From positions 55,964 through 119,963 of the forward strand of contig JAFZVQ010000067.1 of assembly GCA_017617715.1 (NCBI GenBank): a stretch of DNA of 64,000 bases. Reading direction: 5' to 3'. Below, piece by piece: positions 1-64,000 of the stretch (within the stretch, counting starts at the first letter, position 1; each line of letters starts with the position of its first letter). The position numbers and the translations under genes are program-made. The notes under the pieces were generated by a model. The model was given only the letters and a program-made list of their open reading frames with translations, ran no database searches and was not told where the DNA came from. This DNA comes from Bacteroidales bacterium. GTDB lineage: Bacteria > Bacteroidota > Bacteroidia > Bacteroidales > UBA932.

Positions 1-1
1 C

Positions 2-871
2 CACAAGGCGGAAGTGGGATTCGACCTCAAGATTGCGAAGCGCTACCGCCTCAGCGTGACACTCTACGACGAGCTGATGAAGAACGGCTACAGCTATGCC
101 CGCGACCTCAGCACCTTCGTCTGGGTGCCGTATAAGACATATAAGATAGGAGGCCACGACGCATCCGGTAATCCCCTGTTCACCACGGACAAGGACACGC
201 ACCGCTTCTTCTCCTACTACAGGCCCACAAACAACACCCGCGAGCACCACTACGGCCTCGAATACGAACTGGACCTGGGCCGCTTCAGCGGCATACGCAC
301 ATCATTCTTCCTCAACGGAGCATGGATGCACACCGCCACGTCGAGCTCCGGCGAGACCTACGCCCTCAACATGAAGGAAGGCAGCTACGTGGACAGCCAC
401 GTGGCAATCTACGACCCCGGCGTGCGAGAATACCACAACGAACGCTTCCTTACCACCCTGCGCACCACCCACAACATCCCGTCCATAGGCTTCGTCGTGA
501 CCCTGACCACCCAGCTGAACGTGTTCACGACCAACTGGACCGACTACCACAACGACGAGGCCCCGCAGCGTTACATCTCGAACGACGACGGCAAAGTGTA
601 TGATTTCACTGCGGAGATGGCTTCCGACCCCGCATATAGATACATGGTCGGCCAGCTGTCCGACAGCCGGTTCATCCACAGCCGGACCATCCCTACCGTG
701 GTGTTCAACCTCAACGTGACCAAGGAGATACGCAACTTCATGACAGCCTCCTTCTACGTCAACAACCTCTTCAACTCCAGGCCCCTGGATCCTTCAGAGA
801 TCACGAAAGGCTCCTACACGGAGCTCAACAACCCGATGTACTTTGGTTTTGAAATCAAACTCAAGATATGA
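2..871 (+). CDS. TonB-dependent outer-membrane receptor, C-terminal part (5' end outside window)
   Basis: The reading frame is open to the left edge, so this is the last 289 residues of a larger protein. The residues read like the distal beta-barrel of a TonB-dependent receptor: a 'HKAEVGFDLK' strand, many alternating aromatic/polar strands, an 'NNLFNSRPLDP' turn near the end and a terminal strand ending in FGFEIKLKI, which suits insertion by the Bam complex. No plug or signal peptide is visible because the start is missing. The stop codon overlaps the ATG of the DUF4876 lipoprotein gene (ATGA), so the two are probably translationally coupled. Such receptors import bulky ligands across the outer membrane; the ligand cannot be read from this fragment. 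Confidence 0.85.
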   Translation, partial: HKAEVGFDLKIAKRYRLSVTLYDELMKNGYSYARDLSTFVWVPYKTYKIGGHDASGNPLFTTDKDTHRFFSYYRPTNNTREHHYGLEYELDLGRFSGIRTSFFLNGAWMHTATSSSGETYALNMKEGSYVDSHVAIYDPGVREYHNERFLTTLRTTHNIPSIGFVVTLTTQLNVFTTNWTDYHNDEAPQRYISNDDGKVYDFTAEMASDPAYRYMVGQLSDSRFIHSRTIPTVVFNLNVTKEIRNFMTASFYVNNLFNSRPLDPSEITKGSYTELNNPMYFGFEIKLKI

Positions 872-2073
872 AGAAAATAATTCTTGCCGCCCTTGCGCTG
901 GCGGCATTCTGCGCATGTGACAAGACCCCGAAAGTCGTCACCGTGAAATGGATGGTTGAAATTGACGAATCGGCCCTCGGAGACGCACCAAGCCCCGGGA
1001 CCTACAACGTCAGCCTCACCAACATAGGCACCGAGGAGGTGAAGGAAATCACCGTGGAGGGCATCCGCTCGGAAGCCATCGACATACTCCCGGGCGTGTA
1101 CAACATCACAGCCCAGGCCCACGGTTCGCTCGGCGGAAGGGCATTCAACTACATCGGAAGCCTGGAGGGCGTCACGATATCCGCCACGGAAGGCGAACTC
1201 GCCTCCACCGTGAAGGTCTCGGCCACGGCATCTTCCGCCCTGGTGTTCAAGGAAATACACTACAATGGCAGTATGGTGTCCGGCTCCGCGAGCGCCCGCT
1301 ATCTCAAAGACACATTCTTCGAAATCTACAACAATTCCGAAGAGACTGTATATGCTGACGGAATATGCCTCGGAGACGTGCTCAGCCACAAAATCTTTGA
1401 CTTCTCTGACAAGCTCCCCAATGCCTCAGACTACGTGTTTATCGGCACCTACGTATGGCAAATCCCCGGCAGCGGCAAGGACTACCCCATCGCTCCCGGC
1501 GAGTCATTCATCATCGCCGCCTCGGCTATCGACCACACCAAGACAGCAGAGTCCCTCGACCTTTCCACGGCAGAGTTTGAAACCATTTGCGACAAATACA
1601 AAGATGACGGTGGCCAGGCCGACGCCAACGCCGTGAATATGGCTCTTGTCTGCACGATCAAGAAAACCTCGCTGGGAAACCAGTTTGGAAGGTTCACCGA
1701 TGCCGCATGGGCACTTTTCTATCCTTCCGTACCCCTTCGCAAAGACGGCGAGTATCTGGAATCCAACCACGCCAACAACTTTGGCCTTGAAGTGCTGAAA
1801 ACCGACATTCTCGACGCCATCGACCTTCTGAAGACGGAGAATCCGGACGACAAGCGCCTCGAGCCCGTGCTTGACGCCGGCTGGATCAAATGCGCGACCA
1901 CAGGCGGCAACCAGAGCGTCGTCCGCAAGATAGAATCCACCCGCCCGGACGGCTCCATCATCCTTCAGGACACCAACAACACCACCGTGGATTTCACGGT
2001 CAACGACAAGCCTGAAATTCGCCGCTACGGCGTGAAACGCCCTTCCTGGAGCACCTGGACCACGGCACAATGA
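868..2073 (+). CDS. DUF4876-type lipoprotein, partner of the upstream TonB receptor
   Basis: A 401-residue protein with a lipoprotein signal peptide (MKKIILAALALAAFCAC, lipobox Cys about residue 17), so it is probably anchored in the outer membrane. Residues about 25-115 look like an Ig/carboxypeptidase-regulatory-type beta domain. From about 120 the pattern 'LVFKEIHYNGS...FFEIYNNSEE..YADGICLGD' matches the DUF4876 family by recall. It overlaps the receptor gene upstream and the DUF6850 barrel downstream by 4 nt each, so the three form one coupled unit. The family's function is not established. By position it may be a surface ligand-binding or processing partner of the receptor; that is inference. 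Confidence 0.8.
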   Translation: MKKIILAALALAAFCACDKTPKVVTVKWMVEIDESALGDAPSPGTYNVSLTNIGTEEVKEITVEGIRSEAIDILPGVYNITAQAHGSLGGRAFNYIGSLEGVTISATEGELASTVKVSATASSALVFKEIHYNGSMVSGSASARYLKDTFFEIYNNSEETVYADGICLGDVLSHKIFDFSDKLPNASDYVFIGTYVWQIPGSGKDYPIAPGESFIIAASAIDHTKTAESLDLSTAEFETICDKYKDDGGQADANAVNMALVCTIKKTSLGNQFGRFTDAAWALFYPSVPLRKDGEYLESNHANNFGLEVLKTDILDAIDLLKTENPDDKRLEPVLDAGWIKCATTGGNQSVVRKIESTRPDGSIILQDTNNTTVDFTVNDKPEIRRYGVKRPSWSTWTTAQ

Positions 2074-3596
2074 CAAGAAAGGCCGCATACCTGCTGGCCC
2101 TTATGCTGGTGTCAGCCATCGCCCGTGCCGGAGGGCCGGACGACGGAGCTTCCTTGCGCCTGAGGCTCCTGCCGGCACTCTGGATGGACAGCGCCAATGC
2201 CGCCGGCCTGGCTTTCTCCGCACCGGAACGATTCAATACCCTTCAGGCAAGCTACAACCACGCAAGCGGAGACTACAGGAGGATGCAGGAAGGGGCCACG
2301 GTGTCCGAACTCAGCTTCGACACCAGCGGAGCGATGAAAGTGGGCAAGGTGCAGCTCTGGGGGCATTTCCGCTACGACAACGACACCGACACCGGCTCCT
2401 CGTTCAACACCCTGCTCTACGATCCCTTCGACGAGCGTTTCCTCTACACTGCCGCCGACACCGTGGCCGGCCAGTGGAAGAAACAGTCCTACCTGATGGA
2501 ATTCAAAGCAGCCCTGCCCGTGTCCGAAAGCCTGGCCGCCGGAATCCACGTGCGCTACAACGACCGTATCGCCGCCGGACAAATCGACCCGCGGGCTGAA
2601 TCCTACAACTATTCCGTCAGTGTCCGGCCCGGCCTGAGCTGGCGCACGGGGCGCAGCATCTTCGGGCTCAGCGGGCTCTACACCAATACTTTCGAGCGTT
2701 CCACCCCCTCCATAAGCAACAGCCAGGAAATACAACGCGTCTTTCTCCTCCGGGGCCTTGGCAACTGGGTGGGCGACCAGGTGGGCGGCAGTGGCCTCAG
2801 CACTATGTACTTCCGCTGCAACACCTGGGGCGGCAGCCTGCAGTACTCCCTGGAATCCCCATTCAGGCTGCTGGCATCCGTGGGATTCAGCTCCCATGAC
2901 ACTGCAATACGCGAAAGCGCCACACAGCCCAAGCCGCACGGCAGCACCAGGCGCCAGGAAATAGAAGGAGCCGTCACGGCCGTCTTCGGCAGCACGGTCT
3001 GGCAGAAAGCCGGTCTGTCCGTGTCGGGAGCCAAAACCACCGGCACCGAGCCCACGACCCAATGGGATACCGCCAGCGGTGAGTGGGTGGTGACTTTTAC
3101 CGCCGACCAGTGCGACTTCCTCACCGGTGACGCCCTGCTCTCCTACGAAGCCCTCATCCTCGAGGACGACTCCTATACATGGCGTTTCACCGGAAATGCA
3201 GGAATCCGGTCCAAGGCCGACACTTATGCCATGCCGGCAGCCTCATTCAGCTATACCAATCTCAGCCTCGATGCCGGAGCCGGACGCCGTTTTGCTTTCA
3301 ACCGCTCTTCCCTGATCCTGGAAGCCGGGGTCAAAGGGCTCAAGAATCTGGGGCACGCATATAACTACACAGGCCACAGGACAGGCACGGCGCCGGTCCG
3401 GGACCTCTATCCCCACGACATTGCGGTCCTGGGGGCCGACCTTATCCAGGGCCGGCTGGGCGCTGAATTCGCCATCGCCTTGAACAAAGGTCTGAGCCTC
3501 GCGCTTGCGGCTGAAGGATCATATCTTTCCGCCGCCTCCGACCTCGGTCCCCTCTCCCGCTGGGTAGCCTCAGGAGGAGTCAAGCTATACTTCTAA
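2070..3596 (+). CDS. DUF6850-like outer-membrane beta-barrel protein
   Basis: A 508-residue protein starting with a cleavable signal peptide (MTRKAAYLLALMLVSAIARA) and followed by amphipathic beta strands throughout. It ends in a strand with a terminal aromatic residue (GGVKLYF), the C-terminal signature recognised by BamA. There is no plug domain, so it is not a TonB receptor itself. The family call (DUF6850 outer-membrane barrel found beside DUF4876) is from recall of this gene trio. It is third in an overlapping operon whose transcript should end at the hairpin 3631-3674. Function is unknown. Confidence 0.75.
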   Translation: MTRKAAYLLALMLVSAIARAGGPDDGASLRLRLLPALWMDSANAAGLAFSAPERFNTLQASYNHASGDYRRMQEGATVSELSFDTSGAMKVGKVQLWGHFRYDNDTDTGSSFNTLLYDPFDERFLYTAADTVAGQWKKQSYLMEFKAALPVSESLAAGIHVRYNDRIAAGQIDPRAESYNYSVSVRPGLSWRTGRSIFGLSGLYTNTFERSTPSISNSQEIQRVFLLRGLGNWVGDQVGGSGLSTMYFRCNTWGGSLQYSLESPFRLLASVGFSSHDTAIRESATQPKPHGSTRRQEIEGAVTAVFGSTVWQKAGLSVSGAKTTGTEPTTQWDTASGEWVVTFTADQCDFLTGDALLSYEALILEDDSYTWRFTGNAGIRSKADTYAMPAASFSYTNLSLDAGAGRRFAFNRSSLILEAGVKGLKNLGHAYNYTGHRTGTAPVRDLYPHDIAVLGADLIQGRLGAEFAIALNKGLSLALAAEGSYLSAASDLGPLSRWVASGGVKLYF

Positions 3597-3605
3597 TTGG
3601 AGATA

Positions 3606-3630
3606 GATTCTTCACTTCGTTCAGAATGAC
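3606..3630. repeat. REP-like repeat unit, single arm
   Basis: The 25 bases here match the arms of the palindrome inside murE (38932-39006), with the shared pattern GATTCTTC.CTTCG.TCAGAATGAC. It lies in the 3' untranslated region just before the bidirectional terminator. It looks like a single, non-folded copy of a dispersed Bacteroidota repeat. Confidence 0.6.
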
Positions 3631-3674
3631 AATAATTAGAAAAGCCCGGCGGGAACCGGGCTTTTCTAATTATT
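3631..3674. terminator. Bidirectional rho-independent terminator between convergent operons
   Basis: A perfect 19-bp inverted repeat (3631-3649 with 3656-3674) has a 6-nt loop. The GC core (AAGCCCGG/CCGGGCTT) is flanked by A/T runs on both sides, so it can end both the DUF6850 transcript (+) and the peptide/lipoprotein operon (-). Confidence 0.9.
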
Positions 3675-3687
3675 AGAGAGTCAAGAC

Positions 3688-6600
3688 TTAATCCACATTG
3701 CGGATACAGCGGAGAGGCGCGGCTATGCGGTAGCTCACCTTTGTGCCGTTGCATGTGTACTGGCTGGCGTCAGCTTTATTGGTCATGGGCATGAAGCCGT
3801 AGAACTGCATGTTCTTAATGCCGCTTGAAGCATCATCGGTAGTGTTGTAAGTGACACCGGCGAAAGATGAGCCGCAGAACATACCGGAACTGATACGGTC
3901 TTTGTAGGCGGTCATAAAGCCCATGAGGGAACCGTTGGTCTTGGTGACGTCCTGAATTGAAATCATGCCGTATGCATCCATGCCAAAGCCAGCGGCATTC
4001 AGCAGAGCCATTGAGCCCTCAGTCCCGTTATAATACGGGGCGTCTGTCTTGGTGGTCATGCCGACGCACTTGCCGACAAGATTGACAATCTCTTCCACCG
4101 AAGGCACATGCCAGCCGGGAGGGCAGATGCCCTGGGCCTTTTCAAGGGCCTGGGCCTGCGCGGCCGAAGTAATGGCCCCCACACTGAGTCCGAGGGCCAC
4201 TTCAGCCTGATAGAGATACCCCTTGGCAGCAATATCCGCCTCGTCGGTAGTGAATTCCAGCGCAGTCTGGCCGGCGTTGATCTTAATAGGAGCGAACACG
4301 CCGGCAGTCACCGCGTTGACGTCTGTAGAAGGAGTCATGCCGGCAGGGAGATATGCAAGGTTGCTGGCCATCCACCAACGGCCGTCTGCAAGCTGCACTA
4401 TCGGATACTCCCTGCCGGCATACCTAAAATTTAGATTCGCCAGGTCTTCGGTGAAAGATGCGGAAGAGATGGGGTTGCCGGCGATAATGAGGTTGACATT
4501 CTCAGTCTTGCCTCCCTTGATGTTGCCGACAATATTGTCGATAGCCGGGACAGCGCCGTTCACCGTGGTGTTTGCCGTCACTTCCAGAGCACTGCTGCTC
4601 GTGCCGAGCGTGATGGTGTGCTCGGTGTCCTTCCTGAACCAGCCGAAGATGGAACCGGCAAAAGCGCCGGACACGGGAGCGTCGACCACACCGGTGAAAG
4701 TCTTTTCAGCCTCGCCGAAACCGCCCACGAAACCGCCGACCGCGCCATTGGAGCAGGCGCTGCTCACCGATCCCGTGTTGATACAACTATCAATATCGGC
4801 ATTGGCATAACCAATAAGGCCGCCGACTTCAGCTTCCTTTCCAGCCGAGGTATAAGAACTCGTATTGATCACATCGCCGCTGTTCTGGCATTCCTTCATG
4901 AGACCATTGAACCCGCCGGAAAGACCGCCGAAGCAGAGAGGCCCGTCAAAGTTGGCAGTAACCGTACCGGAATTAGTGCAGCTTTGCATGGTCAGCTGAC
5001 TGCCGCTGTACCCTCCGTTAATACCACCGAGATAGTTATAAGCAGTTGCATAAGTGACAACATTCTGGAGTGTCGTATTGCCGCTGTTCTGGCAATCCTT
5101 GATGACCGTCTGCTTGGCTGCAACTCCAATGAGGCCGCCGACATAATGCTGCTGGGCATTAATGGGGTTGTTGTCCTTGTCTCCATCAACGACCAGATTG
5201 CCTGTATTGGTACAATTGGTCACATTGGCATCTATAAAACCGGCAAGTGCACCGCCAAGGATGAACTTGGTGTTGGACTTGATAAGGATATCCGCTTTGT
5301 TATGGCAATTGACCAGATGTGCCGTAGCAGCACCGACCACACCTCCGCAGCAGAAGACAGGGCCGCCGGTTGAAATCATACTGGGGGTTATCTGAATGGC
5401 CACCTCATTGGTACAGTTCTCAACCGTCACCTCAGTGGATGAATTGTTGGCCATATCGCTGTACTTGCCGCTCATGAACGGACCTGCGCCACCGAACACC
5501 CCGCCAAAGGAAGAGTACTGGGTATTTCCGCCGCCCTGCGCCATTGCAGTACCGCCGGCTATACCGGCATCAATAATCATCTGGCCATAATTATGGCAGT
5601 CGGATGCATTACCGGTGACATAACCGGCCACACCACCGAAACTGGCGTCGGTAGCTGCGATTGATTTACCGCCGGTGTATTTGATAGAACCATAATTGCT
5701 GCAGCCGCGAATCTGGCCTTCGCAGGCGCCGATTACGCCGCCCATTGCAGGGTATGACCCTTTACCGCCGGCAGGATAAGACCATTCGACAGTACCTTTG
5801 TTGACACATCCCTCGATAATACCGTGCTCGGAAGGAGCATTGGCCACGGTAGGAGTAAGGCCGACAACGCCGCCGATACCGAACTTTTTCATCTGTTCAG
5901 TTTCGCCGCTGAAAACGAACTTGATGGAACCTTCGTTCACACAGTCCTTGACTATCACCTCTCCGGCCTTGTCGACATGGCCCACACGGGCGGCGACGCC
6001 GCCGATGGAGCTGACGGACTGGCTGGTTGTGGTGAGCTCCACATCAATCTTTCCGGTGAACTTGCAGCCGTCCACGAGACCTGTTGTGGATTCACCCACG
6101 ACGCCGCCGCAATAGACACGGCCAGCCTGGTCGGACTTAATGGTGATGTTACCTGCAACCTCGCAGTTCCTGATCACACCGGTATTGCCCTTGGAAACGA
6201 TAAAAGCGATGCCCGTCATGTCTTCGATGGCATCCGTCCAGTTGATGCTGCAGGAACTGTCTATCTTAAGATCCCAGATATAGCCGGAGTTGGTGGCGAA
6301 CAAGGCGTTGGACGCTGCCCAGTTCTTGATAGTGTGGCCGTGGCCGTCGAAATGGGCGGCCCAGGACTCGGCCGGGACGACGGTCTTGCCTTCCAGGTCG
6401 ATATCTGCCATCAGATTGACCCCAAGGCTGCCGGGATAAGTGGAAGCCTCGGAAAGGAAGTCGATAAGCTGATCGGCATTCATGATAATTGAATAGCACC
6501 AGGGGCAGTCTTTCAGGGCGTCACCAAGGTCGATACCCTTGTTGCGGGGCAGTGCGAAAGACTCGGTCTTCTCCCTTCTTGCCCATTTGCATTCGGTATC

Positions 6601-7329
6601 TGCAAATACTTCAAAACGCTTGACCTCCGGAGTCGGTGGCACTACGATATAATAAGTTTTTCCGGGGGTAAGGCCGCCATCAGGGGCTGCCATGATGTAG
6701 AACCCACCGGAACAGTTTACTATTTCAGGGGCCTCGCCGGTCGTGCTCACAGTCACCTTCATCTGGCCTGTCTGATATCCGCTCTGCTCAGCTGACCATA
6801 CGCCGGCATCCACAACTTCTTCCTTGTTGACGCATATACCGACCAGGGAGAAAGTGTTCTTGAACTGGGGCTTGGCTGCAGCATCGGCAAAATATGCCAC
6901 GGAAGAAAGGGCTTCGGGGCAGACGTTGCCGCCGGCAGGAATAACCTGCCAGTCCGGAATAGTCACATCAACCACATTCCCTTCGCGGCTACCGGCCTGG
7001 CTGAAAGGATAGACGGCGATGAAAGTGCTGGCGCCGGCAGGCACTGAGCCAGTGAGCTTCACGGCGTCGAAATCCACGGCAGAGACGGTGAATTTCTCCG
7101 GGGTGGTGGCGTCGCCTGCATACACGGCGACCTCGTCGCCGACAGCCCACACGACGGTGTTGCCGTCGAGGATAGCCTTGGTCTGGGCATCGCACTGTGC
7201 GGAAAGGGTGATCTCGACATAGCCGTCGCGGACAGGGGCAACCGGCATTTCATCGGCAGGGGCTGTCTCCTTCTGGCAGGAGACCAGCGCGGCAAAAGCT
7301 ATCGCCGCAAAAGCAAAATACTTCTTCAT
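3688..7329 (-). CDS. Large surface lipoprotein: fimbrillin-like N-domain, GLUG-like Cys repeats, C-terminal FISUMP domain
   Basis: A 1213-residue protein with a lipoprotein signal (MKKYFAFAAIAFAALVSC, Cys 18). Residues about 30-270 resemble the fimbrillin-type domain (a 'TKAILDGNTVVWAVGDEVAVY' pattern). From about 370 to 890 there are roughly 13 repeats built as 'GGVVG...v.nC.N.G.i', a GLUG-like beta-helix, most with a Cys in the turn. Residues about 970-1213 form a FISUMP-type domain ('REYPIVQLADGRWWMASNL', 'CPPGWHVPS', ending 'APLRCIRNVD'). It is the last gene of a minus-strand operon, 12 nt after the 45-aa peptide gene at 7342-7479, and its signal peptide is nearly identical to that of its paralogue at 7497-10277. 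It is probably surface exposed; whether it acts in adhesion or as a fimbrial accessory is unknown. Confidence 0.85.
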   Translation of the reverse strand: MKKYFAFAAIAFAALVSCQKETAPADEMPVAPVRDGYVEITLSAQCDAQTKAILDGNTVVWAVGDEVAVYAGDATTPEKFTVSAVDFDAVKLTGSVPAGASTFIAVYPFSQAGSREGNVVDVTIPDWQVIPAGGNVCPEALSSVAYFADAAAKPQFKNTFSLVGICVNKEEVVDAGVWSAEQSGYQTGQMKVTVSTTGEAPEIVNCSGGFYIMAAPDGGLTPGKTYYIVVPPTPEVKRFEVFADTECKWARREKTESFALPRNKGIDLGDALKDCPWCYSIIMNADQLIDFLSEASTYPGSLGVNLMADIDLEGKTVVPAESWAAHFDGHGHTIKNWAASNALFATNSGYIWDLKIDSSCSINWTDAIEDMTGIAFIVSKGNTGVIRNCEVAGNITIKSDQAGRVYCGGVVGESTTGLVDGCKFTGKIDVELTTTSQSVSSIGGVAARVGHVDKAGEVIVKDCVNEGSIKFVFSGETEQMKKFGIGGVVGLTPTVANAPSEHGIIEGCVNKGTVEWSYPAGGKGSYPAMGGVIGACEGQIRGCSNYGSIKYTGGKSIAATDASFGGVAGYVTGNASDCHNYGQMIIDAGIAGGTAMAQGGGNTQYSSFGGVFGGAGPFMSGKYSDMANNSSTEVTVENCTNEVAIQITPSMISTGGPVFCCGGVVGAATAHLVNCHNKADILIKSNTKFILGGALAGFIDANVTNCTNTGNLVVDGDKDNNPINAQQHYVGGLIGVAAKQTVIKDCQNSGNTTLQNVVTYATAYNYLGGINGGYSGSQLTMQSCTNSGTVTANFDGPLCFGGLSGGFNGLMKECQNSGDVINTSSYTSAGKEAEVGGLIGYANADIDSCINTGSVSSACSNGAVGGFVGGFGEAEKTFTGVVDAPVSGAFAGSIFGWFRKDTEHTITLGTSSSALEVTANTTVNGAVPAIDNIVGNIKGGKTENVNLIIAGNPISSASFTEDLANLNFRYAGREYPIVQLADGRWWMASNLAYLPAGMTPSTDVNAVTAGVFAPIKINAGQTALEFTTDEADIAAKGYLYQAEVALGLSVGAITSAAQAQALEKAQGICPPGWHVPSVEEIVNLVGKCVGMTTKTDAPYYNGTEGSMALLNAAGFGMDAYGMISIQDVTKTNGSLMGFMTAYKDRISSGMFCGSSFAGVTYNTTDDASSGIKNMQFYGFMPMTNKADASQYTCNGTKVSYRIAAPLRCIRNVD

Positions 7330-7341
7330 AGGGCGATAATT

Positions 7342-7479
7342 TTACCAGGTGAAATCTTCAAAGCCGCCGAAATCTTCGGTCAGGCCTTCAGGACTCTCGC
7401 AGAGTACGCTTTCGCAGTACTTCTCCGACAATTCGCAAACCGGAGCGCTATAGGCTCCCTTGAAAAGATTTGTAACCAT
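7342..7479 (-). CDS. 45-residue conserved Cys-containing peptide, copy 1
   Basis: A short gene read directly from the minus strand: ATG at 7479, TAA at 7342. The peptide starts MVTNLFKGAY and ends LTEDFGGFEDFTW; its Cys residues are at 15, 22 and 27. It has no signal peptide or membrane segment and is acidic with an aromatic tail. It is 34/45 identical to the peptide at 10290-10427, and the last 22 residues are identical. Both copies lie 12 nt upstream of a large MKKYFAFAAIA lipoprotein gene. Repeated position plus stronger conservation of the tail argue that it is a real gene. Function is unknown. Confidence 0.75.
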   Translation of the reverse strand: MVTNLFKGAYSAPVCELSEKYCESVLCESPEGLTEDFGGFEDFTW

Positions 7480-7496
7480 ATTTGTAGATAAAAAAA

Positions 7497-10277
7497 CTAG
7501 TTCAGTACCACATTGACAACCTCGGTGTAGACATCGAAGCCGGAGTCCTTCTGGAGGTATCCGACCAGTTTGTCCTTGTCGGCAAGGTCGGCTGCGGTCA
7601 CGGCCACGCCGTTGATGGTAGTGGTGGAGGCTACAGTGATCGGCTGGCCCTCGAGTCCGTATTTTACGGAACTCTTGTTGTTGATGGTGCCGCCGGAGAC
7701 AATTCCAACGCAGACGCCGGAAGAGGCTGTCATCCTGACGTCGATAGAGTCGTCGTAGTAGTTCTGTGCGGTGTTGCCATAGCCGCCCACCAGGCCACCT
7801 ATAAAGGTGTTGGCAGCGGACTCATTGACCATCTCGCAGTCCACGGCGCAACGGACCATGTCGCCCTGGCCGAAACCGGAAATACCGCCCATGGAACTGG
7901 CATAAGACAACTCATCATCAGGCTGGCCGTCTTTATGTCCGGCAGAAGTGGCATTACGCATAATAAGTTTACCGGTATTGCTGCAGTCCTCAAGATACTT
8001 GGTGCAGGCACCGATGCCGCCAACGCGCACCTGGGATGCACTCACGGACACTATGTCGGCGGTGTTGTGGCAGTTCTTGGTGATGTATTTCTTGTTGGTA
8101 TTACCCACAATGCCTCCGATGTAGGAGAACGTAGTGTTGGCTTGAGCGTTGGTGTAGGTGATATTGCCGTGATTCAAACAGTTGGCCCACTCCAGCTCAC
8201 CGTCGGTGTTAATGATGCAGAAACCGGCGATTCCGCCGACCGCTGTCTGCTTGCCGGTGGATTTAACCTCTACTTCACCATCGTTGACACAATCTTCCAC
8301 GCTTCCGTTGATAGCGCCTGCGACGCCACCCACACGCATGTAACCAGCACCGTCAGTGCCTGCGTCCAATGTGACCTTACCGGTATTATGGCACCGGTTG
8401 CACACCTTGGTAGCGGTGTTATGGCCGACGATGCCGGCAACGCCGCCGATACAGGGATAAGGATTGGTGCCGGCTGAGCTGGGGATGGATGATGTATTGG
8501 TATGCGCAAACATACCGGTGACGGTGATTGCGCCGGAATTGGAACTGTCCTCGATACCGCCGGCCACATATCCGGCCACGCCGCCGATGTTGGGACGGGT
8601 CACGGATACATCCTTGGGACTGGTGTAGGTGACGTCTCCTTCGTTGACGCAGTTCTCGATCTTGGCGGCAGTGTATCCTACAACTCCACCCAGGTTAACA
8701 TATGCGCCGGAGCCTCCGAGAACGTACTCGAGAGCCACGTTGCCATAGTTCTTGCAATCTTTGATGATTCCGGAGTAGTTGACGCAACCGAACACGGCTC
8801 CGAGATAGTAGTTGTTGCCCTTGCCGATGTTCTTGTAGATAATATTACCGGAGTTGGTGCAGTTGCTGACCGCGAGCTCTCCGACAGTGCCGGCTCCACG
8901 TCCTCCCACAGCGCCGAAATAAGGACAGCAGCTGGATTCCAGGCCGTTCCATTGTATGTAAATCTCTGCGGTGTTGTGGCAGTCTTCAACAAGCGCGTTT
9001 TTCACATTGGTATTGCCGAAAATCATGCCGTAATATGCACGGCCGATATTGGTCTCCCAGACCTGTGAAAGAGGAGCATTGTTCGTGCATCCACGCAGGG
9101 TGCCGTCGTTGAAGCAAACCACAAAGCCGAAGCTGGAGCCTTTTCCGTCATCGGTACTGTTTCCATAATAGGTCGGGTAAGGATAGCTCAGTCTGCAGCT
9201 TGCATCCAGCACAATGCCTTCGATAAGACCGGTGCTGGTGCCGAACAGCGCGACACCATCGGAAGTCCAGTTCTTCAGGCTGAATCCCTGGCCGTAGAAC
9301 TTGCCGGCCCAGGTCTCGGCGGTGGTGAGGGTGAAGCCGGACAGGTCGATGTCGTTGCCGAGGTACACATTGTCTTCAGCGGTGTAGGTGGATGCTTCCG
9401 CAAGGAAGTTCTTCAGCTGCTCGGCAGTGGTGATGTAGTCATACTTGAATGTGACAGTTGCGAGGGCGTCGCCGACGCTGAAGCCCTTGTTGCGCTCGAA
9501 TGCCTTGGTCTCGGAAGCCGTCTTGTGGCCGACCCTGCCGCCGCCCTTGGCTGCCATGGTGAAGCCCTTGGCCTCAGGGCACGGAGGCACTACGGCGATA
9601 TACTTCTTGCCGGCAACGAATCCGCCGGTGGGGAAGACGGTCGTGGAGATGCCTCCACAAAGATTGGTGATGACCGGGGCCTCGCCGGCTGTGCTGACCT
9701 CGACGGAAACCACACCGGGAGCATATTCGCTGGTGGAGAAGTCAGAGTAGAAAACCACTCCTTCGATATCGGAGCCCTTGCTCATCTCGAACTCAATCAG
9801 GGAGAACACGTTCTTGAACTGGGGCTTGGCGGAAGTGGTGGAGAAATAGGCGACGGACGACATGGCCGCAGGGTCGATATTGCCGTCTGCCGGGATATAC
9901 TGGGTGTCGGGAATGGCCACGCGGACAAGGTTGCCGTCGCGGAGTGCAGCCTGTGCTGCGGGATACACCGCGATAAGGGATGTGGTGCCGGCGGGCACGG
10001 AACCGGAAAGCTTCACGGCGTCGAAATCGACTGCAGTGACCGTGAAGGTTTCAGCCTTGGTGGAAGCGTCGGGATACACGGCAACTTCGTCGCCGACTGC
10101 CCAGACCACGGTGTTGCCGTCGAGGACAGCCTTGGATCCGGCTTCAAGGCCGGCGGAGAGGGTGAGTTCCACATAGCCGTCACGGGCGGGAGCCTCGGGA
10201 ATCTCGGTTGCGATCTCCTTGTTGCAGGAGACAAGAGCGGCAATAGCTATCGCCGCAAAAGCAAAATACTTCTTCAT
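7497..10277 (-). CDS. Large surface lipoprotein: fimbrillin-like N-domain plus GLUG-like Cys repeats, no FISUMP domain
   Basis: A 926-residue paralogue of the 1213-residue protein downstream. The lipoprotein signal MKKYFAFAAIAIAALVSC (Cys 18) is followed by the same fimbrillin-like region ('SKAVLDGNTVVWAVGDEVAVY') and about 12 GLUG-like repeats with motifs such as 'DCHNTAEI', 'NCTNSGNI', 'NCVNEGDV' separated by 'GGVAG' turns. It ends with a short strand (YTEVVNVVLN) rather than the FISUMP domain, so the tandem copies differ in their C-termini. The next peptide gene starts only 17 nt after its stop, so one transcript probably covers both units. It is inferred to be an outer-membrane surface protein. 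Confidence 0.85.
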   Translation of the reverse strand: MKKYFAFAAIAIAALVSCNKEIATEIPEAPARDGYVELTLSAGLEAGSKAVLDGNTVVWAVGDEVAVYPDASTKAETFTVTAVDFDAVKLSGSVPAGTTSLIAVYPAAQAALRDGNLVRVAIPDTQYIPADGNIDPAAMSSVAYFSTTSAKPQFKNVFSLIEFEMSKGSDIEGVVFYSDFSTSEYAPGVVSVEVSTAGEAPVITNLCGGISTTVFPTGGFVAGKKYIAVVPPCPEAKGFTMAAKGGGRVGHKTASETKAFERNKGFSVGDALATVTFKYDYITTAEQLKNFLAEASTYTAEDNVYLGNDIDLSGFTLTTAETWAGKFYGQGFSLKNWTSDGVALFGTSTGLIEGIVLDASCRLSYPYPTYYGNSTDDGKGSSFGFVVCFNDGTLRGCTNNAPLSQVWETNIGRAYYGMIFGNTNVKNALVEDCHNTAEIYIQWNGLESSCCPYFGAVGGRGAGTVGELAVSNCTNSGNIIYKNIGKGNNYYLGAVFGCVNYSGIIKDCKNYGNVALEYVLGGSGAYVNLGGVVGYTAAKIENCVNEGDVTYTSPKDVSVTRPNIGGVAGYVAGGIEDSSNSGAITVTGMFAHTNTSSIPSSAGTNPYPCIGGVAGIVGHNTATKVCNRCHNTGKVTLDAGTDGAGYMRVGGVAGAINGSVEDCVNDGEVEVKSTGKQTAVGGIAGFCIINTDGELEWANCLNHGNITYTNAQANTTFSYIGGIVGNTNKKYITKNCHNTADIVSVSASQVRVGGIGACTKYLEDCSNTGKLIMRNATSAGHKDGQPDDELSYASSMGGISGFGQGDMVRCAVDCEMVNESAANTFIGGLVGGYGNTAQNYYDDSIDVRMTASSGVCVGIVSGGTINNKSSVKYGLEGQPITVASTTTINGVAVTAADLADKDKLVGYLQKDSGFDVYTEVVNVVLN

Positions 10278-10289
10278 AGGGCGATAGGT

Positions 10290-10427
10290 TTACCAGGTGA
10301 AATCTTCAAAACCGCCGAAATCTTCGGTCAGGCCTTCGGGGCTCTCGCAGAGCACGCTGTCGCAGTACTTTCCGGAAAGCTCGCATGCAGGAGCATTGTA
10401 AACTCCAAATGATTGTTTTTCAAACAT
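10290..10427 (-). CDS. 45-residue conserved Cys-containing peptide, copy 2
   Basis: The first gene of the four-gene operon. The ATG at 10427 was chosen because the peptide then aligns end to end with copy 1 (also 45 residues), and because the promoter box at 10468-10475 lies downstream of the longer in-frame start at 10589. It begins MFEKQSFGVYNAP and shares Cys15, Cys22, Cys27 and the whole C-terminal 22 residues with copy 1. No signal peptide. It is 12 nt upstream of the 926-aa lipoprotein gene. Candidates include a leader or regulatory peptide, a periplasm-independent partner, or a processed peptide precursor; the sequence does not decide. Confidence 0.75.
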   Translation of the reverse strand: MFEKQSFGVYNAPACELSGKYCDSVLCESPEGLTEDFGGFEDFTW

Positions 10428-10467
10428 AAAAGTAGTATTATTAGTTAGTAGTATCCCGTTAATTGGG

Positions 10468-10475
10468 CAAATATA
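10468..10475 (-). promoter_or_regulatory. -7 element of the peptide/lipoprotein operon
   Basis: On the minus strand this reads TATATTTG, an exact match to the Bacteroidota -7 consensus TAnnTTTG, 40 nt upstream of the ATG at 10427. It lies just downstream of the rpsU terminator, as expected for a new transcription unit. A clear TTG at -33 is not visible in the U-rich stretch upstream. Confidence 0.6.
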
Positions 10476-10489
10476 GCAAGAAAAAGGCA

Positions 10490-10514
10490 TAAAAAAAAGA
10501 GGCTTGCGGCCTCT
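10490..10514 (-). terminator. rpsU: Rho-independent terminator of rpsU
   Basis: Inverted repeat AGAGGC/GCCTCT (10498-10503 with 10509-10514) with a 5-nt loop; on the minus strand it is followed by a run of eight U. It separates rpsU from the peptide operon. Confidence 0.85.
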
Positions 10515-10533
10515 TCTCAAATTATTGCTTGTC

Positions 10534-10728
10534 TTATTGCTCTTCCATAAGGCGGAGGTGCTGGACGTAAATCGCCTTCTGCTTTGCAATACGGCGCTTC
10601 ACTGAAGGCTTCTCAAATGTCTTGCGGGCGCGCATCTCGCGGACGGCACCGGTCTTCTCGAACTTCCTCTTGAACTTCTTAAGGGCGCGTTCGATATTCT
10701 CGCCTTCTTTAACCTGTACGATGATCAT
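10534..10728 (-). CDS. rpsU: Small ribosomal subunit protein bS21
   Basis: A 64-residue, very basic protein (MIIVQVKEGENIERALKKFKRKFEKTG...) that matches bS21 over its full length. bS21 sits near the 3' end of 16S rRNA; in Bacteroidia-type ribosomes it helps cover the anti-Shine-Dalgarno sequence. The gene is monocistronic, with its own promoter at 10767-10774 and a terminator. Its leader carries an unusually strong Shine-Dalgarno sequence while its neighbours have none, which fits known bS21 autoregulation in this phylum. Confidence 0.95.
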   Translation of the reverse strand: MIIVQVKEGENIERALKKFKRKFEKTGAVREMRARKTFEKPSVKRRIAKQKAIYVQHLRLMEEQ

Positions 10729-10735
10729 TCCTTAT

Positions 10736-10747
10736 ATCACCCCCTTT
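10736..10747 (-). promoter_or_regulatory. rpsU: Exceptional Shine-Dalgarno sequence of rpsU
   Basis: The minus strand reads AAAGGGGGTGAT, which matches the complement of the 16S 3' tail (AAAGGAGGTGAT) at 11 of 12 positions; the one difference can pair as G-U. It starts about 19 nt before the ATG and a second AGGA lies directly at the start codon. No other gene start I examined in this window has a comparable match. Confidence 0.75.
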
Positions 10748-10766
10748 TTCTTCTAAAATTGGACCG

Positions 10767-10774
10767 CAAAGTTA
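10767..10774 (-). promoter_or_regulatory. rpsU: -7 element of rpsU
   Basis: TAACTTTG on the minus strand, an exact TAnnTTTG match, giving a leader of roughly 30-35 nt that includes the strong SD. It is back to back with the plus-strand -7 box at 10786-10793. Confidence 0.6.
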
Positions 10775-10785
10775 ATTATTTTTTT

Positions 10786-10793
10786 TATATTTG
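10786..10793 (+). promoter_or_regulatory. -7 element of the PHP phosphodiesterase gene
   Basis: TATATTTG, exact TAnnTTTG consensus, 30 nt before the ATG at 10824. The divergent rpsU promoter lies 11 bp away. Confidence 0.6.
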
Positions 10794-10823
10794 TGTGATT
10801 TGCATCAAAAATTTACAAAAAAC

Positions 10824-12017
10824 ATGAAAAAAGTCATTCTTGCCCTTGCGGCACTCTTCATCACCCTGTCGGCATTTGCCACCGTTCCCCATAAAGCGAA
10901 GATTCCCGATATTCCCGGTTACATATCGTTAAAAGGTGATTTCCACATACATACCTGCTTCAGCGACGCGTCCGTGTGGCCTGCCACCAGAGTCGACGAA
11001 GCCGACTACGACGGCCTGGACTTCATCTCCCTCACCGACCACATGGAGACCCGCCACCAGCACATGGTGAAGGATTTCGGCGCCAACACGGACCGCAATT
11101 CCTCTTATGTGGTTGCAAGCAAGGCCGCAAAGAAATACGGCATACTCGTGATCCACGGAGCCGAGCTGACCCGCGGCAGCCGCATATTCCCCGGCCACTT
11201 CAACACCCATTTCATCTCCGACTGCAACCCCATAGTCGAAGCCGCCGAAGCGAATGACGCCAAGATTTCAGACGAGGTGAAACGGGAAGAAACGGGGATA
11301 CGCGAAGGCCTGAAGGTGGCCCGCGCCCAGAATGCCTTCGTGACATGGAACCACCCCGACTGGGAAATGCAGGCCCGCAACGAGACCAGATGGTGGCCCA
11401 TTCACACGGAGCTGCTCGACGCCGGCCTGTTCCAGGGCATTGAAATCTACAACGCCTACATAGGCTACGATGCCGACGCTTTCCACTGGGCCATCGAGAA
11501 GAACCTCACCATCACCACCGGCACCGACTGCCATAAGCCCATGTTCCAGATGGTCGATTACGAGAAGGGCGCCTACCGCCCCATGACCGTGGTTTTCGCA
11601 AAGGAGCGTTCCCTGGACGGCATCCGTGAAGCCGTCGACAACCACAGGACCGTGGCTGTCTGCGACGGCTGCGTGTATGGAAGGGAGGAACTTGTGCGCC
11701 AGCTGTTCGACGCCTGCCTCAAGGTCAGCAACATCAAGTATTCCGAGAAAAAGGTCAGCTTCACCATCACCAACCTCAGCACCATCCCGATTGAGCTCGT
11801 GAAGGCCCCCGGCAGCGAAAACCTGACCTATCCCCGCCAGATCCACATTAACGAGGAGGAGGTTACAGGCGTGAGCATCAACGGCGCCGACAGCCGCAAG
11901 CCCATCGGCATGGCCGAATTCGACGTCCACTTCAAAGTCATCAACTGGCTCACCGACGCCGACACTCCCCTGGAAGTCTCCTACCACTTCGTCGTTCCCG
12001 CCAAATACCGCAAATAA
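10824..12017 (+). CDS. Secreted PHP-domain phosphodiesterase (Sb-PDE-like)
   Basis: A 397-residue protein. I chose the ATG at 10824 because it begins a clean signal peptide (MKKVILALAALFITLSAFA) and follows the -7 box; an upstream in-frame start overlaps that box. The PHP metal site is visible: 'GDFHIHTCFSDAS' (His41, His43), 'SLTDHME', 'HGAEL', 'TWNHPDW' and 'TGTDCHKP'. PHP proteins are metal-dependent phosphoesterases; the substrate is not determined, and export suggests a periplasmic phosphodiester. The stop codon abuts the next gene's TTG start, so it is probably co-expressed with the GntR regulator. Confidence 0.85.
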   Translation: MKKVILALAALFITLSAFATVPHKAKIPDIPGYISLKGDFHIHTCFSDASVWPATRVDEADYDGLDFISLTDHMETRHQHMVKDFGANTDRNSSYVVASKAAKKYGILVIHGAELTRGSRIFPGHFNTHFISDCNPIVEAAEANDAKISDEVKREETGIREGLKVARAQNAFVTWNHPDWEMQARNETRWWPIHTELLDAGLFQGIEIYNAYIGYDADAFHWAIEKNLTITTGTDCHKPMFQMVDYEKGAYRPMTVVFAKERSLDGIREAVDNHRTVAVCDGCVYGREELVRQLFDACLKVSNIKYSEKKVSFTITNLSTIPIELVKAPGSENLTYPRQIHINEEEVTGVSINGADSRKPIGMAEFDVHFKVINWLTDADTPLEVSYHFVVPAKYRK

Positions 12018-13043
12018 TTGATCTTCCGTTTAGCCGCCAAAGACAAGGCCCCCATTTACAAGCAACTTGTAACCCAGGTTGAGCGTGCCATCCATGAAGG
12101 GAAGCTCCAGGCCGATGAGATGCTGCCCAGCATGAATGATCTTGCCTCCTCCCTCGGCATATCCAGGGAGACCGTAAAAAAGGCATATAACATACTTACG
12201 GATCGTGGCATGATCCGGCCAAGGCAGGGAAAGGGTTTTTATGTAGCCGACGTGACGTCAGACACACGCCCGCAGGTGCTGGTTATAATCGATAAGTTTT
12301 CCATCTACAAGCAAGCCCTGCTGAACGCATTCACAGGCCACCTGGGTGATGCCGCAGAGATCACCCTGCTCAACCACAACCAGAGCATAGATCTGCTGGA
12401 GTATTATCTGGACTGCAACCTGGATGCCTTCGAATACTACGTGGTGATGCCCCACTTCCCTCTCGACGCTGCCACGCAGGCAAAGGTAAGCAAGCAGCTT
12501 GCACGCATACCCAACCGCAAGCTCATTATGCTTGACAGACTTCAGCCCTCGTTCCCAGGCAACTATGGAGCTGTGTACCAGGACTTTGAAAACGACATCT
12601 ACAAAGGCCTCTGCGACGGCCTCGCCTCTGGCGCGACGATAGACAACCTCAGGGTTATCACCCTTCCCACCTCCCTCTACGGAAAGTATATCCGCAAAGG
12701 CGTGAAACTGTTTTCCTCCGAGAAGCACATACCGGTGGAATTCTTCGAATGCGCCCCCGACGACATACGCAAGGGCGACACCTTCCTGGTACTGAACTCC
12801 CAGCTCGACGCCGGCCTTGTGGACCTCGCGCGAAAGATACATGACGCCGGGCTGCAGACCGGCAGGGACGTGCGCATCATCTCATACAACGAACACGAGA
12901 TGAACGAGCTCATTCTTGGCGGACTGACCACCGTATCTACGGATTTCTGCGCAATGGGGCGACTTGCCGCCGACATGATACTATACAAGAATCCGGAAAA
13001 GATCCATTGTCCTTTCCGGATTACAAGGCGCAGCACTTTTTAG
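12018..13043 (+). CDS. GntR-family transcriptional regulator with a ligand-binding C-domain
   Basis: A 341-residue protein. Residues about 9-76 form a GntR winged helix (APIYKQLVTQVERAIHEGKL, 'LPSMNDLASSLGISRETVKKAYNIL', 'RQGKGFYV'). Residues about 85-335 resemble a LacI/PBP1-type sugar-binding domain, an arrangement known in Bacteroidota sugar regulators. The start is a TTG immediately after the PHP gene's stop; no downstream ATG keeps the DNA-binding domain. The contiguity with the phosphodiesterase suggests co-regulation or that it controls that gene; the ligand is unknown. Confidence 0.85.
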   Translation: MIFRLAAKDKAPIYKQLVTQVERAIHEGKLQADEMLPSMNDLASSLGISRETVKKAYNILTDRGMIRPRQGKGFYVADVTSDTRPQVLVIIDKFSIYKQALLNAFTGHLGDAAEITLLNHNQSIDLLEYYLDCNLDAFEYYVVMPHFPLDAATQAKVSKQLARIPNRKLIMLDRLQPSFPGNYGAVYQDFENDIYKGLCDGLASGATIDNLRVITLPTSLYGKYIRKGVKLFSSEKHIPVEFFECAPDDIRKGDTFLVLNSQLDAGLVDLARKIHDAGLQTGRDVRIISYNEHEMNELILGGLTTVSTDFCAMGRLAADMILYKNPEKIHCPFRITRRSTF

Positions 13044-13074
13044 CTGACACTATTTATTAAGCACAAAGCCTCCG

Positions 13075-14418
13075 CTAGACGGTGCCTTGCTCGAGCATAG
13101 CTGTAGCGACCTTCATGAAGCCGGCGATGTTGGCGCCCTTCACGTAGTCGATGGTGCCGTCGGGCTGGGTGCCGTACTTCACGCACTGCTCATGGATGGA
13201 ATCCATGATGAAGTGGAGCTTGGCATCCACCTCGGCGCCGCTCCAGCTGATGTGGGAGGCGTTCTGGGTCATTTCCAGGCCGGAAGTGGCCACGCCGCCG
13301 GCGTTCACGGCCTTGCCGGGAGCGAACAGTATGCCGTTGTGCTGGAAGAAGTGGATTGCGCCGGGCTGGCAGCCCATGTTGCTGACCTCGCAGCAGCAGA
13401 TGCAGCCGTTGGCCTTGAGCTCCTTCGCGTCGTCTTCGGAAAGTTCGTTCTGGAAGGCGCAGGGCAGTGCCACGTCCACGGGCACGCTCCAGCTCTTCTT
13501 GCCGGGGGTGAATTTTGCCTTGTCGGGGAACTTGGTTGCCATGTCTTCCACCTTGTCGCGGTTGGAAGCGCGCATCACGAGCATGTAGTCGATCATCTCC
13601 CTGGTGATGCCCTCGGGAATCTCGCACACGCCGTCGGGTCCGGAAATCGCCACGACCTTCGCGCCGAGCTCGGTGGCCTTGATGCAGGCGCCCCAGGCCA
13701 CGTTGCCGAAGCCGGACACCGCCACCTTCATGCCCTTGATGTCCTTGCCGGCCTTGTGGAGAAGGTTCTGGGTGAAATAGAGGGCGCCGAAGCCGGTGGC
13801 CTCGGGACGCAGGATGCTGCCGCCCCAGGTGCTGCCCTTGCCGGTGAGCACACCGGTGTTGTATTCACGGGCGAGCTTCTTGTACATGCCGTAGAGGTAG
13901 CCTATTTCGCGGCCGCCCACGCCCACGTCGCCGGCGGGGATGTCCTGGTCGGGACCTATGCACTGCCAGAGTTCAAGCATGAAGGCCTGGCAGAAGCGCA
14001 TGATTTCCTCGTTGCTCTTGCCCTTGGGGTCGAAGTCCGAGCCGCCCTTTGCGCCGCCCATGGGGAGGGTGGTGAGGGCATTCTTGAATGTCTGCTCGAA
14101 ACCGAGGAACTTCAGCATGGAAGGAGTCACGGCCTTGTGGAAACGGAGGCCTCCCTTGTAGGGACCGATGGCGCTGTTGAACTGCACGCGGTAGCCGGTG
14201 TTGGTCTGGACCTCGCCCTTGTCGTCCACCCAGGTCACGCGGAAAGTGAAGATACGGTCGGGCTCGACCATACGCTCCACGATCTTTGCTTCCTCGAACT
14301 CAGGGTGCTGGTTGTAGACCTCTTCCACTGATTCCAGAACTTCCTGTACTGCCTGGAGATACTCGTTTTCTCCGGGATACTTGGCCCTCAGGCGGGCCAT
14401 GATGTCATTGGTTTTCAT
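13075..14418 (-). CDS. gdhA: NAD(P)-dependent glutamate dehydrogenase
   Basis: 447 residues, the normal size of the hexameric bacterial enzyme that interconverts 2-oxoglutarate plus ammonia and glutamate. Visible motifs: 'GPYKGGLRFH', the catalytic-lysine segment 'LPMGGAKGGSDFDPKGKS', 'DIPAGDVGVGGREIGY' and the nucleotide-binding 'VSGFGNVAWG'. It lies downstream of korB and korA on the same strand (19-nt gap), which places 2-oxoglutarate synthesis and its amination together. It is convergent with the GntR gene, with only 31 bp between them and no clear terminator. Confidence 0.95.
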   Translation of the reverse strand: MKTNDIMARLRAKYPGENEYLQAVQEVLESVEEVYNQHPEFEEAKIVERMVEPDRIFTFRVTWVDDKGEVQTNTGYRVQFNSAIGPYKGGLRFHKAVTPSMLKFLGFEQTFKNALTTLPMGGAKGGSDFDPKGKSNEEIMRFCQAFMLELWQCIGPDQDIPAGDVGVGGREIGYLYGMYKKLAREYNTGVLTGKGSTWGGSILRPEATGFGALYFTQNLLHKAGKDIKGMKVAVSGFGNVAWGACIKATELGAKVVAISGPDGVCEIPEGITREMIDYMLVMRASNRDKVEDMATKFPDKAKFTPGKKSWSVPVDVALPCAFQNELSEDDAKELKANGCICCCEVSNMGCQPGAIHFFQHNGILFAPGKAVNAGGVATSGLEMTQNASHISWSGAEVDAKLHFIMDSIHEQCVKYGTQPDGTIDYVKGANIAGFMKVATAMLEQGTV

Positions 14419-14437
14419 GATAAGTGTTATAAGTGTG

Positions 14438-15460
14438 TTATTCTGTAACTTCCCAGGTGGAGCCGCTGTGGAGCAGTTCGTCCACCGAATGTATCTTGGA
14501 TTTGGCCATCACTTCCTTGACCTGGTCGCGCACGCCGTCGTCGTAGGTGATGTCCTTGACGTCGCGTATCACGCCGAGGGCGACGGGATAGTCGGGGCCC
14601 TTCATCTCGGCCAGCGCCATGTGCAGGCCTATGTTGTTGGCGTGGGCGTCGTGGACGAGAATGTCGTCGAGCGTGTAGCCGCCTTCGCCGATATGGACTG
14701 CGCGAAGCTTGCGTCCGTCGAAAACGAGGCCACGGTCGGAATTCTTGCCGAACACCATCCTTTCGCCCTGGCGGAGGATTATGGTGCGGTCGGCGCGGAA
14801 CTCCGGATCGGAGATGGCCTTATGGGCTCCGTCGTTGAAAATCACGCAGTTGGTGAGCATCTCCATGACCGAGCAGCCGTCGTGGAGGGCGGCGGCGGTC
14901 ATTATCTCCTCGTTGAGCTTGAGTTCCACGTCCAGCGAGCGGGCGAAGAATGTGCCCTTGGCGCCGAGCACGAGGGAGCCCGGGTTGAACGGGTGCTCCA
15001 CTGTGCCGTAAGGGGACGTCTTGGTGATGGCCCCGAACTTTGAGGTCGGGGAGTACTGTCCCTTGGTCAGGCCGTAAATCTGGTTGTTAAAGAGAATTAT
15101 GTTGATGTCGATGTTGCGCCTGATGGCATGGATGAAGTGGTTGCCGCCGATTGCAAGGGCGTCGCCGTCGCCGCAGGCCTGCCATACGGTGAGCCAGGGG
15201 TTGGCCACCTTGATGCCGGTGGAGACTGCGGTGGCGCGGCCGTGGATGCTGTGGAAACCATAGGTGTCCATATAATAAGGGAGACGCGAGGAGCATCCGA
15301 TTCCGGACACCACCACATAGCGTTCCTTCTCATAGCCAAGGGCCTGGCTGACCTTGGGAAGGGCCCTCTGGAGAGCGGCAAGGACGGCATGGTCGCCGCA
15401 GCCGGGGCACCAGCGGACTTCCTGGTCGGACTTGAAATCTTTGAATGTAAGCGTTGCCAT
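14438..15460 (-). CDS. korB: 2-oxoglutarate:ferredoxin oxidoreductase, beta subunit
   Basis: 340 residues from ATG 15460; a longer open frame reaches into korA but the protein clearly begins MATLTFKDFKSDQEVRWCPG. The 'CPGCGDH' motif and the thiamine-diphosphate segment 'GDGDALAIGGNHFIHA..RNIDINIILFNNQIYGLTKGQ' are present. With KorA it makes succinyl-CoA and reduced ferredoxin from 2-oxoglutarate, or runs in reverse. Two nt separate it from korA, so the genes are coupled. A small C-terminal iron-sulfur extension is not apparent. Confidence 0.92.
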   Translation of the reverse strand: MATLTFKDFKSDQEVRWCPGCGDHAVLAALQRALPKVSQALGYEKERYVVVSGIGCSSRLPYYMDTYGFHSIHGRATAVSTGIKVANPWLTVWQACGDGDALAIGGNHFIHAIRRNIDINIILFNNQIYGLTKGQYSPTSKFGAITKTSPYGTVEHPFNPGSLVLGAKGTFFARSLDVELKLNEEIMTAAALHDGCSVMEMLTNCVIFNDGAHKAISDPEFRADRTIILRQGERMVFGKNSDRGLVFDGRKLRAVHIGEGGYTLDDILVHDAHANNIGLHMALAEMKGPDYPVALGVIRDVKDITYDDGVRDQVKEVMAKSKIHSVDELLHSGSTWEVTE

Positions 15461-15462
15461 AA

Positions 15463-17301
15463 TCAGATCTCCTTCTTGATTGCGTCCACAAGTTCGCTCA
15501 CGAGGAACGGCTGGCCCTGGACCTTGTTGTACTGCACATAGTTGAACTGCGGCAGGATTCCGCGAAGATAGTTCACGAACTGGCCGCTGTTGAGCTCGCA
15601 CACGAGTATCTTCCCGAACCTGGAGAACACTTCCTCAGTGTTGGCAGGCAGGGGGTTGATGAAGTCGAAATGGGCGTAAGACACGTTGCCGGCTTCTTCG
15701 ACGGCGCCGAGCAGGTGCCCGTAGGTGCCGCCCCAGCCCACCACCAGGAGCTTGCCCTCCGCGGGGCCGCGGAGAATCTCGAGCCTGGGGAGCCTGGAGG
15801 CTATGCGCGCCACCTTCTCGGCACGCTCGCGCACCATGAGCTCATGGTTCTGGGGGTCGGTGGAAAGCACGCCCTCGTGCGTCTTCTCAAGACCGCCGAC
15901 GCGGTGCTCGAAACCCTTCTGGCCGGGGATGGCCCAGCTGCGCACGAGCGTCTCGGGATCCCTTTCGAACGGGCGGAACTTCTCCCCTTCCGGCAGCACG
16001 CCGCTCACGAACGGGGGCTTGATCTCAGGATAGTCAGCCATCGAAGGGATGCGCCAGGGCTCGCTGCCGTTGCCGAGGAAGCCCTCGGAAAGCAGCATGA
16101 CGGGAGTCATGTGCTCCAGGGCTATCTGCGCGGCGGTGAAGGCGGCGTCGAAGCAGTGCGAGGGAGAGTGCGCCGCTATCACGGGCATGGGGCACTCGCC
16201 GTTGCGGCCGTAAAGGGCCTGGTTGAGGTCGGACTGCTCTGTCTTTGTGGGGAGGCCAGTGGAAGGGCCGCCGCGCTGCACGTCCACGACCACCAGCGGG
16301 AGCTCCGCCATCACGGCAAGGCCGAGAGCCTCGGTCTTGAGCGACAGGCCGGGACCGGAAGTGGTGGTGACGGCCAGGTTGCCGGCGTAGCTTGCGCCTA
16401 TGGCGGTGCAGATGCCGGCTATCTCGTCCTCAGCCTGCAAGGTCTTGGCACCGAGGCTCTTGTGGATGGCAAGCTCCTCGAGTATGGCCGTAGCGGGCGT
16501 GATGGGATACGAGCCGCAGAAGAGAGGCAGGCCGGATTTTTCAGATGCCGCGAGCAGGCCCCAGGCGGTGGCCTGGTTGCCGGTGATGTTGCGGTAGGTG
16601 CCGGGCTTCTTGTGCTTCGACGGCGCAATGGTGTAGGTGTTCGGAATGGCCTGGATGTTGGCGGCATAGTTGAAGCCGTCGCTGAGGACCTTCTTGTTGG
16701 GCTCGATCAGCTCGGGATGCTTCTTCGCGAATTTCCTTTCAAGATACAGGTAGATGTACTCCAGCGGACGGCTGTAGATGTAGCAGGCCATGCCGAGGGT
16801 GAACATGTTCTTGCACTTGAGTATGGCCTTGTTGTCAAGGCCGCTGTCCTTGAGCGACTCGCGGGTGAGCTCGGAGATGGGGGCCACGATGATGGCGCGG
16901 TCTTCCACCTTGAGTTCGGTGAAAGGGTTGTCGGTCTTGAATCCGGCCTTCTGCATGCCCTTTTCGTCGAAGGCGTCGCCGTCCACGAGTATCATGGCCG
17001 TGGGCTTGCACCACTTCGCGTTGGACTTCAGGGCGGCGGGGTTCATCGCCACCAGGAGGTCGCAGAAGTCTCCGGGGGTCTCCACCCCTTCGGATCCGAT
17101 ATGGACCTGGAAACCGGAAACGCCGGACACGGTGCCCTGCGGCGCGCGTATCTCGGCGGGAAAATCAGGGAATGTGGACAGTTCGTTGCCATAGATCGCA
17201 GACATATCTGCGAAAAGAGACCCGGTGAGCTGCATACCATCTCCCGAGTCTCCTGAGAATCTGATCACAACATCCTTTAAGTCAATGACTTTGTGTTGCA
17301 T
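15463..17301 (-). CDS. korA: 2-oxoglutarate:ferredoxin oxidoreductase, fused gamma-alpha subunit
   Basis: 612 residues: an N-terminal gamma domain (about 1-190, 'VVIRFSGDSGDGMQLTGSLFAD') fused to an alpha pyrimidine-binding domain from about 220 ('GLPLFCGSYPITPATAILEELA', 'TTTSGPGLSLKTEALGLAVMAELPLVVVDVQRGGPSTGLPT', quoted as two neighbouring segments). This fusion is standard for KorA in Bacteroidota. The ATG at 17301 follows ompH by 24 nt. Together with KorB and GdhA it forms an anaerobic 2-oxoglutarate module. Confidence 0.92.
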   Translation of the reverse strand: MQHKVIDLKDVVIRFSGDSGDGMQLTGSLFADMSAIYGNELSTFPDFPAEIRAPQGTVSGVSGFQVHIGSEGVETPGDFCDLLVAMNPAALKSNAKWCKPTAMILVDGDAFDEKGMQKAGFKTDNPFTELKVEDRAIIVAPISELTRESLKDSGLDNKAILKCKNMFTLGMACYIYSRPLEYIYLYLERKFAKKHPELIEPNKKVLSDGFNYAANIQAIPNTYTIAPSKHKKPGTYRNITGNQATAWGLLAASEKSGLPLFCGSYPITPATAILEELAIHKSLGAKTLQAEDEIAGICTAIGASYAGNLAVTTTSGPGLSLKTEALGLAVMAELPLVVVDVQRGGPSTGLPTKTEQSDLNQALYGRNGECPMPVIAAHSPSHCFDAAFTAAQIALEHMTPVMLLSEGFLGNGSEPWRIPSMADYPEIKPPFVSGVLPEGEKFRPFERDPETLVRSWAIPGQKGFEHRVGGLEKTHEGVLSTDPQNHELMVRERAEKVARIASRLPRLEILRGPAEGKLLVVGWGGTYGHLLGAVEEAGNVSYAHFDFINPLPANTEEVFSRFGKILVCELNSGQFVNYLRGILPQFNYVQYNKVQGQPFLVSELVDAIKKEI

Positions 17302-17325
17302 CTTAAATATGTGGCTAAAAAATGA

Positions 17326-17895
17326 CTACTGTGCTGCTGCCGCTGCTTCGGCCGCTGCCTGAAGCTCCTTCTGGAGGGATTCCAAAGTCCTGTCGTCAGG
17401 GATGCCGAGGGCCTTGCGGGCTGCCGGGGTGAGGTCGACGCTCTGGGCCGGATCGATGTAGAGAGCGGAGCTCTGGTCGATCACATAGATGTAGCCGCCT
17501 TCCTTTGCAAGCTTCTCCAGGGCTTCCTGGGCCTTCTTGTAGATGGGGGCCATCAGCTGCTGCTGTTGCTGCTGGAGCTCGGCCTGGACGGTCTGGTTGA
17601 ACTCCTGTATCCTCTGCTGCATGTCGGTGAGCTCTTTCTCCTTGGTCTCGCGAATAGCCGGGGTCCAGGTGCTCGCCTTCTGCTGATACTGCTGGTATTT
17701 GGTATTCCACTCATCGGCCATCGCCTGATAAGTCTCGCTGGCTTCCTTGCTGGAAGCGTCCATCGTGGCGCGGGCCTGGTCGGCCTCGGGCATCAACTGG
17801 ACCAGTTCGGTGAAATTCACGTGAGCGAATTTCTGCTGTGCAAACGCTGCTGCGCTGATCATTGCCAAAGCGGCAACCAAAAGAATCTTTTTCAT
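17326..17895 (-). CDS. OmpH/Skp-family periplasmic chaperone
   Basis: 189 residues with a signal peptide (MKKILLVAALAMISAAAFA) followed by 'QKFAHVNFTELVQLMPEADQA', a long charged/Gln-rich coiled coil (about 45-130) and an Ala-rich tail. This is the Skp/OmpH pattern: a trimeric chaperone that holds unfolded outer-membrane proteins for the Bam complex. It lies 11 nt after bamA on the same strand, as in other Bacteroidales. A second paralogue is at 22840-23457. Confidence 0.88.
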   Translation of the reverse strand: MKKILLVAALAMISAAAFAQQKFAHVNFTELVQLMPEADQARATMDASSKEASETYQAMADEWNTKYQQYQQKASTWTPAIRETKEKELTDMQQRIQEFNQTVQAELQQQQQQLMAPIYKKAQEALEKLAKEGGYIYVIDQSSALYIDPAQSVDLTPAARKALGIPDDRTLESLQKELQAAAEAAAAAQ

Positions 17896-17906
17896 ATTAT
17901 CAAACT

Positions 17907-20495
17907 TTAAAATTGTTGTCCTATAACGAAGTGGAACTGGCTTCCACCTGTATTTGAATCATCGAAACCGTAGCCCCAGTCAACACCCAGCAGGCCTATC
18001 ATCGGGAGGAAGATACGCACGCCCACACCGGCGCTGCGCTTGATCTGGAACGGGTTGAACTCACGTATGTCGCTCCAGCAGTTACCCCCTTCCAGGAAGC
18101 CCAGCACGAAGATGGTCGAAGAGGGCTGCAGTATCACGGGATAGCGGAGCTCCACGGTGAACTTGTCGTAGACGTTGCCGCAGTATGCGGCGCCGCTGCT
18201 GTTGTATGGAGTGATCTTCTGGGGCGTCAGGGAATAGTTCTCGTAGCCGCGCAGGGACACTATTTCATTGCCGTAGGTCATGTAGCCGGACATGCCGTCG
18301 CCACCCACCAGGAAGCCTTCGAACGGGGAATAGCCCCAGGCCCTGTTGTAGTAGCCAAGGTAGCCGAACTGGGCGCGCGTCATCAGCACGAGGTCGCCGA
18401 CCAGCTTGGTGTAGATGGCGCCGTTGAACTTCCACTTGTTGTACTCTATCCAGCGGTAGCGCTGCTCGACGGTCCAGTTGTCGTACTGGACGTCCCTCCA
18501 GCTGATGGGCTTGCCGTCACGCTCGGTGATGCGGTTGCCAGACGGGTCGTAGTCGTAGTTGCGGAACAGCGAGAACGGAGGGGTGAGCGACACGGACATG
18601 GAGAAGTCCGAGCCCGAACGGGGGTATATCTGCTGGTCGGTGGAGTTGCGCATCAGCGTGAGGGTGTAGCTGATGTTGTTGGACACGCCGTTGTCGAAGA
18701 TGAAGCCGTAGCCGCTCCAGTCGCGGAGCTTGTAGGTCTGCCAGCTCAGGCCGTTGTAGAGGACGAAGAAGTTGTCCGGCCACTTGAGGCGGTTGCCCAG
18801 GGACGCGGAGAAGCCGAACACCTCCATCTGGTGGCTGTTGTCGAGTATGCCGAGCCAGAGGTTGGAATTGGTGTAGCGGGTGTAGTAGCCGCCGAGATTC
18901 AGGGAAGTCGGTTTCTTGCCGAAGAGCCAGGGCTCCGTGAAGCTTGCGGTCAGTGCGGTGTAGTACTGGCCGTTGGTCTGGAAACGGAACGCGAGGTTCT
19001 GGGCGTCTCCCAGCGGCACCGGACGCCAAGCCGTCTTGTCGAAGAGGCGGTTGGTGGAGAAGTTGTTGAAACTCACGCCCACGGTGGCCACAAAGGTGTT
19101 GCCGCCCCAGCCGCCGGAAAGCTCCAGCTGGCTGGAAGGCTTCTCGGTGACGTTGTAGACTATGTCGACGGTGTTGTTCAGGGAGTTGGGGATGATGGAA
19201 TAGCCCTTGCCCTGCTCCGTGATGGCTTCAGGGTCGAACTGGCCCAGGGAGGCAATTTCACGGATGGAACGCTCGAAGTCGGACTGGCGGAACAGGTAGC
19301 CGGGCCTGGTGAATACCTGGCGGCGCACCACCTTCTCGTTGGTGAGGTCGTTGCCGTTGATGACTATATTGTTGAGCGTGGCCTGCTTGCCTTCGGAGAT
19401 GCGGAGCTCCACGTCCACGGAGTCGTGCTGGATGTTGGTCTCGACGGGCGTCACGGAGAAGAAGAGGTAGCCGTTGTCGCGGTAGAGCTTCGACACGTCC
19501 ATTTCGGTCTGCTTGCCGCCGCCGTTGAGGCGCTTCTCCATGGTCACCACGTCATAGACGTCGCCTTTCTGGATTTTCAGCACTTCGTTGAGCACCTCGG
19601 AAGGATAGACGGAGTTGCCTGTCCAGGAAATGTCCCTGAAATAGTATTTGTCGCCCTCTTCGAACACGAGGTCGATGGCCAGGCGGTTGGGCTCCATGTA
19701 ATAGACGGAGTCGCGTACCAGGCGGGCGTCGCGGTAGCCGGCTTCGTTGAAGGCGGAGAGCACCGTCTTCTTGTCGTTGAGGTATTCCTTCTCGTTGAAC
19801 TTCTTGCTGTTGAAGAAGTTGTAGATCTTGTTGGACTTTGTCTTCTTCATCGAGCGGGCCAGCTTGAATTCGCCCACATGCTCGTTGCCGATGAAGTGGA
19901 TTTCCTTGATGCGCACGCGCTCTCCCCTGTCGATGGCGAAATTCACGCGTATGGCGTTCTTCACTATGGAGTCTTTCTGGACCTCGGCCTGGACGGTGGC
20001 GTTCAGGAAGCCCTTCTCGGCATAGTAACGCTTGATTATGTCGGAGGAAGTCTTCTCCACGTATTCTGAGAATTCCCCGCCGCGGCGCAGGTTAAGACGG
20101 TCCTGCAGCTCTTTCTTGTCGCCTGACTTGATGCCGGAGAAAGTCCAGCGGGACACCCTGGGGCGCTCCTTGATGATAATCTTGAAAAAAGCGGAATCCG
20201 CATCGGCGCTGAGGTGGTCGATGACCAGGGACACGTCTTCGAAATAACGCTGGAGCCAGAGACGGCGCACGATGCCGGACACGTCGTCAGAAGGGACAGT
20301 GAGCTCCTGGCCCTTCTGCAGGCCGGTGAGCTGTATGATCTGGGAGGAGCTGAAATAGCTGTTGCCTTCCACCGAAACACCGCCCACAAGATACTTCCGG
20401 GGGCGGTTGTAGTCCACTTCCACCTGCTGGTCCTGGGCACGCACGGCGGCGCAGGAGAGCAGGCACATCAAGGCAACGATATATCTTTTTATCAT
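17907..20495 (-). CDS. bamA: Outer-membrane protein assembly factor BamA
   Basis: 862 residues with signal peptide MIKRYIVALMCLLSCAAVRA, five POTRA-like domains (about 30-450; e.g. 'KYLVGGVSVEGNSYFSSSQI', 'RISEGKQATLNNIVINGND') and a C-terminal 16-strand barrel ending in 'FHFVIGQQF'. BamA folds and inserts outer-membrane barrels. It follows uppS by 32 nt, and a TATATTTG box in that gap suggests an additional promoter. Downstream ompH encodes a chaperone that delivers its substrates. Confidence 0.95.
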   Translation of the reverse strand: MIKRYIVALMCLLSCAAVRAQDQQVEVDYNRPRKYLVGGVSVEGNSYFSSSQIIQLTGLQKGQELTVPSDDVSGIVRRLWLQRYFEDVSLVIDHLSADADSAFFKIIIKERPRVSRWTFSGIKSGDKKELQDRLNLRRGGEFSEYVEKTSSDIIKRYYAEKGFLNATVQAEVQKDSIVKNAIRVNFAIDRGERVRIKEIHFIGNEHVGEFKLARSMKKTKSNKIYNFFNSKKFNEKEYLNDKKTVLSAFNEAGYRDARLVRDSVYYMEPNRLAIDLVFEEGDKYYFRDISWTGNSVYPSEVLNEVLKIQKGDVYDVVTMEKRLNGGGKQTEMDVSKLYRDNGYLFFSVTPVETNIQHDSVDVELRISEGKQATLNNIVINGNDLTNEKVVRRQVFTRPGYLFRQSDFERSIREIASLGQFDPEAITEQGKGYSIIPNSLNNTVDIVYNVTEKPSSQLELSGGWGGNTFVATVGVSFNNFSTNRLFDKTAWRPVPLGDAQNLAFRFQTNGQYYTALTASFTEPWLFGKKPTSLNLGGYYTRYTNSNLWLGILDNSHQMEVFGFSASLGNRLKWPDNFFVLYNGLSWQTYKLRDWSGYGFIFDNGVSNNISYTLTLMRNSTDQQIYPRSGSDFSMSVSLTPPFSLFRNYDYDPSGNRITERDGKPISWRDVQYDNWTVEQRYRWIEYNKWKFNGAIYTKLVGDLVLMTRAQFGYLGYYNRAWGYSPFEGFLVGGDGMSGYMTYGNEIVSLRGYENYSLTPQKITPYNSSGAAYCGNVYDKFTVELRYPVILQPSSTIFVLGFLEGGNCWSDIREFNPFQIKRSAGVGVRIFLPMIGLLGVDWGYGFDDSNTGGSQFHFVIGQQF

Positions 20496-20514
20496 CTTTC
20501 TACCGATAAATGCG

Positions 20515-20522
20515 CAAATATA
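20515..20522 (-). promoter_or_regulatory. Possible internal promoter (-7 box) for bamA
   Basis: Minus-strand TATATTTG located in the uppS-bamA gap, 19 nt before the bamA ATG. An exact -7 consensus match suggests that bamA-ompH can be transcribed apart from nadK-uppS. Confidence 0.5.
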
Positions 20523-20527
20523 CGGAA

Positions 20528-21214
20528 TTATTTGACTTTTCCGAAACGTCTGTCGCGGGAAGCGTATTCCAAAAGCGCATTTCTGTACTGCTCCTTTCTA
20601 AAATCAGGCCAAAGTATGTCGGTGAACACAAATTCGGTGTAGGCAAGCTGCCAAAGCATGAAATTGCTGATCCGCTTCTCCCCTGAAGTGCGTATCAGGA
20701 GGTCCGGGTCGGGGATTCCGGCGGTCACGAGATAGTCTTCGATTTCAGATCCGCCCTCCTCGGCCATGCGGCGGGACGCCTGGCGTATGTCCCACTTGCC
20801 GCTGTAGCTCAGGAAGATGATGGCGGTCATGCGGGGGCAGGCCGCAGTGGCTTCCTCCATGCTGTCGATGGCCTCGTTGAGCTGCTTCGACAGGCGGGAA
20901 CGGTCGCCGAGCACGCGGAAGCGTATGCCGTTGTCGAGGAAGGTGTGGAGCTCATTGACCATGCATTTCATCATAAGCTCCATGAGTCCGTTGACCTCGG
21001 CGTCGGGGCGGTTCCAGTTTTCCTCCGAAAAGGCGAAGAAGGACACGTACTTCACTCCTGTCTCCACGCTCTCTTCCATGACGGCGCGCACGCTTTCCAC
21101 GCCTTCGAAATGCCCGAAAATGCGGTCTTTGCCGCGTTGCTTCGCCCAGCGGCCGTTGCCGTCCATGATGAAAGCAACGTGGGTCGGAACTACTTCAATA
21201 TTGCTCATATTCAA
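20528..21214 (-). CDS. uppS: Isoprenyl transferase (undecaprenyl diphosphate synthase)
   Basis: 228 residues with the cis-prenyltransferase signature 'HVAFIMDGNGRWAKQRG' near the N-terminus, 'SFFAFSEENWNRP', and 'PDLLIRTSGEKRISNFMLWQ' plus the tail 'ELVFTDILWPDF'-like segment. It makes the C55 lipid carrier for peptidoglycan and glycan assembly. Its ATG overlaps the nadK stop (ATGA). A second Met two codons later is an alternative start. Confidence 0.93.
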   Translation of the reverse strand: MNMSNIEVVPTHVAFIMDGNGRWAKQRGKDRIFGHFEGVESVRAVMEESVETGVKYVSFFAFSEENWNRPDAEVNGLMELMMKCMVNELHTFLDNGIRFRVLGDRSRLSKQLNEAIDSMEEATAACPRMTAIIFLSYSGKWDIRQASRRMAEEGGSEIEDYLVTAGIPDPDLLIRTSGEKRISNFMLWQLAYTEFVFTDILWPDFRKEQYRNALLEYASRDRRFGKVK

Positions 21215-22023
21215 TCTTTTACATTACGGACGTCCCCACCCCACATAAGGCGGGAACGGAGGGCTTCGATGAAGCTGAAGCCACCCAGTTCAACTCTCTG
21301 CAGCACCTCGGGCACGCCTTCGATTTCGAGGGTGGCCGTGGACGGGACGTCATAGCCCCGGTTGTCGGCGGTGAGGGTCACGAAGGAATCGCGGGACTGG
21401 AAACTTATCTTTATCCTGGACGTGTCCGGCACCACGAGCGGGCGGACGTTGAGGTTGTGCGGGGCCACGGGAGCCACTATCAGCACCCTGGAATCAGGCA
21501 TGCAGATGGGACCGCCGGCGCTCAGGGCATAGGCGGTCGAGCCGCAGCTGGTGGCCACCAGAAGGCCGTCCGCCCAGTAGGTGGGCAGAGGGCGGGAATC
21601 TATCTCCACGTCCACGCCGAGCATGGCGGCGCCCTTACGGAGCACGCACACCTCGTTCAGGGCCAGCTGGGGGCCGTCGCCTCCGCTGAGACCGGACACC
21701 CGGACCATGCCGCGCCTGCGCACGGAATAATCTTTGCATGCAAGAGCCCTTGCCACGTCTTCCGGCTTGTTTTCGGACAGAAAGCCCAGACGGCCGAAAT
21801 TGACTCCCAGCACCGGCAGGGACGCTTCCAGCGCAAGGGCCGCGGCGGAGAGGAAAGTGCCGTCGCCGCCGAAGCTCAGGAGCATTTCGGTGCCTTCCGT
21901 GATATCCTGGGCGCAAAGGGCGGGATACACGTCGAATCCGGCGGCGCCAAGGTCTGCGAGCAGGCCGAGCACGCGCTCATCCAGATCCAGCCGCCTATCC
22001 TTTAAATAATATGCAAACTTCAT
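21211..22023 (-). CDS. nadK: NAD kinase
   Basis: 270 residues from the ATG at 22023. A TTG 12 nt further upstream is in frame but lies inside the -7 box 22033-22040, so the ATG is preferred. Motifs: 'LSFGGDGTFLSAA' (GGDG catalytic loop), 'VNFGRLGFLSE', 'LNEVCV' and 'SCGSTAYALSAGGPI'. It phosphorylates NAD to NADP. It is the first gene of nadK-uppS-bamA-ompH, with a 4-nt overlap with uppS, and is divergent from pdxJ. Confidence 0.93.
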   Translation of the reverse strand: MKFAYYLKDRRLDLDERVLGLLADLGAAGFDVYPALCAQDITEGTEMLLSFGGDGTFLSAAALALEASLPVLGVNFGRLGFLSENKPEDVARALACKDYSVRRRGMVRVSGLSGGDGPQLALNEVCVLRKGAAMLGVDVEIDSRPLPTYWADGLLVATSCGSTAYALSAGGPICMPDSRVLIVAPVAPHNLNVRPLVVPDTSRIKISFQSRDSFVTLTADNRGYDVPSTATLEIEGVPEVLQRVELGGFSFIEALRSRLMWGGDVRNVKD

Positions 22024-22032
22024 ATCAGGCTT

Positions 22033-22040
22033 CAAATTTA
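22033..22040 (-). promoter_or_regulatory. nadK: -7 element of nadK
   Basis: TAAATTTG on the minus strand, exact TAnnTTTG match, only 9 nt before the nadK ATG. The transcript would have a leader of a few nucleotides at most. Confidence 0.55.
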
Positions 22041-22064
22041 GTACAATTTTTCGGATATAAATTT

Positions 22065-22072
22065 TAATTTTG
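22065..22072 (+). promoter_or_regulatory. pdxJ: -7 element of pdxJ
   Basis: TAATTTTG fits TAnnTTTG and ends 5 nt before the pdxJ ATG, which predicts a leaderless or nearly leaderless mRNA. The nadK -7 box is 24 bp away on the other strand. Confidence 0.55.
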
Positions 22073-22077
22073 CAGTT

Positions 22078-22797
22078 ATGACGAGATTAAGTGTCAATAT
22101 AAATAAAATAGCCACCATACGCAACGCGCGTGGCGGCAACATGCCGGACGTCACCAAAGCCGCCATGGACTGCGAAAGATTCGGTGCCGAAGGCATCACG
22201 GTGCACCCCAGGCCCGACGAGCGCCACATCCGCTACTCCGACGTACTTGCGATACGTCCCCTGGTCAAGACCGAGTTCAACATAGAGGGCAACCCCATCC
22301 CCCGCTTCCGCGAGCTGGTGCTCAAGGTGCGCCCCGACCAGGTGACGCTGGTGCCCGACGCCGAAGACGCCCTGACCTCCGACGCCGGATGGAACACCCT
22401 GGCCAACAGGGAGTTGCTGACGGGGCTCTGCAGCGAATTCAAGGCCGCCGGCATAAGGGTTTCCATATTCGTGGATCCGGATCCGGAGATGGTCAGGGGC
22501 GCCGCGCTCTGCGGAGCGGACCGCGTGGAGCTCTACACCGCCGCCTATGCCGGGCAGTATGCCGCCGGCAGGGAAAAGGCGGTCGCTCCCTACCTTGAGG
22601 CTGCCCTGGCCGCAAGGGAGTGCGGGCTCGGGCTCAACGCCGGCCACGACCTCAACCTGGACAACCTGTCCTACTTCATCCGCACCATACCCTGGACGGA
22701 CGAGGTTTCCATAGGGCACGCCATCATATGCGACGCGCTCTACATGGGACTTGAGAATACAATAAGCGCTTATCTTAAAGAGATTCGGAAAAAATAG
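22078..22797 (+). CDS. pdxJ: Pyridoxine 5'-phosphate synthase
   Basis: 239 residues, the usual length. Motifs: '[18 protein letters not shown]' at the start, '[13 protein letters not shown]', 'EFNIEGNP', 'QVTLVPD', 'VELYTAAYA', '[13 protein letters not shown]' and 'EVSIGHAII'. It condenses 3-amino-2-oxopropyl phosphate with deoxyxylulose phosphate in vitamin B6 synthesis. Its start lies 5 nt after the -7 box. Confidence 0.95.
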
Positions 22798-22798
22798 T

Positions 22799-22806
22799 TA
22801 CATTTG
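22799..22806 (+). promoter_or_regulatory. -7 element of the second ompH gene
   Basis: TACATTTG matches TAnnTTTG and lies directly after the pdxJ stop, 33 nt before the ATG at 22840. Confidence 0.5.
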
Positions 22807-22839
22807 CATTCTGCAAAACAAGAAACCAAAATACAAGAA

Positions 22840-23457
22840 ATGAAAAAGATTACCCTCGGCATCATTGCCACCCTCGGGGCCGCCGCCCTCCTCTCGATGA
22901 CTGTTTCCAGCTGCAACACCGCCACCGCACCCGCCACCAAGTCAGGTGCAGATTCCACCGCAGTTGCCGGCTCGATAGTGTTTTTCAACCTCGACAGGGT
23001 CCTCGATGAGTACGACATGGCCAACGACCTCCGCAGCGTGGCCGAGACCAAGATCAACAGCATCAACCAGGAAGTCAACCGCAGGGGCTCCAAGCTCGAA
23101 AAGGATATCAAGACCTTCCAGGACAAGATCAGCAAGGGCCTCATGACCCAGTCCGTGGCTGAAATCCAGAGCAAGAAGCTCCAGGAGCAGCAGAACAGCT
23201 TCCAGCAGTACGCCGCCCAGAAGCAGCAGGAAATCGCTGAGGAGCAGCAGGTGATGATGAACCAGATAGCAGACGCCATCAAGACCTTCATCGACGAATA
23301 CAACGCCGTGAAGGGCTATGCCATGATCCTCACCACCCAGGGTGAGATCATGCCCGCCCCCGTCGTGACCGCCGACCCCGCACTGGACATCACCGACGAT
23401 ATCCTCGAAGGCCTCAACGCCGCCTACGTCAAGAGCAAGACCGAGAATAAAGACTAG
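22840..23457 (+). CDS. OmpH/Skp-family chaperone, lipoprotein-like paralogue
   Basis: 205 residues from the ATG at 22840, which begins the signal peptide MKKITLGIIATLGAAALLSMTVSSC; a longer open frame starts inside the promoter region. Unlike the 17326-17895 paralogue it has a lipobox-like Cys at the end of the signal, so it may be membrane-anchored. The body is 'GSIVFFNLDRVLDEYDMAND' followed by a Gln/Lys-rich coiled coil (about 65-150) and a 'GYAMILTTQGEIMP' C-terminal segment typical of OmpH. Likely periplasmic outer-membrane-protein chaperone. Confidence 0.82.
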   Translation: MKKITLGIIATLGAAALLSMTVSSCNTATAPATKSGADSTAVAGSIVFFNLDRVLDEYDMANDLRSVAETKINSINQEVNRRGSKLEKDIKTFQDKISKGLMTQSVAEIQSKKLQEQQNSFQQYAAQKQQEIAEEQQVMMNQIADAIKTFIDEYNAVKGYAMILTTQGEIMPAPVVTADPALDITDDILEGLNAAYVKSKTENKD

Positions 23458-23463
23458 TTACAG

Positions 23464-24585
23464 TTGAAGGTTGCCATACTCTCGTGCTTCTATCCCTTCA
23501 GGGGAGGTGTCGCCCAGTTCAATGCAAGCCTGCTTGGCGAACTGAGCCGGGAGCACACGGTCAAGGCCTTCAATTTCACTACCCAATACCCCGACATCCT
23601 CTTCCCCGGCAAGACGCAGTACGTCTCCGCCGGGGATGATGCCATACGGGTGGAGGCGGAAGCGGTGCTCAGCACCGTGAATCCCTTCACCTGGTGCAGG
23701 GCGGCGAAAGCCATTCGGGAATGGGGCGCGGACCTGCTTATCCTGCGCTACTGGATGTCGTGGTTCGCCCCTTCGCTCGGATGGGTGGCCCGCCACGCCG
23801 GTCCCCGCTGCAAGGTGGTGGCCATCACCGACAACATTATCCCGCACGAGCCGCATTTCTTCGACAAGCCCCTGACCAGATGGTTCCTGCGCGGCGTCGA
23901 CGGCTGCGTGACCATGAGCGACGAAGTGGCTGCGGACCTGATGCGGCTGAAGCCCGGGATGCGCCACGCAGTGCTCCCCCACCCCGTCTATACCCACTTC
24001 GGCGAGATGGTGCCCCGCGCGGAAGCCGAGAGCCGGCTGGGCCTGAAGAGCGGCTGCAAGAACCTGCTGTTCTTCGGACTGATACGCAAGTACAAAGGGC
24101 TCGACATACTGATCGACGCCTTTTCCGGCCTCCCCGACGACTACCAGCTGATAATAGCCGGCGAGCCCTATGGCGACTTCAGCGAATATGCCGAGGCCAT
24201 TGAGAAGAGCCCCGCGAAAGACCGCATCAAGCTCTTCAAGCGCTACATTCCGGACGCAGAGGTGAAGTGGTTCTTCTGTGCCGCGGACGCCGCCGTGCTG
24301 CCCTACCGCAGCGCCACGCAGAGCGGCGTGGGAGCCCTTGCCTGCAATTTCGAAGTGCCCATGATAGTCACGGACACCGGCGCCCTCCGCCGCACCGTGG
24401 AGCAAAGCGGCACCGGGATGGTGGTGGACAAGGCCGAAGCCCCGGTGGTGCGCGAGGGCATACTCCGCTTTTTCGGCACCCCCGGTTTCCGGGATGAATG
24501 CATCGGCCACATCAGGGACGAAAAGGAACGCCTGTCGTGGTCCGGTTTCTGCAAAGAACTGACAAGATTTACGGAATCATTATGA
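23464..24585 (+). CDS. GT4-type glycosyltransferase
   Basis: 373 residues with a GT-B fold. The start is TTG at 23464 (MKVAILSCFYPFRGGVAQFN). The C-terminal Rossmann half has 'LLFFGLIRKYKGLDILIDAF', 'RIKLFKRYIPDAEVKWFFCAADAAVLPYR' (two adjoining segments) and 'QSGVGALACNFEVPMIVTD', where GT4 enzymes bind the sugar nucleotide. It ends with ATGA overlapping the PBP1-like gene. The acceptor is unknown; an envelope glycan or lipid is plausible but unproven. Confidence 0.85.
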   Translation: MKVAILSCFYPFRGGVAQFNASLLGELSREHTVKAFNFTTQYPDILFPGKTQYVSAGDDAIRVEAEAVLSTVNPFTWCRAAKAIREWGADLLILRYWMSWFAPSLGWVARHAGPRCKVVAITDNIIPHEPHFFDKPLTRWFLRGVDGCVTMSDEVAADLMRLKPGMRHAVLPHPVYTHFGEMVPRAEAESRLGLKSGCKNLLFFGLIRKYKGLDILIDAFSGLPDDYQLIIAGEPYGDFSEYAEAIEKSPAKDRIKLFKRYIPDAEVKWFFCAADAAVLPYRSATQSGVGALACNFEVPMIVTDTGALRRTVEQSGTGMVVDKAEAPVVREGILRFFGTPGFRDECIGHIRDEKERLSWSGFCKELTRFTESL

Positions 24586-25748
24586 AACGATATCTATTAG
24601 CCACGCTGCTGCTATCGGTGCTGCTGCCCCTGGGTGCTTCCGCCCAGTGGTACCTGTTCCCCGGCAGCCGGCACGCCAAGGACAGCACGAAAGTGGAGCG
24701 CCGCGACCCGTTCAAGCCCATAGGCATTGAGGAGGAAAAGGCGGAGACTGTCGAAGAGGAATTCGCGCTCACGCGGGTGGCCCTGATACTGCCCCTCCGC
24801 AGCACCGGCACGCCCAACGGCAACTTCCTGGATTTCTACAGCGGAGTGCTGATGGCCGCCGACAACCTGTCCTCCTCCGAAAGGCATTATGAGATTTCCG
24901 TGTTCGACTCCACCGTCGGGCTTCCCGGAGCCGGCGAGCTGGAGCAGAGCGACATAATCATAGGCCCCGTGAGCTACGATGACGTGGAGAAGATGCTCCC
25001 CAGGGCGCACGGGAAGTACATAGTCTCCCCGCTCGACCCCAAGGTGGCCAGCCTCACCGACCGGCACAACATAATCCAGGCCCCCTCGGGCTGGGAAGCC
25101 CAGGTGGACGAGCTCGTGCGCTGGATAGGTGACGACCTGCGCGGCGGCGACGCCGTGGTCCTGCTCCAGAGCGCGGACGAACGCGGCGGAGCCATCACCA
25201 GCCGCCTCGCGCTCAAGCTCGGGGAAGCCGGCATACCCTACGAAATCACCTCCACGCCCGCTTCCAAGGAAGGCATGGTCCAGGGCACCTGCCGTTTCGT
25301 GATAGCTTCCGAGAACGACGAATTCTGCAGCGCCGCAATACGCGAAATAGCGCTCATGAACATACGCGGCGGCCGCAACGCCGTGTACAGCACCTCCAAG
25401 CTGCGTTCGCTCAGCGACCTTGAGGTAGAAAGCCTCCACGCCGCAGCGACGCGCATCACCGCCACCTACTATGCCGACCCGAACGACCTGTCGGTCAAGC
25501 GTTTCGCCGACAAGTACCGCCGCATGTTCAAGGGTGACCCGGGCCAGTGGGTGTATCAGGGCTACGACCTGATGAACTATTTCGGCTCCATCCTGAACAA
25601 GGATCCGGATTACTGGTATGCCGGGCTCGCCGGCGCCCCCGGAAAGGGCCTGCAGACCGACTTCAGTTTCGATGCCACCGGCAAGACCAACACCGCGGTG
25701 CGCCGGCTCCGCTACAACGCCAACAACACGATTTCTCTCGTACGCTGA
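24582..25748 (+). CDS. PBP1-like (type 1 periplasmic-binding fold) secreted protein
   Basis: 388 residues from the ATG at 24582, overlapping the glycosyltransferase stop; the frame is open upstream but only this ATG gives a signal peptide (MKRYLLATLLLSVLLPLGASA). After a charged linker (about 30-62) comes 'RVALILPLRSTG.PNGNFLDFYSGVLMAAD', typical of the LppC/ABC-binding fold, ending near residue 380. Related Bacteroidota proteins usually carry LysM domains before this fold; none is seen here. It may sense or bind an envelope component; function is uncertain. Confidence 0.7.
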   Translation: MKRYLLATLLLSVLLPLGASAQWYLFPGSRHAKDSTKVERRDPFKPIGIEEEKAETVEEEFALTRVALILPLRSTGTPNGNFLDFYSGVLMAADNLSSSERHYEISVFDSTVGLPGAGELEQSDIIIGPVSYDDVEKMLPRAHGKYIVSPLDPKVASLTDRHNIIQAPSGWEAQVDELVRWIGDDLRGGDAVVLLQSADERGGAITSRLALKLGEAGIPYEITSTPASKEGMVQGTCRFVIASENDEFCSAAIREIALMNIRGGRNAVYSTSKLRSLSDLEVESLHAAATRITATYYADPNDLSVKRFADKYRRMFKGDPGQWVYQGYDLMNYFGSILNKDPDYWYAGLAGAPGKGLQTDFSFDATGKTNTAVRRLRYNANNTISLVR

Positions 25749-25749
25749 T

Positions 25750-26670
25750 ATGGAAAAAGTCAGATGCCTCATAATCGGCGGAGGCCCCGCAGGCTACACT
25801 GCCGCAATCTATGCCGCCCGCGCAGCACTTTCCCCCGTCCTGTATGAGGGGATGGAGCCCGGCGGCCAGCTCACCACCACCACGGTGGTCGAGAACTTCC
25901 CCGGTTTCCCCGGCGGAGTGGACGCCAACGCCCTGATGGCCGATATCCGCGAGCAGACCGTGCGCCTGGGCGCCGACATACGCAGGGGCTGCGTGAGCTC
26001 CGTCGACCTGTCCTGCCGGCCTTTCAAGGTCACGGTGGACGGCAGCGTGGAGCTTGAAGCCGACTGCCTCATAATCGCCACCGGAGCCACCGCCCGTTAT
26101 CTCGGGCTGCCTTCAGAGCAGAAGTTCCGCGGCCTGGGCGTGTCCGCCTGCGCCACCTGCGACGGGTTCTTCTACCGCAGGAAAGACGTGGCCGTGGTGG
26201 GCGGAGGCGACACCGCCTGCGAAGAAGCCACCTACCTCGCCGGACTGTGCCGCAAGGTGTACATGATAGTGCGCAGGGACGTGCTCCGCGCCAGCGTGGC
26301 CATGCAGGAAAGGGTGAAATCCACCCCCAACATTGAGATTCTCTGGAACTGCAACACCCGGGAGGTGCTCGGTGATTCCTCCGGAGTCACGGGCGCGCGC
26401 CTCCAGCGCAAGGACGGCAGCGTGTTCGACATAGCTGTGGACGGTTTCTTCCTCGCCATAGGGCACACTCCCCAGTCGGCGCTCTTCGCCCCCTGGATCA
26501 AGACCGACGAAGCCGGCTATATAGTCACCGACGGCCGCAGCAGCGCCACCAACGTGGAAGGCGTGTTCGCCGCCGGAGACGTCCAGGATCCCCGTTACCG
26601 CCAGGCCATCACGGCAGCCGCATCCGGATGCCGCGCCGCACTGGACGCTGAAAAATTCCTCAAAAGATGA
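25750..26670 (+). CDS. trxB: Thioredoxin-disulfide reductase
   Basis: 306 residues from the ATG at 25750 (MEKVRCLIIGGGPAGYTAA). The FAD-binding GGGPAG, 'GGQLTTTTVVENFPGFP', the redox pair Cys134-Ala-Thr-Cys137 ('ACATCDGFF'), the NADPH motif 'VVGGGDTACEEA' and the second FAD motif 'GVFAAGDVQD' are all present. It reduces thioredoxin with NADPH. One base separates its ATG from the stop before it, and it overlaps bamD by 4 nt. Confidence 0.95.
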   Translation: MEKVRCLIIGGGPAGYTAAIYAARAALSPVLYEGMEPGGQLTTTTVVENFPGFPGGVDANALMADIREQTVRLGADIRRGCVSSVDLSCRPFKVTVDGSVELEADCLIIATGATARYLGLPSEQKFRGLGVSACATCDGFFYRRKDVAVVGGGDTACEEATYLAGLCRKVYMIVRRDVLRASVAMQERVKSTPNIEILWNCNTREVLGDSSGVTGARLQRKDGSVFDIAVDGFFLAIGHTPQSALFAPWIKTDEAGYIVTDGRSSATNVEGVFAAGDVQDPRYRQAITAAASGCRAALDAEKFLKR

Positions 26671-27458
26671 AAATCACCACCAAAATAGCCGCGGCCGCAC
26701 TGCTTCTCGCCGCACTCTTCGCCTGCAAGACCGAATATGAGCTCCTGCTGGAGAGCAACGACGCCGACGCCAAGTATGCCGCCGCCTTCGATCTCTTCAG
26801 CCAGGGCAAGTACTCCAAGGCGGGCCAGCTCTTCGAATCCCTGTCCGTGATCACCAACGGCACCGCCCGCGACGACACGGTCCAGTACTACTGGGGCCTG
26901 AGCAACTACCGCGCGAAGGATTACCTCACCGCCGAGACCAACTTCGAGCGCTTCATTGCCAATTTTCCCCGCAGCCCCTTCGCCGAATCGGCCGAATTCC
27001 TGCGCCTGGACTGCATGTTCAGGGGTTGCTACCGCTATGAGCTGGACCAGACTCCCACCTACAAGGCCATCACGGCCATCAGCGAGTACCTGATCCGTCA
27101 CCCGAACACCGAATACCGCACCGTCTGCGACCACATGCTCGACGACCTCAACGAGCGCCTCGAGCGCAAGGCCTACGAAAGCGCCTACCTTTATTATAAG
27201 ATGGAAGACTACATGGCCTCCCGCGTAGCCCTGCGCAACGTGCTGAAAGACAACGCCAACAACCGCTACCGCGAAGACGTGCTCTACTACATAGCCATGT
27301 CGTCCTACAAATACGCGTCCATGAGCGTGGCGGCCAAGCAGAAAGAGCGCTTCCTGGTGTTCTACGACGACTATTTCAACTACGTGGGCGAGTATCCGGA
27401 CACGGACCGCGCAAAAGAGCTGGAAAAGCTCTACAAGAAAGCGAAAGAAAAATATTGA
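26667..27458 (+). CDS. bamD: Outer-membrane assembly lipoprotein BamD
   Basis: 263 residues with lipoprotein signal MKITTKIAAAALLLAALFAC and TPR-like helices: 'YAAAFDLFSQGKYSKAGQLF', 'YYWGLSNYRAKDYLTAETNF', 'RYREDVLYYIAMSSYKYA'. This matches BamD, the lipoprotein partner of BamA that recruits barrel substrates. It overlaps trxB by ATGA. The bamA gene lies about 6 kb away on the other strand. Confidence 0.88.
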   Translation: MKITTKIAAAALLLAALFACKTEYELLLESNDADAKYAAAFDLFSQGKYSKAGQLFESLSVITNGTARDDTVQYYWGLSNYRAKDYLTAETNFERFIANFPRSPFAESAEFLRLDCMFRGCYRYELDQTPTYKAITAISEYLIRHPNTEYRTVCDHMLDDLNERLERKAYESAYLYYKMEDYMASRVALRNVLKDNANNRYREDVLYYIAMSSYKYASMSVAAKQKERFLVFYDDYFNYVGEYPDTDRAKELEKLYKKAKEKY

Positions 27459-27462
27459 AACT

Positions 27463-27480
27463 CCCGGCCTCCGGGCTTTC
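27463..27480 (+). terminator. Weak hairpin between bamD and rpoZ
   Basis: CCCGG-CCT-CCGGG followed by CTTTC. The stem is short and the U-run poor, so it could be a leaky terminator or only an intercistronic hairpin. Confidence 0.3.
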
Positions 27481-27491
27481 GTATTAAGGAT

Positions 27492-27815
27492 ATGGAAAAC
27501 AAAATACCCAACAACACCATCACGAGGGATATCAAGGACCTCGCCGCCCCCACGGGCAATATTTATGAGACTGCGGTGATCCTCGCACAGCGTGCGAACC
27601 AGATTGCACTCGCAGAGAAGAAAGAACTCAACAAGCGTCTCGAGGAATTCCGCAACGAGCGCGACACCATGGAGGAAACTTTCGAAAACAAAGAGCAGAT
27701 CGAAATCTCCAAGTATTTCGAGCGCCAGCCCAAACCCGGTCTCGTGGCCATTTCCGAATTCGAGGACGGGGAACTCTCTTTCCGCTTCGCAAAGTCAGAC
27801 GACAAGGCTGAATAA
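27492..27815 (+). CDS. rpoZ: RNA polymerase omega-like (Rpb6/RpoZ) subunit
   Basis: 107 residues starting MENKIPNNTITRDIKDLAAP, then 'GNIYETAVILAQRANQIALAEKKELNKRL', the omega/Rpb6 helix segment that binds the beta' subunit (quoted as a run of neighbouring motifs). An acidic tail (about 60-107) is typical of Bacteroidota. It lies between bamD and recN, and a short hairpin precedes it. Confidence 0.82.
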   Translation: MENKIPNNTITRDIKDLAAPTGNIYETAVILAQRANQIALAEKKELNKRLEEFRNERDTMEETFENKEQIEISKYFERQPKPGLVAISEFEDGELSFRFAKSDDKAE

Positions 27816-27824
27816 GGAGTCGCG

Positions 27825-29447
27825 ATGCTCCGCAGCCTCCACATACGCAACTACGTTCTCATAGACTCTCTGGACATCAGGTTTCCGGAGGGTCTTGTGA
27901 TCATTACGGGGCAGACCGGCGCCGGCAAATCCATACTGCTGGGCGCCCTCGGCCTGCTTGCCGGAGAGCGCGCCTCGGCCGAAATAATCGGCGGGGGCGG
28001 CGAAAGCTGCGTGGTGGAGGGCGAATTCGAGACGCCGGAAGGCCTCCGTATCATCCGCCGCGTGGTCTATACCTCCGGCCGATCCAGAAGCTTCATCGAC
28101 GACTGCCCCGTGCAGCTGGAAGAGCTCACCGAGCTGAGTTCACGCCTGTTCGACATCCATTCCCAGCACCGCAGCCTCCTGCTCACCGACAAGCAGTTCC
28201 AGCTGTCCCTGCTCGACCATTACGCTCTCAATGATCCGGTGCTTGAAGAGTGCAGGGCCCACTGGAAGGCCCTCGGCGCATGCCGCAGGGAGCTTGAGCA
28301 GGCCCGCGAGGAGCTGAGACGCAGCACCGCCGAGCGCGACTACAACGAAGCCCAGTTCCGCGAACTGGAGGCGGCCGCGCTGAAAGACGGAGAGCTCGAA
28401 GAGCTGGAGGACGAGCAGCAGGCCCTGGCCAACGCCGAAGAGATACAGGAGCGGCTCGCCGCCGCCCTCGGCATCTTCAGCCCGGCGGACCGCCCGGGCA
28501 TGGGCGAGGCCCTGCGCGAGGCCCGCCGCTCGCTGGACCACGCAGGTAAGTTCCTGCCCTCCATGACGGAGCTCGGCGAGCGCCTGGAGTCCGCAAGGAT
28601 AGAGATTGAAGACATCTTCGCCGAGGTGGAGTCCGCCGCCGAGCGCGCCGTGCCTTCCGGAGACCGCCTGCAGGCTGTCGAAGACAGGCTGTCGCTAATC
28701 TACCGGCTGATGCACAAGCACGGCTGCGACGGCATCCCCGCCCTGCTGGAAGTCAAGGAGAAGTATTCCCGGGCCGTGTCCGGCACTGAAGAGCTGGAAG
28801 AGCGCTGCGAGGGGCTCGAAAAGCAGCTCGATGCCCTGCAGAAGGCCCATGCCCATGATTGCGAGGTACTTGAAGCCGCCAGGCGGAAGGCCGCTCCCGG
28901 CTTTGCCGCGGAAGTATCCGGGCACCTGCACTTCCTGGAGCTGGAAAGGGCTTCGTTCGAAGTGGAGCTGCTCCCGGCGGCCCCGGGTGCGCAGGGCGCT
29001 TCCTCAGTGTGCTTCAAATTCTCGGCCGACGGCACCCGCAGCACGGACGTGGCGAAGTGCGCCTCGGGCGGTGAGATTTCCCGCATCATGCTGAGTCTCA
29101 AGGCCTTGATGGCCAGGTTCGAAGGCATGCCCACCCTCATTTTCGACGAGATCGACAGCGGAGTCTCCGGCAGCGTGGCCGACAAGATGGGCTCCATGAT
29201 CTGCGAAATGGGCCGCACCATGCAGGTGTTCTCCATCACCCACCTTCCTCAGGTGGCGGCCAAGGGCAACGCCCATTATCTCGTGAGCAAACAGTTCGAC
29301 CCCGACACCGGCCGCACCACGTCCGGCATACGTCTCCTCGAAGGGGACGGGCGCGTGCAGGAGCTGGCAAGGCTGCTCAGCGGCTCGGTGGTCACCAAAG
29401 AGGCCGTGTCCAACGCCCGCGCCCTGCTCAAGGAGGCCTCCGTATGA
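27825..29447 (+). CDS. recN: DNA repair ATPase RecN
   Basis: 540 residues, SMC-like. Walker A 'GQTGAGKS' about residues 29-36, a central coiled coil (about 150-370), the signature 'KCASGGEISRIMLSLKALMA' and Walker B 'LIFDEIDSGVSG', followed by 'THLPQVAAKGNAHYLV'. It works in recombinational repair of double-strand breaks. The stop overlaps the Fur-family gene (ATGA). Confidence 0.95.
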   Translation: MLRSLHIRNYVLIDSLDIRFPEGLVIITGQTGAGKSILLGALGLLAGERASAEIIGGGGESCVVEGEFETPEGLRIIRRVVYTSGRSRSFIDDCPVQLEELTELSSRLFDIHSQHRSLLLTDKQFQLSLLDHYALNDPVLEECRAHWKALGACRRELEQAREELRRSTAERDYNEAQFRELEAAALKDGELEELEDEQQALANAEEIQERLAAALGIFSPADRPGMGEALREARRSLDHAGKFLPSMTELGERLESARIEIEDIFAEVESAAERAVPSGDRLQAVEDRLSLIYRLMHKHGCDGIPALLEVKEKYSRAVSGTEELEERCEGLEKQLDALQKAHAHDCEVLEAARRKAAPGFAAEVSGHLHFLELERASFEVELLPAAPGAQGASSVCFKFSADGTRSTDVAKCASGGEISRIMLSLKALMARFEGMPTLIFDEIDSGVSGSVADKMGSMICEMGRTMQVFSITHLPQVAAKGNAHYLVSKQFDPDTGRTTSGIRLLEGDGRVQELARLLSGSVVTKEAVSNARALLKEASV

Positions 29448-29890
29448 AAAAGACTGGAAGAAAGCCTGCCGGCGAAGAGGCATTCCGCAAGCGCATGAAT
29501 GCAAAAGGGCTCAAAGTGACCGCCCAGCGCCTTGCCGTCCACGGCGCCATGTCCAAACTGATCCATGCCAGCGCCGAATCCGTGTACGAGATGATACACG
29601 ACAGCTGCAGGATAAGTCCTTCTTCCGTCTACAACATCCTCTCCGACCTGGCCGACAACGGCATCTACGGCCGCCGCTTCAGCGCCAACAACAAGATGTA
29701 CTTCGACGTGTTCCCCGACCGCCACGTCCACCTCTACGACATACGCAACAACGAAATTATCGACGTGGAAGCCGGCGACCTGGCCGACCAGGTGGAAGCA
29801 GGCCTCAAACGCAGGCGCTTCCGCGGCTACAAAATCGAAAGCATAGACATACAGATAGTCTGCCACCAGACACGTAAAAAACTGATATGA
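29444..29890 (+). CDS. Fur-family transcriptional regulator
   Basis: 148 residues with a winged helix (about 18-85: 'GLKVTAQRLAVHGAMSKL', 'SPSSVYNILSDLADNGI') and the family metal-site segment 'FDVFPDRHVHLYD'. The structural-zinc CxxC pairs of classical Fur are absent; 'DIRNNEIID' takes the place of the first pair, and only one Cys remains near the C-terminus. It is therefore PerR/Fur-like with altered metal sites. It overlaps recN by 4 nt and the next lipoprotein by 4 nt. Target genes are not evident. Confidence 0.82.
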   Translation: MKKTGRKPAGEEAFRKRMNAKGLKVTAQRLAVHGAMSKLIHASAESVYEMIHDSCRISPSSVYNILSDLADNGIYGRRFSANNKMYFDVFPDRHVHLYDIRNNEIIDVEAGDLADQVEAGLKRRRFRGYKIESIDIQIVCHQTRKKLI

Positions 29891-30558
29891 TGAAAAAGAC
29901 AATACTCCCCATGCTGCTCATACTGAGCGTATTCGTGTCCTGCAACATGGAGACCGAGCCCTTCCTTTACCGGGGCTACATGATGGGATTCCTCCAGGAG
30001 GACGGCTCCTTCAACGGTGACGACGGCCGCAACTACACATTCACCAACATCTCCGCCGGCTACGACTGGAAAGGCGCCACGCGGCTGCTCGCCGTGTTCG
30101 ACGTCAACGAGGAGCTGAAGGAAGGCTATTACAACGCCCGCCTGATCGAGGTAGCCCTCCCGCTCTACAAGGAGCCTCTGAAGAGCACGGAAGTGGAAGA
30201 CCCTGATGCCCTGGGCGTCGACCCCGTGGATGTGCAGGACGCCTGGTATTCAGGAGGATGCATCAATATGTACAACTGCTTCCGCTACAGCAGCGACCAG
30301 CAGGCCACCCACACGGTGGACCTTCTGGTCGACCTGAGCAAGCCGGTGGAGGACACCCTTCATATCTGGCTCAAGCACAACGCAGCCGGCGACACGCCCG
30401 CACCTGACGCCATGCTGGAGGAATACAACATCTACCGTTTCTACTCATCGTTCCCGGTGGGTTCCTTCTTCCCGGAAGACAAGAAAGAAGCGGTCATTGA
30501 AATCAACTGGACCTGGGAGACCGGGGCCAAGAAAACCAGCAAGAAGGTCAAACTGTAG
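29887..30558 (+). CDS. NigD-like lipoprotein
   Basis: 223 residues with lipoprotein signal MMKKTILPMLLILSVFVSC. The body is beta-rich and ends 'IYRFYSSFPVGSFFPEDKK..VIEINWTWETG', which resembles the C-terminal domain of NigD-like proteins of Bacteroidota; the match is from recall. It overlaps the Fur-family gene (ATGA) and precedes the antiporter by 3 nt. Function is unknown. Confidence 0.6.
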   Translation: MMKKTILPMLLILSVFVSCNMETEPFLYRGYMMGFLQEDGSFNGDDGRNYTFTNISAGYDWKGATRLLAVFDVNEELKEGYYNARLIEVALPLYKEPLKSTEVEDPDALGVDPVDVQDAWYSGGCINMYNCFRYSSDQQATHTVDLLVDLSKPVEDTLHIWLKHNAAGDTPAPDAMLEEYNIYRFYSSFPVGSFFPEDKKEAVIEINWTWETGAKKTSKKVKL

Positions 30559-30561
30559 CAT

Positions 30562-31983
30562 ATGGACAAGGCAACAATAAAAAAGTACAACTACTGGCAG
30601 TGGCGCACCCTCATCATCCTGATGATAGGGTATGCCCTGTTCTATTTCGTCCGCAAAAACTTCAGCATCGCCATGCCCGCGCTGGAGAGCGAGCTCGGCC
30701 TGAGCAAGACGCAGCTGGGTATATTCCTGACCCTCAACGGGGTTATCTACGGAGTGTCGCGCCTGGTCAACGGCATGCTTGCCGACCGTTTCAGCCGCAA
30801 GCGCATGATGGCCCTCGGCCTGTTGCTGTCGGCGCTGGTGAACATAGCCATAGGCTTCATCCCCGCCATCAACGGGTTGTTCAACGTGCTGGACGCCTCC
30901 GGCAAGGCCACCATCGGGTTCGTGTACATCCTCGGTTCCCTGTGGCTCATCAACGGCTACCTGCAGGGTATGGGCTATCCTCCCTGCTCGTCGCTTATGG
31001 CCCACTGGATCAGGCCGTCGGAGCTCGCCACAAAGCAGTCCATATGGAACGCTTCCCACTCCATAGGCGCCGGCCTGCTGGCCCTTATGATAGGCGGCAT
31101 CCTCGGCGCTTTCGGCCATTCCGCCTGGCAGTGGTGCTTCTGGGCGCCTGCGCTGCTCGCCATATTCGGCGCCGCCATGATTTTCTTCGGGCTTAAGGAC
31201 ACCCCGGCATCCGTGGGCCTGCCCAACCCCGAAGACATGGACGCCCACTTGGAGAGCGGGGAGCCCGCAGAGGTGGAGGACCCGGCCCTCACAAAGCTGG
31301 CCTACAAGAAGTTCGTGAGCAGGATGGCCTTCGGCAACCCCATTATCTGGATGATTGCCATAGCCGACTTTTTCGTGTACGTGATACGTTTCACCATACT
31401 TGACTGGGGCTCCACGATACTGGTGCAGGACAAGGGGCTTGATATCACGCTCGCCGCCTCCATCATCGGAGCGTGCGAGATAGTGGGCGGCATCGTGGGC
31501 ATGCTGGTCGCCGGCTGGGCCACGGACAAGTTCTTTCACAGCAAGACCCAGTGCACCAGCGCAATATGCACGATCATGGCCGTTGTGTGCCTCTTCGTGT
31601 TCTGGCAGGTGAAGGATATTCCCTGGCTCTTCATAGCCATGCTGATCATGTCGGCATTCTTCATCTACGGGCCGCAGGCGCTGCTGGGCATCGCAGCATC
31701 CAACCAGGCCACCAAGAGGGCTGCGGCCACCGCCAACGGCATCGTGGGCATAGTCTGCTACCTCAGCCCCATCGTGTCCGGCGCCGTGTTCGGAGCCATC
31801 GCCGACAACCCCAACCTCGGCTGGGACGGCGTGTATATCGCCGCCATTGCCATGGGCATCGTGGGCGCCATACTGCTCGCCATACTCTGGAACAAGCCCG
31901 CCGACGGCTATGCCAAGGCCGGAAAGCTCATGGAGGAAGTGAAGGCCGAGTATGAGGCCCTCAAGAAGGCCGACACCAAATAG
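30562..31983 (+). CDS. Organophosphate:phosphate antiporter (GlpT/UhpT-like, MFS)
   Basis: 473 residues with about 12 membrane helices. The N-terminal 'NYWQWRTLIILMIGYALFYF.RKNFS' and 'GLSKTQLGIFLTLNGVIYG', the loop 'NGMLADRFSRKRMMALGL' and the mid-protein 'GYPPCSSLMAHWI' are typical of the organophosphate:Pi antiporter family, which takes up glycerol 3-phosphate or hexose phosphates in exchange for phosphate. The specific substrate is uncertain. The cytoplasmic C-tail is Lys/Glu-rich. Confidence 0.85.
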   Translation: MDKATIKKYNYWQWRTLIILMIGYALFYFVRKNFSIAMPALESELGLSKTQLGIFLTLNGVIYGVSRLVNGMLADRFSRKRMMALGLLLSALVNIAIGFIPAINGLFNVLDASGKATIGFVYILGSLWLINGYLQGMGYPPCSSLMAHWIRPSELATKQSIWNASHSIGAGLLALMIGGILGAFGHSAWQWCFWAPALLAIFGAAMIFFGLKDTPASVGLPNPEDMDAHLESGEPAEVEDPALTKLAYKKFVSRMAFGNPIIWMIAIADFFVYVIRFTILDWGSTILVQDKGLDITLAASIIGACEIVGGIVGMLVAGWATDKFFHSKTQCTSAICTIMAVVCLFVFWQVKDIPWLFIAMLIMSAFFIYGPQALLGIAASNQATKRAAATANGIVGIVCYLSPIVSGAVFGAIADNPNLGWDGVYIAAIAMGIVGAILLAILWNKPADGYAKAGKLMEEVKAEYEALKKADTK

Positions 31984-32007
31984 GATTAGCCAAAACCGCT
32001 TCGCCAT

Positions 32008-32511
32008 ATGAATATTAAGAAGGTATTACTGATTATCGCCATTTTGCTTATGACACCCCTGACCAACAGTTGCAGCCTCTGGTCCAAGGCCCCCAAAGGC
32101 AAGCTTATCTATTGCAGTTACGCGGCAAACGGCGCCGCCGGGCTGGGCAAGGACTACTGTGAACTTATCGCCGATCCCGGCGTGACGCCCAGGGTGGTGG
32201 TGGTTCTCGACCGCGACTGCCACTTCGCAGAGGAGCGCAGGCAGGAGTTTGAAGTGGACTCCACGGTCGTGAACGACCTGCAGAAGCAGCTTGAATCGAT
32301 CAAGGTGTGGAAACTGGACGGCTACAATCTCGAGGAGCCCATATGCGGCGGCCACGCGCACCGTATCTACATGGAATACGACTCCGGCGAGAAGATAGAT
32401 GCCCGCTGGTACGGGCACGGCGTCAAGGATGAAGCCATCAGGGCATACAACTTGATTGAGTACTTCTTCAAGCCCTGGAGGGACCAGATGCCGCCCGAGA
32501 AGCGGCGCTGA
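32008..32511 (+). CDS. Lipoprotein of unknown function (167 aa)
   Basis: Signal MNIKKVLLIIAILLMTPLTNSC gives a lipobox Cys at 22. The rest is a small mixed alpha/beta domain with 'GKLIYCSYAANGAAGLGKDY', 'VVVVLDRDCHFAEERRQEFE' and 'AHRIYMEYDSGEKIDARWYG'. I do not recognise the family. It follows the antiporter gene by 24 nt and precedes a clear promoter, so it is probably the last gene of its transcript. Confidence 0.7.
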   Translation: MNIKKVLLIIAILLMTPLTNSCSLWSKAPKGKLIYCSYAANGAAGLGKDYCELIADPGVTPRVVVVLDRDCHFAEERRQEFEVDSTVVNDLQKQLESIKVWKLDGYNLEEPICGGHAHRIYMEYDSGEKIDARWYGHGVKDEAIRAYNLIEYFFKPWRDQMPPEKRR

Positions 32512-32512
32512 C

Positions 32513-32544
32513 TTTTGAGGTTAGGATAGTTTTACTTATATTTG
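32513..32544 (+). promoter_or_regulatory. Complete -33/-7 promoter of the LEA-like/SPOR/rpoN operon
   Basis: TTTTG (32513-32517), 19 nt spacer, TATATTTG (32537-32544): the best full match to the Bacteroidota consensus in the window. The -7 box ends 7 nt before the ATG at 32552, so the mRNA should be leaderless or nearly so. Confidence 0.75.
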
Positions 32545-32551
32545 CAGAACG

Positions 32552-33019
32552 ATGAAAAGAGTAGCTGAACTGTTTCTGGTCGCTTTGTCCGCGCTTCTGC
32601 TGACATCTTGCGGCAAGTCATTCAAGGACATGGAAATCACGTCCTGCAAGATCACGTCCATTTCCCCCAAGGGACTGTCGGCGTTCGACGCCACCGTGGA
32701 CCTCGGCGTCAACAATCCCAGCGTCCAGCTCAACCTGACCAAACTGAAAGCTACCGTGAAGATGGACGGAGCCCCGTGCCTGTACCTGAATGCCGACGAC
32801 GTGACCATAGAGCCCCGCTCGGAGCAGGTCTACGTTCTCACGATCCACGGCCTGCTGGACGGCAGTTTCAATCCCTTCGCCCTCCTGACGCTCCTCGATA
32901 GTCCCGACCTGGAGCCGATGACCATAGACGCATCCTGCCATGCCGCCCTCAAGAGCGGGATAGGCAAGGACCTCATTTATGAAGACGTACCTTTGAAGGA
33001 CCTGCTAGGAAAGATATGA
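32552..33019 (+). CDS. LEA14-like (LEA type 2) lipoprotein
   Basis: 155 residues with signal MKRVAELFLVALSALLLTSC (Cys 20). The body has the LEA-2 beta pattern: 'FDATVDLGVNNPSVQLNLTKLKATVKMDG' (strand pairs with N-P turn), then 'VLTIHGLLDGSFNPF'. LEA-2 folds occur in small envelope lipoproteins of unknown role. Its stop overlaps the SPOR gene start (ATGA). Confidence 0.7.
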   Translation: MKRVAELFLVALSALLLTSCGKSFKDMEITSCKITSISPKGLSAFDATVDLGVNNPSVQLNLTKLKATVKMDGAPCLYLNADDVTIEPRSEQVYVLTIHGLLDGSFNPFALLTLLDSPDLEPMTIDASCHAALKSGIGKDLIYEDVPLKDLLGKI

Positions 33020-33450
33020 AAAGATTGCTTTTGATGCTGCTGCCCCTGCTTTGCTGCCTGAGCCTGCGTGCCCAGGAAGTGAAGGACACTACGGCAGTCT
33101 ACGACGTGTTCGAGAAGTTCTCGGAGAACCTCTCCGTCCACCAGCCGGAGGCCGTCCGTGCCGCCATGGCAGCCCACGTGGAGCGCAAGGCCAAGCTCAC
33201 CGCCTCCGGACTTGCGGACCAGACTTTCCGCATCAGGATATTCTTCGACAGCGGACAGAGCGCCCGCGCAGCCTCCGAGGCAGCCGCCGCCCGTTTCCGC
33301 AACCTCCACCCGGGCGTGCCCGTGTCCAGGACCTTCACCGACCCGTTCTTCAAAGTCACCGTCGGCAACTACTCCACCAAGGCAGATGCGGCTAACGCCC
33401 TGAAGTCTATCCAGCAGGAGTTTCCGACCGCTTTCATAGTCCGTAACTGA
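33016..33450 (+). CDS. SPOR-domain secreted protein
   Basis: 144 residues with signal MKRLLLMLLPLLCCLSLRA. Residues about 70-144 form a SPOR domain ('TFRIRIFFDSGQSARAASEA', 'VSRTFTDPFFKVTVGNYSTK', 'ANALKSIQQEFPTAFIV'). SPOR domains bind denuded septal peptidoglycan. Its TGA overlaps the rpoN ATG (TGATG), so the division-linked SPOR protein and sigma-54 are co-translated just upstream of the dcw cluster. Confidence 0.82.
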   Translation: MKRLLLMLLPLLCCLSLRAQEVKDTTAVYDVFEKFSENLSVHQPEAVRAAMAAHVERKAKLTASGLADQTFRIRIFFDSGQSARAASEAAAARFRNLHPGVPVSRTFTDPFFKVTVGNYSTKADAANALKSIQQEFPTAFIVRN

Positions 33451-34853
33451 TGATCAAGACAGGACTCGAACTCAAGCAGCAGCAGAAGCTTTCCCCTCTC
33501 CAGATCCAGACCATCAAGCTGATCCAGATGCCGATCCAGGAGCTGGAGCAGAAGGTGCGCGAAGAGCTGGAAAGCAATCCCGTGCTTGACGACGAGCCCG
33601 CCCAGGACAGCGAGTCCGAGACCAAGGATGTCTCCATCGACGCCATCAAGGAAGACGGCGACATCCCCGCCTACAAGCTGAAAGTCAACAACTGGGGCAA
33701 GGACCCGCGCCCCGAATACAACACTTTTTCCGTCAAGGAAGGCTTTACGCAGAGCCTCCAGCGCCAGCTCGGCTTCCGGGACCTGACGCCCCACCAGAGG
33801 GAAATCGCTTCGTTCATTATCGGCAGCCTCGACGACGACGGCTACCTGCGCCGCGATCTCGAGACCCTGGTGGACGACCTGGCGTTCCGCGCCAATATAG
33901 AGACCGATACGGCCGAGGTGGAGGAGATGCTGAAGGTGATCCAGGATTTCGAGCCGGTGGGAGTGGGCGCCCGCGACTTGCGCGAATGCCTGCTGCTCCA
34001 GCTGCGTTCGCTAAAGCCGACGCCTGAGGTTCAGACGGCTATCCGTATCGTGGACGAGTGCTTCCAGGATTTTTCCAACAAGCATTTCCAGAAGATCTGC
34101 AGCAAACTCGGCATCACCGAGGAGCAGCTGAAGGCCGCATTCGGCAAGATCGTGAAGCTTAACCCTGCCCCCGGCGGCCAGGTGGACGATTCCTACAACG
34201 ACCAGTCGCAGCAGATAGTTCCCGATTTCATTCTCGACGAGCACGACGGCGTGCTGGATTTCACCATGCCGCGCTTCAATGTGCCGGAGATCCGGGTGAA
34301 CAAGAAATACGCCGACCTTCTGCTGGACGCTAAGGGTTCCACCGAGCAGGCCCAGAAAGAGGCGGCCGCTTTCGTGAAGCAGAAGCTGGATTCGGCAAAG
34401 TGGTTCGTGGAGGCGCTCAAGCAGCGCCAGAACACGCTCTCCAAGACCATGCGCGCCATCCTGGACTACCAGCACGACTATTTCCTGGACGGCGACGAGA
34501 GCAACCTGAGACCTATGGTGCTCAAGGACATAGCTGAAATCACCGGCTTCGACATCTCCACTATCAGCCGCGTGGTCAACAGCAAATTCATCGAGACCCA
34601 TTTCGGAATTTTCCCGCTTAAGTATTTCTTCTCCGAGGGCATGGAGAACAGCGAGGGCGAAGAGGTCTCGACGAGGGAGCTGAAGAAAGTCCTCCAGGAG
34701 TGCATCGACGAAGAGGACAAGAAAAAGCCCCTCACCGACGAGCAGCTGGTCGTCGAAATGAAAAAGCGTGGCTACAACGTGGCCCGCCGCACCATCGCCA
34801 AATACCGCGGCCAGCTTGGCATCCCCCTCGCCCGCTGGCGTAAGGAAATCTAA
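33450..34853 (+). CDS. rpoN: RNA polymerase sigma-54 factor
   Basis: 467 residues. Region I is Gln-rich with a 'LKQQQKLSPLQIQTIKLIQM' start, then an acidic region II (about 50-75), the core-binding domain ('DLTPHQREIASFIIGSLDDDGYL'), a HTH ('LKDIAEITGFDISTISRVVN') and the RpoN box 'ARRTIAKYR' near residues 447-455. It directs transcription that depends on enhancer-binding ATPases. It is the last gene of the LEA-SPOR-rpoN operon and is followed by a foldback repeat and a terminator. Confidence 0.95.
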   Translation: MIKTGLELKQQQKLSPLQIQTIKLIQMPIQELEQKVREELESNPVLDDEPAQDSESETKDVSIDAIKEDGDIPAYKLKVNNWGKDPRPEYNTFSVKEGFTQSLQRQLGFRDLTPHQREIASFIIGSLDDDGYLRRDLETLVDDLAFRANIETDTAEVEEMLKVIQDFEPVGVGARDLRECLLLQLRSLKPTPEVQTAIRIVDECFQDFSNKHFQKICSKLGITEEQLKAAFGKIVKLNPAPGGQVDDSYNDQSQQIVPDFILDEHDGVLDFTMPRFNVPEIRVNKKYADLLLDAKGSTEQAQKEAAAFVKQKLDSAKWFVEALKQRQNTLSKTMRAILDYQHDYFLDGDESNLRPMVLKDIAEITGFDISTISRVVNSKFIETHFGIFPLKYFFSEGMENSEGEEVSTRELKKVLQECIDEEDKKKPLTDEQLVVEMKKRGYNVARRTIAKYRGQLGIPLARWRKEI

Positions 34854-34863
34854 AATCATTCCG

Positions 34864-34988
34864 CCGGAGGAGAGGTTGCTCCGCAAATCCTTCGCTTCGC
34901 TCGTCCCTCCCACGCTTGACAGCGCGGGCCCCTCCCATTCATGTGGCCATGGGCGGCCACAGATTTGCGGTAGCAACCTCTCCTCCGG
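34864..34988. repeat. 125-bp foldback (inverted-repeat) element between rpoN and mraZ
   Basis: The arms 34864-34889 and 34962-34988 are complementary over 26 bases apart from one unpaired base (CCGGAGGAGAGGTTGCT...). The interior contains a REP-like stretch (CTTCGCTTCGCTC at 34890-34902) and a small hairpin GTGGCC/GGCCAC (34943-34960). It has no credible ORF and looks like a mobile or REP/MITE-like repeat, or a large transcript hairpin. Confidence 0.7.
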
Positions 34989-34996
34989 GTACCGAG

Positions 34997-35022
34997 ACCG
35001 TCCGTAACAGGGCGGTTTTTTT
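34997..35022 (+). terminator. rpoN: Rho-independent terminator after rpoN
   Basis: ACCGTCC-GTAACA-GGGCGGT with all seven stem pairs formed (one G-U), followed by seven T. It ends the rpoN transcript ahead of the mraZ promoter region. Confidence 0.85.
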
Positions 35023-35032
35023 GTGGGCAGAG

Positions 35033-35096
35033 GTGAAAAAAGTGGAAATTTTCACTTTTTGTGGAAAATTTTGTAAACAGGTGGAACAAAGTGGAA
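35033..35096 (+). promoter_or_regulatory. mraZ: Putative MraZ operator: phased GTGGAA direct repeats
   Basis: GTGGAA occurs at 35042, 35061, 35081 and 35091, with GTGAAA at 35033. The spacings 9, 19, 20 and 10 place all copies on roughly the same face of the helix. MraZ of other bacteria binds direct repeats with a 10-bp period before its own gene; here the array runs into the -33 region of the mraZ promoter. Confidence 0.65.
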
Positions 35097-35105
35097 AATT
35101 TTTAC

Positions 35106-35113
35106 TATATTTG
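35106..35113 (+). promoter_or_regulatory. mraZ: -7 element of the dcw operon (mraZ)
   Basis: TATATTTG, exact consensus, 21 nt before the mraZ ATG. No TTG lies at the usual -33 distance; GTGGAA repeats occupy that place. Confidence 0.65.
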
Positions 35114-35134
35114 CACCTGCGTATAAGAATTACT

Positions 35135-35584
35135 ATGGTCACATTTATCGGCACATACACCGCCAAGGTGGACGACAAGGGCAGGCTGGTCCTTCCTGCA
35201 GGCGTCCGGCGTGTCATGCCGATAGGTGGAGATATGAGGTTTGTAATCAAAAAGGGAATCTTCGACAGGTATCTGGAGATGTCCACCTACGATGCGTGGA
35301 CTGCCGAGGCCGAAGACACCCGTTCCAAACTCGATTTCTTCAACGACGAGCATGTCCAGTTCTGGAGGGAATACATGCGCGGCATCGAAGTGGTCGAGCC
35401 CGATGCCAAGCTTGGCCGTATTTCCATTCCCCGTGATCTTCTTAACGCAATCGGTGTAACCAAGGAAGTGGTATTCCTGGGCATTGGAAGCAAACTGGAA
35501 GTCTGGGCGAAGGAGTCTTACGAAACGTCCCGCATCACCAACGAAAAATTTGTTTCAATTGCCCGAAGCCTCTCCACGAAATAG
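35135..35584 (+). CDS. mraZ: Transcriptional regulator MraZ
   Basis: 149 residues from the ATG at 35135; the longer frame runs back through the promoter. It has two SpoVT/AbrB-type halves: 'GTYTAKVDDKGRLVLPAGVR' and 'EPDAKLGRISIPRDLLNAIG', with the conserved D-x-K-G-R and D-x-x-x-G-R loops. MraZ autoregulates the dcw operon by binding repeated sites upstream, consistent with the array at 35033-35096. rsmH starts 11 nt downstream. Confidence 0.93.
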   Translation: MVTFIGTYTAKVDDKGRLVLPAGVRRVMPIGGDMRFVIKKGIFDRYLEMSTYDAWTAEAEDTRSKLDFFNDEHVQFWREYMRGIEVVEPDAKLGRISIPRDLLNAIGVTKEVVFLGIGSKLEVWAKESYETSRITNEKFVSIARSLSTK

Positions 35585-35595
35585 GCAGGTAGGCA

Positions 35596-36498
35596 ATGAA
35601 CGAATACCACAACCCCGTTTTATATAAGGAAAGTATCGACGCCCTGGTCTTGAACCCGGACGGCGTCTATGCCGATGCCACCTTCGGCGGCGGCGGGCAT
35701 TCCCGCGGCATACTTTCCAGGCTCTCCGGAAAGGGACGCCTGCTCGCCTTCGACCGCGACGCGGACGCTCTGGCCAACGCTCCGGAAGACCCCCGCTTCA
35801 AGCTTATCCACAACAATTTCCGTTTTATACATAACTATGCTCTTATCGAGGCGCCCGACGGACTGGACGGAATTCTCGCAGACCTCGGTGTCAGCTCACA
35901 TCAGTTCGACACCGCAGAGAGAGGATTCTCCTTCCGCTTCGATGCTCCCCTCGATATGCGAATGAATGTGCAGGGCGCTAAGACCGCCTCTGACGTTGTC
36001 AATTCTTATACGCAAGAAGAATTGGAAAGGATCCTCAAAACTTACGGTGAGGTCGACAACGCCCGCAAGGCTGCACAGCTCATTGCAGCTGCCCGCGCCA
36101 AAGCGCCTGTCCGCACCACCGGTGACCTCGGCAATGCCCTGGCGGGAGCCCTGCCTTCTTTCGCGGAGCACAAATATCTTGCGAAAGTCTTTCAAGCCCT
36201 GCGGATTGAAGTTAACGACGAGATGCGTTCCCTGGAGAAATTCCTCCAGGGGGCATCCCGTTCCCTCAGGAAGAGGGGACGCCTCGCCGTGATCACCTAC
36301 CACTCCCTCGAAGACAGGATGGTGAAGAACTTCATCCGCAGCGGCAGGACTGACGGAAATGAGCAGAAAGACATCTACGGCCGCTCCGGTGCGCCCTTGC
36401 GTAGCGTCACCCGGAAGCCCGTGGTGCCCACGGAAACAGAAATAGAAGGAAACACACGCGCGCGCAGCGCAAAGCTCCGCGTCGCCGAAAAGATATGA
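35596..36498 (+). CDS. rsmH: 16S rRNA (cytosine1402-N4)-methyltransferase
   Basis: 300 residues, the family norm. 'YHNPVLYKESIDAL', the SAM-binding 'DATFGGGGHSRGIL', 'DGILADLGVSSHQFD' and 'YHSLEDRMVKNF' are diagnostic. It methylates C1402 in the ribosomal P site. Second gene of the dcw cluster; ftsL begins 1 nt after its stop. Confidence 0.95.
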   Translation: MNEYHNPVLYKESIDALVLNPDGVYADATFGGGGHSRGILSRLSGKGRLLAFDRDADALANAPEDPRFKLIHNNFRFIHNYALIEAPDGLDGILADLGVSSHQFDTAERGFSFRFDAPLDMRMNVQGAKTASDVVNSYTQEELERILKTYGEVDNARKAAQLIAAARAKAPVRTTGDLGNALAGALPSFAEHKYLAKVFQALRIEVNDEMRSLEKFLQGASRSLRKRGRLAVITYHSLEDRMVKNFIRSGRTDGNEQKDIYGRSGAPLRSVTRKPVVPTETEIEGNTRARSAKLRVAEKI

Positions 36499-36499
36499 T

Positions 36500-36847
36500 A
36501 TGGACAAGACCTGGAAAATACAAGATCTGGGACAGGGGCTGAAAAACAGCTTCCACGCCATCTTGAAGGGCGAGTTTCTGCTCCGCCTCAACATAGGGCG
36601 TTACTTTATCCATATCGTATACGCATTCTTCCTCATCGCGATGGTCATATGGATATCGCTGATGATAGAATCCACGATGACGAAGGTGGAGAGGAACAAA
36701 GCCATACTCCACGAGCTCGAAATCGTACACACCCAGAAGACTTTCGACGTGGTCAAGCTGACCCGCAGGTCTTCCGTGAATGAGATGCTACAACAGATGG
36801 GGTCCAAGGTCACCGAACCTGAAAACCCCGCCACAAAGCTTAAGTAG
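36500..36847 (+). CDS. ftsL: FtsL-like cell-division protein
   Basis: 115 residues with a single membrane helix (about 40-60, 'FIHIVYAFFLIAMVIWISLM') and a short extracytoplasmic coiled-coil stretch ending 'NEMLQQMGSKVTEPENPATK'. Small size, bitopic topology and position between rsmH and ftsI identify it as FtsL, which links FtsQ-type and FtsW/FtsI proteins in the divisome. Sequence conservation of FtsL is low, so the call rests mainly on context. Confidence 0.82.
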   Translation: MDKTWKIQDLGQGLKNSFHAILKGEFLLRLNIGRYFIHIVYAFFLIAMVIWISLMIESTMTKVERNKAILHELEIVHTQKTFDVVKLTRRSSVNEMLQQMGSKVTEPENPATKLK

Positions 36848-36848
36848 A

Positions 36849-38732
36849 ATGGAAGCGAACACCGGTAATGTCAAGAAAAACCGCGACCGCATAGGAGTCA
36901 TACTCTATGTGGTGTACGTGTTCTTGCTTATAGCTTCCGTGGTGCTGTTCGGCAAGATAGTAGGCATTCAGCTGTTCTTCAAGCCGGATCCCAAGATAGA
37001 GAAGGCACTGAGGCCTGAGAGCCGTTCACGCGCCATTGAGCCCGTGCGCGGTAATATAATAGACTGTAACGGACGCCTCCTCGCAATGTCCTGCCCGACC
37101 TACCAGATCGCCATGGACTGCACCGTGATGAGGGAGGAGTTCGCAAAAGACAGCATATCCGGCCCTGTCCGCGAGCAGCAGTGGCTGGCCAAGGCAAAGG
37201 AGCTCAGCGTGGAGCTCGCCAAGGTGTTCCCGGACAAGAGCGCCGACCAATATTGGCAGTTGATTTCCAAAGGCCGCAAGAGCGGGAAAAAGTACCTCCG
37301 CCTCGGCAAACCGGTGGATCGCAATCTATACAACCGTATCGTCCAATTCCCTCTGTTCCGTGAAGGACGGTACCGCGGTGGCTTCATTGCCGAACAACAA
37401 AACATTCGCATCTATCCCTATGGCAAGCTGGCCCGCCGCACCATCGGTTTTGTCCGTAACAACCGTTCCGACGTGGGCAACACCCACGTCGGACTGGAGG
37501 GAAAATTCGACTACATTCTCCACGGGCACGAGGGCAAGGAATGGCTCAAAGTGACCGACTACGGCCGCGTGCTCGACAACGACAGCACCAAGACCCGCCC
37601 CGAGGACGGCAAAGACATCCGCACCACCCTCAACATTGACTACCAGGACATTGCCTGGCGTTCGCTTTATAACGAAATCAAGGACGAGGACGCCCTGGAA
37701 GGCGCCTGCCTCGTGCTGATGGAGACTTCCACCGGCGCAATCAGGGCCATGGTCAACCTCTACCGCGACGGCGACTCCCCCGACTTCGAGGAGGTCAGCA
37801 ACCTTGCGATAGGCCGCTCGATTGAGCCCGGCTCCGTGTTCAAGACCGTCACGCTGATGCAGGTGCTCTCCGACGGCCACATCAAGAGCCTCGAGCAGAC
37901 CATCCCCACCAACCACGGCAACATCAAGGGAGTCAAGGGAGTGCCCCAGGACGTCCATATCGCCGACCACGAGCGCGACCACCACATCAACTCGATATCC
38001 GTCCTCGACGGGTTCAAGATTTCTTCCAACTACGTGTTCGGCACCCTTGCCGTGTCCAACTACAGCAAGAAGCCGATGCGTTTCATCGAGAACATCCACA
38101 GCTACAAGCTCAGCGAGGCCTTCGACTTCGACCTCGCCGGCCTGGCTGCCCCCACCATACCTTCGCCCAAAGACAAGAACCGCTACTGGAGCCTGAGCGA
38201 CCTTGCCGTAATGGGATACGGCTACGGTGTACGCGAAACGCCTCTCCACATACTCACGTTCTACAACGCCATAGCCAACAAGGGCAAGATGATGAAGCCC
38301 TACCTGGTGGAAGACATAGAGCTCAACGGAGTGGTCAAGGAGCGCCGCGGTCCCGCCCTGATGTCCACCATCTGCAGCCGGGCCGTTGCCGACACCATCA
38401 CACGCGCCCTCAAGGCCGTGACCGAAGAAGGCACGGCGAGGCGCCTGAAGGACGCCCGCTGCGCAGTGGCAGGCAAGACCGGTACCTCCTTCGGCACCTA
38501 CGCCGACGGAAAGTACAAAGACGATCTGGGCAGGCGCAAATACCAGGGCACCTTCGTGGGCTTCTTCCCCGCCGAAGACCCGAAGTACAGCGTGATCTGC
38601 ACTGTGTTCAGCAAGCCCACGTCCAGGTCGTTCCAGGGCGGCGGCATACCCGCCAAAGCCATCAAGAACCTCGTGGGAGGCATATACAGCATAGACCCTT
38701 GTTTCCAACCGACATTGACAGCAGCTAAATGA
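36849..38732 (+). CDS. ftsI: Septal peptidoglycan transpeptidase (class B PBP)
   Basis: 627 residues from the ATG at 36849; an upstream in-frame start lies inside ftsL and is less likely. It has one N-terminal membrane helix (about 18-40), a PBP dimer region ('RGNIIDCNGRLLAMSCPTYQ') and the transpeptidase domain: SxxK at Ser329-Lys332, 'SSNYVFG' (SxN) and 'AGKTGTSFG' (KTG). No PASTA domain is visible. It cross-links septal peptidoglycan with FtsW. The stop overlaps murE (ATGA). Confidence 0.93.
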   Translation: MEANTGNVKKNRDRIGVILYVVYVFLLIASVVLFGKIVGIQLFFKPDPKIEKALRPESRSRAIEPVRGNIIDCNGRLLAMSCPTYQIAMDCTVMREEFAKDSISGPVREQQWLAKAKELSVELAKVFPDKSADQYWQLISKGRKSGKKYLRLGKPVDRNLYNRIVQFPLFREGRYRGGFIAEQQNIRIYPYGKLARRTIGFVRNNRSDVGNTHVGLEGKFDYILHGHEGKEWLKVTDYGRVLDNDSTKTRPEDGKDIRTTLNIDYQDIAWRSLYNEIKDEDALEGACLVLMETSTGAIRAMVNLYRDGDSPDFEEVSNLAIGRSIEPGSVFKTVTLMQVLSDGHIKSLEQTIPTNHGNIKGVKGVPQDVHIADHERDHHINSISVLDGFKISSNYVFGTLAVSNYSKKPMRFIENIHSYKLSEAFDFDLAGLAAPTIPSPKDKNRYWSLSDLAVMGYGYGVRETPLHILTFYNAIANKGKMMKPYLVEDIELNGVVKERRGPALMSTICSRAVADTITRALKAVTEEGTARRLKDARCAVAGKTGTSFGTYADGKYKDDLGRRKYQGTFVGFFPAEDPKYSVICTVFSKPTSRSFQGGGIPAKAIKNLVGGIYSIDPCFQPTLTAAK

Positions 38733-40246
38733 AACTGAGTGAAATCATAAAGGATTGCGGCGTCAGGACCATCCTGGGCAGCGCGGACATCGAGATCGGA
38801 GCCGTCGAGAGCGACTCCCGCAAAGTCGTGCCCGGCAGCCTGTTCATCGCCGTGAACGGTTGCGGCAACGACGGGCGCGCCTACATCGACGCGGCCATCG
38901 CCAAGGGCGCCGTGGCTGTGATGTACGAGGAGATCCTTCGCTCCGCTCAGGATGACACCAAAGGGCAGGATGAGCATTCTGTCATTCTGAGCGAAAGCGA
39001 AGAATCTCCCGTGACAAGGGTAATCGTGGAGAGCAGCCGCAGGGCGGTTGCGATGGCGGCGGACAGCTTCTACGGCCATCCGAGCCGCAAGCTGAAGCTG
39101 GTGGGCATCACCGGCACCAACGGCAAGACCACCACCGTGACGCTGCTTTACCGCCTGTTCCGCAGCCTCGGCTACGAATGCGGCCTGCTGTCGACCATAG
39201 CAAACTACGTGGGCTCCGAGCGCCTGGAGGCCGCCAACACCACCTCCGATCCCCTGACCATCAACTCCCTGCTCGCCAGGATGGTGGACGAAGGATGCGA
39301 CTACTGCTTCATGGAGGTGAGCTCCATAGGCGTGGAGCAGGAGCGCGTGACCGGCCTGGACTTCAAGGTGGGCATATTCTCCAACCTCACCCACGACCAC
39401 CTCGACTACCACGGCACCTTCGCCGAATACCTGCGCTGCAAGAAGCTCTTCTTCGACCGCCTGGGCCCGGATGCCGTGGCAATCACCAACATAGACGACA
39501 AGCACGGCGACGTGATGCTCCAGAACACAGCCGCCGCAAAGGTCACCTACTCCTGCCGCGGAATCGCCGACCACTGCTGCCGCATACTCGAACAGAGCTT
39601 CGAGGGCATGCTGCTCCGCATCGACGGCTCCGAAGTGTGGACCCGCCTCATCGGCGTCCACAACGCCTACAACCTGCTGGCAATCTACTGCGCGGCCATA
39701 GCCCTCGGCGCCGACAAGGACGAGGTGCTCGTGGCACTCAGCACACTGGAGTCCGCTCCCGGCAGGCTCGAGACCATCGCCGGCCCGAGGGGCATCTGCG
39801 CCGTCATAGACTACGCCCACACCCCTGACGCCATGGAGAACGTGCTCAAGACCCTGCGCGACGTAGCCCCCGAAAAGACCCTCGTGTGCCTCTTCGGCTG
39901 CGGCGGCGACCGCGACCGCACCAAGCGCCCCGAAATGGCTGCCGTGGCCGAGAAATGGGCCGACCGCATATTCGTGACCTCCGACAATTCCCGCACCGAG
40001 AAGACCGCCGACATCCTCGACGACATACGCAAGGGCTTCTCCCCCGCCGGACTTGCCAAGGCCGTGTTCATCGAAGACCGCAAGGAAGCCATACGCGCCG
40101 CCCTTATGCTTTCCCCCGACGGCAGCACCGTGCTGCTGGCAGGCAAGGGCCATGAGACCTACCAGATCATAGGCACCGAAAAAAGACATTTCGACGAAAA
40201 AGAAATAGTAAAGGAGATTTTTGATCAATGCTGTACCACCTTATAG
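38729..40246 (+). CDS. murE: UDP-MurNAc-tripeptide synthetase (mDAP-adding) with a repeat-encoded insertion
   Basis: 505 residues with all three Mur-ligase domains: 'ESDSRKVVPGSLFIAV' (uridine domain), 'GTNGKTTTVTLLYRLF' (ATP), 'NLTHDHLDYHGTF' and 'DYAHTPDAMENVL'. The 'TSDNSRTEKT' segment keeps the Arg seen in meso-diaminopimelate-adding enzymes. Residues about 69-93 (ILRSAQDD...SEESP) are encoded by a 75-bp REP-like palindrome, exactly 25 codons, sitting in a loop of the N-terminal domain; the frame is intact. The gene overlaps mraY by 19 nt. Confidence 0.93.
   Translation: MKLSEIIKDCGVRTILGSADIEIGAVESDSRKVVPGSLFIAVNGCGNDGRAYIDAAIAKGAVAVMYEEILRSAQDDTKGQDEHSVILSESEESPVTRVIVESSRRAVAMAADSFYGHPSRKLKLVGITGTNGKTTTVTLLYRLFRSLGYECGLLSTIANYVGSERLEAANTTSDPLTINSLLARMVDEGCDYCFMEVSSIGVEQERVTGLDFKVGIFSNLTHDHLDYHGTFAEYLRCKKLFFDRLGPDAVAITNIDDKHGDVMLQNTAAAKVTYSCRGIADHCCRILEQSFEGMLLRIDGSEVWTRLIGVHNAYNLLAIYCAAIALGADKDEVLVALSTLESAPGRLETIAGPRGICAVIDYAHTPDAMENVLKTLRDVAPEKTLVCLFGCGGDRDRTKRPEMAAVAEKWADRIFVTSDNSRTEKTADILDDIRKGFSPAGLAKAVFIEDRKEAIRAALMLSPDGSTVLLAGKGHETYQIIGTEKRHFDEKEIVKEIFDQCCTTL
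38932..39006. repeat. REP-like palindrome inserted in frame in murE
   Basis: The arms 38932-38956 and 38981-39006 are imperfect inverted repeats related to GATTCTTCGCTTCGCTCAGAATGAC, separated by 24 nt. The unit is 75 bp, so it keeps the murE reading frame. A single arm of the same repeat occurs at 3606-3630. Confidence 0.8.
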
Positions 40247-41385
40247 AATGGCTTAAGAGCCTCGGAGTCACATTCCCCGGCATGGGATTGATGCATTACC
40301 TGTCGTTCAGGGCAATGCTTGCCGTCGTGATAAGCATGCTGATAGCTTTCCTGGCGGGCGGGCGCATCATCCGCTGGCTGCGCAAGCACCAGATCGGCGA
40401 GGACATCCGCGACCTCGGGCTTGAAGGGCAGATGCAGAAGAAGGGCACCCCCACCATGGGCGGCCTGATAATCATCGTGTCGCTCCTCGGCTCCGTGCTG
40501 CTCGTCTGCAGGCTGGACAGCATCTACACCATACTGCTCGTGATCACCACCGTCTGGTGCGGCGGGATCGGCTTCCTGGACGACTACATCAAGGTGTTCA
40601 AGCACAAGAAGGAAGGCCTGAGCGAAAAGGGCAAGCTCGTGCTGCAGTTCGGACTGGGCCTCGTGGTGGCGCTTACCGTGTGCATCAGCCCCGACATCCC
40701 CACCGACCGCCTCATCACCACCATACCTTTCGTGAAGGCGCATGAGTTCGACTATTCCTGGCTCTCCCCCTTCCGCGGGCAGCTCGGCGTCTATTGCTCA
40801 TGGGGCATCTACATGCTGATGATAATACTCGTCACGCTCGCCTGCTCCAACGGCACCAACCTCACCGACGGCATGGACGGCCTCGCCAGCGGCACCTCCG
40901 CGATAGTGGGCGTGACCATAGGCGTGATGGCATGGCTGAGCGGCGACGTGATCGACGCAAGGTACCTCAACATCATGTACATACCCGGCTCCGGCGAAGT
41001 GGCCATATTCATGGCGGCATTCGTGGGAGCGCTGATAGGCTTCCTCTGGTACAACACCTACCCCGCCCAGGTGTTCATGGGCGATTCGGGGAGCCTCACC
41101 ATAGGCGGCATCATAGGAGTGAGCGCGGTGCTCATCCGCAAGGAGCTCATTCTCCCGCTCCTCTGCGGCATCTTCCTGATGGAAAGCCTGTCCGTGATTA
41201 TACAGCGTACGCACTTCAAGCGCACCAGGATTAAATACGGAGAGGGCCGCAGGGTGTTCCTGATGGCGCCCCTCCACCACCATTACCAGAAAAAAGGCAT
41301 CCCGGAGCCACGCATCGTGACGCGCTTCTGGATCATAGGAATAATACTGGCCGTGTCCACACTGGCCGTACTGAAGATAAGATAA
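40228..41385 (+). CDS. mraY: Phospho-MurNAc-pentapeptide translocase
   Basis: 385 residues with about ten membrane helices. Motifs: 'KKGTPTMGGLIII', 'FLDDYIKVFKHKKEGLSEKG', 'NGTNLTDGMDGLASGTS', 'FMGDSGSL' and 'PLHHHYQKKG'. It transfers phospho-MurNAc-pentapeptide to undecaprenyl phosphate to form lipid I. Its start lies 19 nt inside murE. Confidence 0.95.
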   Translation: MLYHLIEWLKSLGVTFPGMGLMHYLSFRAMLAVVISMLIAFLAGGRIIRWLRKHQIGEDIRDLGLEGQMQKKGTPTMGGLIIIVSLLGSVLLVCRLDSIYTILLVITTVWCGGIGFLDDYIKVFKHKKEGLSEKGKLVLQFGLGLVVALTVCISPDIPTDRLITTIPFVKAHEFDYSWLSPFRGQLGVYCSWGIYMLMIILVTLACSNGTNLTDGMDGLASGTSAIVGVTIGVMAWLSGDVIDARYLNIMYIPGSGEVAIFMAAFVGALIGFLWYNTYPAQVFMGDSGSLTIGGIIGVSAVLIRKELILPLLCGIFLMESLSVIIQRTHFKRTRIKYGEGRRVFLMAPLHHHYQKKGIPEPRIVTRFWIIGIILAVSTLAVLKIR

Positions 41386-41388
41386 GAG

Positions 41389-42732
41389 ATGGCAAGAGTT
41401 GTTGTTTTAGGAGGAGCTGAAAGCGGCGTGGGAGCCGCAGTGCTCGCAAAAGTAAAAGGATTCGACGTGTTCCTGTCCGACAACGGGAGCATAAAGGACG
41501 AATATGCAAAGACGCTCATCGACTGGAATATCCCGTTCGAGCAGGGCGGCCACACGGCAGAGCTCATACTCAACGCCGACGAGGTGGTGAAGAGCCCCGG
41601 CATACCTTCCACCGCCCCCATGGTGAAGGCTCTCGCCGCACAGGGCACCCACATTGTGTCCGAAATAGAATTCGCTTCGCGTTACGACAACGCCAAGAAG
41701 ATATGCATCACCGGCTCGAACGGCAAGACCACGACCACTTCCCTGATCCACTACCTGCTCAAGGAAGCCGGCCTCAACGTGGGCCTGGGCGGCAACATAG
41801 GCAAGAGCTACGCCCTCCAGGTGGCCACCGAGCAGCACGACTACTACGTACTGGAAATCAGCAGCTTCCAGCTGGACGATACCTATGATTTCAGGCCCGA
41901 CATCGCCGTAATCACGAACATCACCCCCGACCATCTCGACCGTTACGACCACAAGATGGAGAACTACGTCAGGGCAAAGTTCAAGGTCGTGCGCAACCTG
42001 CGTCCCGAAGACTGCTTCATCTTCAACTCCGACGACGCCATCACCATCGAGCACCTCAGCAAGATTGTGATGCAGGCCAAGATGCTGCCCTTCACCCAGG
42101 AAAAGAAGAATCTGGAACAGGGCGCCTGGCTCGACGGCAACCGCATCGTGGTGAAGTACGAGCAGAGCGAAAGCGAAATATACCTCCGCGAGCTCGCCCT
42201 CGGCGGAAGGCACAATATCTACAATTCAATGGCAGCCGCAATTGCCGCGAAGGCATCAGGCATAGAGGATGAAGTCATTCGCAACTCGCTGAAGAGCTTC
42301 TCCCCCATCGAACACCGCCTGGAGCCCGTGCTCAGCATACGCGATGTCATGTATATCAACGATTCCAAGGCCACCAACGTCGATTCAGCATGGTATGCGC
42401 TCGAATGCCAGACCCGTCCGGTGGTGTGGATAGTGGGCGGCACCGACAAGGGCAACGACTACAGCGTGCTCTTCGACCTGGTTCGCGAAAAAGTGAAGGC
42501 CATCGTGTGCCTGGGCGTGGACAACAGCAAGATCCACGCTGCATTCGAGGGCATAGTCGGCAAGGAGAACATGGTGGACACCCTCAGCGCCGAAGAGGCG
42601 GTGCAGGCCTCCAGCAAGTTTGCCGCTTCCGGAGACGTGGTGCTGCTCAGCCCCTGCTGCGCAAGCTTCGACCTCTTCGAGAACTATGAGGACCGTGGAA
42701 AGAAATTCAAGGACGCCGTAAGGAAACTGTAA
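41389..42732 (+). CDS. murD: UDP-MurNAc-L-alanine:D-glutamate ligase
   Basis: 447 residues: N-terminal Rossmann domain ('VVLGGAESGVGAAVLAK'), ATP motif 'ITGSNGKTTTTSLIHYLL', 'NITPDHLDRYDHKMENY', and the C-domain 'INDSKATNVDSAWYAL'. It adds D-Glu to UDP-MurNAc-L-Ala. mraY ends 3 nt upstream and ftsW starts 1 nt downstream. Confidence 0.95.
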   Translation: MARVVVLGGAESGVGAAVLAKVKGFDVFLSDNGSIKDEYAKTLIDWNIPFEQGGHTAELILNADEVVKSPGIPSTAPMVKALAAQGTHIVSEIEFASRYDNAKKICITGSNGKTTTTSLIHYLLKEAGLNVGLGGNIGKSYALQVATEQHDYYVLEISSFQLDDTYDFRPDIAVITNITPDHLDRYDHKMENYVRAKFKVVRNLRPEDCFIFNSDDAITIEHLSKIVMQAKMLPFTQEKKNLEQGAWLDGNRIVVKYEQSESEIYLRELALGGRHNIYNSMAAAIAAKASGIEDEVIRNSLKSFSPIEHRLEPVLSIRDVMYINDSKATNVDSAWYALECQTRPVVWIVGGTDKGNDYSVLFDLVREKVKAIVCLGVDNSKIHAAFEGIVGKENMVDTLSAEEAVQASSKFAASGDVVLLSPCCASFDLFENYEDRGKKFKDAVRKL

Positions 42733-42733
42733 T

Positions 42734-44128
42734 ATGTCGGACAAGAAACGTACAGTCTGGAATATCTTCGACCGTATCGAAGGTGACAAGGTGGTCTGGA
42801 TCATCGCCCTGATGCTGATCCTGTTCTCCATCGTGTGCATCTTCTCGTCGACGTCCCGCCTTCTGGAAGGGACCCAGACACGTATCGACATTGTCCGCAG
42901 CCAGCTGTTTGTGGTGCTGGGCGGCCTGGTGCTCATAATCATCTGCTACAACATAAAGAGTATCAAGTTCTTCCGCTGGCTCTCCAAGTGGGGCTTCCTG
43001 CTGTCGTTCGTGCTGCTGGCCCTGCTCCTGAGCAAGGTCAACCTGCCCCTCCTGCGCTCCATCGAACTGAACGGCGCCCGCCGTATCCTGCAGGTGGCAG
43101 GCTTCCAGATGCATGTGTTCGAAGTGGTCAAGGTGGCTATGGTGATGTATCTCGCCTGGGCACTGGACGCCTTCAAGAAGAAAGAGCTGAAGTGGCCCGA
43201 AAAGGACATCTGGAAGAAGATCGCATACATCTACGCCCCGTTCCTCGTGACCATAGTGATGATAATCCCGGGAAGCAACTCGGCGGCGCTGTTCATCGGC
43301 GGCATCATGTTCATCGTGATACTGCTGGGCGGCGGCAACATGCGCGACATGGCCATCCTCGGCGTCGCGGCCGTGGTGATCATAGGCGCGTGCTGGGGAA
43401 TCTACGAGATAAGCGACCACAAGTACATGGACCGTATAGGGACCGCCATCAGTCGTATCAGCGACCACGAAGACTGGGAGCAGAAGGTGCTGGACTCCCG
43501 TACCGGTTCCAGTGAATACTACAAGTCGCTGGACAAGATACGCCAGCCCTACAGCGCAAAGATAGCGATCAAGGAAGGAGGATTCTTCGGGAAAGGCCCC
43601 GGCCAGAGCACGCAGCGCTACGTGGTGCCGGACATCTCCGAAGACTACATGTACAGCTTCATCGTGGAGGAATACGGACTGTGGGGCGGACTGATAGTGA
43701 TTTTCCTGTATGTGTCGCTCCTTGCCAGGGGCTCGATAATAGTGCGCAACTGCGGAAAAGATACCTATGCGAAGCTGAGTGTGGCGGGCTTGTGCCTGCT
43801 CATCACCGGACAGGCGTTCCTGCACATGTTCGTGAACGCCGACATAGGCCCCATGACAGGCCAGACCCTGCCCCTGATAAGCCATGGCAACAGCGCGTTC
43901 CTGTGCTTCAGCCTTGCATTCGGTATCATCCTCTCTTTCAGCCGCATAGCCCAGAGAAGGATAGAGAAGGAGCAGCGCGACGCGCAGCCGCTCATGGAGC
44001 TTAAGGAGAACGTGCAGGCAGGGCTCCAGGACCTTGACGACTTCGAGAGCGGAGAGATGAAGGATGAGGAAGAAGAAAACCTGCAGGAAATTGAATTGAC
44101 CGACGAAATGAACGACTATGGAGTATAG
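42734..44128 (+). CDS. ftsW: SEDS-family septal glycosyltransferase FtsW
   Basis: 464 residues with about ten membrane helices and a charged cytoplasmic tail (about 410-464). SEDS features: 'NGARRILQVAGFQMHVFEVVK', 'GTGQSTQRYVVPD'-type loop (here 'GPGQSTQRYVVPDISEDYMY') and 'GQTLPLISHGNSAFLCF'. It polymerises lipid II at the septum with FtsI. It overlaps murG by 11 nt. Confidence 0.93.
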   Translation: MSDKKRTVWNIFDRIEGDKVVWIIALMLILFSIVCIFSSTSRLLEGTQTRIDIVRSQLFVVLGGLVLIIICYNIKSIKFFRWLSKWGFLLSFVLLALLLSKVNLPLLRSIELNGARRILQVAGFQMHVFEVVKVAMVMYLAWALDAFKKKELKWPEKDIWKKIAYIYAPFLVTIVMIIPGSNSAALFIGGIMFIVILLGGGNMRDMAILGVAAVVIIGACWGIYEISDHKYMDRIGTAISRISDHEDWEQKVLDSRTGSSEYYKSLDKIRQPYSAKIAIKEGGFFGKGPGQSTQRYVVPDISEDYMYSFIVEEYGLWGGLIVIFLYVSLLARGSIIVRNCGKDTYAKLSVAGLCLLITGQAFLHMFVNADIGPMTGQTLPLISHGNSAFLCFSLAFGIILSFSRIAQRRIEKEQRDAQPLMELKENVQAGLQDLDDFESGEMKDEEEENLQEIELTDEMNDYGV

Positions 44129-45248
44129 GAAGTTAAGGGTAATAATCAGCGGCGGCGGCACCGGCGGGCACATTTTCCCGGCCGTGTCGATAGCCAGGAA
44201 GCTCAAGGAAGTGAATCCTGCGAGCGAGATACTCTTTGTCGGCGCCCAGGGCAAGATGGAGATGGAGAAGGTCCCCCGCGAGGGCTTCGAAATCATAGGT
44301 CTGCCCATAGTCGGCCTGCAGCGCCAGCTGACGCTCCGTAACCTGCTGAACGACATCCAGGTGCCGTTCAAGTTCGTCGGAAGCATAGCAAAGGCCCGCC
44401 GCATCATAAAGGATTTCAAGCCGGAAATAGCAGTCGGCGTGGGCGGATACGCCAGCGCTCCCCTGCTGATGGCGGCCACGCGCATGCGCATCCCCGCCCT
44501 CATCCAGGAGCAGAACGGATTCGCCGGCCTGACCAACAAGATGCTGGGAAAGAAGGTGCAGAGCATCTGCGTAGCCTACGAAGGCATGGAGCGTTTCTTC
44601 CCGGCCGGCAAGATAATACTCAGCGGCAACCCCATACGCCCCGAGATGCATCCCTACTCCGAAGCCGAAAAGCGCGAAGGCATTGAATTCTACGGGTTCG
44701 ATCCCGCCAAGCGCCATATCCTGATAGTGGGCGGCAGCCTCGGCAGCGGCACCCTCAACAACGCCATGAAAGGCTGGATAGAGGCCGGATGCCCCGGAGG
44801 AGAAGACGTAGAAGTGCTCTGGCAGTGCGGAAAATACTACAAGGCAGGCATCGACGCCTTCATGGAAGGCCGGGACCTGCCGGGTGTGGTCCACACCGAC
44901 TTTATCTCGCGCATGGACCTCGCCTACGCCATGGCCGACGTCATCGTGAGCCGCAGCGGCGCTTCATCGGTGTCGGAAATATGCGCCACCTCCAAGGCCG
45001 CCGTGTTCGTGCCATCGCCCAACGTGGCTGAGGACCACCAGACCCACAACGCCATGGCCCTGGTGCGCAGGGACGCGGCCCTCATGGTACCCGACGCGCA
45101 GGCGCGGGAGAAGCTCCTGGGCACCGCACTGGCCCTGGTCCACGACCCCGGGCGCATTGCCTTGCTGGAAAAGAACGCCGCAGCGATGGCCCTGCCGGAC
45201 GCGGCGCAGACTATAGTTGACGAAATTTACAAGATACTTTCAAAATGA
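44118..45248 (+). CDS. murG: Lipid II synthase (UDP-GlcNAc transferase)
   Basis: 376 residues, GT28 fold. The N-terminal 'ISGGGTGGHIFPAVSIARKL', 'GVGGYASAPLLMAAT', 'QEQNGFAGLTNKML' and C-terminal 'GGSLGSGTLNNAM' and 'SRSGASSVSEICAT' are the family motifs. It adds GlcNAc to lipid I on the inner membrane face. Overlaps ftsW at the start and murC (ATGA) at the end. Confidence 0.95.
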   Translation: MEYRKLRVIISGGGTGGHIFPAVSIARKLKEVNPASEILFVGAQGKMEMEKVPREGFEIIGLPIVGLQRQLTLRNLLNDIQVPFKFVGSIAKARRIIKDFKPEIAVGVGGYASAPLLMAATRMRIPALIQEQNGFAGLTNKMLGKKVQSICVAYEGMERFFPAGKIILSGNPIRPEMHPYSEAEKREGIEFYGFDPAKRHILIVGGSLGSGTLNNAMKGWIEAGCPGGEDVEVLWQCGKYYKAGIDAFMEGRDLPGVVHTDFISRMDLAYAMADVIVSRSGASSVSEICATSKAAVFVPSPNVAEDHQTHNAMALVRRDAALMVPDAQAREKLLGTALALVHDPGRIALLEKNAAAMALPDAAQTIVDEIYKILSK

Positions 45249-46609
45249 GGGACGAGAAGCTTAAATATGTCTATTTCATAGGGATAGGCGGAATAGGGAT
45301 GAGTGCCATAGCAAGGTGGTACAAGTTCCGCGGCCATGAAGTATCCGGCTACGACCGCACCCCTTCGGACCTGACGGCCGCCCTTCAGGCAGAAGGTATC
45401 GATGTCCATTATGAAGACGACTGCACCAAGGTGCCCGCCGACAAGGAAAGCACCCTGGTCATCTACACCCCCGCCGTGCCCGCAGAGTTCGGAGAGCTGC
45501 AGTTCGTGCAGCAGCAGGGCTACCGGGTGGTCAAGCGCTCGCAGGCCCTCGGCGAAATCACTTCCGGGCTCGCCTGCCTCGCCGTAGCCGGTACCCACGG
45601 CAAGACAACCACATCCACGCTGGTGGCCCACATCCTCACCGAAGGCGGCGAGGGCTGCTCCGCGTTCCTCGGAGGCATATCCAAGAACTACGGCAGCAAC
45701 CTGCTGATGAGCCGCACCCCGGTGGTGGTGGCGGAGGCGGACGAATTCGACCGCTCATTCCTGCAGCTGCATCCCGACATCGCAGTGATCACGGCCATGG
45801 ACGCCGACCACCTCGACATCTACGGTGACCTGGAGCATGTCCAGGAAGCCTTCCGCATGTTCGCGGCGCAGGTGCACGAAACATTGATTCTCAAATACGG
45901 CCTCCCGGTCACGCAGGACCAGGTGAGCGCCCGCATATATACATACCATTTCGACGACCCCCGCGCCGATTTCCACAGCAGCCGGCTCAGGCTCGGCTCC
46001 GACGGCCACTACACCTTCGACCTGGTGTACCCCGGCGGCGTGCTGAGCGACATCCGCGTCGGCGCCCTCGGATGGGTGAACGTGGAGAACAGCATCGCCG
46101 CAGCTGCCGTGTGCCTCTGCTACGGGGTGGACGGTCAGAAGATGCGCCGCGCCATCGGCAGCTTCAAGGGGGTGCAGCGCCGCCTCGACGAGCACGTGTG
46201 CAAGCCCGGGCTCTCCTACATCGACGACTATGCCCACCATCCGGCGGAGCTCGCCAGCGCCATTTCCTCGCTGCGCGGCATCTTCCCCGGACGCAGGATA
46301 ACCGGCGTGTTCCAGCCGCACCTCTACACCCGCACGCGCGATTTCGCGCCCCAGTTTGCAGAAGCGCTCAGCGCCCTGGACGAGCTGATCCTGCTGGACA
46401 TCTACCCCGCCCGCGAGGAGCCCATCCCCGGGGTGAGCTCCGAACTGATTTTCAAGGACGTGACCTGCGCCTCCAAGCTGATGATACGCAAGGAGGAGCT
46501 GATGGACACGCTCGCCGGCCGGCAGCTCGACGTGCTCGCCACCTTCGGCGCCGGCAACATAGACCGTTTCGTTGAACCCCTTACCCGCATGCTGGACGCA
46601 AGAAAATGA
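45245..46609 (+). CDS. murC: UDP-MurNAc:L-alanine ligase
   Basis: 454 residues. 'YFIGIGGIGMSAIARWYKFR' (N-terminal Rossmann domain), 'AVAGTHGKTTTSTLVAHIL' (ATP), 'AEADEFDRSFLQLHPDIAVI' and 'DDYAHHPAELASAI' are diagnostic. It starts the stem-peptide pathway. ATGA overlaps join it to murG and ftsQ. Confidence 0.95.
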   Translation: MRDEKLKYVYFIGIGGIGMSAIARWYKFRGHEVSGYDRTPSDLTAALQAEGIDVHYEDDCTKVPADKESTLVIYTPAVPAEFGELQFVQQQGYRVVKRSQALGEITSGLACLAVAGTHGKTTTSTLVAHILTEGGEGCSAFLGGISKNYGSNLLMSRTPVVVAEADEFDRSFLQLHPDIAVITAMDADHLDIYGDLEHVQEAFRMFAAQVHETLILKYGLPVTQDQVSARIYTYHFDDPRADFHSSRLRLGSDGHYTFDLVYPGGVLSDIRVGALGWVNVENSIAAAAVCLCYGVDGQKMRRAIGSFKGVQRRLDEHVCKPGLSYIDDYAHHPAELASAISSLRGIFPGRRITGVFQPHLYTRTRDFAPQFAEALSALDELILLDIYPAREEPIPGVSSELIFKDVTCASKLMIRKEELMDTLAGRQLDVLATFGAGNIDRFVEPLTRMLDARK

Positions 46610-47367
46610 GTGTCTCCCGTAAACATATAGCTTTCGCCTTCATCCTGGCGCTGATTTCAGTCGGGTTCGCCCTGCTGGCGGGCGCGGCACACGTCAGCCG
46701 TTCCTCCAAGCTGTGCAACGGGCTTGACGTGCGCATCCGGGAGAACTACGAATTCGTGACCGCGGAGGACATCAAAGAATTCCTGGACAAGAAGTACGGG
46801 GCCTACATCGGCGTGCGGCTCGACAGCCTCGACCTCGGGCGTATCGAAAAGATGCTGGAGGAGAACAGCGTGGTGCTCAGCAGCGAAGCGTGGACCACTT
46901 CCGACGGCATCCTGCACGTGAGCGTGTCGCAAAGGGTGCCGGCAGTGCGCTTCCAGAGGGGTGATTATGGGTTCTACATGGATAAGACCGGATTTGTGTT
47001 CCCGCTCCACAAGACCTACACCGCCGAGGTGCCCGTGATCGAGGGAGCCATCCCCAGGATCGAGGACGGAGGCTATGACAAGTGGTCGGAGGGAGTGCTG
47101 CAGCTCCTGGATTATATCGCCGGTTCGAAGATCTGGAAAGACAGGATAGAGAAGATTAGCGTGGCGAACTGCGGCGACATAGAGCTGAAGACCGTGGACG
47201 GGAAGGAAAGGTTCATATTCGGATTCCCGGACGCCATCCCGGAGAAGTTCGGCAAGATGGGGAAATACTACTCCCACATACTTCCCAGCGAAGGCAAAGG
47301 CGCGGGATACTATAAAAGCGTGAATTTGAAATTCAACAAACAAATCATATGCAGGAAAGATATATAG
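46606..47367 (+). CDS. ftsQ: FtsQ/DivIB-like cell-division protein
   Basis: 253 residues with one N-terminal membrane helix (about 6-28, 'IAFAFILALISVGFALLAGA'), a POTRA-like domain ('YEFVTAEDIKEFLDKKYGAY', 'IEKMLEENSVVLSSEAW') and a beta domain ('RVPAVRFQRGDYGFYMDKTG'). Sequence identity to E. coli FtsQ is low, but topology, domain order and position between murC and ftsA support the call. It overlaps ftsA by 19 nt. Confidence 0.85.
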   Translation: MSVSRKHIAFAFILALISVGFALLAGAAHVSRSSKLCNGLDVRIRENYEFVTAEDIKEFLDKKYGAYIGVRLDSLDLGRIEKMLEENSVVLSSEAWTTSDGILHVSVSQRVPAVRFQRGDYGFYMDKTGFVFPLHKTYTAEVPVIEGAIPRIEDGGYDKWSEGVLQLLDYIAGSKIWKDRIEKISVANCGDIELKTVDGKERFIFGFPDAIPEKFGKMGKYYSHILPSEGKGAGYYKSVNLKFNKQIICRKDI

Positions 47368-48863
47368 CGACAGTCGATCTGGGCACTTCGAAGCTCGCTC
47401 TGTGTGTAGCAAAGGTCATAGGCGAGAACGTCCAGATCATCTACTACAAGGAGCGCCCTTCGGACGGCATACGCTACAACTGCGTATTCAACCCGAAGAG
47501 GGCCGCCGCCCCCTTGCGCGCCGCCATCGCGGAGGCAGAGGACGAGCTGCAGATAAAGATACTGCAGGTCGTGGTTGGCCTTCCCCGCTACAACGTGCGC
47601 CAGGAGACCGCCAGCGCCAAGATAGACCGCAGCGACCCTTCCAAGCTCATCGAAGACGAGGAAATCTCCACCCTGAAGAATTTCGCGCTTGATTCCTATC
47701 CGCTCAACGACAGCAACAACGAACTCATCTACGGCGCCGTGCCTCAGTCTTTCTCGACTGACGACGTGATCGGTTCGGACGAAGACGTGGTGGGAACATG
47801 CAGCGACACTCTCGCCGGCAATTTCAAGATTTTCGTGGGTGCCAAGAAGGCCGTGCGCAACATAGACATTATGCTCAACAACGCGGGGATAGCCCTTGCC
47901 CAGGCCATCTTCACCCCGTCCGCAGTCGGCGAGGCCGTGCTCAAGAACGACGAAATGACCAACGGCGTGGCCCTCATCGAGATGGGCGCAGGCGTGACTT
48001 CCCTCTCCATCTACCAGGGAGGCATAATGCGCTACTACTCAGCCATTCCCTTCGGCGGCAAGAACATCACCACCGACATCCGCCTGGAATGCGCTTTCGA
48101 CGACGTGCTCGCCGAGAACATAAAGCTCGCCTTCGGAGCCTGCCTGCCCGAGAAACTCCAGACCATGGGCGACAAGATAATCCAGATCAACGACGAGGAG
48201 AACGGTTCCTACGAGCATCTGGGCGTCAAATATCTTTCTGAAATAATCACCAGCAGGTGCCGGGAAATAGTGCTCGCGATACTGTATCTGATACAGGAAA
48301 GCGGCTTTGCGGACAGGCTGCGCTGCGGAATAGTCCTCACTGGCGGCGGCGCCAACCTCGCCAACCTCGCCAACCTGATAAAGGAAGAATCGGGCTACAA
48401 CGTGCGAATAGGCTTCCCCCTGAGCCGCAAGTTCAGCTCCGACGGCTGCACAGGCATAGGCGAGGCTGAAGCCTCCGCCTCGGTGGGCATGGTGCTGGAA
48501 GCCGCCGGCGACCCCTACCTCAACTGCATCGAGGAATCCGTGCGCGTGCCGGCTCCCAAGGCAAAGGAAGAGACCAGGCCGGAAGAGGCCCCGGCAGACT
48601 CCGGCAAACCCGCTTCCGACGACAAGCCGCAGGGCACGCTCTTCTCCGACGACGAGTTCGAGAAGGTGGTCAAGACCAAGATAGTCAAGACTCCCGGCAG
48701 GAGCCAGCGGCAGAAGCCCCAGAAGCCCCCGAAACCGCCCAAAGAGGGCCCCAGCGGCCTCAAGGTGCTCTGGGAGAAAGTGGGGACCATATTTGAGAAC
48801 GGATTCGACGGAGTGCTGGGCGGATTCTACGATGAAATGGGTAACAACGAAGCAAAGGAATAA
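47349..48863 (+). CDS. ftsA: Cell-division actin-like protein FtsA
   Basis: 504 residues, longer than E. coli FtsA because of a Pro/Lys-rich linker (about 400-460). 'YIATVDLGTSKLALCVAKVI' (phosphate 1), 'GVALIEMGAGVTSLSIYQGG' (phosphate 2) and 'RCGIVLTGGGANLANLANLI' (adenosine) define the actin fold. After the linker, 'SGLKVLWEKVGTIFENGFDG' resembles the amphipathic membrane-targeting helix. It anchors FtsZ to the membrane. ftsZ begins 3 nt later. Confidence 0.93.
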   Translation: MQERYIATVDLGTSKLALCVAKVIGENVQIIYYKERPSDGIRYNCVFNPKRAAAPLRAAIAEAEDELQIKILQVVVGLPRYNVRQETASAKIDRSDPSKLIEDEEISTLKNFALDSYPLNDSNNELIYGAVPQSFSTDDVIGSDEDVVGTCSDTLAGNFKIFVGAKKAVRNIDIMLNNAGIALAQAIFTPSAVGEAVLKNDEMTNGVALIEMGAGVTSLSIYQGGIMRYYSAIPFGGKNITTDIRLECAFDDVLAENIKLAFGACLPEKLQTMGDKIIQINDEENGSYEHLGVKYLSEIITSRCREIVLAILYLIQESGFADRLRCGIVLTGGGANLANLANLIKEESGYNVRIGFPLSRKFSSDGCTGIGEAEASASVGMVLEAAGDPYLNCIEESVRVPAPKAKEETRPEEAPADSGKPASDDKPQGTLFSDDEFEKVVKTKIVKTPGRSQRQKPQKPPKPPKEGPSGLKVLWEKVGTIFENGFDGVLGGFYDEMGNNEAKE

Positions 48864-48866
48864 GAT

Positions 48867-50114
48867 ATGTTCGAGGATTTCAATATAGACCTGGAAGAGA
48901 CGACGCCCAAGGACTGGAAGCGTTCCGACCAGATTATCAAGGTGATAGGCGTTGGCGGCGGCGGCTGCAACGCAGTCTCCTACATGTACCGCACCGGCAT
49001 TGAAGGGTGCAGCTTCGTGGTCTGCAACACCGACTCGCAGGCGCTCGAATGCAGCCCCGTGCCCGTGAAGATCCAGATGGGAGCGGGCCTGGGCGCCGGC
49101 ACGAACCCTATCAAGGGCCGTAACGCCGCACTCGACAGCCAGGCTGAGATCGAAAAGAAAATCATCGACACCGGCACCCGTATGCTGTTCATCACCGCCG
49201 GCATGGGCGGCGGCACGGGCACCGGCGCAGCCCCCATCATTGCCAAGATGGCCAAGGAGAAGGGCATACTCACCGTGGCCGTGGTCACTCTTCCGTTCAA
49301 GAACGAAGGCGACAGGGCCATGTCCAGGGCAATCGACGGTATCCAGGAACTGGAGAAGAACGTGGACTCGCTGCTCATAATCAACAACGAGAAGCTCTAC
49401 GACCACTTCGGCGACCAGCTCACCCACAACGCCTTCCCCAAGGCTGACGAAGTGCTCACCACCGCCGTCAAGGGCATCATTGAGATAATCCAGAAGCCCG
49501 GCTACATCAACGTGGACTTCGAGGACGTGATGACCATGATGAAAGACAGCGGCATGGCGCTGATGGGCTACGGCGAAGGCAGCGGCCCCAACCGCATCGA
49601 AGAGGCGGTTAGCCAGGCCTTCGAGTCTCCCCTGCTCAACGACTTCGACCTCACCACCGCCAAGAACGTGCTTGTGAACATCACCGGCGGCAAGAACGAG
49701 CAGGGCCTGACCATGGACGACATGTCCGAAATCAACCGCCGCATCGACGAATACACGGGCGGCGCCAACAACTTCAAACGCGGCCTCATCTGGGATGAGG
49801 ACCCCGCCACCGGCGACAAGATCCACATCACTTCCATAGTGACGGGGCTCAAGTTCATCGACATTGTGGGTTCGCGCCGCGACATGGGCAATTATATAAT
49901 GATTACCCGTAATTTCACATACGACAAGAACGAGGCCGCAAGTTCCCAGGGCATCAACCTGATCGAGGACAGCGTGGGTTCACGGATAGGATACAGTTCC
50001 ACCGACAACCAGCGTGCATTCCGTTTCGACCCGGAAAAGAAGCCCGTCCTGCTGGTCCACACCGGCGAGCAGATCTCCGACCTCGAAAACATACCGGCAA
50101 TACGCAGATCATGA
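48867..50114 (+). CDS. ftsZ: Cell-division tubulin FtsZ
   Basis: 415 residues. 'IKVIGVGGGGCNAVSYMYRT', 'ITAGMGGGTGTGAAPIIAKM' (GTP signature), 'PFKNEGDRAMSRA' and the T7 loop 'GYINVDFEDVMTMM' are present. The tail is short and ends 'LENIPAIRRS', the C-terminal peptide that binds FtsA. It assembles the Z ring. Its stop overlaps the gltX ATG (ATGA), which ties a tRNA synthetase to the division operon. Confidence 0.96.
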   Translation: MFEDFNIDLEETTPKDWKRSDQIIKVIGVGGGGCNAVSYMYRTGIEGCSFVVCNTDSQALECSPVPVKIQMGAGLGAGTNPIKGRNAALDSQAEIEKKIIDTGTRMLFITAGMGGGTGTGAAPIIAKMAKEKGILTVAVVTLPFKNEGDRAMSRAIDGIQELEKNVDSLLIINNEKLYDHFGDQLTHNAFPKADEVLTTAVKGIIEIIQKPGYINVDFEDVMTMMKDSGMALMGYGEGSGPNRIEEAVSQAFESPLLNDFDLTTAKNVLVNITGGKNEQGLTMDDMSEINRRIDEYTGGANNFKRGLIWDEDPATGDKIHITSIVTGLKFIDIVGSRRDMGNYIMITRNFTYDKNEAASSQGINLIEDSVGSRIGYSSTDNQRAFRFDPEKKPVLLVHTGEQISDLENIPAIRRS

Positions 50115-51631
50115 AAAGGACAAGAGTAAGATTCGCACCGTCGCCGACGGGTCCCCTCCACATGGGAGGCGTGCGCACTGCGCTGTACAACTACCTCATT
50201 GCGAAAAAGGCGGGAGGAGACTTTATACTCCGTATCGAAGACACCGACTCCCACCGTTTCGTGCCCGGAGCGGAAGAGTACATAATCGAATCTCTCCGCT
50301 GGTGCGGCATCATGCCCGACGAGGGCCTGGACGAGAACGGCAAGCTTGCAGAGACCCCGGATGAGCGCAACCCCCATGCCCCCTACAGGCAGTCGCAGAG
50401 GAAGGGCATCTACCGCAAATATGCCGAGCAGCTGGTTGCAGGCGGTTACGCCTACTACGCTTTCGACACGGCGGAGGAGCTTGAGAAGCAGCGTGCAGAG
50501 GCTGAAGCCTCCGGGCAGACGTTCATCTATAACGCGCTGACACGCAAGAGCCTGCGTAACTCCCTCACCCTCGAGGCCTCCGAAGTGGAGAAACTGCTTG
50601 CGGAGCGCAGCGACTGGACGGTCCGTTTCCGTATGCCGGACAACGACGTGGTGGCGATGGACGACCTTATCCGCGGCCACATCGAAGTGAACACTTCCAC
50701 GCTGGACGACAAGGTGCTCTGGAAACGTGCGGACGAGCTGCCCACGTACCACCTTGCCAACATAGTGGACGATCACCTGATGGAGATCAGCCACGTGATA
50801 CGCGGCGAAGAGTGGCTACCGTCGCTCCCGCTGCACTACCTGCTGTATGCCGCATTCGGCTGGGAGCGCCCGCAGTTCGCACATCTGCCGCTGCTGCTGA
50901 AGCCCGTCGGGAACGGCAAACTGAGCAAGCGCGACGGCGACAAGATGGGCTTCCCGGTGTTCCCGCTCAGGTGGGTGGCACCGACCGGAGAAGTCTCCAG
51001 GGGGTATCGCGAGGACGGGTATTTCCCGGACGCTTTCGTGAACCTGCTGGCCATGCTGGGCTGGAATCCCGGCACTGAGCAGGAGATTTTCTCTATGCCC
51101 GAACTGATAGAGGCCTTCTCGCTGGATAAGGTGGGAAAGTCGGGGGCGAAGTTCAACCCCGACAAGGCCAAGTGGTTCAACAAGGAGTACTTACGCATGC
51201 GCTCCGACGAAGAACTTACCGGACTCTTCATGCCCATCCTAAAGGATCATGGCGTGGAGGCCGATGCAGATATGGTGCGTGAGGTGGTGGCCCTGATAAA
51301 GGAGCGCGCTACCTTCGTGTCGGATTTCTGGGACATTTCGTGGTATATTTTCAAGGCTCCGGAGGAGTACGCAGAGAAAGATGCCGCAAAGTTCTGGAAG
51401 GGAGAGAATGTGGAGATGGCACGGGAGGCGCTAAGCGCCACTGCTTCCGCAGAAGAAATGGAAGGCTACATCCGACAGAAGGAGTGGCCGATGGGCAAGG
51501 TGATGAATTGCATACGCCTTGCGCTCACAGGCTCGTCAAGCGGGCTTGGCATAGCTGATATAATGCGTTTCGTAGGCCGGGAGGAAGTGCTCAGGCGCTT
51601 CCGCAGGGCCGAAGAGCGGTTATTTATATAA
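50111..51631 (+). CDS. gltX: Glutamyl-tRNA synthetase
   Basis: 506 residues, class I. HIGH-type motif 'FAPSPTGPLHMGGVRTALYN', KMSKS-type motif 'GKLSKRDGDKMGF', and the Bacteroidota-type insert 'GEVSRGYREDGYFPDAFVNL'. It charges tRNA-Glu. It is the last gene of the dcw run (overlap with ftsZ); a long repeat-rich region follows and no simple terminator is evident. Confidence 0.95.
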   Translation: MKRTRVRFAPSPTGPLHMGGVRTALYNYLIAKKAGGDFILRIEDTDSHRFVPGAEEYIIESLRWCGIMPDEGLDENGKLAETPDERNPHAPYRQSQRKGIYRKYAEQLVAGGYAYYAFDTAEELEKQRAEAEASGQTFIYNALTRKSLRNSLTLEASEVEKLLAERSDWTVRFRMPDNDVVAMDDLIRGHIEVNTSTLDDKVLWKRADELPTYHLANIVDDHLMEISHVIRGEEWLPSLPLHYLLYAAFGWERPQFAHLPLLLKPVGNGKLSKRDGDKMGFPVFPLRWVAPTGEVSRGYREDGYFPDAFVNLLAMLGWNPGTEQEIFSMPELIEAFSLDKVGKSGAKFNPDKAKWFNKEYLRMRSDEELTGLFMPILKDHGVEADADMVREVVALIKERATFVSDFWDISWYIFKAPEEYAEKDAAKFWKGENVEMAREALSATASAEEMEGYIRQKEWPMGKVMNCIRLALTGSSSGLGIADIMRFVGREEVLRRFRRAEERLFI

Positions 51632-51715
51632 TGACGGGGCACGGGCTTTAGGACAAGGTCCGGGTCCCGTTGCCGACTACTTTCCCCCCGGCTGCCTTGA
51701 GCGGCGTTCTGAATA

Positions 51716-51789
51716 GTCCGGGACCGGAAGATGACTGAACTGCGTTTTTTCTAGGGTTTTGCAGCGATGTCGGACACCGGTCCCGGGAC
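51716..51789. repeat. GC-rich inverted repeat
   Basis: GTCCGGGACCGG (51716-51727) pairs with CCGGTCCCGGGAC (51777-51789) apart from one extra G. The second arm overlaps the start of the 18-bp palindrome, so the two structures would compete. Confidence 0.55.
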
Positions 51790-51823
51790 TGTTTATATGC
51801 CTGTCCAGGCATATAAACAGTCC
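51786..51823. repeat. 18-bp perfect palindrome with a 2-nt loop
   Basis: GGACTGTTTATATGCCTG, then TC, then its exact reverse complement. This is unusually long for a terminator, has no U-run, and its half-site recurs at 51915-51930. It could be a protein-binding site, a recombination site or the tip of a repeat element. Confidence 0.8.
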
Positions 51824-51914
51824 AAGTTGATCCCCCTGCACCCCCAGGGGAGAAGGGGAAGGTTCCCCTTCCGCCGCTCGCGCGGCTATCCCCTCTGTCG
51901 CTACGCTCCATTCC

Positions 51915-51933
51915 GGCATAGAAACAGTCCAGG
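51915..51933. repeat. Third copy of the palindrome half-site
   Basis: GGCATAGAAACAGTCCAGG matches 51808-51826 at 17 of 19 positions, in direct orientation, 107 bp downstream. Confidence 0.6.
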
Positions 51934-52012
51934 TGCGGGCATTTACCCCAACTTGGATTTGGCAACCCGCAGACAGTCAGCTGCCAAGAGATAACACCTC
52001 AAGTTTTTTTAT

Positions 52013-52020
52013 TAAATTTG
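52013..52020 (+). promoter_or_regulatory. -7 element of the EEP lipoprotein gene
   Basis: TAAATTTG, exact TAnnTTTG match, 7 nt before the ATG at 52028, again implying a leaderless mRNA. Confidence 0.55.
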
Positions 52021-52027
52021 TGCCGTT

Positions 52028-52951
52028 ATGAGACTCTTCAGAATATCTTTGGCGGTAGTGGCGGCGATGGTCCTGGCGGCGTGCGGAAAGGAGACGGGGG
52101 ACAAGCAGCCGGAAGACCAGACACCGGATACGCCCGAAACCCCGGCGCCCCAGGAACATCAAAAGTGGACCATGAAGGTGATGTCCTACAACATCAGGGT
52201 CCCCAGCAACGAGACCGATCCCAACAACAACTGGCAGGTGCGGAAAGTCGGCACTCCGGCAATGCTGCTTGCCCAGAGGCCGGCCATCTTCGGTCTGCAG
52301 GAGGCGGTGACGGACCAAATAGTGTACATCGCCTCAAACATTGAAGGCTACACCTACTACGGGCTCGGACGCGACAACGGCAAGGCGGTTCCCGGTGCGT
52401 CCGGAGAGATAATGGCAATTTTCTGGAAAAAGAGCGAGCTGGAGAATCTCAGCCGCGGCACGTTCTGGCTGTCCGAGACCCCGGACCAGGTCTCTTTGGG
52501 ATGGGATGCCGCATGCCGCCGTACCGCCACGTGGGGAATCTTCCTTCACAAAGCTTCCGGCAGGCAATTCCTCTTCGTCAATACCCACCTCGACCACAAG
52601 GGCGCCACAGCCCGGAAAGAAGGTTTGAAGCTGATTGTCAAGAAGATACAAGAGCTCAACCCGGACAAGCTGCCGGTAGTGCTGACCGGTGATTTCAACG
52701 TCCAGCCGGACGATGAATGCATTGCCGAGCTCCGAAGCACCATGAAAGATGCAAGAGTGGAGGCCCCGGTGACCGACCAGTTCAACACCTACAACGCATG
52801 GACCGAGAACGGCAAGAAGATCATCGACTTCATCTGGTTCTCCGGCTTCGACGGAATACTCTATTACCACACATTGCGCGACCCCTACGGCGGCGTGAAG
52901 CTTATCTCCGACCATTACCCCATCACCGCCGGCCTCGTCCTCAAGGATTAA
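52028..52951 (+). CDS. Endonuclease/exonuclease/phosphatase-family lipoprotein
   Basis: 307 residues with lipoprotein signal MRLFRISLAVVAAMVLAAC and a Pro/Glu-rich linker (about 20-45). The EEP fold follows: 'MSYNIRVPS', 'IFGLQEAV', 'FVNTHLDHKG', 'VVLTGDFNVQPDD', 'KIIDFIWFSG' and 'ISDHYPITA', including the metal and catalytic Asn/Asp/His residues. Surface or periplasmic phosphoesterase; the substrate could be a nucleic acid, sphingolipid or sugar phosphate and is not determined. Confidence 0.88.
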   Translation: MRLFRISLAVVAAMVLAACGKETGDKQPEDQTPDTPETPAPQEHQKWTMKVMSYNIRVPSNETDPNNNWQVRKVGTPAMLLAQRPAIFGLQEAVTDQIVYIASNIEGYTYYGLGRDNGKAVPGASGEIMAIFWKKSELENLSRGTFWLSETPDQVSLGWDAACRRTATWGIFLHKASGRQFLFVNTHLDHKGATARKEGLKLIVKKIQELNPDKLPVVLTGDFNVQPDDECIAELRSTMKDARVEAPVTDQFNTYNAWTENGKKIIDFIWFSGFDGILYYHTLRDPYGGVKLISDHYPITAGLVLKD

Positions 52952-53000
52952 TTCTTCCCCGGGTGCGCAGGAGGATAGCAGTGTCATTCCGCGGACGCAA

Positions 53001-53402
53001 TTACAGCGAAACGGCGAGCAATTCCCTGGCGAGACGATGAAGGCCGGCTTCAATCTTTTTAGCCTGCTTTGCGGAGATATATGTGTCGCCGCTTTTGTAG
53101 TGTCTCATCAGACTGGGAGAAATCCCGATACTCTCGGCGAACTTACTGGCATTCAGAAACTTGAAAGCATCAAACAAAGCCGAAATATCATACGTATATT
53201 CAAACACCGGATCTGTCAGCTCTTCCGGCACATTCAATCCATTGCCCGTGAAAGTTTCAATTACCTCATTATATGAATTAATAAAGTCGGCCTTTGTCTC
53301 TTCCACTGTACTACCCGCACCAATAATAGTAGACCGGGTATTTGCAGAAAAAGCACCGTACCCGTTTTTATCCCTTTCTATCAATACAATAATCTTATTC
53401 AT
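53001..53402 (-). CDS. hicB: HicB-family antitoxin
   Basis: 133 residues. The N-terminal half (about 1-65) is the partial RNase-H-like HicB fold ('IIVLIERDKNGYGAFSANTR', 'GSTVEETKADFINSYNEVIE'); the C-terminal half (about 80-130) is a HTH ('FAESIGISPSLMRHYKSGDT', 'ISAKQAKKIEAGLHRLAREL'). It neutralises HicA and represses the operon. The ATG overlaps the end of hicA. Gene order is toxin first, as in most hicAB loci. Confidence 0.88.
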   Translation of the reverse strand: MNKIIVLIERDKNGYGAFSANTRSTIIGAGSTVEETKADFINSYNEVIETFTGNGLNVPEELTDPVFEYTYDISALFDAFKFLNASKFAESIGISPSLMRHYKSGDTYISAKQAKKIEAGLHRLARELLAVSL

Positions 53403-53574
53403 CGTTTATCTGTCTTAACAATTTGATCAAGAGACCCGTCTTCACTTCTTGATGCCAATGACGCTCAATCTCAAGAGGAATGCCGTCTTTACAATAAATG
53501 TCATGTCGTTTCCCGTGCCGTAATAACTTCCATCCGTTCTTAACGGCCAGTCTCTCCAGCTCTTTCCAAGTCAT
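53395..53574 (-). CDS. hicA: HicA-family mRNA interferase toxin
   Basis: A 59-residue gene (ATG at 53574, TAA ending at 53395) that overlaps the hicB start by 8 nt. The sequence MTWKELERLAVKNGWKLLRH, then GKRHDIYC, shows the HicA double-stranded-RNA-binding-like fold with His24 at the catalytic position. It cleaves mRNA independently of ribosomes when HicB is lost. A promoter with an operator-like repeat lies directly upstream. Confidence 0.88.
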   Translation of the reverse strand: MTWKELERLAVKNGWKLLRHGKRHDIYCKDGIPLEIERHWHQEVKTGLLIKLLRQINDE

Positions 53575-53589
53575 AGTTTAGTTTGGTTA

Positions 53590-53619
53590 CAAATATATCA
53601 CAATTTTGTGACATACAAA
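53590..53619 (-). promoter_or_regulatory. hicAB promoter
   Basis: On the minus strand TTTG (53616-53619), an 18-nt spacer and TATATTTG (53590-53597) fit the Bacteroidota -33/-7 pattern. The -7 box ends 15 nt before the hicA ATG. Confidence 0.7.
53598..53611. promoter_or_regulatory. Candidate HicB operator
   Basis: TCACAA-AA-TTGTGA (minus-strand reading) is an inverted repeat placed exactly between the -33 and -7 boxes. A bound HicB dimer there would block polymerase. Confidence 0.6.
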
Positions 53620-53630
53620 AAAAAAGAAGC

Positions 53631-53660
53631 AAAAAAAGAGGCTGCCTGAAAAGCAGCCTT
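53631..53660 (-). terminator. Terminator of the tRNA-Leu gene
   Basis: Stem AGGCTGC/GCAGCCT (53639-53645 with 53653-53659) followed on the minus strand by a seven-U run. Confidence 0.8.
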
Positions 53661-53666
53661 GCTTCG

Positions 53667-53749
53667 TGCGCGGGATGAGACTCGAACTCACACAGGTTTT
53701 ACCCCACTAGCTCCTGAAACTAGCGCGTCTACCATTTCGCCACCCGCGC
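53667..53749 (-). tRNA. tRNA-Leu (anticodon CAG)
   Basis: The minus strand folds as a class II tRNA: acceptor GCGCGGG/CCCGCGC, D arm GGCGAAATGGTAGACGC, anticodon stem CTAGT/GCTAG with loop TTCAGGA (anticodon CAG), a long variable arm and T loop TTCGAGT. 83 nt with discriminator A; the CCA end is not encoded. Its -7 box TATATTTG is at 53764-53771. Confidence 0.95.
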
Positions 53750-53763
53750 TTCGGATTGGACTG

Positions 53764-53771
53764 CAAATATA
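53764..53771 (-). promoter_or_regulatory. -7 element of tRNA-Leu
   Basis: TATATTTG on the minus strand, 14 nt before the mature tRNA 5' end and 8 nt after the DUF3575 gene's stop, so the tRNA probably has its own promoter. Confidence 0.6.
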
Positions 53772-53779
53772 CAATTTTT

Positions 53780-54328
53780 TTAGAAAATGTATGATATTGT
53801 CAGAAGAATATCGTTAGGGAGCACAAAGAATCTTTCTCCTCCTCCGGTTACCCTTCCGCATCTCAGGCATTCATAGGCGGTGTATTTGTCGTAGCCGCCC
53901 CACAGTCCAAGGCCGATATCAAGGTTCAGGTGTGTGTTCAACATGAAAGTGTAGCCTCCTGCAAGGCTGCCGCCGTAGCGGTCGCCTTCGGTGGCTGCGG
54001 GAGTCCCGATGCCGCCGCGGTTGTATTCCTGCCACTTCAGTTTGCCGCTCATCCACCATCCGGAGTAGATGTGCCATGGCCAGAAACGGGCGCCGGCTTC
54101 AATGCTGCGCTGCTTGTCGGCCATTTCCTTGCCGCCCTCGCCCCAACTGAACGGATTGTACTTGACTCCCGCCGTGAGAGTCCACTGTCTGGCAATTCCG
54201 CAGGACGCTTCCAGATTCAACGTCCCAAGATCTATGTAGTCCAGCACATTGGTGTTGATGGAAAAGTTTTGTGCCTGGACTGCAGCGCACAGGAATAGTC
54301 CTGCGGCAGCCAAAATGAAGTTCTTCAT
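53780..54328 (-). CDS. DUF3575-family outer-membrane protein
   Basis: 182 residues with signal MKNFILAAAGLFLCAAVQA and then 'FSINTNVLDYIDLGTLNLEA', 'GVKYNPFSWGEGG' and 'GLGLWGGYDKYTAYECLRCG', ending in a beta strand 'DILLTISYIF'. This matches the DUF3575 family (small barrel-like proteins often beside fimbrial or surface-lipoprotein genes). It follows the 524-aa lipoprotein by 3 nt, so the two probably work together. Function unknown. Confidence 0.78.
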   Translation of the reverse strand: MKNFILAAAGLFLCAAVQAQNFSINTNVLDYIDLGTLNLEASCGIARQWTLTAGVKYNPFSWGEGGKEMADKQRSIEAGARFWPWHIYSGWWMSGKLKWQEYNRGGIGTPAATEGDRYGGSLAGGYTFMLNTHLNLDIGLGLWGGYDKYTAYECLRCGRVTGGGERFFVLPNDILLTISYIF

Positions 54329-54331
54329 AGT

Positions 54332-55906
54332 TTATTCTCCGTATCTTGCAAATGCCTCATTTATAATGCTCTTGAATGAGGGATAATAACTCAGTAACTT
54401 GTTCTGCAGCCCTTGACGGTCCACCACGTCCGCCGTGAACACCGGGGCAAGCTTCTCCAGCCCCAGCCCCCTTTCATCCAGATACATAAGGATCTGGGGG
54501 CTGAACCACGAAGACGTGCCGAACACCTCGTTGGAATCAGGATAGCGCCTGCGGAACATAACCGTCTGGCAGTAATGCGCATACATCTGCGCCACTTCAC
54601 AGTATCCGCTGTTGTCGTCGTCCCTGGAGCCGTACGGGCTTGCGAGTGCTGAACTGATCAGCGACATGCAGCTGTACTCCACCAGCGTGGTCCACCATTT
54701 CTTGCCCACCTGCGAGAATATGCCCGCCTTTGCGAATGCCAGCATGGCACGCTCGTAGATCTCGGAATAGCCGTTGGTGTCGTGCAGCCCCAGATAAATG
54801 TCCGGCTGCACCAGTTTAGCCAGGGGAATGTATTCACCAAGCACCGACGAGAGGGGCTCATAAGTCTCCAGGATAGTGCCCTGATGCATCATCACGGCCA
54901 GGTTGACGTCCAGCACGGGAATATCCCAGATGCGCAGATCCTTCGGCGGCAGGGGGATACTCTTGCCTGACTCGTTGCAGGCGGCGCAGTAGTCGAAACC
55001 GGCGTTGTTGACCACGCAACGGGTGAAAAGCTTACGTTCTGAATAGGTGTCCACCAACACTTCGCAACCGTCGGCGGGATGCCGTCCGAGAGTCGACACC
55101 GAAGCCGGGATAATTATCCTGTTGTAGCCCTGCTTGAAACCGTTGATGTTCTGGAACACCAGCCAGTAGCGCACGTTCGAGGAGAATTTGAGCCCCATTT
55201 TGAAATAACCTTCGTCGTCGGTATAGGAAACTGCAAACTTCACGAAGGAGTTGCAGCATATCTTCACCCCTTTCACCCCTATGGGCTCGTCGTCCAGCGC
55301 CGGATCGGAAATGGTGATTCGTCCCTTCGGGCAGGCGCTTTCGCCCGCCTTGGTGCCGCCGGTGTAAAGGTCGGCGTTGCCGGTGATACGGAAAGCTTCA
55401 CGCTCCACAGCGTCCCAGTCTATGCCGTCGGACTTGGTGGCCGGGCTGTTTTCGGCAAGGAAGCACTCGTCTATACGTTCGTAGCGCACGCCTGATGGGA
55501 ATTCGAAATCGACCGGCACCACGGCATACTGCCAGGTGATGCTTTCATCCGGCAGCATGGGATCGTGGTACCAGTCGCCGTCGCGCACGATCCTGTAGTC
55601 GAGCGGGTGGTCGGTGAGTTCCAGTCCCATGCTGAGCAGGGTCTGCAACTGCGCGTCGTCTTTCGGCAGGAAGCGCACATAGAAGTCGGTGGGCTCGATG
55701 GTAGCCCTGGCCGACGGTGCTATGTTCTGCAGTGCTTTGGTCATGTTCCGCACGGAATAGGGATCGTCCAGCTGCTCGCCGAGCACTATCATGTCGTGCG
55801 AGAAGGATTCGTCGCCCTGGTAGGGCGTGTTCCAGGAATTGTATTCCTTCTGCGTGCAGGCAAGAAGGGATAACGCCGAGGTCAGGATAGTCAAGAACCT
55901 TTTCAT
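54332..55906 (-). CDS. Large lipoprotein of unknown function, partner of DUF3575 protein
   Basis: 524 residues with lipoprotein signal MKRFLTILTSALSLLAC (Cys 17). N-terminal features include 'DPYSVRNMTKALQNIAPSAR' and 'IEPTDFYVRFLPKDDAQLQT'; a middle beta region resembles a carboxypeptidase-regulatory fold ('PIGVKGVKICCNSFVKFAVSY'); the C-terminal third is helical and Tyr-rich. I do not recognise a catalytic motif or a named family. Tight coupling to the DUF3575 gene suggests a surface complex. Confidence 0.75.
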   Translation of the reverse strand: MKRFLTILTSALSLLACTQKEYNSWNTPYQGDESFSHDMIVLGEQLDDPYSVRNMTKALQNIAPSARATIEPTDFYVRFLPKDDAQLQTLLSMGLELTDHPLDYRIVRDGDWYHDPMLPDESITWQYAVVPVDFEFPSGVRYERIDECFLAENSPATKSDGIDWDAVEREAFRITGNADLYTGGTKAGESACPKGRITISDPALDDEPIGVKGVKICCNSFVKFAVSYTDDEGYFKMGLKFSSNVRYWLVFQNINGFKQGYNRIIIPASVSTLGRHPADGCEVLVDTYSERKLFTRCVVNNAGFDYCAACNESGKSIPLPPKDLRIWDIPVLDVNLAVMMHQGTILETYEPLSSVLGEYIPLAKLVQPDIYLGLHDTNGYSEIYERAMLAFAKAGIFSQVGKKWWTTLVEYSCMSLISSALASPYGSRDDDNSGYCEVAQMYAHYCQTVMFRRRYPDSNEVFGTSSWFSPQILMYLDERGLGLEKLAPVFTADVVDRQGLQNKLLSYYPSFKSIINEAFARYGE

Positions 55907-55928
55907 AGTCAGTCATTTTGTTTCGGTG

Positions 55929-55936
55929 CAAAGATG
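55929..55936 (-). promoter_or_regulatory. Possible -7 element of the 524-aa lipoprotein gene
   Basis: CATCTTTG on the minus strand, one mismatch from TAnnTTTG, 22 nt before the ATG at 55906. Confidence 0.35.
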
Positions 55937-56082
55937 AAAACTATTATCCATTTTAATTCCGTTTGCAACACTTATTTTCAAAATGGCGTCCCTGCGGCAT
56001 CCGGAAGGCGATTCTGTTTTCGGTTTTTATAAAAAAGCGCCGATTTTTTAGCCGTTCCCCAATGATTGTGGAGCAAAATTGT

Positions 56083-56090
56083 TATCTTTA
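56083..56090 (+). promoter_or_regulatory. Possible -7 element of the Dcu transporter gene
   Basis: TATCTTTA, one mismatch from TAnnTTTG, 35 nt before the ATG at 56126. No well-spaced -33 TTG is seen. Confidence 0.35.
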
Positions 56091-56125
56091 CGCAATTGGA
56101 TTGAACCTTTTATAAATGTAAGCGT

Positions 56126-57502
56126 ATGTCTTTTGTGATGATAATCGAGCTGCTCATAGTGCTTGCGGCTCTGTATGTGGGCTCCCGCTACGGCAGCCTC
56201 GCCCTCGGCGCCATTTCCGGCATAGGCCTGGCCATCCTGGTGTTCGGCTTCGGCCTCAAGCCGGGCACGCCTCCCACCGACGTCATTTATATCATTATTG
56301 CAGCCGTCACCTGCGCCGGCACCCTGCAGGCCTCCGGAGGCATGGACTGGATGATACAGATTGCTGAAAAGATGCTTCGCAAGCATCCTGAGCACATCAC
56401 CTTCCTGGGCCCCCTCGTGACCTTCTTCCTGACCGTGCTGGTGGGCACCGGGCACGTGGTCTACACCATCATGCCGATTATCTGCGACATTGCGCTCAAG
56501 AAGAACATACGCCCCGAGCGCCCCTGCGGAGTGGCGTCCATCGCCTCGCAGGTCGGCATCACCTGTTCGCCCATCGCCGCCGCCGTGGTGGCATTCGTGA
56601 CCATTTCCAACGCCAACGGCTACATGGTATCCATTCCCCAGGTGCTCATGGTCACCATTCCCGCCTGCGTGATCGGACTTATGTGCGCGGCGCTCGCGTC
56701 CTACAAGCGCGGCAAGGAGCTCGACAAGGACCCCGAATTCCTCAAGCGCAAGGCGGATCCTGAGATGTACAAGTACATGTACGGCAACTCCGCCACCACC
56801 CTCGACAAGGTGATCAGCCCGCAGGCGAAGGCTTCCGTGTTCATCTTCCTCGGCGCCCTGCTGGTGATCGTTGGATTCGCATTCTTCCAGATGATCCACA
56901 CCGCCGACGGCCAGACTCTCGCCAAGGCGGTGAACCTCCCGAAGATGAACATCTGCATACAGATCATCATGCTGATGGCCGCTGCGTGCAACATCATGTT
57001 CTGCAAGGCCTCCCCGAAGAAGGCCGTGGCCGGTGCCGTGTGGCAGTCCGGCATGGTGGCCGTGGTGGCAATCTACGGCATCGCATGGCTCGCCGACACC
57101 TATTTCGGCAACTATATGGACGAAATGAAGGAGATGCTGGCCGGGCTGGTGACCAACTACCCCTGGAGCATCGCGTTCGTGTTCTTCCTGGTGTCGGTGC
57201 TGATCAACTCCCAGGGCGCCGTGGTCGTGGCCATGCTGCCGCTGGCGTACGAGCTGGGCATCGCCGGCCCCGTGCTGCTCGGCGTGCTCCCCAGCGTGTA
57301 CGGCTACTTCTTCATCCCTAACTATCCTTCCGACATCGCCACCGTCAACTTCGACCGATCCGGCACCACCGTCATCGGCAAGTACCTGCTGAACCACAGC
57401 TTCATGATGCCCGGCCTGATAAGCGTCACTGTGGCCACGGTGCTCGGCTACCTGATCACCAACGTCTTCTTCTCCGGCTACTTCTCCAGCTTCATCCAGT
57501 GA
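56126..57502 (+). CDS. dcuB: Anaerobic C4-dicarboxylate transporter (DcuA/DcuB family)
   Basis: 458 residues with about ten membrane helices. 'IAAVTCAGTLQASGGMDWMI', 'LVGTGHVVYTIMPIICDIAL', 'RPERPCGVASIASQVGITCS' and 'GYFFIPNYPSDIATVNFDRS' are the family motifs. Dcu proteins exchange aspartate, fumarate and succinate under anaerobic conditions; succinate export is the likely role here. The stop overlaps the GTG of the 961-aa barrel protein. DcuA versus DcuB cannot be settled by eye. Confidence 0.9.
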   Translation: MSFVMIIELLIVLAALYVGSRYGSLALGAISGIGLAILVFGFGLKPGTPPTDVIYIIIAAVTCAGTLQASGGMDWMIQIAEKMLRKHPEHITFLGPLVTFFLTVLVGTGHVVYTIMPIICDIALKKNIRPERPCGVASIASQVGITCSPIAAAVVAFVTISNANGYMVSIPQVLMVTIPACVIGLMCAALASYKRGKELDKDPEFLKRKADPEMYKYMYGNSATTLDKVISPQAKASVFIFLGALLVIVGFAFFQMIHTADGQTLAKAVNLPKMNICIQIIMLMAAACNIMFCKASPKKAVAGAVWQSGMVAVVAIYGIAWLADTYFGNYMDEMKEMLAGLVTNYPWSIAFVFFLVSVLINSQGAVVVAMLPLAYELGIAGPVLLGVLPSVYGYFFIPNYPSDIATVNFDRSGTTVIGKYLLNHSFMMPGLISVTVATVLGYLITNVFFSGYFSSFIQ

Positions 57503-60384
57503 AGAAGATACTCCCGGTTTTCATACTGCTGTTTGCTTGCAGCTTTGCCGCCCGGGCGCAGGTGGTCATCCTCAACGACTATCTCTTCCGGGACAGGATG
57601 AGCGCGATAAAGACCGCCGTCGTGGACTCGCTGACCAATGAACCGGTCAGTTTCGCATCGGTGTACCTGATACCGTCCAGGGATACGACCATAACCAATT
57701 TCACCCTGACCGACGCGAACGGGGAAGCCAAGCTGGAGGAGATTCCCTTCGGCAGCTACGTCTTCCATGTGGAGATGCTGGGCTACAAGCCCTGCGTCAA
57801 GGAAAGGTTCTTCCGTGAAGAAAAGGTGGACATGGGCACAATAAAGCTGCAGCTGGATGAGCAGTTCCTGCAGGCGGCCGTGGTGTCCGATGTGGGCAAT
57901 CCCATCGTGGTCAAGCAGGATACGGTGGAATTCAACGCATCCTCTTTCCGTGTGGGAGCCAATGCCATGCTGAAGGATCTCCTGCAGCGCATGCCCGGGA
58001 TGGAAATCACGGAGGACGGCAAGGTGAAGTTCAACGGCGAAGCGATCGACAAGCTCACCGTGGGCGGCCGCACCTTTTTCTTCAACGACCAGAGCACGGC
58101 GCTCAACAACCTCCCCGCGTCGGTGGTGGACAAGATACGCGTCATCGACAGGGAAAGCGAGAAGACGCGTGCTACCGGCATGCAGGACGGCACCCGTGAA
58201 AAGGTGCTTGACGTGGCTCTCAAGAAGGAGTACGAGCAGGGCTGGTTCGGAAATGTCGGCCTGAAGGGCGGCACGACTCTGGGATCGAAAGACGGGGGCG
58301 AACAGCTTCGCGACAACCGCGGCCTGCTCTGGAACGGCAACGCTCTGGTGTCGGCCTACTCGGAGAAAGACCAGGTGACGGTGATTGCCAACGGCCAGAA
58401 TGTCAACGACTCCAATGCCTTCGTGATTGTGCTCAGTGACGCCGGGGAGCGCTCCACCGTGAACCAGGGGCTTCCCACCGCCGCCCAGCTGGCCGTGAAC
58501 GCCAACACTTCGCGTATCAAGGACGTGGAGACCACCGTAAGCGTCAATTATAAATATTCCGACACCGATTCCGGCTCCAGGACGGAAAGGACCACCTACC
58601 AGGACGACGGGAACCTGTCGTCCACCACGGAGAGCGGCGGAAAAGCATATGCCAGCGGCCTTTCCGCCAACATGGAGTTCGAGAAGGAGACCGGCAAGCT
58701 GTGGTTCCACATCCGTCCGGATTTCCGCTACAACAGGTCTGATTCTTTTGAGAGCAGTTCGTCCGGGACGCTCCGGGAAGGGAGTTTCGTGAACAGTTCG
58801 GACAACACCGTCAGCAGCCTTTCGGACAAGCGCTCGGCAGACCTTGATGCAGACGTGACTTTCCGCGAAATAGGGGGCAAGCCGAACCGCACCCTCACGA
58901 TAGCGCTGGCTCCATTTTTCAGCGGCAATGGCGGGGAGAGCCTGGAGACTTCCACCCTCACCACTGCAGCAGGGAAAGACGCCCGGACTATGAAATACAG
59001 CTCCAGCGGCCTGTCGTACGGAGTTGACGGAAGCCTCCAGTACTCCGAGCCCGTCGGGGAGAAATGGACGCTCTCCTCAAAGCTGGGTTTCTCCTGGTCG
59101 CGCAGCGACAACGTCCGGGACGCATTCGATGCAGCAGGCAAAAACGACTATTATTCTTCTGAGAACCGGAACAGATACCTGGAGCAGGAATATGACCTGA
59201 CGGCACAATACAAGTTCGGGAAGAACAGCTGGCTCACTTTTGGAGGCAGGGCAATAGGTTTGCTCAATGAGACCTTCTCCAAAAGCTATGGCTTGGGGGA
59301 GACGACGGGCGAAGACGAATGGAACTGGTATTTCATGCCCACCCTCCGGTTCCAGCACGCCAAAGGCAACGACAGGATAATAGTCTCCGCTTCAGGCTAC
59401 GGCCGGAATCCTTCATATACCCAAATGCTTCCGGTGCCGGGCATCAGCAATCCTTCCCGCCTGAGCCTCGGCAACATTTACCTGAAACCTTATTCGATGA
59501 CCTCTTTCAGCGCCAACTGGTCGCGGAACAACAGGGAAAAGTTTTCCACCCTGATGGCTTATCTGTATGGACAGGTGCACAAGGACCCGATAGTGTCTGC
59601 GCTTTGGTACGACGCGGACGGCATCCTGTATTCCGTGCCCGTGAATGCCTCCAGGCCGGGCCTCTCGGCCAACTTTATAGTCAATTACACTACTCCGTTG
59701 GATGCGAAGAAGATATGGTCCGTCACGCTCAACGCCTCCGCCGCTTATTCTTCCGCAATAAGCTACCAGGCCCGTACCACCCTTCCCGGACTTGACAAGG
59801 ACAGTTTCGACTATTCGGCTTTCATGGCTGACTTCTGGGGCAAGTCCGGCGGCGACCGCTTCTACAGCGGGCGGAGCGGCTTCGCGGAGAGCCGCACGCG
59901 CTCGGTGGGCCCCGCGGCCGGATTCTCCGTCAAGTACAACCAGGATCGCTATTCCTTCAGCGCCGGGGCTAGGACCCAGGGGCGCATCGCCCGATATTCC
60001 CTGAATCCGGCAGCGGACCTGAACACGCTTGACACCCGTCTGACAGCCGATGCATCATACAAGACCAGGCATGAATTCGAATTCAACTCCGACATCGCCT
60101 ACGTGTTCTACAGGGGCTATGCGGAAGGATACGGGCAGCCGGAATGGCAGTGGAACGCGGAGGTATCAAAGAACATCGGAGCGTTCAACCTGAGCGTCAA
60201 GGTCCACGACATACTGAACCAGACACGTAATCTCACGCACACTGTCACGGCCAACTACGAAGAGGACTCCTACCGCCTCATCATGGGCCGGTACGTGCTC
60301 TTCGGCGTGAAATGGAATTTCGGCAAGATGAACGCCTCCCAAAGCTCCCGTGCCAGACAGGCCGCCTTCAATATGCTATTTTAG
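57499..60384 (+). CDS. TonB-receptor-like outer-membrane beta-barrel protein (961 aa)
   Basis: The start is GTG, overlapping the Dcu stop (GTGA). A signal peptide (KKILPVFILLFACSFAARA) is followed by a carboxypeptidase-regulatory-like domain (about 38-120, 'PVSFASVYLIPSRDTTITNF', 'GSYVFHVEMLGYKP'), a plug-like segment ('MLKDLLQRMPGMEITEDGKV', 'ALNNLPASVVDKIRVIDRES') and a large barrel to the end. This is the OMP_b-brl_3 architecture, related to but distinct from SusC. Ligand unknown. Confidence 0.85.
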   Translation: MKKILPVFILLFACSFAARAQVVILNDYLFRDRMSAIKTAVVDSLTNEPVSFASVYLIPSRDTTITNFTLTDANGEAKLEEIPFGSYVFHVEMLGYKPCVKERFFREEKVDMGTIKLQLDEQFLQAAVVSDVGNPIVVKQDTVEFNASSFRVGANAMLKDLLQRMPGMEITEDGKVKFNGEAIDKLTVGGRTFFFNDQSTALNNLPASVVDKIRVIDRESEKTRATGMQDGTREKVLDVALKKEYEQGWFGNVGLKGGTTLGSKDGGEQLRDNRGLLWNGNALVSAYSEKDQVTVIANGQNVNDSNAFVIVLSDAGERSTVNQGLPTAAQLAVNANTSRIKDVETTVSVNYKYSDTDSGSRTERTTYQDDGNLSSTTESGGKAYASGLSANMEFEKETGKLWFHIRPDFRYNRSDSFESSSSGTLREGSFVNSSDNTVSSLSDKRSADLDADVTFREIGGKPNRTLTIALAPFFSGNGGESLETSTLTTAAGKDARTMKYSSSGLSYGVDGSLQYSEPVGEKWTLSSKLGFSWSRSDNVRDAFDAAGKNDYYSSENRNRYLEQEYDLTAQYKFGKNSWLTFGGRAIGLLNETFSKSYGLGETTGEDEWNWYFMPTLRFQHAKGNDRIIVSASGYGRNPSYTQMLPVPGISNPSRLSLGNIYLKPYSMTSFSANWSRNNREKFSTLMAYLYGQVHKDPIVSALWYDADGILYSVPVNASRPGLSANFIVNYTTPLDAKKIWSVTLNASAAYSSAISYQARTTLPGLDKDSFDYSAFMADFWGKSGGDRFYSGRSGFAESRTRSVGPAAGFSVKYNQDRYSFSAGARTQGRIARYSLNPAADLNTLDTRLTADASYKTRHEFEFNSDIAYVFYRGYAEGYGQPEWQWNAEVSKNIGAFNLSVKVHDILNQTRNLTHTVTANYEEDSYRLIMGRYVLFGVKWNFGKMNASQSSRARQAAFNMLF

Positions 60385-60452
60385 GAACTGCCTGTCATCG
60401 GAAAAATCCAAATTATTAAATAAGACTTGCGGTGCCGCGGCACTCAATATTG

Positions 60453-61634
60453 CTACCCCATGATCCACTTGCCAAGGCGGGGGATCTTCTGTAGGAGCAC
60501 GCAGGCGAGGGCGACGGCGGAGAAGGTCAGGAGGGAGGAGCAGAGGATCTGCACCGGCGTGGTCCACACGCCCAGCAGCCCGTCGGCTCCGAGTCCGAGG
60601 GCGGTGCGCAGCCAGCCGGATATGAAGCCCAGCACCAGCAGGTGGCTGAGGTACATGCCGTAGCTTGCCTTCGACACGGGCAGCAGTACCTTGTCATAGA
60701 AGCGTCCACGGGTCTGTATCTTACGGAACACGAGTATCCAGCTCACCGTCATCAGCGCCACGCCGAAGGTGTCGTTGAGCCAGGGGCCCTCCCAGATGGC
60801 GGCCAGCCCGACCGGACCTTCCACAGGGAACTCTCCCCCGCAATCAGCCCACACTCCGCGCAGGAAGCCCACGGAGCACACGGCGAAACCGGCGAAGAAC
60901 AGCGGCAGCGCCATGCCGAGGGTCCTCCCCCACGAGAGCTGTCCCACAAACTTGCGGAAATACAGCCCCAGCAGCATGTACCCGATAAAGCCGCTGAAAT
61001 AATAGAACACACCGTAGGCGTTCCAGCTCGCTTCGCCCCACAGCGGATAGCGGGCGGCGTTCGGAATTCCGGACGGGCCGTAGATCACGGGCGCCGGGCC
61101 GCCGATCCACTGCCGCAGCAGCGGCACCACCGTGGAAAGCAGCCATATGGCAAGATACACCTGCAGTTCCCTCTTCCCCACTTTCTCAGCCCAGGGCGAC
61201 AGCAGCGGCATCAGCAGATACACGCCCACCAGCATATACACGAACCACATGTGGCCGGCGGCGTAATTGAAGTTCAGCAGCAGGTCCTTCAGGTTCTGCA
61301 CGGGCTCACCCCACACGAAGGCATACACCAGCGACCACACTGCGAACGGGATCAGGATACGCACCGCGCGCCGCTTGAAAAACTCCCCGGTGGAGTAATG
61401 CAAGGGGAATTGCAGGTAGCTGGAAGCCACCACGAAAAGCGCCACGCTCGCCCTCGGGAGCACATTGAGGATCGCTACCCAGAAAGCGTCGGAACGGGTC
61501 AGGATCAACGAACCTTCCCCTCCCAGGTAGAACGGTTCGCAGCAATGGGTCATCATCACCAGGAAGCAGGCTGTAACTCTCAGCCAGTCAAGCCATATGA
61601 CCCTGTCAGCGGGATTTGTTGCCATCGGTTTCAT
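60453..61634 (-). CDS. Acyltransferase 3 (OafA-like) membrane protein
   Basis: 393 residues with about ten membrane helices. N-terminal 'VIWLDWLRVTACFLVMMTHC' with the catalytic-type His, then 'RASVALFVVASSYLQFPL', 'RRAVRILIPFAVWSLVYAF', 'GHMWFVYMLVGVYLLMPLL' and C-terminal 'KASYGMYLSHLLVLGF'. The family O-acylates surface glycans such as O-antigen or peptidoglycan. A second Met four codons in is an alternative start because the -7 box ends only 5 nt before the first ATG. Convergent with the barrel gene (68-bp gap). Confidence 0.88.
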   Translation of the reverse strand: MKPMATNPADRVIWLDWLRVTACFLVMMTHCCEPFYLGGEGSLILTRSDAFWVAILNVLPRASVALFVVASSYLQFPLHYSTGEFFKRRAVRILIPFAVWSLVYAFVWGEPVQNLKDLLLNFNYAAGHMWFVYMLVGVYLLMPLLSPWAEKVGKRELQVYLAIWLLSTVVPLLRQWIGGPAPVIYGPSGIPNAARYPLWGEASWNAYGVFYYFSGFIGYMLLGLYFRKFVGQLSWGRTLGMALPLFFAGFAVCSVGFLRGVWADCGGEFPVEGPVGLAAIWEGPWLNDTFGVALMTVSWILVFRKIQTRGRFYDKVLLPVSKASYGMYLSHLLVLGFISGWLRTALGLGADGLLGVWTTPVQILCSSLLTFSAVALACVLLQKIPRLGKWIMG

Positions 61635-61639
61635 TTCCT

Positions 61640-61647
61640 CAAATATA
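61640..61647 (-). promoter_or_regulatory. -7 element of the acyltransferase gene
   Basis: Minus-strand TATATTTG, exact consensus, 5 nt from the first ATG: leaderless mRNA, or translation from the second ATG nine bases later. Confidence 0.5.
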
Positions 61648-61656
61648 GTAATTATC

Positions 61657-61687
61657 TTGTTTTTCTTTCGTATGAGTTGTAACTTTA
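61657..61687 (+). promoter_or_regulatory. menA: menA promoter
   Basis: TTG (61657-61659), a 20-nt spacer and TAACTTTA (61680-61687) fit the -33/-7 pattern with one mismatch in the -7 box; the leader is about 15-20 nt. Confidence 0.5.
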
Positions 61688-61709
61688 CGCTTCAAATCGA
61701 AATTGTAGT

Positions 61710-62612
61710 ATGAAAAAGCACAGTTTGAAAGAGTGGTTTGCCGTGACCCGTTATTGGTCTTTCCCGGTGTCGGCCATGCCGGTTGTCGCAACTTTTGCAT
61801 ATCTATGCAGCCAGGGCCAGGTGGACTTCGCCGTGAAGCCCATTGCCGTGTTCCTGCTTTGCGTGCTGGGCGTCGTGACGCTTCATTCCGCCGGCAACGT
61901 GCTGAGCGACTGGTCCGACCACCGCAGCGGGGTGGACAATGAGGAATCCTGCCCCGTGCCGTTCCTCGTGCATAAGCAGTTCGAGCCGAAAGAATACCTT
62001 ATCTTCAGCGCCCTGCTGTTTGTGGTCGGATGCGGCATAGGCGTGGCCATAGTGCTTCTCAGCACGCCCAAGCTGCTGATTGTAGGCGGCATCGGGGTGC
62101 TCCTGACGCTCGCCTATTCCTTCCTTAAATACCACGCCCTCGGCGACCTGGACATCTTTATCATCTTCGGTGTGCTGACTGTGCTCGGCACCGGCTGCGC
62201 GCTCACCGGGGACTTCTGCTGGGACGCGCTCGTGCTGTCGCTGCCGCTGGGCATCATCACCGTATCGGTGCTCCACGCCAACAACACTTCCGACATTGAA
62301 TCCGACAGGGCTGCGGGCATCAAGACCTTCGCCATGCTGATCGGCGGCAAGGCCTCCAGCATCTTGTATCAGGTCTACATGGTCCTGCCGTTCCTGTGCA
62401 TAATTGCCGCCGTAGTCCTGGGGCGGCTGCATCCCCTTGCGCTCATAGCGCTCGTTGCCGTGATTCCGGCATGGAAGAACTTCCGCAAAGCCGGCACGTT
62501 CGGCAGCAAGGGCATAGCTGCGATGGAGGGGCTTGACCTCGGCTCCGCGCAGCTCCAGCTGGTGTTTTCCGGCCTGTTGTCAGCGGGCCTTCTAGTTGCT
62601 GCGTTCCTTTGA
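61710..62612 (+). CDS. menA: 1,4-dihydroxy-2-naphthoate polyprenyltransferase (UbiA family)
   Basis: 300 residues with about nine membrane helices. The first Asp-rich prenyl-binding motif is represented by 'GNVLSDWSDHRSGVDNEES' and the second by 'NNTSDIESDRAAGIKTFAML'. 'EWFAVTRYWSFPVSAMPVVA' at the N-terminus is typical of MenA. It attaches the isoprenoid tail in menaquinone synthesis. The gene overlaps the CPBP protease gene by 4 nt. Confidence 0.88.
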   Translation: MKKHSLKEWFAVTRYWSFPVSAMPVVATFAYLCSQGQVDFAVKPIAVFLLCVLGVVTLHSAGNVLSDWSDHRSGVDNEESCPVPFLVHKQFEPKEYLIFSALLFVVGCGIGVAIVLLSTPKLLIVGGIGVLLTLAYSFLKYHALGDLDIFIIFGVLTVLGTGCALTGDFCWDALVLSLPLGIITVSVLHANNTSDIESDRAAGIKTFAMLIGGKASSILYQVYMVLPFLCIIAAVVLGRLHPLALIALVAVIPAWKNFRKAGTFGSKGIAAMEGLDLGSAQLQLVFSGLLSAGLLVAAFL

Positions 62613-63247
62613 AAGACGGCCGCAGACTTGCCATTGCCATAGCGGTCGCCGCCCTGCTCTGGTTCTATATGTTCAGCCCCTGGACCAAGGGACTGACCAA
62701 TTTCTGGCTCACCATGTCGGGAGCGGCCGTGGTGCTCACTTTGCTCGCGCTGGCCTTCCTCCCGGAGCGTTCCTTTAAGATTGAACGGCCCCTGCTGCAG
62801 CTTGCAGGCGGGATAGCGCTGGCGTTCGCGCTGTGGGGCATTTTCTGGATAGGCGACAAGGCGTCGGCGTGGCTATTCGATTTCGCCCGGCCGGAGGTGG
62901 ATTCCATTTATTCGATGAAGAGCGGCCTGCCTGTGCCGGCAATCGCGGCGCTGCTGCTTCTGGTCATCGGGCCGGCCGAGGAGTTCTTCTGGCGCGGCTA
63001 CGTGCAGCGCACCTTCGCAGGGCTTTTCGCCGGCAGGAAGTACCCCGCCGACCTCGCCTTCCTCGCCACCGCCCTCATCTACGCCCTGGTGCATATCTGG
63101 TCGCTTAACTTCATGCTGATCATGGCGGCCCTGGTGGCCGGCTGCGTGTGGGGTTTCATCTACCGCCTCTGCCCCAAGGCCCTCCCCGCCCTCGTCCTCA
63201 GCCACGCCCTCTGGGACGCCCTCGTGTTCGTGCTGTTGCCGATATAG
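62609..63247 (+). CDS. CPBP-family intramembrane glutamic endopeptidase
   Basis: 212 residues starting at TTG 62609 (overlaps the menA stop). About seven membrane helices; catalytic motifs 'GPAEEFFWRGYVQRTF' (EExxxR), 'ALIYALVHIWSLNFMLI' (FxxxH-type) and 'ALVLSHALWDALVF' (second His and Asp). Family members include Rce1-like proteases and immunity or modification proteins. The substrate is unknown; coupling with menA is noteworthy. Confidence 0.82.
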   Translation: MKDGRRLAIAIAVAALLWFYMFSPWTKGLTNFWLTMSGAAVVLTLLALAFLPERSFKIERPLLQLAGGIALAFALWGIFWIGDKASAWLFDFARPEVDSIYSMKSGLPVPAIAALLLLVIGPAEEFFWRGYVQRTFAGLFAGRKYPADLAFLATALIYALVHIWSLNFMLIMAALVAGCVWGFIYRLCPKALPALVLSHALWDALVFVLLPI

Positions 63248-63252
63248 CAGCG

Positions 63253-63282
63253 CGAAAAAAAAGCGGCCCCGGGGGACCGCTT
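63253..63282 (-). terminator. Terminator of the DUF5692 gene, possibly bidirectional
   Basis: AAGCGGcCCC/GGGGgACCGCTT hairpin (63261-63282) followed on the minus strand by eight U. It lies between convergent CPBP and DUF5692 genes. Confidence 0.8.
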
Positions 63283-63305
63283 GATTCATTGGAAAGACGC
63301 AGGGG

Positions 63306-64000
63306 CTAGGCCACGTCGGCGCGGGCCATGGCGTCCTTGTAGTACTTCTGGGACACGAAGACGTCTTCCTTGTAGGGATTGATGTGACGCTTCCTGGAGA
63401 TGCAGATGATCCAGCAGATGGCGGCGATGTTGGTCACGAGAGCCAGGGCGCTGATAACCACCATCATAGTAGGATTGGCGGCCACGAGCGCAGGATCCAC
63501 CGTGGTACCCACGACTCCGTCGACTGCGGCCTGTCCGCCGGCGGCGTACAGTTTCTCGACAGTAGCGACTCCTTCGGGATAAAGCACGGGCAGAGTGGCC
63601 CAGCTGGTCCACTGGCGGCCGTCCTTGAAGGTCTCCTGGAACAGAGGGAACACCTGGGCGAACATACACCAGATGGCAAGGGTGTTGGCGCGGTTCTGGA
63701 TCCAGCCGCCGCGGTTCCACATGAGGGCCGCGATGGTCGGGGCGAGGAGCAGGGCAATACCGCAGTACCAGCTGTGCGTAGGCAGGCAGTTGTAGGTGTA
63801 GGCGAAGTTCCAGATGTCGTAGACCACGATGTAGACCCAGGTCATGTCGGCCCAGATCATATCCTTCTTGTCCTTGGAAGGATAGACGTTCCACCAGGCG
63901 GTCATACAGAAGATGTTGACAAGACCGGCGACGCCGTTCATGACGTTGTGCCAGCCGCCATACTGCCACACGCCTTCGGAGGTGAGCCACCACTTGTTCC
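63306..64000 (-). CDS. DUF5692-family membrane protein (N-terminus outside window)
   Basis: The frame is open through the right edge, so about 231 C-terminal residues are seen; the GTG at 63971 is not a convincing start because the frame reads on as 'NKWWLTSEG'. Several membrane helices: 'GVAGLVNIFCMTAWWNVYPS', 'TWVYIVVYDIWNFAYTYNCL', 'YCGIALLLAPTIAALMW', 'MMVVISALALVTNIAAICWI'. It ends in a charged tail 'KEDVFVSQKYYKDAMARADV'. This matches DUF5692 by recall; function unknown. Confidence 0.75.
   Translation of the reverse strand, partial: NKWWLTSEGVWQYGGWHNVMNGVAGLVNIFCMTAWWNVYPSKDKKDMIWADMTWVYIVVYDIWNFAYTYNCLPTHSWYCGIALLLAPTIAALMWNRGGWIQNRANTLAIWCMFAQVFPLFQETFKDGRQWTSWATLPVLYPEGVATVEKLYAAGGQAAVDGVVGTTVDPALVAANPTMMVVISALALVTNIAAICWIICISRKRHINPYKEDVFVSQKYYKDAMARADVA

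Follow-up and report, generated by a model that had tools for sequence, protein, structure and literature searches.

Within the window, the whole 64,000-nt stretch analysed from a Bacteroidales genome (G000), two short genes alternate with two genes for large surface lipoproteins, all on the minus strand. Peptide gene 2 (10290..10427) encodes 45 amino acids, with a Y10-x-x-P13 leader and a predicted core running from C27-E-S29 to W45, and is followed by the gene for a 926-aa lipoprotein (7497..10277) that has a lipoprotein signal and a fimbrillin-like N-terminal region (both by motif) as well as GLUG repeats (PF07581, E = 2.9e-4). Peptide gene 1 (7342..7479) has the same length and layout and precedes the gene for a 1213-aa lipoprotein (3688..7329) with GLUG repeats (PF07581, E = 3.4e-7) and a C-terminal Fib_succ_major domain (PF09603, E = 1e-12). 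All three domain matches are above the Pfam cut-offs; a match to the Mfa1 family in the window is weak (E = 0.0023) and below cut-off.

The open reading frames confirm the original prediction in that both peptides have 45 residues from the ATG, Cys at positions 15, 22 and 27 and the same last 22 residues (SVLCESPEGLTEDFGGFEDFTW), with each stop codon 12 nt upstream of the ATG of a lipoprotein beginning MKKYFAFAAIA. Neither peptide has a Pfam or NCBIfam match (0 in each). Peptide gene 1 begins 17 nt past the stop of the 926-aa lipoprotein gene, and the four genes are therefore likely to form one transcription unit. The sequence TATATTTG (TAnnTTTG; 10468..10475, minus strand), which we take to be the Bacteroidota -7 type promoter motif, lies 41-48 nt upstream of the peptide 2 ATG. 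Between a bS21-like ORF and peptide gene 2 the sequence can also be seen by eye to form a hairpin that is rich in GC and accompanied by a run of T; it is absent from a generic promoter/terminator scan, which returned nothing useful.

A peptide family paired with surface-protein genes

In the source genome, the family of the window peptides numbers more than 30, and homologues extend well beyond this locus. At E ≤ 1, a profile of 15 peptides found 36 places in G000, 33 in G032 and 25 in G071, far exceeding a control profile of 17 reversed peptides, which found 0, 1 and 1 (best E = 0.108; 9 places in all over 8 genomes). The amino acid sequence of the peptides is under constraint, with synonymous and nonsynonymous changes at unequal rates (pN/pS 0.44 over 16 non-independent peptide pairs; 0.29 for the window pair).

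The family signature is YxxP...[C/A]-x-S followed by an acidic tail, with 17 residues from the Tyr to the [C/A]-x-S, and it fits 73/76 peptides; the spacing from Tyr to core position 1 is 17 in 69/76 and 18 in 4/76. Core position 3, where the pattern also permits Thr, is Ser in 73/73 fitting peptides. Of the three cysteines first noted, one is typical of the family: core position 1, the Cys27 of the window peptides, is Cys in 65/73, whereas Cys15 and Cys22 are not general. The acidic core is mostly 18-25 residues long, and the residue preceding the predicted cut is mostly Leu or Ile. TAnnTTTG occurs upstream in 33/108 family regions, compared with 3/108 single shuffles and 2/108 of the peptide genes themselves.

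The peptides lack signal peptides and recur beside surface lipoproteins, as had been anticipated: downstream of about 106 of 118 family members a lipoprotein gene starts within -30 to +60 nt, most commonly at a spacing of 12 nt (16/102). For the four G207 peptides whose upstream neighbour was examined, that neighbour is instead a large gene, and the peptides start 18, 18, -4 and 22 nt past its end, while another peptide in that genome (L131) sits before a lipoprotein. Similarity among cores tracks similarity of lipoprotein residues 29-228, both across species (Mantel r = 0.263, 0/500) and within G000 (r = 0.224, 4/1000). For the leader the corresponding r is 0.001 across species and 0.235 within G000; a correlation confined to the core thus holds across species only and was rejected as a general statement. 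Neither core nor leader tracks the last 200 lipoprotein residues. One partner lipoprotein, at locus L296 of Bacteroides sp. 51, an isolate that carries the operon described below, matches Mfa_like_1 (PF13149, E = 4e-6), a likeness to the fimbrillin and type V pilus proteins of Bacteroidales, for which no peptide partner of this kind was found in the literature searched.

Enzyme operons and their co-occurrence with the peptides

Outside the window, and not adjacent to peptide genes, G000 carries two operons (L171, 8342-11584; L170, about 2353-5546), each encoding a P-loop kinase, a signal-peptidase-like protein, a discrete RRE and an ABC exporter. The RRE matches in the two operons are to PF05402 (E = 1.3e-14 and 2.6e-16), a family found in 11/12 genomes of the genus. 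RRE residues N35 and D73 align with N33 and D70 of LppB (9x8z), the Asn and Asp that grip Tyr and Pro of YxxP in the LPP system discussed below. They do not vary among the 11 RREs that were aligned out of 17 places found, and their equivalents are present in 7/7 RREs of other loci (two Asp judged by eye). The RRE resembles the LPP structure weakly (E = 0.76), the best PDB match being the lasso protein TfuB1 (E = 0.0011). In the peptidase, S35, H73 and D88 are invariant in 8/8 sequences, by motif and not by alignment to LppS; PF00717 is above cut-off in the L232 peptidase, as to the archaeal/SipW type, TIGR02228 is matched at E = 1.6e-4 (21.6 bits, under the model cut-off of 51.85), and a PDB search gave no significant match. 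The kinase has an SGTGKSTH P-loop and an NDD motif that are invariant in 19 sequences, and no match in Pfam or NCBIfam reaches its cut-off. Both exporters contain PF00664 and PF00005, with MsbA and CydC models matching below their cut-offs. NTP_transf_5 (PF14907) occurs in G016, G013, L232 and L316, and none was seen in the two G000 operons. Of 80 named kinase loci, 74 have the peptidase and 69 the RRE no more than 5 kb from the kinase; an ABC exporter is near the kinase in 49 and an NTP transferase in 17.

Peptides and peptidase tend to occur in the same genomes. Over the order (247 genomes), the peptidase is present in 10/10 peptide-positive genomes (E ≤ 1e-3) vs. 20/237 others (p = 1.6e-10); after removal of genomes that supplied profile peptides, 5/5 peptide-positive genomes have it (p = 8e-6). 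Among 101 genomes of the genus, 71 have both, 10 the peptidase only, 10 the peptide only and 10 neither (p = 6e-4). One of the ten peptidase-only genomes (G033) contains a diverged peptide. G032 (91% complete) has 27 peptides and no peptidase match, and its RRE is present only as an isolated gene and as a domain of a 490-aa protein; the nine other genomes with peptides and without peptidase include several that are incomplete.

Clusters in cis were also found. In G314 (L232) a peptide, lipoprotein, kinase, peptidase, RRE, NTP transferase and ABC gene follow one another in a row, and in L294 and L323 a peptide is grouped with a secreted or lipoprotein gene, a kinase, an RRE and an ABC gene. A peptide was detected in cis at E ≤ 1e-3 at 8/80 kinase loci. 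Since a regex scan for cis peptides lies little above its controls (12 vs. 5, 7 and 6), the cis evidence comes from these single clusters.

Comparison with known systems and alternative readings

Linear polyphosphorylated peptides (LPPs) were reported to be a RiPP class restricted to Bacillota, of unknown role (PMC13381572). Their leader binds the RRE through Y-16 and P-13 and has the full motif YxxPxVLxHQxIxFETxxS, with the cut after Thr; the core starts A1-Q2-S3, S3 being the sole phosphosite and S3T unphosphorylated (PMC13381572). The present system shares with LPPs a signal-peptidase-like leader peptidase, a discrete RRE, a P-loop kinase (here putatively HprK-like), an ABC exporter, a YxxP leader and Ser at core position 3; NTP_transf_5, also an LPP gene (PMC13381572), is present in some genomes, and the lasso B2 protease was, as in LPPs, not found in G000. 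The differences are of lineage (Bacillota vs. Bacteroidales and Fibrobacter), of precursor number (one to three inside the cluster vs. 30 or more, dispersed), of the pairing of each precursor here with a surface-protein gene, and of cut site (Thr|Ala-x-Ser vs. Leu/Ile|Cys-x-Ser). Only YxxP and Ser are held in common, the full LPP leader motif and Thr cut are not matched and the leader is one residue longer; the peptides therefore appear LPP-like and are not filed as LPPs. Paeninodin-type phosphorylated lasso peptides have an RRE, an HprK-like kinase, a nucleotidyltransferase and a [Y/W]xxP leader (PMC13381572), which the system resembles with its putatively HprK-like kinase and, in some genomes, an NTP transferase, and differ in the B2 protease that was not found in G000. 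The system is not described in the consulted portions of two RiPP surveys (PMC10352776, PMC7533575). The original description of the peptides as undescribed stands for the peptides themselves, which match no Pfam or NCBIfam family, while a matching enzyme kit is known from Bacillota.

The short, often 12-nt spacing and the -7-type motif ahead of a third of the peptides (33/108, as above) would suit a short translated leader acting on the lipoprotein downstream, whose translation it would couple or tune, as the original prediction had suggested. The G207 peptides downstream of large genes argue against this, the amino acids are conserved, the kept residues are YxxP and Ser at fixed spacing as in an RRE-bound leader, and the peptides co-occur with the peptidase; we consider such a leader very unlikely. 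Tight gene pairing, together with the tracking of lipoprotein residues 29-228 by the core, could fit an unmodified peptide that serves the lipoprotein as a small subunit or as a chaperone in the cytoplasm, a reading that is unlikely, as it leaves the invariant YxxP...S, the RRE-kinase-peptidase-exporter operon and the cis clusters unexplained.

It is quite unlikely that peptides and operon just happen to share lineages while the RRE in fact serves other peptides. This reading would account for the 20/30 peptidase-positive genomes of the order without a peptide match at E ≤ 1e-3, for the peptides of G032, and for the 72/80 kinase loci without a peptide at that threshold in the fetched flank; against it stand the scattered lineages, the cis clusters in several genomes and the residue-level match to the LPP leader. 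Lasso-peptide leaders are numbered Y-17 and P-14. The family shares this register, with a motif also described for lasso leaders (PMC13381572), has a core 1 residue of the C/A/G/S type, and often has an acid at core 9 or 10 (43% and 60% of 30 G000 peptides). Acids are, however, frequent along the entire tail, and the B2 protease (PF13471) is matched neither in G000 nor in 9/11 other genus genomes searched (above cut-off among the 12 only in G013, below it in G068); because of the PF13471 result, lasso precursors are a highly improbable reading.

Proposed maturation and significance

The peptides are probably trans-acting, RRE-dependent phosphopeptide (RiPP-type) precursors, each expressed together with its own surface protein. 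Of the roles first guessed for them, that of a modified peptide precursor is favoured by the YxxP/Ser register and the RRE-kinase-peptidase-exporter operons. The leader would dock, via the Tyr and Pro of YxxP, onto a stand-alone RRE whose gene lies elsewhere in the genome; the putatively HprK-like kinase would phosphorylate the Ser at core position 3, the signal-peptidase-like enzyme would remove the leader ahead of [C/A]-x-S, and the ABC transporter would export the acidic core. In this way the products of the two G000 operons would act in trans on the precursors from 30 or more genes. The released peptide would most likely work at the cell surface with the protein encoded alongside, here a fimbrillin-like or GLUG lipoprotein. 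We tentatively extend this to a general surface peptide-decoration system, possible but doubtful at present, in which a single RRE-kinase-peptidase-exporter machine would process the 30 or more precursors scattered over the genome. Every phosphorylated core would then go to the surface adhesin or fimbrillin-like protein of the neighbouring gene, for which it would be specific and to which the nucleotidyltransferase, where present, might join it.

A kit much like that of LPPs is now seen in Fibrobacter and in Bacteroidales of the gut and rumen; some of the genomes contain dozens of precursors. Judged from sequence, the gut and rumen bacteria of this group appear to make dozens of small peptides, tagged for one shared enzyme set that would bind, phosphorylate, cleave and export them. 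The precursors are each tied to a surface-protein gene, which offers a hint of function for the RiPP class to which LPPs belong, and suggests a role for unannotated short genes adjoining Bacteroidales surface proteins. If the surface-decoration reading is true, this would be a RiPP pathway that makes parts of surface structures and not diffusible natural products.

Peptide family and its sequence signature

The two 45-residue ORFs of the original prediction are present in the window sequence as described, on the minus strand in the order pep2-lipo2-pep1-lipo1 (peptide and partner surface lipoprotein genes), with intergenic gaps of 12, 17 and 12 nt. The TAnnTTTG-type motif TATATTTG lies 41-48 nt upstream of pep2 (10468..10475, minus strand). 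Immediately upstream of the peptide unit is a 64-aa ORF (10534-10728, minus strand) that we take to be bS21-like; a hairpin and a T run were seen by eye between the two. Neither window peptide matched a family in Pfam or NCBIfam.

The proposed homologue search, made with a protein query, recovered relatives in the window's own genome (G000) and in same-genus genomes; with a limit of E≤1, 20 of 61 genomes match, and chance accounts for many of the weaker matches. Profile A1, built from 15 peptides, has matches in 76 of the 101 genus genomes (E≤0.1) and at 36 places in G000 (E≤1), while a reversed-peptide control gave 0 matches in G000 and 9 places over 8 genomes; the wider profile A6 finds 38 places in G000 at E≤0.01. 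Across 33 G000 peptides (32 places extracted outside the window, minus 1 dropped, plus the two window peptides), the conserved features are YxxP, an acidic tail and, at constant spacing, [LI][CA]xS; Trp is among the last five residues in 20. We term the predicted released part, from [C/A]-x-S on, the core, and the preceding part with YxxP the leader. A YxxP-to-core register, permitting spacings of 16-19 and Ser or Thr at core position 3, is fitted by 73 of 76 peptides from G000 and other genomes. Tyr and core position 1 are 17 apart in 69 of the 76 and 18 apart in 4. Ser occupies position 3 in 73/73 fitting peptides; in the other three the Ser is shifted one place later. Nonsynonymous changes are rarer than synonymous ones, in line with the prediction (pN/pS 0.44; leader 0.59, core 0.28; 16 same-length pairs that share sequences).

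The family is under-counted, since G033 scored negative by the peptide profile and has a diverged peptide (YETP...LTVS) 5' of a lipoprotein at about 16543 of the minus strand of stretch L177. Two peptide genes stand in tandem before one lipoprotein at about 2500-2770 of L105 (G000 C15:11414, 11558), with the same appearance at G023 C15:85814 and 86121.

Neighbouring surface-protein genes

A pattern scan of the loci in hand, mostly picked by peptide and not by neighbour, gave 128 distinct ORFs. A lipoprotein-like start lies at -30 to +60 nt downstream of 102 (by test, not entry by entry); six have another ORF next (four being lipoproteins missed by the test), and 20 are without a following ORF (12 look like family members). 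With 10 ORFs set aside by eye as chance, about 106 of 118 peptides precede a lipoprotein, so the predicted co-occurrence is borne out in these mostly peptide-selected loci. Conversely, in the G000 stretches fetched, a biased sample, a peptide accompanies 30/39 fimbrillin-like lipoproteins versus 3/25 others. One family peptide (L026, G004 C70) precedes a lipoprotein whose start is CxxC thioredoxin-like, not fimbrillin-like.

G207 has 18 A6 matches. The four with their upstream side inspected follow a large gene (L238, L239), at distances of 18, 18, -4 and 22 nt; three of these genes open with a signal-like stretch and the fourth is cut by the stretch end. Two of the upstream proteins terminate in GLYIVNGKKVIMK, a tail similar to a type IX sorting signal. 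Another G207 peptide stands before a lipoprotein (L131). These placements, together with the lipoprotein-preceding peptides, indicate that surface-protein adjacency is the rule and gene order is not.

Core similarity tracks lipoprotein residues 29-228 (r 0.263, 0/500 permutations, 103 of 106 couples), also within G000 alone (r 0.224, 4/1000, 30 of 34 couples) and among divergent couples (0.143, 31/1000); the last 200 lipoprotein residues show no correlation with peptide similarity. The core-lipoprotein correlation may reflect shared descent, because within G000 the leader correlates with the lipoprotein much as the core does (r 0.235).

Kinase-peptidase operons and their association with the peptides

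Given the YxxP of the peptides, we looked for RiPP recognition elements (RREs). PF05402 (RRE) was found in 11 of 12 genus genomes tested; PF13471 (lasso protease) was above cut-off in 1/12 and was not found in G000. Two G000 operons have the order kinase-peptidase-RRE-ABC (L171, 8342-11584; L170, about 2353-5546). Their RRE and exporter are above Pfam cut-offs, the peptidase retains the Ser/His/Asp set and matches TIGR02228 below the model's cut-off, and the kinase, with a P-loop invariant in 19 sequences, passes no family cut-off in Pfam or NCBIfam.

In named genomes the kinase has at least 584 relatives (595 stretches). Of the best 80, 74 have peptidase within 5 kb, 69 RRE, 49 ABC and 17 NTP transferase, and the fetched flank of 8/80 has a peptide (E≤1e-3). 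In L232 (G314), a peptide (3792-3929) and lipoprotein (3977-5962) are followed by kinase, peptidase (PF00717), RRE, NTP transferase (PF14907, E 6e-40) and ABC, on one strand throughout. In L294 (Prevotellaceae), peptide and lipoprotein occur with ABC, RRE, peptidase and kinase; L230 (G334) has peptide, lipoprotein, OmpA, peptidase and ABC, with no kinase or RRE seen at the locus. The L323 peptide lies 94 nt downstream of a secreted protein and before kinase, RRE and ABC. L278 combines a peptide (E 0.021; core position 3 not Ser), lipoprotein and operon, and in L296 (Bacteroides sp. 51) about 5 kb separates the operon from a peptide and Mfa_like_1 lipoprotein. Outside Bacteroidota, family peptides (profile E 1.4e-4 to 0.045) that end in similar GLAPxxNDHLA tails occur in Fibrobacter L295, L302 and L316, next to large proteins with repeats and to NTP transferase-kinase genes. 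Two peptides of L316 (E 1.4e-4, 0.0044) are interleaved with proteins, two of which have List_Bact repeats (PF09479), upstream of NTP transferase and kinase; L302 (E 0.027) and L295 (0.0026) resemble it in layout.

Across 247 genomes of the order, searched with identical settings (A6, E≤1e-3; peptidase profile A5, 1e-4) and with unmatched genomes identified by name only in part, 10 are peptide-positive and 30 peptidase-positive, and all 10 have both (Fisher p 1.6e-10, or 8e-6 with five peptide-supplying genomes left out; genomes counted as independent, kinship ignored). Seven order genomes have weak peptide matches only (0.03-0.05), with peptidase in 0/7. Among 101 genus genomes, 71 have both, 10 peptidase only, 10 peptide only and 10 neither (p 6e-4); for the 47 best, the numbers are 35, 6, 2 and 4 (p 0.014). 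Counting against co-occurrence, G032 (91% complete) gave no peptidase match despite 27 peptides. The same genome has a lone RRE gene (L178, 8956-9222), near which no kinase, peptidase or exporter was seen.

Comparison with linear polyphosphorylated peptides

PMC13381572 describes linear polyphosphorylated peptides (LPPs), a RiPP class said to be confined to Bacillota and of unknown role: clusters encode a SipW-like peptidase, discrete RRE, HprK-like kinase, NTP transferase and MsbA-like exporter, the RRE is bound by the leader YxxP, and the core starts A-Q-S, with S3 the sole phosphorylated residue. Our RRE profile aligns weakly with LppB, the LPP RRE (9x8z; E 0.76); LppB N33 and D70 align to N35 and D73, which all 11 aligned RREs share. 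Differences in the full leader motif and in the cut-site residue keep us from assigning the family to LPP. In the literature searched we found no description of this arrangement of peptides, surface proteins and enzymes. From its sequences, the peptide system is predicted to resemble LPP in its outline of working.
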